Positions 1-21,003 of a stretch of DNA of 21,003 nt are shown piece after piece. How positions within the stretch are numbered: position 1 is the first letter of the stretch; each line of letters begins with the position of its first letter. The stretch is taken from positions 1 through 21,003 of the forward strand of contig DYJV01000041.1 in NCBI GenBank assembly GCA_020722945.1, given 5' to 3'. A program made the position numbers and the translations under genes. Below the pieces are notes generated by a model. The model did no database searches. It saw only the letters and a program-made list of their open reading frames with translations, and had not been told where the DNA came from. Origin of the DNA: Candidatus Methylomirabilis sp. GTDB taxonomy: Bacteria; DYJV01.

Positions 1-2
1 TC

Positions 3-446
3 CTTTATCATAATCTTGTTCACTCTCAGGATAGAGAAAATAAATTTTTAAGACTAGGTAAATATTTGAGAGATGGCGATGTAGATGGTTTTATCGAGAC
101 CTCAAAGGGAATATTTGCCGGGATAGCTTACAGTGTTGGCTCAAAGTTAAATGAAGCCAATTTTCATACAATATTTTACCTGATGGTAAATGCTGGTGGA
201 CTCCCTGCTGATATGGAGCTGCTCACAAGTGATGGCAGGATAGATATGGTAGCAAAGATAAAGGGGAAAATTTATATCATCGAATTTAAATGCAACCAGA
301 GTGCAGATAAAGCCTTGGATCAGATAAAAAATAAATACCTTTTGAGATTCAAATCTGAAACGCCAAATCAGCAGCTCTTCCTTGTTGGTATCAACTTTGA
401 TAGTCAGACAAGAAATATCTCAGAGTGGAAGTGGGTATCTGGCTAA
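3..446 (+). CDS. PD-(D/E)XK nuclease-like protein (DUF1703 type), 3' portion
   Basis: This is the C-terminal part of a gene whose 5' end lies outside the window. The frame is open from base 3, with no stop before TAA at 444-446, giving 147 visible residues. A TTG at 66 could be mistaken for a start, but the frame continues upstream in the same style (LRLGKYLRDGDVDGF), so it is internal. The core motif is an Asp in GRIDMV, then a short spacer and the strand IYIIEFKCN, which gives the D...E-x-K pattern of PD-(D/E)XK nucleases. The following helix (SADKALDQIKNKYLLRF) is typical of the DUF1703 C-terminal domain, normally attached to an N-terminal AAA-ATPase-like domain that is not visible here. 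Such proteins are common, often multicopy and of uncertain role. Family assignment is fairly secure; function is not. Confidence 0.8.
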   Translation, partial: LYHNLVHSQDRENKFLRLGKYLRDGDVDGFIETSKGIFAGIAYSVGSKLNEANFHTIFYLMVNAGGLPADMELLTSDGRIDMVAKIKGKIYIIEFKCNQSADKALDQIKNKYLLRFKSETPNQQLFLVGINFDSQTRNISEWKWVSG

Positions 447-595
447 TTGATAATGATGAATTTTGAATGGAGAATTATTTTTTTTAACTAAAAACCTCTT
501 GGTCTCTACTTCTGTCATCTCGAACCTGTCGACAAAATTATTAATGTTGAATTTCGAATTGTAAATTGACAATGGATAATTATTTTTTTAAAAAA

Positions 596-638
596 TTCCC
601 CTCTATGGAGGGGTGGCACCGTCAGGTGACGGGGTGGT
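596..638. repeat. REP-like double-hairpin element
   Basis: Two adjacent GC-rich hairpins sit in otherwise AT-rich DNA. CCCCTC (598-603) pairs with GAGGGG (608-613) across the loop TATG. Then CCGTCA (619-624) pairs with TGACGG (627-632) across a 2-nt loop, flanked by GGGGTGG. The pattern CCCCTC...GAGGGGTGG...GGGGTGGT resembles dispersed REP-type elements that are mobilised by REP-associated tyrosine transposases (RAYT) in many bacteria. That kinship is from memory of the pattern; only one copy is in this window. The T-rich sequence right after it could also help end transcription of the upstream gene. Confidence 0.55.
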
Positions 639-708
639 CTTTTCTTTTGGATTTTGTCTTTTTGTTTTTCTGTTTCCTCTTTCTCTATTTTTAATTTTTT
701 GTTTTTCC

Positions 709-734
709 CTTCAGCCTTCAGCCTTAAGCCTTCA
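709..734. repeat. 7-bp tandem repeat (TCAGCCT-like)
   Basis: TCAGCCT TCAGCCT TAAGCCT TCAC: two exact copies and one with a single change, followed by a partial copy. It lies at the end of a T-rich tract. It is a simple repeat with no visible coding role. Confidence 0.6.
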
Positions 735-896
735 CTACAGCAGTGAGATTTAGGAGCTTTTGATCTTACCTATCTCCTATTTTAAAAAATATTTAATCCC
801 CTTATTTTATCAAAATCCTTGAAAAAAAGGTTAAAATTTTATATTGCTATAAAATTGTGATTTTCATTCTAAAAATGAAGTCTAACACAAGTTTAT

Positions 897-925
897 TTTT
901 CAGGCATATTTTTACTTAAAATAAT
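897..925 (+). promoter_or_regulatory. Candidate sigma70-type promoter for the two-component operon
   Basis: TTTTCA (897-902) and AATAAT (920-925) are separated by 17 nt, about 25 nt upstream of the ribosome binding site AGGAG (940-944) and the ATG at 952. A second -10-like hexamer, TATAAT (927-932), has no matching -35 at the right distance. The DNA is so AT-rich that chance matches are common. Confidence 0.35.
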
Positions 926-951
926 TTATAATAAAAAGCAGGAGAAAAAAT

Positions 952-1629
952 ATGAATGTTTTAATTATCGAAGATGAAAAGAAAGTTTCTTCATTTATAA
1001 GCAAAGGTTTTGAAGAGGAGAATTTTAAAGTTGATGTTGCTTATGATGGGATTGAAGGGGAAAAAAAATTATTAAAAAATGATTACGATATAGCAATACT
1101 TGATCTTATGCTTCCCGGGAAGGAGGGTGATGAGGTTTTAAAAAATGTTAGAGCACAAAATATCGACACTCCAATTATCATTCTTACAGCAAAAGATAGA
1201 GTAAGTGACAAAATAGACCTATTTGAGGCAGGATGCGATGATTACCTCACCAAACCTTTCTCTTTTGATGAACTACTTTTAAGAGTAAAAGCCATTATGA
1301 GACGGAAAGGGAAACAGATAGACAAAGAGACCGAGCTCACATTTTCTAATCTTAGACTCGACCTTATAAAAAGGACAGCTACAAGAGGTAACAGAGAAAT
1401 AGAGCTCACAACAAAAGAGTTTTCACTCCTTGAAATTCTTATGCGATTTCCCAACAAAGTTCTCACAAGACAGGAGATCTCCAAATATGTCTGGGAATAC
1501 GATTTTGACACTCTGACAAATATAATAGATGTTTACATCAATCACCTGAGAAATAAAGTGGACAAGGAGAATGATAATAAGCTAATTCATACTATTAGAG
1601 GTGTAGGTTACATCTTAAAAGAGGAGTAA
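952..1629 (+). CDS. OmpR/PhoB-family response regulator
   Basis: This is a DNA-binding response regulator of 225 residues, the normal length. The receiver domain spans about 1-118, with the acidic pair E7/D8, phospho-acceptor D51 (in AILDLMLPG), T79 and K101 (LTKPF). All the expected switch residues are present. The OmpR-type winged-helix domain spans about 125-224 and ends in the usual HTIRGVGYILKEE. The ATG is preceded by AGGAG with a 7-nt spacer. The kinase gene starts 4 nt after the stop, so the two are co-transcribed and the kinase is its partner. The sequence resembles the CusR/CopR metal-responsive branch, but the input signal cannot be read from it and no obvious target operon lies next to it. 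Confidence 0.95.
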   Translation: MNVLIIEDEKKVSSFISKGFEEENFKVDVAYDGIEGEKKLLKNDYDIAILDLMLPGKEGDEVLKNVRAQNIDTPIIILTAKDRVSDKIDLFEAGCDDYLTKPFSFDELLLRVKAIMRRKGKQIDKETELTFSNLRLDLIKRTATRGNREIELTTKEFSLLEILMRFPNKVLTRQEISKYVWEYDFDTLTNIIDVYINHLRNKVDKENDNKLIHTIRGVGYILKEE

Positions 1630-1633
1630 CTTT

Positions 1634-3031
1634 TTGCATCTCAAAACAAAAACAAAACTAATTTTACTATTTATCATATTTTTTACTATAATTGTTTTTG
1701 TATTCTCAATTAGTATCTACTATCTTATGAGGAAAGAGCTTTATTCTTCACTTGACAATAAGCTACTATCTATTTCACAACTTTCAGCAGAGTCTCCATT
1801 TTTAATATACAACCAAAATTTACCATCCAATATCAAAAATCTATACAGTAACTCCGATATGCAGAGAAGTGGAAGCATTCTCAGAATTCTTGATACAAGT
1901 GGGAATATCGGGTCAGACCTTACCAACCTAAATGTTAAAGATTTCCCTGTAAAAAAAGATGTCTTAAAAAAAGCACTTGATGGGATTATGGTCTTTCAAA
2001 ATTACAATATCGAGGGGCTCAAATATCCTATAAGGATTCTTACTTATCCTGTCATATCAGATGGTTATATTCTTGGGATCATTCAAGTTGGGACTTCTCT
2101 TGAATTTGTAATGGAATCACTTAAAAAACTTATAATAGTTTTGTCAAGTTTACTCCCTATCCTCATAGGGATAACTTTTATCTTTGGCTATTATATAATT
2201 GACAGTGTTTTGCTGCCAATCAGGGTTATTACTTCAAAAGCTAAGCAAATTTCTGCTGAAAATCTAAATGAGAAGATTGGGGGAAATTTTCCTGATGATG
2301 AAATAGGTGAGCTTGCAGCAACTTTTGATAGCATGATCAAACGTCTCAAAGAATCTTTTGATAGTTTGAATCAGTTTAGTGCTGATGTTTCTCACGAGTT
2401 AAGAACTCCACTGACAATTTTACAAGGGGAAGTGGAAATAGCATTAAGAGGTGATAGAAGTAGCAACGAATATAGAGACATCCTCAAAAGTAGCCTTGAA
2501 GAGATAAAACGGCTTCAAAATATCGTAGAAACATTACTCTTCCTCTCAAAAGCTGAAGCAGGAAAGATAGTTTACAATAAAAAAGATATTGAGGTCCTTG
2601 AACTTATAGTTTCTGTTATTTATCCCCTCAAATCTTACTTAAAAGAGAGGAATATTACCCTCGACATTGATGTTGAGCCTTCACTGATCATGAAAGGTGA
2701 TGAAAATTTACTTAAACAGCTTTTTTATAATCTCATTCATAATGCTATAAAGTATAATAGAGACAACGGTAAAATCTTTATCAAAGCTTCATCTTCCGGC
2801 AAATTTATAAATGTTTCTATAGAGGATACAGGTTCTGGTATAAAGAAAGATTTTCTTGAGAAAATTTTTGACAGATTCTACAGAGTGGACAAATCAAGGA
2901 CGAGAGATGAAGGTGGATTTGGTTTAGGTTTAAATATTGCAAAAAAGATAATAGATATTCATACTGCAAAGATAGACATTCAGAGTGAAGTTGAAAAAGG
3001 GACCAAATTTATTATATCTTTCCCTCTATGA
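1634..3031 (+). CDS. Membrane sensor histidine kinase
   Basis: This sensor kinase of 465 residues is paired with the response regulator just upstream. In order: TM1 (about 8-31), an extracytoplasmic sensor region (about 32-165), TM2 (about 166-188), HAMP (about 189-242), a HisKA dimerisation domain with phospho-acceptor H254 in SADVSHELRTPL, then a HATPase domain with N370 in the N box, DTGSGI (398-403), an F box (411-415) and GGFGLGL (427-433). No catalytic motif is missing. The start is TTG at 1634: GAGGAG (1621-1626) overlaps the end of the regulator gene and sits 7 nt away, and an in-frame ATG further on would remove TM1. Translation is therefore probably coupled to the regulator. The architecture is like heavy-metal sensor kinases (CusS type), but the stimulus is unknown. 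Confidence 0.94.
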   Translation: MHLKTKTKLILLFIIFFTIIVFVFSISIYYLMRKELYSSLDNKLLSISQLSAESPFLIYNQNLPSNIKNLYSNSDMQRSGSILRILDTSGNIGSDLTNLNVKDFPVKKDVLKKALDGIMVFQNYNIEGLKYPIRILTYPVISDGYILGIIQVGTSLEFVMESLKKLIIVLSSLLPILIGITFIFGYYIIDSVLLPIRVITSKAKQISAENLNEKIGGNFPDDEIGELAATFDSMIKRLKESFDSLNQFSADVSHELRTPLTILQGEVEIALRGDRSSNEYRDILKSSLEEIKRLQNIVETLLFLSKAEAGKIVYNKKDIEVLELIVSVIYPLKSYLKERNITLDIDVEPSLIMKGDENLLKQLFYNLIHNAIKYNRDNGKIFIKASSSGKFINVSIEDTGSGIKKDFLEKIFDRFYRVDKSRTRDEGGFGLGLNIAKKIIDIHTAKIDIQSEVEKGTKFIISFPL

Positions 3032-3157
3032 TTTATTAGCAGTGATTTGAAATATTCTAAATAAGTTTCTAAAAATACCACTTTTTGACTTTTGACTTTT
3101 TGTAACAGTTCTTTTAAAGTATTGTAATAACCAACTCACAAAATACTCCCACTGGAA

Positions 3158-6100
3158 CTATTGATCCTTTTCAGGAGATATAACATTCCCCGGATTTGTA
3201 AAAACTTCACCGGGGATATTGATAATATTTTTTAAAATAGAACCAATCTTATTTGTAATACTTTTAATAGGTTTTATCTTTATATCAGGGTCATCAAGCT
3301 TCCCAGTAACAGCTAAATATGTTACCAAAATAGCTTTTTTACCCTTTTTATCTGTGAATAAATAATTTACAATAGGAATCCATTTGATTATCTTATCTAC
3401 TGTTTTTAGAGGATAAACAGCAAGCGTTGAATCTATTGTTTTATTATCAAGGTCAATCTGACCAATATATATTATATCAAAAGCATTGCTTTTTAGTTTA
3501 AGGTTTTCTGTGGAGATAACTCCATTTTTTATCTGAAAATCTCCCTTCATTTTTTGATATTTGAAACCCTCTGTATTAATATCAGGGAATTTAAATTCAA
3601 ATATCTGGGATACATTTAAAATTGAAAATATAGAGCCAAAGAAGGCTCCCCTATTTACAAATCCATCTTTAAAATTGATGTTAAAACTTCCATTCATATT
3701 TTTATAAAAATCATTAAAATCATTAAATCTACTTCCAATATTGAAGTAAGAGCTCTCGCTTAAACCATAAAATTCAAAAGTTTTAGGTATAAGAAAATTC
3801 ATAATATCACCTATATTTATCCCAGAGTAAGTCCCTTCAAGGATAAAATGATTTTCACCATCAAAAAGTAACTCACCATTTGAAATATTAAGGTAACCAG
3901 TATCAGAAGCGGTAATTTTACCTCTATTTATTTTGATACCTTTACTGTTAAGCATACTATTAAAAATTATATTTGAGTAGTTGTTAACCTCTGTTGATAT
4001 ATTATCAAATTTAAAATCAAAGGTTATATCAAGACCTTGAAGCGTTTTGTGAAGGTTTTTAAGCCACAAATTTTTCGCTATATTCCCCTCTCTCTCTTTA
4101 TCTGAAATATTATCAACAGTATTTTTTTTACTATCAACCTTCCCCTTTTCCCCCCTTTGTAGTTTTGACGAGTTAATAGTAAAATTTTTACCGCTAACTT
4201 CAAAGTAACCTTTTTTTACTTTATCCAGATAGAGATAACCTCCAAGTGAGAGAAATCCTTTATCAAAATCACCATGTATATTGTTGAATGAAACCTTATC
4301 GTTGTTAATTGCAATTTCACCTTTTAAAGAGTTTATTACATTTCCACTTTTAAGAAAGAGTATATCTGAAGATAAAAATTTTATATTTGAATTATGAAAG
4401 GTTATCTTTTTGAGATTAGTAAGATTGCCGATTATATTAAGGTCTGCATCAACATTTTTTACTGTGTCTATATTTAGATTTATATCTTTTAAAAAAAGAG
4501 AATCTATTGAGTTGCTCCTCACATTTACAGAGAAATCGGGAGAGATAAATGGAGTTGTAATTTGCCCATTTATATTGTAACTGATATTGTCAAGAGTGCA
4601 TTTAATATCTTGAAGGGTGGCTGTTTCTTTACTATATTTTATGGTGCCTACTATATCTTTTATACTGTAATTGTCATACTTCAATGCTGAACCTTTTAAT
4701 TTTACCTCCCCTGTCTTAACCAAAATATTATCAAAACTACCCCCAAGATTTGTAGCTATCTCTAAATTTTCTAACCTACCAATATCTATAAGATCCCCTA
4801 TATACTCATCAAGAGTATCACCTTGCATATAAAGGTCTAATGTGTGATTATCGAAAATCTTGCATACTCTCCCTTCAGCAGTGTATCTACCCCCATTGTA
4901 ACCAAAGGTGAGATTATCGATGTATAAAGTATCATTTTTTAAACTCCCCTTACCATTTATATTGTAAAATTTGTGCCCATAAAGTGTCAACTCTGAATTG
5001 TTAAATTTTATATCCCCACCTCTAAGCCTTAACCTTAATAAATCTGTAAGTTCACCCTTTAGGTTTATCTTTGCGGAGATATTATCACATCTGCTGATAT
5101 CCCAATAAATCACATTATCTGCCCAAAATTTATCAAATGTGTTACCCATGACATTAAAATCAACAATTACAACTTTATCCATATAATTTGCAACAAAACC
5201 ATCAAGCTGATAATCTATATCTCTAAATCTTGCAAAACCACTCTCCACCTTAACTTCTTTTTCTGTAAAACTACCTTTCATATTTTTAACTAAAATATCT
5301 GTAAAAAAATCGTAGCTTAATTTTGTATTATCGACACTATATCTCCCTTTCAACTTTAGATTTGTGATATTATCCATAGGAATCTCAAAATCATCAGCAA
5401 AAATTTTACTTCTTCCATGGTTGAAACTTAGATATTTATTAAATGTTGGTAAGTCCTTAAAATCAAGATCTACAATCCCACTCCCTTTAATTAAATTTTC
5501 TTCAACTTTAATAGTAAAATCTTTTAACAAACTATTTTTTACCTTTGCTGAGAGGTTACTCGTTTGAAAATTTTTATTGTCTCCATAAAAATTAAAATTT
5601 AAATCGTAAAATGGGTAATCTTGTGCGATCCCTTTTAATGTTTCCCCTTTACCTTTGAAAAAGTATTTTACTGACTTTATATCTGAAATATCACCCTCTA
5701 CAACAAGAGCATCAATCGAGACAATCCCTCCCTCATAGAGAGATAACCATTTTTTAGGGAGAAACTTACCAATATAAGAAGATAAAATCTTGTTACTTTT
5801 AAGTGCAATTTTTAAATTAGTAAAAGAATCAAGATAAGCCTCACCTGAAAAAATCATTTGACTATCAATTTCAAGATTTATATCATTAAAATATATTCTC
5901 CAATCTTTAGGTGTAATTTTCGAAGATATTTTGATATCATTGATAGGGATAAAACCTTCATCTAATAGTTTTAACTGAATATCTTTTATCCTCAAAACAA
6001 ACTTATTATCTATATTGTCTATCTTACACTCAAATGATGTATTGCCAAGTTTTAAGTTCTCTGTTTTTATAATGTTTAAGCCAAGATTCTTCCCCTTTAC

Positions 6101-6766
6101 ATCAATATTCAGGAAAGAATCTTTAATATTTATATCACCCTTCCCAACAACTTCGCCTCTTTCACCATTTATTGTAAGGTAACTTTTCACTGTTATTTGA
6201 AATTTATCTTTAAGTGAAAAATTCTGAATTTTAAATTCTGGAACTTCTAATTGGGCAGAGTTGTTATCAATCTTGATATTAAAATTAAGATTTTCCAGAT
6301 TAATGTTTTTTGAAGTAATAACAAATGGTGGCTTAAAATATCTTTCAATCCCTTTTTTAGGATGTAAATCTTTACTCTCTTTGCCTCTATCTATATTTTT
6401 TCCAGATTGATCTTTGTAGTAGTCATATTTTAGCTCTATATCTTTTGCTGATACATTATCAAATTCTACTATTCCAACTAAAAGTGGGAATATATTCAGA
6501 GATAAAGCACCACTCTTGAGAGTTAATTTACTCTTCTTGTCCAATAATGAATTGTTGTATAATTTAATATTATCAAACTTTAAATAGATTTTATCCTTCA
6601 CTCTAACATCAAGAGAACCTATTTTTAGAGAGTATCCAAAATGTTTGGTAACTTCTGATTCTAAAAAACCTTTTATTTTCTCTGAAGGGATATTATGAAG
6701 AGCAACTAATGCTGATAAAATAAGAAACAATAAGATAATTATTGAACTTAGAATAAATTTTTTCAT
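3158..6766 (-). CDS. AsmA/YhdP-like envelope lipid-transport protein
   Basis: This large protein (1202 residues) has one N-terminal signal-anchor (about residues 4-22) and a long, beta-rich periplasmic body. The N-terminal 100 residues look like an AsmA domain, and the body is full of alternating short strands (…GSLDVRVKDKIYLKFDNIKL-type repeats). The C-terminal 200 residues (FFGSIFSILNVSQIFEF, then LTKSNAF-like and ALVTYLAVTGKLDDPDIK motifs) match the AsmA-like C-terminal region found in YhdP. Its length is close to that of E. coli YhdP. YhdP and its relatives are thought to form grooves that carry phospholipids to the outer membrane. It is the last gene of a minus-strand run, with ATG 3 nt after the comF stop. 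No good Shine-Dalgarno is visible, so coupled translation is likely. No clear terminator was found after its TAG. Confidence 0.82.
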   Translation of the reverse strand: MKKFILSSIIILLFLILSALVALHNIPSEKIKGFLESEVTKHFGYSLKIGSLDVRVKDKIYLKFDNIKLYNNSLLDKKSKLTLKSGALSLNIFPLLVGIVEFDNVSAKDIELKYDYYKDQSGKNIDRGKESKDLHPKKGIERYFKPPFVITSKNINLENLNFNIKIDNNSAQLEVPEFKIQNFSLKDKFQITVKSYLTINGERGEVVGKGDINIKDSFLNIDVKGKNLGLNIIKTENLKLGNTSFECKIDNIDNKFVLRIKDIQLKLLDEGFIPINDIKISSKITPKDWRIYFNDINLEIDSQMIFSGEAYLDSFTNLKIALKSNKILSSYIGKFLPKKWLSLYEGGIVSIDALVVEGDISDIKSVKYFFKGKGETLKGIAQDYPFYDLNFNFYGDNKNFQTSNLSAKVKNSLLKDFTIKVEENLIKGSGIVDLDFKDLPTFNKYLSFNHGRSKIFADDFEIPMDNITNLKLKGRYSVDNTKLSYDFFTDILVKNMKGSFTEKEVKVESGFARFRDIDYQLDGFVANYMDKVVIVDFNVMGNTFDKFWADNVIYWDISRCDNISAKINLKGELTDLLRLRLRGGDIKFNNSELTLYGHKFYNINGKGSLKNDTLYIDNLTFGYNGGRYTAEGRVCKIFDNHTLDLYMQGDTLDEYIGDLIDIGRLENLEIATNLGGSFDNILVKTGEVKLKGSALKYDNYSIKDIVGTIKYSKETATLQDIKCTLDNISYNINGQITTPFISPDFSVNVRSNSIDSLFLKDINLNIDTVKNVDADLNIIGNLTNLKKITFHNSNIKFLSSDILFLKSGNVINSLKGEIAINNDKVSFNNIHGDFDKGFLSLGGYLYLDKVKKGYFEVSGKNFTINSSKLQRGEKGKVDSKKNTVDNISDKEREGNIAKNLWLKNLHKTLQGLDITFDFKFDNISTEVNNYSNIIFNSMLNSKGIKINRGKITASDTGYLNISNGELLFDGENHFILEGTYSGINIGDIMNFLIPKTFEFYGLSESSYFNIGSRFNDFNDFYKNMNGSFNINFKDGFVNRGAFFGSIFSILNVSQIFEFKFPDINTEGFKYQKMKGDFQIKNGVISTENLKLKSNAFDIIYIGQIDLDNKTIDSTLAVYPLKTVDKIIKWIPIVNYLFTDKKGKKAILVTYLAVTGKLDDPDIKIKPIKSITNKIGSILKNIINIPGEVFTNPGNVISPEKDQ

Positions 6767-6769
6767 TAG

Positions 6770-7477
6770 CTATACTGCCATTGCCATTGTAAATATATAT
6801 ATCTCAGAGTTAGGAAAAAGTTTTGCAACTTCATTGACAGTAGAACCAGATGTAATAATATCATCTACTATAAGAATTTTACTATTGGTAAAATTATCGG
6901 GGTTACAGTTTAGCTTAAAAGCAGATGCTATATTTCTCTCCCTCTCTTTGTAATTTTTACAGAGTGATTGACTTTTACTGTTTCTTTTACGCAAGATAAG
7001 GTTGGGGGTATATTTTATCCTGAATCGCTTGGATATAAACTCTGCAAGAGTATTTGATTGGTTAAATCCTCTTGTTATCCTCTTATAAAAATGAATCGGG
7101 ATAGGGATAACTACATCAAATTGGGGATAATTAACAGGGAATCTTCTTATAATAAGCCTTTCAAAATAATCTTTTATGAAGTAGATATTTGAATATTTCC
7201 ATTTATGAATGATCTCTCTTCCAACCCCATCATATATAAAAATACCCCTGAGCATTTTGATATTGTTGTTAAGATTGGGGCATAAACACCTATTTGATAG
7301 TGGCGAACCACAACGGAAACAAATTTGAGAGTCTCTCTTTTCAATGAATAGTATTTTTTTAAGACATTCTTTACAAATCCAAGAGGGATATGCTTTTGAG
7401 AGAATATTACGCTCACACACAACACATCGCCTATTGAATATAGAATCGATAAACTCAGAAAATAATCTCTTCACCAC
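6770..7477 (-). CDS. comF: ComF-family phosphoribosyltransferase-like protein
   Basis: A 235-residue protein with the two-part ComF layout. An N-terminal cysteine cluster (C18, C21, C35, C38, C53, C56, C64, C66) is likely to bind zinc. It is followed by a phosphoribosyltransferase fold with the PRPP-binding loop ILIVDDIITSGST (201-213) and the usual RGFNQS motif. ComF proteins are needed for DNA uptake in several naturally competent bacteria, but the gene is widespread and its biochemical role is unresolved. The start is GTG at 7477, with a second GTG directly behind it. It overlaps the end of gpmI by 23 nt and no Shine-Dalgarno stands out, which suggests translational coupling. The stop TAG lies 3 nt before the next gene. 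Confidence 0.88.
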   Translation of the reverse strand: MVKRLFSEFIDSIFNRRCVVCERNILSKAYPSWICKECLKKILFIEKRDSQICFRCGSPLSNRCLCPNLNNNIKMLRGIFIYDGVGREIIHKWKYSNIYFIKDYFERLIIRRFPVNYPQFDVVIPIPIHFYKRITRGFNQSNTLAEFISKRFRIKYTPNLILRKRNSKSQSLCKNYKERERNIASAFKLNCNPDNFTNSKILIVDDIITSGSTVNEVAKLFPNSEIYIFTMAMAV

Positions 7478-8975
7478 TCATTTCGTTAGGCTTTGGGATT
7501 CCCATAATTTTGAGTATAGAGGGTGCAACATCGGCAAGCTTACCATTTTTTAATATGAATTTATCTTTCAATGGTGTAACAAGGATACATGGAACACTAT
7601 TGGTGGTATGTGCAGTATGCGGCTTCCCATATTTGTCAAGCATCTGCTCACTATTACCATGATCACTAATAATAAGAGCTGCTCCACCTTTGGCAATAAC
7701 TTTGTCAACCACCCTCCCAACACACAAATCAACAACTTCAACAGCCTTAACAGCAGCCTCATATACACCAGTATGACCAACCATATCACAATTTGCATAA
7801 TTAACTACTATGAAATCGTATTTATCAGAATCTATCCTACTCAACAACTCTTCTGTAACAATATAAGCACTCATTTCAGGTTTTTGATCGTATGTCTTGA
7901 CATCTTTGGGGGATTGAATAAGAACTCTCTCTTCATTTTTGAAAGGAGTCTCCTCCCCTCCATTGAAAAAATATGTAACATGAGCATATTTTTCTGTTTC
8001 TGCTATTCTTAATTGTGTGAGTCCATAATTTGACAAAACTTCACCAAGTATATTTTTGGGTCTTTCTGGTGGGAATGCAGCAGCAAGGTTAAACTTTTCA
8101 TCATATACATTCATCGATACATAATAAGCTAATTTAGGTGGTCTGATATCAAATCTGTCAAAATTGGGCTGTGTAAGAAATGTTGTCATCTCTCTTGCTC
8201 TATCAGCCCTAAAATTAAAGAAGATAACTACATCGTTATCTTTTATTGTGGCACCCTTCTCAACCATAAATGGGACAAGAAACTCGTCTGTTTCACCTAA
8301 GGAGTATCTACTCTCTACCTCTGCAATCGGATCGTTAAAAATAGTGCTGCTACCATTGATTAATATTTCAGCAGCTTCCTTTACTCTCTCCCAGCGGTTG
8401 TCCCTATCCATTGCATAAAATCTTCCCATAACTGAAGCAATTTTGCCAACTTTAATCTCTGCTATAAAATCTTTAAGCTGTTTGAGATAGAATTTCCCAG
8501 AAGTAGGAGATGTGTCTCTACCATCCATAAAGCAGTGAATATAAACTTTAGAAAATGATTTTAGTTGAGCAAGTTTAAGCAGTGCAAAGAGATGCTCAAT
8601 ATGAGAGTGAACCCCTCCATCAGATAAAAGACCCATTATGTGAACTGAAGAGTTTTGCTCTGAAGCAATTTTAAAAGCATTGTTTAATGGGATATTTTGG
8701 AAAAAGGAGCCATCTTTTATAGATTTGGATATTCTTGTGAGATCTTGGTAAACAATTCTTCCTGCTCCGATATTTAGGTGTCCAACCTCTGAATTACCCA
8801 TCTGACCATCAGGCAACCCAACATTTTCACCACTTGTATCTAATCTGCTATTTGGATATTCTGCAAAAAATCTTTCAATATTTGGCTTGTGAGCATTATT
8901 TACAGCATTAAAGTAGTCATCATCACTCAATCCAAAACCATCAAGGATAATAAGGGTAACAGGCTTGAATTGCAT
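7455..8975 (-). CDS. gpmI: 2,3-bisphosphoglycerate-independent phosphoglycerate mutase
   Basis: This glycolytic/gluconeogenic enzyme interconverts 3- and 2-phosphoglycerate. At 506 residues it is the usual length for the Mn-dependent, cofactor-independent type. Visible motifs are metal-binding D12 (LIILDGFG), nucleophile S62 in GQMGNSEVGHLNIG, SDGGVHSH, FMDGRDTSP, FNFRADRAREMT, the second metal-site motifs NYANCDMVGHTG and ISDHGNSEQM, and HTTNSVP near the C terminus. All catalytic regions are intact. The ATG begins 3 nt after the stop of the LapA-LapB gene and the 3' end overlaps comF by 23 nt, so it sits inside an operon of otherwise envelope- and competence-related genes. The identification is secure. 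Confidence 0.97.
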   Translation of the reverse strand: MQFKPVTLIILDGFGLSDDDYFNAVNNAHKPNIERFFAEYPNSRLDTSGENVGLPDGQMGNSEVGHLNIGAGRIVYQDLTRISKSIKDGSFFQNIPLNNAFKIASEQNSSVHIMGLLSDGGVHSHIEHLFALLKLAQLKSFSKVYIHCFMDGRDTSPTSGKFYLKQLKDFIAEIKVGKIASVMGRFYAMDRDNRWERVKEAAEILINGSSTIFNDPIAEVESRYSLGETDEFLVPFMVEKGATIKDNDVVIFFNFRADRAREMTTFLTQPNFDRFDIRPPKLAYYVSMNVYDEKFNLAAAFPPERPKNILGEVLSNYGLTQLRIAETEKYAHVTYFFNGGEETPFKNEERVLIQSPKDVKTYDQKPEMSAYIVTEELLSRIDSDKYDFIVVNYANCDMVGHTGVYEAAVKAVEVVDLCVGRVVDKVIAKGGAALIISDHGNSEQMLDKYGKPHTAHTTNSVPCILVTPLKDKFILKNGKLADVAPSILKIMGIPKPNEMSGEEIIF

Positions 8976-8978
8976 TAT

Positions 8979-10238
8979 TTAGAACCCTATTTTAAATGAG
9001 TAAGTCATAGATGAAAAACTTTTACATTGAGGACAGTAATCGCTATATTTTGAGGCAGTATAGCCGCAAGAATTACATACACAAACAAGATTCACCCCAT
9101 CTTTTATGTTTAATACTTTTCTGAATATCTCAATATTTTCATTTATCTCCATATTTTTTCTATACATTGATTCAGCAGATATCAAGTTTGCAAATTTTGA
9201 TAAATCTCCACTACCTTCAGAAAATTGCTTTGAAATCTCAAGGGCTTTATCAAAGTTGTTTGTTTTGAGTAGAATTAGAGCTTCTAAAAGCTTTGATTCT
9301 GGCAAATTTAACTTACTCAATGTCCGTTCTGCTTCTTTTACAACTTTATCATCATCTGAATTGAGTGCTAATTTTGCTATTTCACATAGAAAAATAGGAT
9401 TTTTGCTGGTTTTGAAATCATCTTTGAGTGTATTAATAAGAGTTGTTTTATCTCCTATTGTATCTATATTTTGAATTTTTAAAAAATAAAATGGCAATGA
9501 TTGAGGATACTGCTTAATTAGAGAGTTGATCTTACTTTCTGAATAGTTACTTTTTGCATCAAGATATTTTAGTTCAAGGAGAATTTGCTCATTGGCAACT
9601 TTGTCAATATTTTTGGTATCCATTATTTTTTCTTGTATCATAAGAGCTTTATCATATTTTTCAAGTTTTCTGTAACTATCTCTTATTAATTCAAAAAGTT
9701 CTCTATTTTTAAAATTGGTATCTTGGATAAACTCTTCAGATAAATTTATTACAGATGACCACTGTTGTGATTGAAAATAAAATTTCATAAGGTAAAATTT
9801 TGAAATATCAAAAGGCAGACTATTAATGAGACTCTCTTTTTCACTATCATCCTGCTCTATTTGATTTAAAAAGATGATAGAGGGTGCCACTTTATCGTGT
9901 TTAACAGATGCTCTTATGGATTTGAGAGAACCTTTTAGATTCCCATAAAAATAATCTTTTAAACCTTTTTCAAAGAGCTGCAAAGCTTTCTCCTTATCTT
10001 CAAGCGTGTTTTTTAGCTTCCTATTTTTTAATGAAGAGGATAGCTCTTTAATTAAGGAGATAAAAAACATTAAGAGAAAACCAATTATTAAAGAACCTAA
10101 AATAACTAACCCAACTGGAAGATTGTAAAAATTGTTTGGACTTATATGTACATCAACTTTAGTAGGGTTAAAAAAGACAAAGAGTGCAGTAGCAGCTAAA
10201 AGTATAAAGAAGAGAAAAGAGTAAATTTTACCTTTCAT
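8979..10238 (-). CDS. LapA-LapB fusion: membrane TPR protein with C-terminal rubredoxin-like zinc domain
   Basis: This 419-residue protein joins two parts that are separate neighbouring genes (lapA/yciS and lapB/yciM) in E. coli. Residues 1-66 form a LapA-like (DUF1049) hairpin of two membrane helices (about 5-22 and 40-62), with the NPTKVDVHIS-type linker and a short cytoplasmic extension. Residues about 85-370 are helical tetratricopeptide-like repeats. The C terminus has a rubredoxin-like zinc site, C388-x2-C391 (CNSCGYTA) and C402-x2-C405 (CPQCKSF), as in LapB. In E. coli LapB tunes LPS synthesis by directing FtsH to LpxC; that role here is an inference. The ATG has a good AAGGAG and it is the first gene of the minus-strand run. 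Confidence 0.85.
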   Translation of the reverse strand: MKGKIYSFLFFILLAATALFVFFNPTKVDVHISPNNFYNLPVGLVILGSLIIGFLLMFFISLIKELSSSLKNRKLKNTLEDKEKALQLFEKGLKDYFYGNLKGSLKSIRASVKHDKVAPSIIFLNQIEQDDSEKESLINSLPFDISKFYLMKFYFQSQQWSSVINLSEEFIQDTNFKNRELFELIRDSYRKLEKYDKALMIQEKIMDTKNIDKVANEQILLELKYLDAKSNYSESKINSLIKQYPQSLPFYFLKIQNIDTIGDKTTLINTLKDDFKTSKNPIFLCEIAKLALNSDDDKVVKEAERTLSKLNLPESKLLEALILLKTNNFDKALEISKQFSEGSGDLSKFANLISAESMYRKNMEINENIEIFRKVLNIKDGVNLVCVCNSCGYTASKYSDYCPQCKSFSSMTYSFKIGF

Positions 10239-10285
10239 ATAGTGCTCCTTAGGTTTATCTGATTTGTCTGAAATTTTTTATCTCT

Positions 10286-10314
10286 ATCATATATTCATTT
10301 AAAAATAAAGTTAA
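10286..10314 (-). promoter_or_regulatory. Candidate sigma70 promoter for lapA-lapB/gpmI/comF/asmA run
   Basis: Read on the minus strand: -35 TTAACT (10309-10314) and -10 TATGAT (10286-10291) with exactly 17 nt between them. The predicted start is near 10279, about 40 nt upstream of the ATG. The inverted repeat at 10320-10362 lies just upstream of the -35, a position more typical of an activator than a repressor. Confidence 0.5.
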
Positions 10315-10319
10315 AATTT

Positions 10320-10362
10320 TGTATTGTATAACAAATTAATAGCTGTTTTATTATACAATACA
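10320..10362. repeat. Inverted repeat, 16-bp arms, operator candidate
   Basis: The left arm TGTATTGTATAACAAA (10320-10335) and the reverse complement of the right arm (10347-10362) match at 15 of 16 positions, with an 11-nt spacer TTAATAGCTGT. The first 12 positions are perfect. It has no T-tract and lies between divergent promoters, so a protein-binding site is more likely than a terminator. Confidence 0.65.
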
Positions 10363-10434
10363 GTTGTTTATATTTAAAAATAGGAGTTAATACGCTATTT
10401 TAACAAATCGTAATTTATAATTTTAAAATATTGT

Positions 10435-10463
10435 TTGACAAATTGGTTAAATTATATTAATAT
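10435..10463 (+). promoter_or_regulatory. Candidate sigma70 promoter for lipase-fadL unit
   Basis: A consensus -35 TTGACA (10435-10440) and -10 TAATAT (10458-10463) are separated by 17 nt. It would give a leader of roughly 195 nt before the ATG at 10665. A 16-nt dyad (TTGAAT-atca-ATTCAA, 10471-10486) covers the predicted start point and could be a repressor site. Confidence 0.55.
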
Positions 10464-10547
10464 TCTAAAATTGAATATCAATTCAAAATCGTTTCAAATT
10501 TTTATTTATAACGGATACAAAGCAAGATTTAAGATTTTTCAATAGTG

Positions 10548-10580
10548 TTACCAAAGATTCATCAATGAATGCTTACCAAA
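10548..10580. repeat. Direct repeat TTACCAAA flanking a dyad
   Basis: TTACCAAA occurs at 10548-10555 and 10573-10580. Between them is the perfect dyad ATTCAT-CA-ATGAAT (10557-10570). The arrangement sits in the predicted leader of the lipase gene. It could be an operator or a small RNA structure; nothing in the sequence decides which. Confidence 0.4.
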
Positions 10581-10664
10581 TTTTTTAAATATGAAGATTT
10601 ATTACTTTGGGAATGTTTTAATTAGCATAAATATTTTTTAGAATATCTAAAAAAGGAGATAAAA

Positions 10665-12530
10665 ATGAAAAGAAAAATTTTAATTATTTTAGTTTTTTTA
10701 CTGTCAATTTCCTCCCAACTATACTCTTTAGGGGATTACCATACAAATTACAACAACCTCCCCGTAAAAATAGTTTTTGACCCTGCAAATTCACTTATCA
10801 GCCTCCCTATACCATTGCCAAACGATGCAAATACCTCTGTGCTCAACTCTTCTAAAACCGCTTTATACTTACCAATCGAGCAGGGCGATTCTTACTCCTC
10901 CATTTTCATGAAAAAAGCTATCAATGATCTTGGGATAAAAGGTTTTCCTCCTGAAACAATAATCACTATCCCTCTAAATACAGATACCCCAATTGATACA
11001 AACACACTCTATTCAAATATATTTCTTATTGCATTAAAACTCAATCTTTCAGGCACTCCTACTATCAATACTGCTCTTCCACCTGTTGCAGGACCCAAAG
11101 AGCTTATTATTGCACAAGATGGGAATGTTATTAAGATTCACCCCAAAATAAAATTGATGGCAGATGCACAATATGTAGTTCTTATTACAAAAGGTGTCAA
11201 GACTACTGATGGACAACTTGTCGGTCGTGATGCTGCTATCGAGCTTTTATTCAAAACATCATATTCACAACTTATAAAAAGCATGGGTTTAAATACAGAC
11301 TCTCTACTTGCTCTATTCACATTTTCAACTGCTGAGAAAACTCTCGGATTATCAGCTTTTGCAAAGATGCAGTTAGGCTACCCCTATACATCTACTGACA
11401 CTCTCTCTTACAATACCACTATTACATATGAGCTTCAAAGTATGCTTGCAGCAGTCCCTCTCCTTCCATCATCTATAGGGACTCAATCCTCCTCAAGTTT
11501 ATACGGATTACAATACTCTGCTTCAACATTTTCATCATACAATGTGACCACTCTCTCCACAACATATACTCCAATATCTGTCCCCACAATAACTATCTTT
11601 GGTCAAAATCCTAATAAAGTCGTAATATTTCAGCATGGATTAGGTCAGAATAAAAGCAATGCCTTTGCACTTGCAGCTAATTTTTTAACTGCAGGCTACT
11701 CAATTATTGCTATTGATGCACCTCTACATGGAGATAGAGTTGACTCCTCAGATTATAATATGGATTGCAATATGGATGGGATTATATCTTCTGGGGAGTG
11801 TTTTTTTACTACCAATCTTGTAAATGATAGGATAAATATATATCAATCTGTATTTGATCTTACTATGCTTCTAAAAAATATCAAATCTGGTAATTTTGAT
11901 TTTAATGGTGACGGGAATAACGATATCCCCTCAGATATCTACTTTGTAGGACAATCACTTGGGTCTATCGTTGGCTCAATATTCTCCAAATATAATAGTG
12001 AAGATTTAAAAAAGATAGCACTAAATGTTGGCGGTGCTAATTTGGCTGCACTTCTTGACGGCACACAAATTCCTGACCTTCAAAATGCAATCAAATCTTT
12101 AGGTTACACCAAAAATTCTGCACCATACTTTGTATTTACAGGGATCTTAAATCTTTTTCTTGATCCTGCTGACCCATTTTATCATGTTGATTCATCTATC
12201 AAGGATAAAACCATTTTACAAACTGCTTACGGTGATACAATAGTTCCCAATACATCCAATGAACTGCTATCTGCAGCTGTTGGTTATCAAACTCCAACCA
12301 TAATAACTGACCTTGATACCGATAAACATATCATTTATCCTGCTTCAGGATGGTATCAATATGGTGGTATCACAAGCAGTGCCACTTATACTCTGCCTCA
12401 CGGTTTTTTACTATCTCCTTCAGCAGACCCTACATATTATGATACAGAGTTTGTCCAAAAAGCTACTAAGGCTGCTCAGTATCAGATACTTAACTTTTTC
12501 TCTGATGGCGTGCTACTTTTTTTTCTTTAA
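10665..12530 (+). CDS. Secreted VolA/Pla-1-like lipase (alpha/beta hydrolase)
   Basis: A 621-residue exported lipase or lysophospholipase. A Sec signal peptide (about residues 1-21, ending QLYS) is followed by an N-terminal Ig-like region (about 35-200), where KELIIAQDGN and YVVLITKGVKTTDG are typical of the VolA/Pla-1/cef family. The alpha/beta-hydrolase domain then has the oxyanion loop VVIFQHGLGQNKS, nucleophile S431 in VGQSLGS, a likely acid D524 (YGDTIVPN) and a likely H579 (LPHGF). Unlike VolA, a surface lipoprotein, I see no lipobox cysteine after the signal, so the mature enzyme may be soluble or otherwise held. The start has GGAG 7 nt upstream. The FadL-type gene follows after 36 nt, which fits release of fatty acids by the enzyme and uptake by the porin. 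Confidence 0.85.
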   Translation: MKRKILIILVFLLSISSQLYSLGDYHTNYNNLPVKIVFDPANSLISLPIPLPNDANTSVLNSSKTALYLPIEQGDSYSSIFMKKAINDLGIKGFPPETIITIPLNTDTPIDTNTLYSNIFLIALKLNLSGTPTINTALPPVAGPKELIIAQDGNVIKIHPKIKLMADAQYVVLITKGVKTTDGQLVGRDAAIELLFKTSYSQLIKSMGLNTDSLLALFTFSTAEKTLGLSAFAKMQLGYPYTSTDTLSYNTTITYELQSMLAAVPLLPSSIGTQSSSSLYGLQYSASTFSSYNVTTLSTTYTPISVPTITIFGQNPNKVVIFQHGLGQNKSNAFALAANFLTAGYSIIAIDAPLHGDRVDSSDYNMDCNMDGIISSGECFFTTNLVNDRINIYQSVFDLTMLLKNIKSGNFDFNGDGNNDIPSDIYFVGQSLGSIVGSIFSKYNSEDLKKIALNVGGANLAALLDGTQIPDLQNAIKSLGYTKNSAPYFVFTGILNLFLDPADPFYHVDSSIKDKTILQTAYGDTIVPNTSNELLSAAVGYQTPTIITDLDTDKHIIYPASGWYQYGGITSSATYTLPHGFLLSPSADPTYYDTEFVQKATKAAQYQILNFFSDGVLLFFL

Positions 12531-12566
12531 TTTTTTAAATCAAAAATATAAAAGGAGGCTACCGAT

Positions 12567-13973
12567 ATGTTTTTAAAGATAAATAAATTATTATTGATCA
12601 CCTGTTTTGGAGTTATTTTCTCCTCATCAATGCTCTTTGGAGCTGGTTTTCATGTAAATGTTGAGCAGGGAATGAAAGCAATGAGTCTTGGTGGTGCATT
12701 TGTAGGTCTTGCAGATGACCCTACAGCTATTTACTACAACCCAGCAGGTCTTACCCAGCTTGAAAAAAAGTTTAACATTGCAGGGACATACGCTTTCGGT
12801 CAATTTGCTCCTACCATACACTCACCTGAAGTTTACGACAGCTATGGTGTATTGAGGGCAAGTGATCTCTCAAAGGACCAAGACAAAAGATGGTCTCAAA
12901 TTCCAAGCACATATATCTCATATAAGGTTGCAGACAAAGTAACTCTTGGTTTTGCAGTATTTGCTCCATTCGGCACCGCTACTGACTGGACAAGCTCATG
13001 GGTTGGGAGATACTTCAGCGACAAGATAGACCTCAAAACTTACAATTTTAACCCTACCATTGCTTACAAGTTGAATGATAAACTTTCATTTGGTTTTGGA
13101 ATTAATTATGTCTATAGCGATGTTGAAATTAAAAAATCTTTTAGCTATCCATTCCTTGCTCTTAACCCTTCTGTCCAGAAAACTCTTGGGTTTACACCAT
13201 CTGACAGCAGTAAAATGAGCCTATACAATAGACTTTACGATAGAAACTACGATGTTGATATAAAACTTTCTGGCGATACTGACTCAAGTGGAAGAGGATG
13301 GGGTTACAATATCGGCTTCCTTTTCAAACCAAACAACGATTGGCAAATTGGTGCAATTTACAGAAGCGAAGTAAATCTTGATTTTGAAGGTAAAGCTACA
13401 TACAAATATATGCCCGGTATTGCAACTCTCCCTTCTGAAGTTAGTATTGCACAACTTGGATACCCTCTATTCCAACCTTCAGAAATAACAGCCTCAATCA
13501 AACTTCCAGATTACGCAGCATTGGGGATTGTTAATAAATCTTTTAAAGATTGGACATTCTTATTCGATTTTTATTGGACAGGTTGGTCAGATTACAAAGA
13601 GCTATCTGTAAGCTATGATAAATTCCCTTATAGTAGCACCATTCCTAAAAAATGGGATGATGTAATAGCATTGAGACTTGGAATCCAGTATGAAGTGAAC
13701 CAAAATCTTGCTTTCAGAGTTGGATATATGTATGACCAATCACCAACAAACGATGAAACAAGAGCTCCTGAACTTGCATGTTCTGACAGGAATGATGTAA
13801 CTTTTGGTGTTGGCTATAAATTGGGGAATTTTAATATAGATGGAGCATTTTTGATAGCTTTCTTTAAAAATGAAGATAGTAATCTTGTTGATGAGCAAAC
13901 AAAGACAGCATTTAAAGGGGAGTGGGATACAATGGCTTATGTTCTTGGGGTAACTTTATCTTACGGATTCTAA
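12567..13973 (+). CDS. FadL/OMPP1/TodX-family outer-membrane transporter
   Basis: This is an outer-membrane beta-barrel of 468 residues that carries hydrophobic compounds such as long-chain fatty acids. The signal peptide ends near SMLFGA. The mature N terminus is the FadL hatch region GFHVNVEQGMKAMSLGGAF, followed by DDPTAIYYNPAGL, the most conserved stretch of the family. The rest alternates short amphipathic strands, and the protein ends in an aromatic residue (LSYGF), the usual signal for barrel assembly. A strong AAAGGAGG lies 8 nt before ATG. It is the second gene of a two-gene unit with the lipase. In Vibrio cholerae the VolA lipase gene is likewise linked to a fadL gene, which supports a joint role. 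The actual substrate (fatty acid, hydrocarbon or aromatic) cannot be told from sequence. Confidence 0.93.
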   Translation: MFLKINKLLLITCFGVIFSSSMLFGAGFHVNVEQGMKAMSLGGAFVGLADDPTAIYYNPAGLTQLEKKFNIAGTYAFGQFAPTIHSPEVYDSYGVLRASDLSKDQDKRWSQIPSTYISYKVADKVTLGFAVFAPFGTATDWTSSWVGRYFSDKIDLKTYNFNPTIAYKLNDKLSFGFGINYVYSDVEIKKSFSYPFLALNPSVQKTLGFTPSDSSKMSLYNRLYDRNYDVDIKLSGDTDSSGRGWGYNIGFLFKPNNDWQIGAIYRSEVNLDFEGKATYKYMPGIATLPSEVSIAQLGYPLFQPSEITASIKLPDYAALGIVNKSFKDWTFLFDFYWTGWSDYKELSVSYDKFPYSSTIPKKWDDVIALRLGIQYEVNQNLAFRVGYMYDQSPTNDETRAPELACSDRNDVTFGVGYKLGNFNIDGAFLIAFFKNEDSNLVDEQTKTAFKGEWDTMAYVLGVTLSYGF

Positions 13974-13985
13974 TACTCTTTATAA

Positions 13986-14016
13986 ACCAGTGAGAGCACA
14001 TTGTGCTCTTACTGGT
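13986..14016. terminator. Strong hairpin between convergent genes, possible bidirectional terminator
   Basis: ACCAGT-G-AGAGCAC, loop ATT, then GTGCTCT-T-ACTGGT: a 14-bp stem with a single G-T pair. It starts 13 nt after the fadL stop and lies about 50 nt past the stop of the convergent lgt-like gene. Neither side has a long T-tract (CATTCTATC on plus, TTATAAAG on minus), so it is not a textbook intrinsic terminator, but its position argues for that role. Confidence 0.65.
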
Positions 14017-14066
14017 CATTCTATCAAACTAATTCCCAAATCCAAAATTACTAAAATATACCTCAA

Positions 14067-15128
14067 TTAAATATTCTCTTTTACTACATCAAAATTTATA
14101 GAGCTTTTTGTAACCCTGCTTGTCCCATTATACAAAAATATAAATAGAAAGATAAACTCAAGAAGTATAAAAGATTTTAATGTTATCAACTCTTTTAATC
14201 CTGATACTATATTAAAATTAAAGGTATAAGAGCTGTCGTATGTGAATATTGCTATCAAAAAAGAGTATGCAATTACAAATATAGCCATCCTCTGATAATA
14301 TGAGAATTTCTTCTCACCCCTATAATCTTTTCTGAAAAATTCTGAAAGAACTCTATATCCCTGACTAAAAATTATAGTCACAATAAATGAGATAATGTAG
14401 TGCCCTGTTAAAAATAGTATTATCCCGGCTACCCCTGCAAATCCAAAATTTATAGTTGCCATCAACTGAGTTGGGACAAGTGCCTCACCTTCAAGATGAC
14501 TTTCGTAGGCAACTTTTTTTGTCCCTCCATAAAAAACAGTATTAAATTTTGAAAAAACCTTTCTCCATAAAGGGGAAAGAGTGCTAACAGCTTTCCCATA
14601 ACAGCATCCAAAACTTATACATGCAAACCTCCCAATAGATTCACCAATGCAGTATGATGCAAGAAGTGATGACATAATTGGAACAATATATCCTATACTA
14701 TCTTTTAATGGGATTTGATAAAAAAAACTGACTGTGAACATTACAAGAAATGGTGAAAAGATACTACCCACAAAAACCGCACCACCCACTGTAAATGTAT
14801 GTTTTTTTTTCTCTACAATCATCGCAACTATCTTTGAGGCAGGAACACATATTACAAGGATCAAAGCAGTAAGTGTAAAAAGAAAATCAAATTTAAAACC
14901 TGCTGAACCTGAAAGAGTTATAAAAAGTGCCGTTGCAATAAAGTATGCAAGAGCATTAAAAAATCCATAGAATGTGAGATTGATTGCTGACCATCTATTG
15001 TCATCCATCTTTTTTATAGGGATTGATGCTATAAATTGCCACCTCTCATTAGGGAGATATTTAACCCCTAAATAGTATAACCCAGCAAGAAAAAGTATTA
15101 ATAAAGTTATAAATAAGAAATTTTCCAT
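14067..15128 (-). CDS. Lgt-like integral membrane transferase (prolipoprotein diacylglyceryl transferase family)
   Basis: A multi-spanning membrane protein of 353 residues, with hydrophobic segments spread along the whole length. The middle motif IGESIGRFACISFGCCYG (161-178) resembles the GHAIGRIGCFLAGCCYG-type motif of Lgt-family proteins. VPTQL (218-222) matches the conserved P-T-Q-L, and RVLSEFFRKDYRG (259-271) matches the Lgt C-terminal R...EFFR.D.RG. The usual Asn and Glu of the classical Lgt signature (GRxGNFxNxE) are missing, so this is probably a paralogue with another acceptor rather than the housekeeping Lgt. The ATG is preceded by GGAG. It is the last gene of the minus-strand lipid run, 19 nt after the decarboxylase gene. 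Lgt moves diacylglycerol from phosphatidylglycerol; what this protein moves is unknown. Confidence 0.72.
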   Translation of the reverse strand: MENFLFITLLILFLAGLYYLGVKYLPNERWQFIASIPIKKMDDNRWSAINLTFYGFFNALAYFIATALFITLSGSAGFKFDFLFTLTALILVICVPASKIVAMIVEKKKHTFTVGGAVFVGSIFSPFLVMFTVSFFYQIPLKDSIGYIVPIMSSLLASYCIGESIGRFACISFGCCYGKAVSTLSPLWRKVFSKFNTVFYGGTKKVAYESHLEGEALVPTQLMATINFGFAGVAGIILFLTGHYIISFIVTIIFSQGYRVLSEFFRKDYRGEKKFSYYQRMAIFVIAYSFLIAIFTYDSSYTFNFNIVSGLKELITLKSFILLEFIFLFIFLYNGTSRVTKSSINFDVVKENI

Positions 15129-15147
15129 CTCTACTCCATACTATTTT

Positions 15148-16140
15148 TTATTTAACAATAATGTTTTCAGCTATTGTTTCTCTAACCTTAACCTCTGTTT
15201 CTACAATAGGTCTTGTAAAATTTTCAGAAAATCTGCTTTTCACATCAGCTCTAAGGCTATTTTTGATTATATCGTCAGAAAATTTAACTCTGTTTTCCTG
15301 AAAAAATAGTATTACAGTGCTACTTCCCGGTCTGAAAAGACTTTTAACACAACCCTTTTTTAAAAAATATCCAATATTTATAGGTTTTGGAGAGTCATAT
15401 CTATCTTCAGAGTAACATTGAACTATTTTCCCAATCATCATCGCTACTAATTCCACCATTATTACAAGACCACAATTTGTTCCCCCATCAACATCTGTAT
15501 CTATGACAGTAACAACCCGTTTATTTTTTGAAAGAGGATTTAATATCTTTACTGAGAGAGGGTTACAAGAGTGGTAGTATCCATCTATCTCATAAAAATC
15601 TCTTACAACTCCAGATACAGGGAGGTGATTGTAATGATACTTATCGGGAGTTAACCTGAATATAGCATAATCACCATTTATAAAAGCTTCTTTCCATTGC
15701 TCCTTCTCAATTAATTCATCAAAATCAAAAAATTTCTCTTTAATATAAAATAGTGAAGATTTTTTGATAGAAGCTGCAAACATCTTTGAATCAGCAGGTG
15801 ATGCTATCAAGTTATCGTTTAATTCCAACACCCTGCAATCCCAGAACTTTATCTTCCTTTCAAAAAAATCGTGGTAAGTTTGAAATTTTGAAAGTGGCTC
15901 ATAAAATTCATCTTTATCTATATTAAACTCTTTTATTAACTCCTTCAATCTCTCTTGAGAAAGCTTTCTATTAAAATTAATATGTGCAAGAAATGAAGTT
16001 AAAAACTTTGAGGTAGCTAATTTAAGAATAAAATTCCTATCCTCTCTCGATTTTGAATATAAAAAATTGATAAATCTATCACCCTGTAACTTTTCAGTTA
16101 CAATTTTATTACTTTTTCTACATACATATTGATGAATCAT
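15148..16140 (-). CDS. Phosphatidylserine decarboxylase-like pyruvoyl enzyme
   Basis: A 330-residue member of the phosphatidylserine decarboxylase family, which makes phosphatidylethanolamine and cleaves itself to form a pyruvoyl group. Visible motifs are HDFFERKIK, SPADSK with D117, FRLTPDKYHYNHLPVSG with H169 and H172, and the self-cleavage region FRPGSSTVILFF with G272-S273. These correspond to the Asp-His-Ser triad of the family, with GSS in place of the commoner LGST. A longer frame begins at a TTG at 16185, but the ATG at 16140 has GGAG 7 nt upstream (MIHQYVC...) and is preferred. It overlaps the upstream gene by 23 nt. As most bacteria have a separate housekeeping Psd, this copy may act on a different phospho-lipid made by the neighbouring genes; that is inference. 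Confidence 0.85.
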   Translation of the reverse strand: MIHQYVCRKSNKIVTEKLQGDRFINFLYSKSREDRNFILKLATSKFLTSFLAHINFNRKLSQERLKELIKEFNIDKDEFYEPLSKFQTYHDFFERKIKFWDCRVLELNDNLIASPADSKMFAASIKKSSLFYIKEKFFDFDELIEKEQWKEAFINGDYAIFRLTPDKYHYNHLPVSGVVRDFYEIDGYYHSCNPLSVKILNPLSKNKRVVTVIDTDVDGGTNCGLVIMVELVAMMIGKIVQCYSEDRYDSPKPINIGYFLKKGCVKSLFRPGSSTVILFFQENRVKFSDDIIKNSLRADVKSRFSENFTRPIVETEVKVRETIAENIIVK

Positions 16141-18373
16141 CCAATTTCTCCATATCTGAAAAGTTATTTGAAGTTTTATCTTCAACTATTTTTAAAATTG
16201 CAGTAACAAGCAAAACTATTTCATCGAGTGTCAACTGCCCCCTATCCATTTTGCTTTTCAAATTCTTATAATCCTCACATCCACTCAATCTTTCTAAAAC
16301 ATCAAAAGCTTCCGATATATGCTCCATTCGTAGATCTTCCCGATAAAAACTTTCTGCTGATAAATTAAATGATTCTGAATCTTTATCAAATGGCGTCTCT
16401 ATATTTATTTTGCTACAAATTTTCTTTGTCAATCTTGAAGAGACTCTACTTTTTTTATCTTTTACCCTATTTTCAAGATCAGCAACAATATCGTGAAGAT
16501 TACTATTTTCAATAATAGAACTCCCCTCTTGCTTTATGAAATTTATCAGAGCTTGGTTGTAATCATCAATTTTTACTTTAAAATAATTGTTGTATCTACT
16601 GCTCTTCTTTATATTTTTGCAATTTTTTAATATATTTTGCATAAATACATTTTTACTATCTCTATTTACAAAGAAAGATTTTAAGCCTATTGCTGATGCA
16701 AAAATAGGAAATCTTCGTTCACTTTCAATTGTAGGGGTGTCAGGGATATCACTGTGAGTAATTTTACCACTTGCTGCTAATCTGTAAGCAATTTCTGTTA
16801 TAAGGATTTGCAATGAAGTTGCACTGCTCATATCTTTGATTATAGAATCAAAAAGGCTGTAATACCTACCCTCAAAACCTGTCCACCCAACTTTGTTTAT
16901 CTCTCTCAAACGGTAAAAACAGTAAAAAGATAGATTTTTATGAAAGATTCCAAGCTGATTTAGCTCTTTTTTTAATCTTTCATGATTTCCAACTTTACCA
17001 TCAAATGCTGGTGAATTAGACGTGCTTAAAGGAGCAACAAGATAATCTAACAACCTATAATCAGGAACAAAATCCCCTTTAAGCCTCAACACTCTTTTAA
17101 AAAACTTGTCAACCCATTCAGGACCAAAAGGTGTAAATGTTTTCCCAAATAATTTTATCTTTGCTTTATTCTTCCACTTTCTCCAGAGCATTCTCAAATG
17201 AGTATAATCAAGCTCATGAGGTAAAAAGCCGAGTGCTGTTTCGGGATGCATATTTTCAAAATTAAGCCTGTGGGGTGATGCTGAATAGTTAGAGGGGAAG
17301 AGTGAAATAAAATGTTCAACTATTTTGATCACTAAATCTCCAAAATATTTCTCATTTTCTACTCCCAACTCTTTTGAATCACGAAAACTCTTTTCGAGAA
17401 TCGAGCTGCCAATATTTATATGTATTCCATTATTTGAGAGCGACGTTGTTGAAATATCGGGCAAAATTACCAAATTATTTTTTAAAAGTCCTGCATCTTT
17501 ACATTTTGAGATAGTTTTTAATTTACTCATACTCAAAACTTTGTGGCAGAGGTGCATATACTCTTTCTTCTCTTCCCCCTTATCCCAACCTGAAAGAGAT
17601 GGGCTAACAAATATCTCTCTATAAAGCTCATCAGGGATTACAGAATTCAAACTTCTCTGATTGACTGGTGGGAGTGGCGATTCATAAACTACTACCTTTT
17701 GACCTGACGAAGTCAGAGCAAATTTTATATTAGAGTATTCAACAGCAAGTTGTGTAAGTAAATACCTCAAAAGATACTCTTCAGAAATCCCAACTCCTAT
17801 ATCTCGTATATTTATACCCTTTATAAGATAAAGTGATAATGTTTCAGGGGAAGTGTTATCATTTGAGAAGTTTTTAAGTATAGATTCACCTATACTCTTT
17901 GATTTTTGATCTAAAAACTGAAAAAGATCTGTAAGTGCAATCTTTATAAGGTAACTGACAGGGATCCTGACAAATACTCTCTCATTTATATTTATAAAGA
18001 AAGTATCGTAATCCTCTCTAAATCCTGACAAAGGGTTACTCTTATCTTTGAGAAGATCATTACTAAAAAGAGTTTTTGCATCCTCTGAAAGGTTATCTAT
18101 TGGTATCCTTACCCAACTATTCTCCCATATCCTGCTTTGACTATTATTAAGATAATCATCAATTTTTTCGAGGATTGATGGTGAAATATCTTTATTTAAT
18201 ACTCTCTGCTTGAGGTTTTTATAAAATAGAGAGTTTTGGATATTTTGAACAATATCTATGTTAGAAGCACTACCCTCTACTGCAACCTGAAGCTCTGTCT
18301 CTGTGCCTGCTGTTGTAAATATGTGGTTTGGCAAAATTTTTAGAGATTCATCTTTTATCTTTATAATTTTCAT
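16118..18373 (-). CDS. Large cytoplasmic protein of unknown family
   Basis: I do not recognise this 751-residue protein. It has no signal peptide or membrane segment, so it is probably cytoplasmic. The central part looks well conserved in character: HPETALGFLPHELDYTHLRM (376-395), FGKTFTPFGPEW (409-420), GWTGFEGRYYSLFD (496-509), THSDIPDTPTIESERRF (539-555) and SSRYNNYFKV (591-600) are rich in His, Glu, Arg, Trp and Tyr in the way enzyme cores are. The last 130 residues are charged and less distinctive. It lies between the PHP-glycosyltransferase gene (3-nt gap upstream) and the decarboxylase gene (23-nt overlap), and has no clear Shine-Dalgarno, so its translation is tied to theirs. The context points to the same lipid or glycolipid pathway. 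No reaction can be assigned. Confidence 0.85.
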   Translation of the reverse strand: MKIIKIKDESLKILPNHIFTTAGTETELQVAVEGSASNIDIVQNIQNSLFYKNLKQRVLNKDISPSILEKIDDYLNNSQSRIWENSWVRIPIDNLSEDAKTLFSNDLLKDKSNPLSGFREDYDTFFININERVFVRIPVSYLIKIALTDLFQFLDQKSKSIGESILKNFSNDNTSPETLSLYLIKGINIRDIGVGISEEYLLRYLLTQLAVEYSNIKFALTSSGQKVVVYESPLPPVNQRSLNSVIPDELYREIFVSPSLSGWDKGEEKKEYMHLCHKVLSMSKLKTISKCKDAGLLKNNLVILPDISTTSLSNNGIHINIGSSILEKSFRDSKELGVENEKYFGDLVIKIVEHFISLFPSNYSASPHRLNFENMHPETALGFLPHELDYTHLRMLWRKWKNKAKIKLFGKTFTPFGPEWVDKFFKRVLRLKGDFVPDYRLLDYLVAPLSTSNSPAFDGKVGNHERLKKELNQLGIFHKNLSFYCFYRLREINKVGWTGFEGRYYSLFDSIIKDMSSATSLQILITEIAYRLAASGKITHSDIPDTPTIESERRFPIFASAIGLKSFFVNRDSKNVFMQNILKNCKNIKKSSRYNNYFKVKIDDYNQALINFIKQEGSSIIENSNLHDIVADLENRVKDKKSRVSSRLTKKICSKINIETPFDKDSESFNLSAESFYREDLRMEHISEAFDVLERLSGCEDYKNLKSKMDRGQLTLDEIVLLVTAILKIVEDKTSNNFSDMEKLDDSSICM

Positions 18374-18376
18374 TTA

Positions 18377-20785
18377 TTAATTGATAGCGTAAAGAATATT
18401 TTCTAATAGAGATTTGCTCTCTTCAACTTCAATAAAGTTGTTACTCTCCTGAAACATTTGCTCTATAATGTTATCCCAGTTATAATATTCGAGAACTCTT
18501 CTTCTTGCCTCTTCTCTAAATTTTATATAATTTTCAGGATTATATCTCTTCTCTTCAATAAGTTGACTTATTAGATTTACCCAATCATCGTAATTTTGGG
18601 TAGGTAGAGAAAATCCTGTTTTACCATTATCAATTATCTCCTTTGGTCCTCCAACATCTGAAACAATAGAGCAAACCCCGCATGCTTGTGCTTCTAATAC
18701 AACCATGCCAAACGTCTCTGTAAGACTTGGGAAAATTAAGAAATCAGCATCTGAATATATATCTGGTAACTTATTATACTCAACTTTACCTTTGAAGGTA
18801 AGATTATCTACATCTTTATATCTTTTTTTAAACTCTTCAAGATTAGGTCCTGCACCCACTATTTTAAACTCTATATCTTTATATCTTCTCTGAAGCTCCA
18901 TGAAAACCTTTATTGCAAAATCTATATTTTTATCCATAGATACCCTGCCTACATACAGAAGAGATACTTTTTTTCTCTTTTGTAACTCTAAAAAAGATTT
19001 TTTAGGATAAAATACATCAGTTTCTATACCTCTATTAAATTTTGTCAGTTTACTTTTTGGAATACCCCTTTTCTCTAAAAATTCAATATACTCATGAGAG
19101 GGAACAGCTGCAAAGCTCATTAAACTGTAAAATTTAACAAGAAGTGTCTCTATAAGTTGCGAGAGATCCTCTTTCTCACTAATATACGATATTTCAGATG
19201 CAAAATCGGTATGAAATACTCCAATACTTTTTATATTCAGAAGTCTTGATATTATTACTCCAAGCATTCCAACAGGACCTGGCGTAGATATATAAATTTC
19301 ATCAGGATTTAATTGATCCACTATCTTAAGTGCTTTTAGAAATGATGGAATCTTTATCGTTATATCAGGGTAGTAAGGTAGTGGAAATGAGTAAACTTCT
19401 GGGATAAGGATTATATTGCTACTTAATCTACTGTTTTCCCTCTCCTCACTATTGAGTGAAGAGATAATTTTGAGAGGCAAACCTTTTCTCTCTGATATTT
19501 TATCTATAGTTTTTAAAGTTACAGATACTCCGTTGAGATCATCAATTGTATCTGTAAACCACAATATCTTCTTCTTTTTTTTGCTGAATTTGAAGTTCCT
19601 TTTTAACTCTTCGAGTATCTTCCTATTTTTATTCAGATGGTTAAAACTGCTGAAAAAGGGTGATATCATAAAGAGTAAGGTTATTATCGAACCTACATCC
19701 CTGCTTATTTTAAAAAAATTGACTTTTTTAATATTTTTCCCAATTGAAGATACAATCTTCCCAAGATATTCATCTGTAACATTTGAAATCTTATCATAAA
19801 TAATAGCGGTTCTTTTCTCAACATCTTTATTAATATCTATTTCCGAACACTCCTCAATAAGAGAGACAACCGTATCAGCAATCTTAGAGTTTAACTCTTT
19901 TGAGAGTTTTGATATCTTGTATTTATCAATTATAGAGATTTTTTTGTTGGCAAATAAGTAACTATTAATATTAGAAAAGAAATTTTCTGACTCTATCTTA
20001 TTTGATTTTGTATATTGGAATGCAATATTATAAATAGTAAAAACAAAATCTTGAAATGTATTATTTCTACCACCAAAGGTGCTTTTCTTATTAAGAATAT
20101 TATTTAAAAAATGTTTTGGTGTTGCAGCATCACAAATTGTATACGTTGTCCCACAATATAGACCACTATGGTCATCTGACCCACCAGTAAAACTTTTTTT
20201 CCAAGGAGAGTAAGGGAGCGGTTCTATCTTGTATTTTCTAAAAAGATGCTCTATGTTGTAAGGCTCAAGATAGGAGAGTATATCAATCCATGTCTGATTG
20301 TGGGTAAGATTCCTCGCACCATTGATACCTTCAAATACATCAAACAGAAGTATTAACTTTTCAAGATGTTCAAGTTTTAATTTATTGTTTATCGAAAAAG
20401 TTGCATGAGCCACTGAATATGGGAGCTCTTCATTTATTATATAACTTCTTAAATCATAAATATTGTTCCTGATTTTATTTATAAAATCAAATTGTGACTC
20501 TGTAAAACCAAATATCAGGATATGTATCTTGCAGTTATCTTCCGGGAAATATGTAGTTGTCTCAACACCTGTAAAAGTGTTTAGAGGGTATTTTTCATTA
20601 AGAATAAGGGAACCTGTAATATCATTGTGGTCAGTAATTGTTACAAAATCCATACCCCTTTCCATAGCTGTGTTGTAGATATGGTCAACTTTTGTATAGC
20701 TTTCGCTTGCACCTATCTTCTTGAGAAACCACTCTGATGGGTGTTTGGAGTATTCAGAATGAACATGAAGGTCAACTTTTGCCAC
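18377..20785 (-). CDS. PHP-domain / GT4 glycosyltransferase fusion
   Basis: An 802-residue two-domain protein. Residues 1 to about 240 are a PHP metallo-hydrolase domain with a full set of likely metal ligands: H7-x-H9, D52-H53 (TITDHND), E75 (TGVET), H88, H127 (VAHATF) and D204-D205-H206 (GGSDDHSG). A helical linker (about 250-400) includes a hydrophobic stretch at 364-381. Residues about 405-790 are a GT-B fold glycosyltransferase of the GT4 type, with a donor-site motif E690-x7-E698 (TETFGMVVLEAQACG), LLYVGRVSMDKN and the acceptor-side GVFHTDF. The start is GTG at 20785 with AAAAGGAG 6 nt upstream, in keeping with the MAKVDLHVHS opening of PHP proteins. It is the first gene of the run. The PHP part might remove a phosphate from the glycosylated product, or be regulatory. 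Confidence 0.87.
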   Translation of the reverse strand: MAKVDLHVHSEYSKHPSEWFLKKIGASESYTKVDHIYNTAMERGMDFVTITDHNDITGSLILNEKYPLNTFTGVETTTYFPEDNCKIHILIFGFTESQFDFINKIRNNIYDLRSYIINEELPYSVAHATFSINNKLKLEHLEKLILLFDVFEGINGARNLTHNQTWIDILSYLEPYNIEHLFRKYKIEPLPYSPWKKSFTGGSDDHSGLYCGTTYTICDAATPKHFLNNILNKKSTFGGRNNTFQDFVFTIYNIAFQYTKSNKIESENFFSNINSYLFANKKISIIDKYKISKLSKELNSKIADTVVSLIEECSEIDINKDVEKRTAIIYDKISNVTDEYLGKIVSSIGKNIKKVNFFKISRDVGSIITLLFMISPFFSSFNHLNKNRKILEELKRNFKFSKKKKKILWFTDTIDDLNGVSVTLKTIDKISERKGLPLKIISSLNSEERENSRLSSNIILIPEVYSFPLPYYPDITIKIPSFLKALKIVDQLNPDEIYISTPGPVGMLGVIISRLLNIKSIGVFHTDFASEISYISEKEDLSQLIETLLVKFYSLMSFAAVPSHEYIEFLEKRGIPKSKLTKFNRGIETDVFYPKKSFLELQKRKKVSLLYVGRVSMDKNIDFAIKVFMELQRRYKDIEFKIVGAGPNLEEFKKRYKDVDNLTFKGKVEYNKLPDIYSDADFLIFPSLTETFGMVVLEAQACGVCSIVSDVGGPKEIIDNGKTGFSLPTQNYDDWVNLISQLIEEKRYNPENYIKFREEARRRVLEYYNWDNIIEQMFQESNNFIEVEESKSLLENILYAIN

Positions 20786-20825
20786 TTTGTCTCCTTTTAG
20801 TTTTTTCCTTTTTTATGAAAGTGTT

Positions 20826-20852
20826 GTTTTAAATTTATAAAATTGTTGTCAA
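20826..20852 (-). promoter_or_regulatory. Weak promoter candidate for the PHP-GT4 lipid run
   Basis: On the minus strand there is a consensus TTGACA (20847-20852), but the best -10 at a tolerable distance is TAAAAC (20826-20831), spacing 15. It lies about 40 nt upstream of the GTG start. The -35 is good and the -10 poor. Confidence 0.3.
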
Positions 20853-20884
20853 AAAATTGTAAATTCAGCTATTTTTAAATAATT

Positions 20885-20983
20885 TCAGGCTGGTAAAGAG
20901 GATAAAAGATCACAATATCCAAAGATAACCTTGAGATTTAAAATAATAATAGGATAGTGTATAGAAAAGTTCGCAATTTTCAT
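20885..20983 (-). pseudogene. Possible 5' remnant of an RND-type transporter
   Basis: A short minus-strand frame (32 codons and TGA) begins MKIANFSIHYPIIIL and ends FGYCDLLSSLPA. RND efflux proteins typically open with a similar pattern: a short amphipathic start, F-S-I-x-x-P, a hydrophobic helix, then FG-x-x-x-L-x-x-LP. The resemblance in order and spacing suggests a truncated or decayed gene start. A stop follows and nothing after it continues the family. It is only a pattern match over about 30 residues, so it could be chance in AT-rich DNA. Confidence 0.3.
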
Positions 20984-21003
20984 ATAAGATAAGCTTCTCT
21001 TAA

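Follow-up and report, generated by a model that had tools for sequence, protein, structure and literature searches.

Gene content of the locus

The minus strand of the window, by which we mean the whole 21,003-nucleotide stretch that was analysed, carries four open reading frames between positions 14067 and 20785, each verified at the following coordinates in order of transcription:

18377..20785, minus strand: PHP-GT4, 802 aa, GTG start with AAGGAG upstream
16118..18373, minus strand: core gene 1, ligase-like protein, 751 aa, unmodelled family with a predicted glutamate-cysteine-ligase-type fold
15148..16140, minus strand: core gene 2, Psd-like pyruvoyl-dependent decarboxylase, 330 aa
14067..15128, minus strand: core gene 3, Lgt-like membrane enzyme, 353 aa

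The original prediction described four packed genes separated by a 3-nt gap, a 23-nt overlap (ligase-like and Psd-like) and a 19-nt gap, and both coordinates and spacing are correct if the Psd-like gene starts at ATG 16140, giving a protein of 330 aa. This start has GGAG just upstream; a mechanical ORF finder chose TTG 16185 instead. Scanning the window against Rfam returned no RNA family, and promoter and terminator scans of it performed no better than on shuffled sequence.

The first gene was also predicted to encode a glycosyltransferase fused to a hydrolase, and this architecture is borne out, the glycosyltransferase by Pfam and the hydrolase by its metal ligands. An N-terminal PHP phosphoesterase-type domain (residues ~1-220) precedes a GT4 glycosyltransferase domain (~410-780) that matches PF00534 (E 1.9e-36, 125.6 bits) as well as PF13692 and PF13439, and its motif (D/E)690-x7-E698, with D or E at position 690, is kept in 17/17 aligned family members. 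PF02811 (PHP) matches 7 of the 17, the window protein not being among them, and the PHP metal ligands H7, H9, D52, H53, E75, H127, D204 and H206 are invariant in all 17.

Conservation and distribution of the core

Relatives of the locus were examined at 83 positions spanning Desulfobacterota, Nitrospirota, Nitrospinota and Planctomycetota, and the order ligase-like, Psd-like, Lgt-like is kept in most of them. Where the ligase-like gene is present it is accompanied by the Psd-like gene in 81/83 loci and by the Lgt-like gene in 71/83, several of the misses being contigs that end early. In a kinship-based sample of 386 genomes, four have the ligase-like protein, and the cassette-type Lgt is found in these same four; under independent occurrence the odds of this would be 1 in 9e8. 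Conservation of the neighbourhood far exceeds what chance would give, and the possibility that these genes are not neighbours in related genomes, which would have spoken against the original prediction, was checked and set aside for the three genes found together in distant phyla. The three core families have pairwise distances that correlate with one another (r 0.82-0.89), a level that shared ancestry alone can also give. In a tree of the ligases the nearest relative of the window copy lies at a long distance, in a bin labelled Thermodesulfovibrio (L084).

A PHP-GT4 gene occurs in the vicinity of 21 of the 83 loci, in several differing positions, and no full-length copy was found in two genomes with the three-gene core (G064 and G139). 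A four-gene unit was rejected on this ground; the core therefore consists of three genes, and PHP-GT4 is a recurrent partner outside the universal core.

Psd-like decarboxylase and Lgt-like membrane enzyme

The second core gene encodes a member of the Psd superfamily, with a match to PF02666 (PS_Dcarbxylase; E 1.1e-36, 126.8 bits against a cut-off of 22), the pyruvoyl-forming Gly-Ser and the Asp and His residues. D117, H169, H172 and S273 are present in 44/44 sequences and G272 in 43/44. The original Psd-like designation holds at domain level; the protein falls below all curated Psd equivalog cut-offs, including TIGR00163 (80.2 bits, cut-off 111.75). With PRK00723-type Psd it shares PF02666, the Asp and two His of the catalytic site and the Gly-Ser of self-cleavage, but it has PAD(S/A), YHYxH and RPGSST where the usual motifs of that group stand.

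The third gene encodes a protein of the Lgt family, as had been proposed: PF01790 matches 41/43 family members, and five of the eight positions compared with E. coli Lgt are kept. For the window gene itself the genome search gave 31.6 bits (cut-off 24.9), which is weak alone, and it was not listed by hmmscan (P0004). Y54, R167, G178, R259 and E263 are invariant and align with Y26, R143, G154, R239 and E243 of E. coli Lgt; these positions, together with H103, N146 and E151, we take to be important in the E. coli enzyme. There is no His at the H103 position, and the N146 and E151 positions are Cys, likewise in the canonical Lgt of the window genome. Further differences from canonical Lgt are longer N- and C-termini and an extra conserved K204-K205-Y208 loop.

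Both proteins occur in addition to housekeeping enzymes. The window genome has a second, ordinary Psd (212 aa, contig C68) adjoining a CDP-alcohol-transferase-like gene, and a canonical Lgt (C157). Beyond the cassette copy, a single canonical Psd was counted in each of ten further carrier genomes, and a single canonical Lgt in nine of them. We accordingly rejected the idea that the cassette proteins are the sole Psd or Lgt of their genomes.

These observations bear on a reading in which the cassette modifies phospholipids: the Psd-like enzyme would yield phosphatidylethanolamine or a closely similar lipid, the ligase would attach an amino acid to the amine of that lipid and the Lgt-like enzyme would add diacylglyceryl to the resulting head group, the product retaining phosphorus. 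The Psd-like protein does align over its full length with the PRK00723 group (182 bits) with its catalytic residues kept, and could simply act on phosphatidylserine. Phosphatidylethanolamine N-methyltransferase-like genes also stand beside two cassette copies (L019 and L055), where a methyltransferase most like the ornithine-lipid enzyme OlsG and the phospholipid enzyme PmtA lies inside the cassette. However, the PRK00723 score is far under the equivalog cut-off of 371, all carrier genomes checked possess a canonical Psd apart from the cassette copy, and the phosphate-gene setting described below is a better fit to a phosphorus-free product; we regard this reading as possible but doubtful.

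Predicted fold of the ligase-like protein

The 751-aa protein (P0002) had been described as belonging to no recognised family, and this holds for Pfam and NCBIfam, neither of which gave a match; PDB sequence searches with the single sequence and with a profile also returned nothing significant. The description no longer holds at the level of structure. An AlphaFold2 model built from 84 family members (pLDDT 88.4, pTM 0.92; four sequences gave pLDDT 49.5, too poor for use) has a fold of the glutamate-cysteine-ligase, YbdK and PafA type, with best matches to GshAB (3ln7, Z 20.0, 393 residues aligned, rmsd 4.3), GshA (1v4g, Z 18.7, 410 aligned, rmsd 3.9) and YbdK (1r8g, Z 18.3, 335 aligned, rmsd 3.9). 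The first match outside the glutamine-synthetase-like fold has Z 4.1, and Foldseek alone gave E 0.003 with probability 1.00. An N-terminal G-x-E-x-E (residues 23-27) resembles the metal-binding strand of E. coli GshA: G23, E25 and E27 occur in each of the 82 sequences that extend over this stretch, and H318, E501 and R503 in 84/84. The kept residues lie on or beside predicted strands, and their putative equivalence to residues of GshA was judged by eye. Since its fold matches glutamate-cysteine ligases and their kin, the protein is probably an ATP-dependent carboxylate-amine ligase, as predicted from fold alone.

The predicted fold aligns with the glutamate-cysteine ligase superfamily over about 335-415 residues, but family members are longer (750-820 aa against ~350-520 aa), have no detectable sequence similarity to that superfamily and are tied to Psd-like and Lgt-like genes. 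Neither PF04262 nor PF04107 (GshA and GCS2) matched P0002 or nine diverse relatives, and a profile comparison of the family with E. coli GshA by hhalign found nothing. The glutathione pathway proper was set aside for want of a GshA family match.

A related proposal has the cassette supply a thiol of low molecular weight or a redox cofactor, similar to glutathione, bacillithiol or mycothiol, with the membrane enzyme as its anchor. The fold would suit it, BshA and the mycothiol glycosyltransferase family are among the GT4 proteins related to PHP-GT4, and searching the window genome for PF04262 and PF04107 found no GshA of either type. PHP-GT4 lies outside the core, however, and the tightly linked Lgt-type enzyme and lipid N-methyltransferase neighbour indicate lipids, which leaves such a cofactor very improbable. 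Modification of a protein or peptide, with the ligase acting on a protein in the manner of PafA and the Lgt-like enzyme lipidating a special protein substrate, is consistent with the presence of PafA and Dop among the structural matches (Z 13-17) and with lipoproteins being the known substrates of Lgt. It is nevertheless unlikely, as GshA, GshAB and YbdK match the model better (Z 18-20), the neighbour clusters revealed no conserved small protein that might serve as substrate and a Psd-type decarboxylase would be unexpected in such a system.

Phosphate-related genes near the cassette

Phosphate or polyphosphate genes lie near 25/83 cassette loci. PhoU is near 12 of the 83, where ~0.7 would be expected with two copies per genome, an estimate made for genomes of 4 Mb with 1-3 copies and with the loci taken as independent. 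Pho-box-like sites occur upstream of 13/75 cassette loci and 22/367 control genes (p 0.002), a weak enrichment that has p 0.02 after near-identical loci are collapsed. The window contains no clear Pho box and no phosphate gene, and the phosphate-gene neighbourhood of many relatives is not visible from it alone.

In the phosphate-limited sulfate reducer D. alaskensis G20 more than 90% of phospholipid is replaced by glycolipids and ornithine lipids (Agt and OlsF; Dde_3613 and Dde_3661) (PMC5193443). The cassette has in common with this remodelling a GT4 partner, a lipid N-methyltransferase relative (at two loci), phosphate-regulon neighbours and a similar host, but none of its genes could be recognised as OlsF-, OlsBA- or BtaA-type; a ligase, a decarboxylase and an Lgt paralogue are found instead. 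The setting suggests phosphate-sparing membrane remodelling.

A proposed amino-glycerolipid pathway

The analysis supports the enzyme classes of the cassette well, and it also supports the make-up and conservation of the gene set, the fold of the ligase and the integrity of the active-site residues; from these we infer the substrates, the sequence of steps, the product and the regulation set out here. We favour, at a probability of about one in two, a dedicated and undescribed amino-glycerolipid pathway, in its preferred version with a phosphorus-free product, perhaps an analogue of phosphatidylethanolamine. A special glyco(phospho)lipid had been suggested originally; a special lipid is still the best reading, though it is better called an amino-glycerolipid, to which glycosylation would be a linked addition.

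In the amino-glycerolipid pathway the soluble glutamate-cysteine-ligase-type enzyme would join an amino acid to an amine at the expense of ATP, the pyruvoyl decarboxylase would take off an alpha-carboxylate to leave a free amine, and the membrane Lgt paralogue would transfer a diacylglyceryl group, presumably from phosphatidylglycerol, to a small-molecule head group. In the favoured version the paralogue would keep ancestral Lgt chemistry and link a diacylglyceryl group through a thioether to cysteine or to a dipeptide that contains it. Such a thioether would be a phosphorus-free counterpart of phosphatidylserine, and its decarboxylation by the Psd-like enzyme would give the counterpart of phosphatidylethanolamine. 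PHP-GT4, where present, may add a sugar or make a glycolipid within the same programme.

More tentatively, and with considerable doubt, the product could belong to a hitherto unrecognised class of amino-glycerolipids, phosphorus-free and joined by a thioether or an amide. To make it, an Lgt paralogue would attach lipid to a small amino-acid conjugate in place of a protein, and the lipid would spare phosphate in anaerobic iron- and sulfate-reducers. Within the open-access literature, most subscription papers lying outside it, we found no description of a ligase, Psd-like and Lgt-like gene set, nor of diacylglyceryl-cysteine as a free lipid.

Across the 83 loci a family lacking a Pfam or NCBIfam model accompanies paralogues of two housekeeping lipid enzymes. 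Should these make a new membrane lipid, sulfate reducers, relatives of Geobacter and anoxic sediments may commonly contain it, Lgt chemistry would extend beyond proteins, and a gene marker would be gained for lipids of unknown origin. Viral contigs and plasmids yielded no relatives at the sensitivity used, and one scan of one-per-species genomes gave 327 loci encoding relatives of the ligase-like protein. Cultured carriers are Desulfuromusa kysingii, Citrifermentans bremense, Trichlorobacter thiogenes, Desulfosarcina alkanivorans and Geomonas silvestris, and the function of the cassette is therefore directly testable.

Conservation of a three-gene core

The original prediction described a tightly packed run of four minus-strand genes at 14067-20785, the recognisable parts of which act on lipids or sugars, and this description of the genes holds:

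18377-20785, minus strand: PHP domain fused to a GT4 glycosyltransferase (PHP-GT4), 802 aa
16118-18373, minus strand: protein of no recognised sequence family, 751 aa (called ligase-like here after its predicted fold, below)
15148-16140, minus strand: Psd-like protein
14067-15128, minus strand: Lgt-like protein

The spacings (a 3-nt gap, a 23-nt overlap and a 19-nt gap) also stand when the Psd-like gene starts at ATG 16140, which has GGAG immediately 5' of it. Domain searches directly back the GT4 and Psd assignments, while Lgt is clear at the family level (PF01790 matched by 41 of 43 Lgt-like members) and PHP is assigned from conserved metal ligands and matches to PF02811 in 7 of 17 PHP-GT4 members.

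A search of 386 whole genomes returned three strong relatives of the 751-aa protein beyond the window's own genome, 43-46% identical and hosted by genomes related to it only at the domain level, and all three are followed by the Psd-like and then the Lgt-like gene in unchanged order. The cassette-type Lgt was found in the same 4 of 386 genomes and in no other at the threshold used. Neither protein was found in G001, a sampled genome from the same order as the window's organism, so the cassette is patchily distributed. Scanning named genomes with the family alignment gave 327 loci encoding relatives of the 751-aa protein, and the best 80 of these were kept; they are mostly from Desulfobacterota (Geobacter relatives, Desulfuromonadales, Desulfosarcina and Syntrophaceae), and one record each bears the label Thermodesulfovibrio, Nitrospira, Nitrospinae, Brocadia or Oceanospirillaceae. 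Across 83 loci with such a relative, the Psd-like gene was detected in 81 and the Lgt-like gene in 71, with early contig ends accounting for several of the misses; in Geomesophilobacter the Lgt-like gene lies ~10 kb from the cassette. The genes often overlap or stand apart by just a few bases, and pairwise distances within the three families correlate at 0.82-0.89, part of which is explicable by organism descent alone. The three genes form a real conserved module, in which we have very high confidence.

A predicted ligase fold in the 751-aa protein

No Pfam or NCBIfam model matched the 751-aa protein, no significant PDB sequence match was obtained, and nine diverse relatives had no significant Pfam match. 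An AlphaFold2 model built with 84 family members (pLDDT 88.4, pTM 0.92) had glutathione-synthesis ligases as its top Foldseek matches (E 0.003, probability 1.00). VIA-align gave Z 20.0 for GshAB, 18.7-19.0 for GshA, 18.3 for YbdK and 13-17 for PafA/Dop, with the first chain outside this glutamate-cysteine-ligase-type fold group at 4.1. The modelled ligase fold is a supported claim, and the protein very probably belongs to this superfamily. A G-x-E-x-E strand that by eye resembles one in GshA is conserved in the family together with H318 and E501 with R503, residues that would fit a metal-dependent ligase. Sequence comparison with GshA was blank, and the protein therefore represents a family of its own within the superfamily; neither known GshA type was found in the window genome.

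Paralogues of the housekeeping Psd and Lgt

The 2.5-Mb draft genome containing the window has a separate ordinary Psd, adjoining a CDP-alcohol-transferase-like gene, and a separate ordinary Lgt. Exactly two Psd-family genes occur in each of 10 further carrier genomes and two Lgt-family genes in 9 of the 10, the remaining draft showing the cassette copy alone. The cassette therefore carries paralogues of Psd and Lgt that are separate from the housekeeping copies.

In the Psd-like protein the Gly-Ser at which self-cleavage occurs is intact, as are the Asp and the two His; the protein scores under every Psd equivalog cut-off and may therefore act on a different substrate. The Lgt-like protein retains five positions which we take to be important in E. 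coli Lgt, but is extended at both ends, has an extra conserved loop and has no equivalent of E. coli H103. The canonical Lgt of the window genome (L105 1477-2241, minus strand) reads GCCYGK in place of the GELWGR of E. coli Lgt; the Cys-rich motif is therefore not peculiar to the paralogue in the cassette.

Recurrent neighbours and phosphate setting

Of the 83 loci, 21 have PHP-GT4 close to the cassette, against about 0.5 expected from a simple density estimate, in several arrangements:

Position of PHP-GT4 relative to the cassette
First in the operon: window
Between Psd-like and Lgt-like: L030, L041, L056
Directly 5' of the ligase: L036
3' of Lgt-like: L019, L055
Upstream, divergent: L026, L034, L045 and others

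A full-length copy was not found in two carrier genomes, and PHP-GT4 is a recurrent partner outside the core. The window copy is nearest to Desulfuromusa copies (43-45%) and ~30% identical to all others, so the label spans at least two subfamilies. A radical SAM protein of ~420 aa with no close named equivalog adjoins PHP-GT4 in L026, L034, L055 and L073.

A methyltransferase nearest to the lipid methyltransferases OlsG and PmtA sits inside the cassette at two loci (L019, L055), many Geobacter relatives have DUF2062 genes 3' of the Lgt-like gene, and a zinc-dependent phospholipase C family gene is near 10 loci. PhoU, Pst, polyphosphate kinase, CHAD or CYTH genes occur near 25 of 83 loci. PhoU alone is near 12, where 1-3 copies in a 4-Mb genome would predict 0.3-1.0; these loci are not independent, and the carriers span several families with differing arrangements. 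Pho-box-like repeats upstream are weakly enriched, and no phosphate gene lies within the window.

CHAD and CYTH are usually linked to polyphosphate; CHAD, ParA-like and CYTH-type genes lie directly 3' of the Psd-like gene in L036 and L069. In genome G064, 3' of the cassette, L020 (1-4446 and 5015-6196) carries genes resembling a CofD-like, HprK-like and ATP-grasp set, presumably a GAK system. It also encodes a fusion of PhoU and kinase-like domains, and a 393-aa protein with no Pfam match.

Proposed product

We infer an amino-lipid chemistry for the cassette, as a ligase, a pyruvoyl decarboxylase and a diacylglyceryl transferase would be a sensible set to build an amino-lipid head group. The pyruvoyl enzyme requires a free alpha-amino acid, which either a gamma-linked glutamyl group or diacylglyceryl-cysteine would present. 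We put the probability that the product is a lipid at about 0.75; a thioether version is unlikely. The phosphate-gene setting, together with a sulfate reducer known to switch to phosphorus-free lipids (PMC5193443), favours a product free of phosphorus, a proposal that is tentative.

Other genes in the window

Convergent with the cassette are two genes (10665-13973, plus strand), one for a VolA/Pla-1-like lipase and the other for an outer-membrane protein of the FadL family, which may together serve in the uptake of fatty acids or lysolipids. A 419-aa protein (8979-10238, minus strand) with an N-terminal LapA domain and a C-terminal LapB-type TPR and zinc ribbon is an apparent LapA-LapB fusion.

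Follow-up and report, generated by a model that had tools for sequence, protein, structure and literature searches.

The glutamine synthetase/glutamate-cysteine ligase superfamily includes the GshA and GshAB proteins, the YbdK/GCS2 carboxylate-amine ligases, the Pup ligase PafA and the depupylase Dop. PafA and Dop have a glutamine synthetase-like cradle in common, and Dop removes isopeptide-linked Pup with an active site of the same kind (PMC8599861). Here we describe a gene from a stretch of 21,003 nucleotides (referred to as the window) in a Candidatus Methylomirabilis genome. A sequence-only reading had singled out its product as the window's best candidate for new chemistry, a view upheld by the finding that it represents a new family within a lipid module for which we found no description.

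A large protein outside the known sequence families

The gene occupies positions 16118..18373 on the minus strand. The open reading frame was confirmed in the window, starts with ATG and encodes 751 residues. From this reading frame, an AlphaFold model and 87 homologues, the product is a candidate carboxylate-amine ligase of a new family with a glutamine synthetase/GshA-like fold, and we call it the ligase below. No Pfam or NCBIfam model matched the protein at E<=1, a PHROG search gave no match, and a sequence search of the PDB returned chance-level rows only (E 1.5), none of them convincing. When 46 relatives were scanned singly against Pfam, scattered chance hits were obtained, each in one or two members; none of the 46 matched PF04107 (GCS2/YbdK) or, at E<=1, PF04262 (GshA) or the Pup ligase model (PafA/Dop). 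HHalign gave no signal between the family and either GshA (a few sequences) or GCS2 (three sequences), probably because the alignments were too shallow (Neff 3 versus 2). Since there was no profile-profile match to GshA or GCS2, the ligase appears to be a separate family by sequence rather than a member of GshA, GCS2 or PafA/Dop, and its initial description as a large protein without a recognisable family is borne out at this level. PADLOC gave no meaningful match to the protein, and a role as a defence gene was rejected on this ground.

The predicted fold belongs to a known superfamily

To place the protein by structure we used an AlphaFold2 model built from an alignment of 46 sequences (pLDDT 84.7, pTM 0.89). 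The highest VIA-align Z scores were obtained with GshAB (19.9), GshA (19.1), YbdK (17.9), PafA (16.9) and Dop (16.2), with lower scores for yeast glutamate-cysteine ligase (10.4) and type III glutamine synthetase (GS-III; 7.1). Every match with Z >4 fell within the glutamine synthetase/glutamate-cysteine ligase superfamily, the next unrelated row scoring 3.8, and Foldseek returned the same single superfamily, with a best E of only 4.8e-4. The curved antiparallel beta-sheet cradle is present in the model, which is predicted rather than solved, and the superfamily landmarks follow in order along the ligase: GxExE (first strand), DNTSPE, then NNGxH and ExR, each of which lies on a strand. A viral structure library gave nothing convincing for the ligase, the only amidoligases being two at E 1.6-2.6.

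The idea of an enzyme with a new fold was rejected because the fold search returned this superfamily. Taken together, the structural matches and the invariant motifs argue that these proteins are ATP/Mg-dependent carboxylate-amine ligases and form a new family, not a new fold, and the assignment of the fold and of the metal/ATP site is strongly supported by prediction. Structure prediction with a fold search had been proposed as a check on the sequence-only reading; its outcome is that no known family is matched by sequence, although the fold itself is a known one.

Invariant motifs define a predicted metal/ATP site

Three blocks rich in His, Glu, Arg, Trp and Tyr had been picked out from the single sequence, and the active site had been placed in residues 376-600. 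An alignment of 87 sequences, the check then suggested, shows that the blocks are real: their conservation across the homologues is far above chance, and 100 residues of the ligase are invariant. Motif coordinates below are on the minus strand.

Four motifs correspond to superfamily landmarks. The predicted metal-binding ExE motif, G23-x-E25-x-E27-x-Q29 (18287..18307), was assigned from conservation and from range alignment to GshA. Of the 84 sequences that extend over this motif, all have G23, E25 and E27 and 83 have Q29, and strand 21-27 of the model carries GxExE. The ranges aligned with E. coli GshA (2d32) start at residue 12 of the ligase and 14 of GshA, so that E25 and E27 would fall on GshA E27 and E29 if the alignment is ungapped. 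The second motif, D172-N-T-S-P-E177 (17843..17860), is a predicted metal-binding strand motif and, judging from motif order, the counterpart of GshA D60...E67; D172, N173, S175, P176 and E177 do not vary in the 87 sequences, and the model has strands at 169-172 and 175-179. Motif order likewise suggests that N314-N-G-x-H318-x-x-x-x-S323 (17405..17434) is the counterpart of GxHYNFS in GshA and NGSGMHxH in glutamine synthetase. N314, N315, G316, H318 and S323 are invariant in all 87 sequences and 316-322 forms a model strand. The fourth, G499-F-E501-G-R503-Y-Y-S (16850..16879), is the likely counterpart of the superfamily ExR motif (YIEVRS in GshA, FEVRG in GCS2); G496, G499, E501, R503, S506 and F508 are invariant in the 87 sequences, with a model strand at 499-504. 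The sheet positions of NNGxH318 and E501-G-R503 are putative, being predicted from motif order.

Two further motifs are specific to the family. The block HPETALGFLPHELDYTHLRMLWRKW (residues 376-400; 17174..17248) is the best-conserved 25-residue stretch of the ligase, with a mean conservation of 0.92 over 87 sequences. In the block and nearby, P377, E378, H386, E387, T391, L393, R394, M395, W397, R398, W400 and K403 are invariant in all 87, and it is possible that this segment determines substrate specificity. The helix motif E550-S-E-R-R554 (16709..16726) consists of five residues (E550, S551, E552, R553 and R554) that are invariant across the 87 sequences. The window copy is somewhat divergent and has F555 where the 86 others have Q.

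The metal/ATP site is thus predicted to be spread over four strands. Residues 376-600 are indeed conserved and enzyme-like, but three of the four predicted motifs (GxExE at 23-27, DNTSPE at 172-177 and NNGxH at 314-318) lie outside them, and GFEGR (499-503) is alone among the blocks first noted in belonging to the core motifs of the superfamily (as ExR).

The ligase gene is chromosomal and scattered across phyla

Apart from the window's own genome, only three of 386 related genomes hold the ligase gene, with 43-46% identity over nearly the full length; further relatives were found in the phylum of one of these three. When 85,000 genomes (one per species) were scanned by alignment, 285 stretches encoding relatives came up, and the best 80 of the 285 were fetched. 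These 80 are mostly from Thermodesulfobacteriota (Geobacteraceae, Desulfobacterales and Syntrophaceae), together with Nitrospirota, one Ca. Brocadia bin and one Acidobacteria bin. Relatives from several phyla share about 45% identity with the window copy. Phyla are intermixed in the ligase tree. The window sequence has a long branch there and groups with a Thermodesulfovibrio sequence, a grouping flagged as possibly false by the tree program itself. No match was found in the phages, plasmids and viral contigs searched; a phage or plasmid origin was rejected on this basis, and the gene is chromosomal and highly conserved. A decayed copy is present in one genome (G388; locus L008, 1363-2462), where remnants matching residues 20-350 are split into two open reading frames; this genome lacks the operon-type decarboxylase and the Lgt-like gene.

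The ligase gene is linked to two paralogues of lipid enzymes

All genes of the run in the window lie on the minus strand in the order PHP-GT4 fusion, ligase, phosphatidylserine decarboxylase and Lgt-like gene. The decarboxylase (15148..16140) matches PF02666 (1.3e-36), is a member of that family by sequence and retains the PGSS self-processing site. The ORF caller placed its start at TTG 16185; homologues point to ATG 16140, which is most likely the true start, given the GGAG just upstream and the similar beginning of the homologues (...HQYI). With this start, the ligase and decarboxylase reading frames overlap by 23 bases. In 75 of the 77 loci with sufficient sequence, the decarboxylase gene is directly downstream of the ligase gene on the same strand. 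The translational tie to a lipid decarboxylase, as originally claimed, is confirmed by the overlap. The two exceptions are L080 and L016, and in L016 the decarboxylase gene lies 5.4 kb downstream, with two sensor-kinase-like open reading frames in between. When compared with the ordinary ilvC-psd-pssA-leuA copy, the decarboxylase is a second one in the genome, where the canonical psd-pssA pair is located elsewhere, between ilvC and leuA; it also scores far under the NCBIfam PRK00723 cut-off (182 versus 371 bits).

After a gap of 19 bases follows a membrane protein gene (14067..15128, minus strand), a divergent paralogue of the diacylglyceryl transferase Lgt identified by PF01790 and an Lgt-fold model. 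PF01790 was matched by 37 of 38 homologues, and the model (pLDDT 95.8) gave Z 13.6 with E. coli Lgt (5azb), the next row being 5.0. An Lgt-like gene lies <=2 kb from the ligase gene in 59 of 70 loci. In comparison with the genome's own Lgt, this partner is divergent (E ~1e-7 versus 3e-69) and about 90 residues longer. The window's genome has a canonical lgt outside the run, and one is also found in G064, G401, G400, G088 and G399, whereas in G139 the operon copy is the only lgt match. Given this separate Lgt in the window's genome, G064, G401, G400 and G088, the Lgt-like partner is likely to use an acceptor other than prolipoproteins. Loss of the textbook Lgt residues (GCC motif) was rejected as the mark of a different enzyme, as GCC also stands in the canonical Lgt of the genome. 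In that canonical protein (L116, G000:C157:16516-17250), GRIGCLFAGCCYGKP and YGG replace the textbook GRxGNFxNGE and HGG, and it can be described as a cysteine-rich Lgt variant.

With canonical psd-pssA and lgt elsewhere in the window's genome, both partners are extra paralogues. In one phylum of 24 genomes, four (G064, G399, G400 and G401) have a near-complete ligase, and three of these have both an operon-type decarboxylase (E<1e-150) and the Lgt paralogue (E<1e-80), the ligase of the fourth being at a contig edge. The other genomes of this phylum have neither partner at a comparable score. The restriction of the partners to ligase-bearing genomes suggests that the three genes are present or absent as a set.

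The first gene of the run (18377..20785, minus strand) encodes a fusion of a PHP domain with a GT4 glycosyltransferase (PF00534, 1.9e-36), in which the N-terminal PHP similarity is weak and under the curated cut-off. The proposed translational tie of the ligase to a glycosyltransferase is reflected in the 3 bases between the end of this gene and the ligase ATG, but it is looser than that to the decarboxylase: full-length PHP-GT4 relatives are near the ligase in 15 of 80 loci, in several arrangements. Occasional extra genes are found in the module (L088 9142-10455, L013 11545-12957 and L021 12895-13827). Those between the decarboxylase and the Lgt-like gene encode either a radical SAM protein or a phosphatase-like protein of the HAD type; in 11 loci a member of a zinc-dependent phospholipase C family is encoded downstream. 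The window is rich in envelope genes. Positions 10665-13973 encode a VolA/Pla-1 family phospholipase (TIGR03502, 2e-23, under its cut-off) and, directly after it, a transporter of the FadL type; the two genes run towards the lipid operon convergently and are reminiscent of the Vibrio VolA-FadL pair. Consecutive genes at 3158-10238 encode a YhdP-like protein, a ComF-like phosphoribosyltransferase with a double zinc ribbon, a phosphoglycerate mutase and a LapA/LapB-like protein.

Proposed function

The model and the conserved motifs make it probable that the ligase is an ATP/Mg-dependent carboxylate-amine ligase that performs the amide-forming step of a three-enzyme lipid module. E25, E27, E177 and H318 would serve as metal ligands, and the rest of the ATP/phosphoryl-transfer site would be supplied by E501 and R503. 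We infer ATP-dependent amide formation in which the ligase would phosphorylate a carboxylate and an amine would then displace the phosphate. The decarboxylase paralogue would strip the alpha-carboxyl from an amino acid and the Lgt paralogue would move a diacylglyceryl group. The known forms of both constant partners use phospholipids as substrates, so that the product would most likely be a lipid, or the head group of one, that bears an amide, as the neighbouring genes suggest. The order of steps and the substrates are a guess: gamma-glutamylation, or other side-chain aminoacylation, of an amine might be followed by decarboxylation of the retained alpha-amino acid. A gamma-linked aminoacyl group would leave the alpha-amino acid free, and a pyruvoyl decarboxylase could then act on it.

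The ligase might instead make a soluble small molecule, for instance as a non-orthologous synthetase of gamma-glutamylcysteine or a related thiol or peptide, with the lipid genes sharing the operon for regulation only. GshA and GshAB are the best structural matches, and PF04262 and PF04107 are unmatched in the window's genome, indicating that a known glutamate-cysteine ligase is absent there. However, the decarboxylase and the Lgt paralogue are linked directly to the ligase almost everywhere and are present or absent together with it, which points to a shared pathway, and the recurring neighbour families with representatives examined include none that is thiol-related. We therefore consider a soluble product unlikely. 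It is more doubtful still that the ligase cleaves an amide in the lipid pathway, as an amidase or deacylase that uses the same fold and ATP/phosphate in the manner of Dop. PafA and Dop are among the close structural matches (Z 14-17), and the removal of Pup by Dop is a precedent for such chemistry, but Dop is an exception in the superfamily, the better matches GshA and YbdK are ligases, and the Pfam model for Pup ligases is not matched by the present family. That the protein is a catalytically dead scaffold, or regulates the decarboxylase, as the tight pairing with one enzyme might suggest, is very improbable because the predicted metal/ATP residues are all invariant in 84-87 sequences despite about 45% identity to the window copy, which would be unexpected for a dead site.

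Returning to the amide-forming ligase, we tentatively propose that it and both paralogues produce membrane lipids of an undescribed class, in which a head group derived from an amino acid is attached through an amide, and that such lipids are widespread among Geobacter relatives, sulfate reducers, Nitrospira and others; this wider proposal has somewhat less than an even chance of being correct. If true, the chemistry of lipid head groups would gain a new route, used by anaerobes of environmental importance. The placement of the ligase predicts that cultured organisms such as Trichlorobacter thiogenes and Desulfosarcina should have a lipid that is lost on deletion of one gene. Literature searches found nothing on a ligase-decarboxylase-Lgt operon; the 2009 amidoligase survey of Iyer et al. 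may mention it.

Comparison with known systems

The ligase shares its predicted fold with GshA and GshAB (PF04262; 1v4g, 2d32 and 3ln7) over about 375-410 residues (Z 18-20), and ExE on the first strand and the putative counterparts of the GxH and ExR strands follow in the same order. In contrast to E. coli GshA, it is about 250 residues longer, has conserved blocks of its own (376-400 and ESERR) and has no Pfam or profile match; it is also linked to lipid genes and not to glutathione genes. The fold and the ExE and ExR motifs are likewise shared with the YbdK/GCS2 carboxylate-amine ligases (PF04107; 1tt4 and 1r8g; Z 17.6-17.9), but the ligase is twice as long and lacks a PF04107 match. The fold similarity extends to PafA and Dop (Z 14-17), whose TPE motif we take to resemble the TSPE of the ligase; unlike these proteins, the ligase has no Pfam match, a lipid-gene neighbourhood and a distribution in different phyla. 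Thus the superfamily and the fold are already known, and what is new here is the ligase family, a strictly conserved family of large enzymes with at least 285 loci in a one-genome-per-species collection and without a Pfam or NCBIfam name, together with a conserved lipid module for which no description was found.
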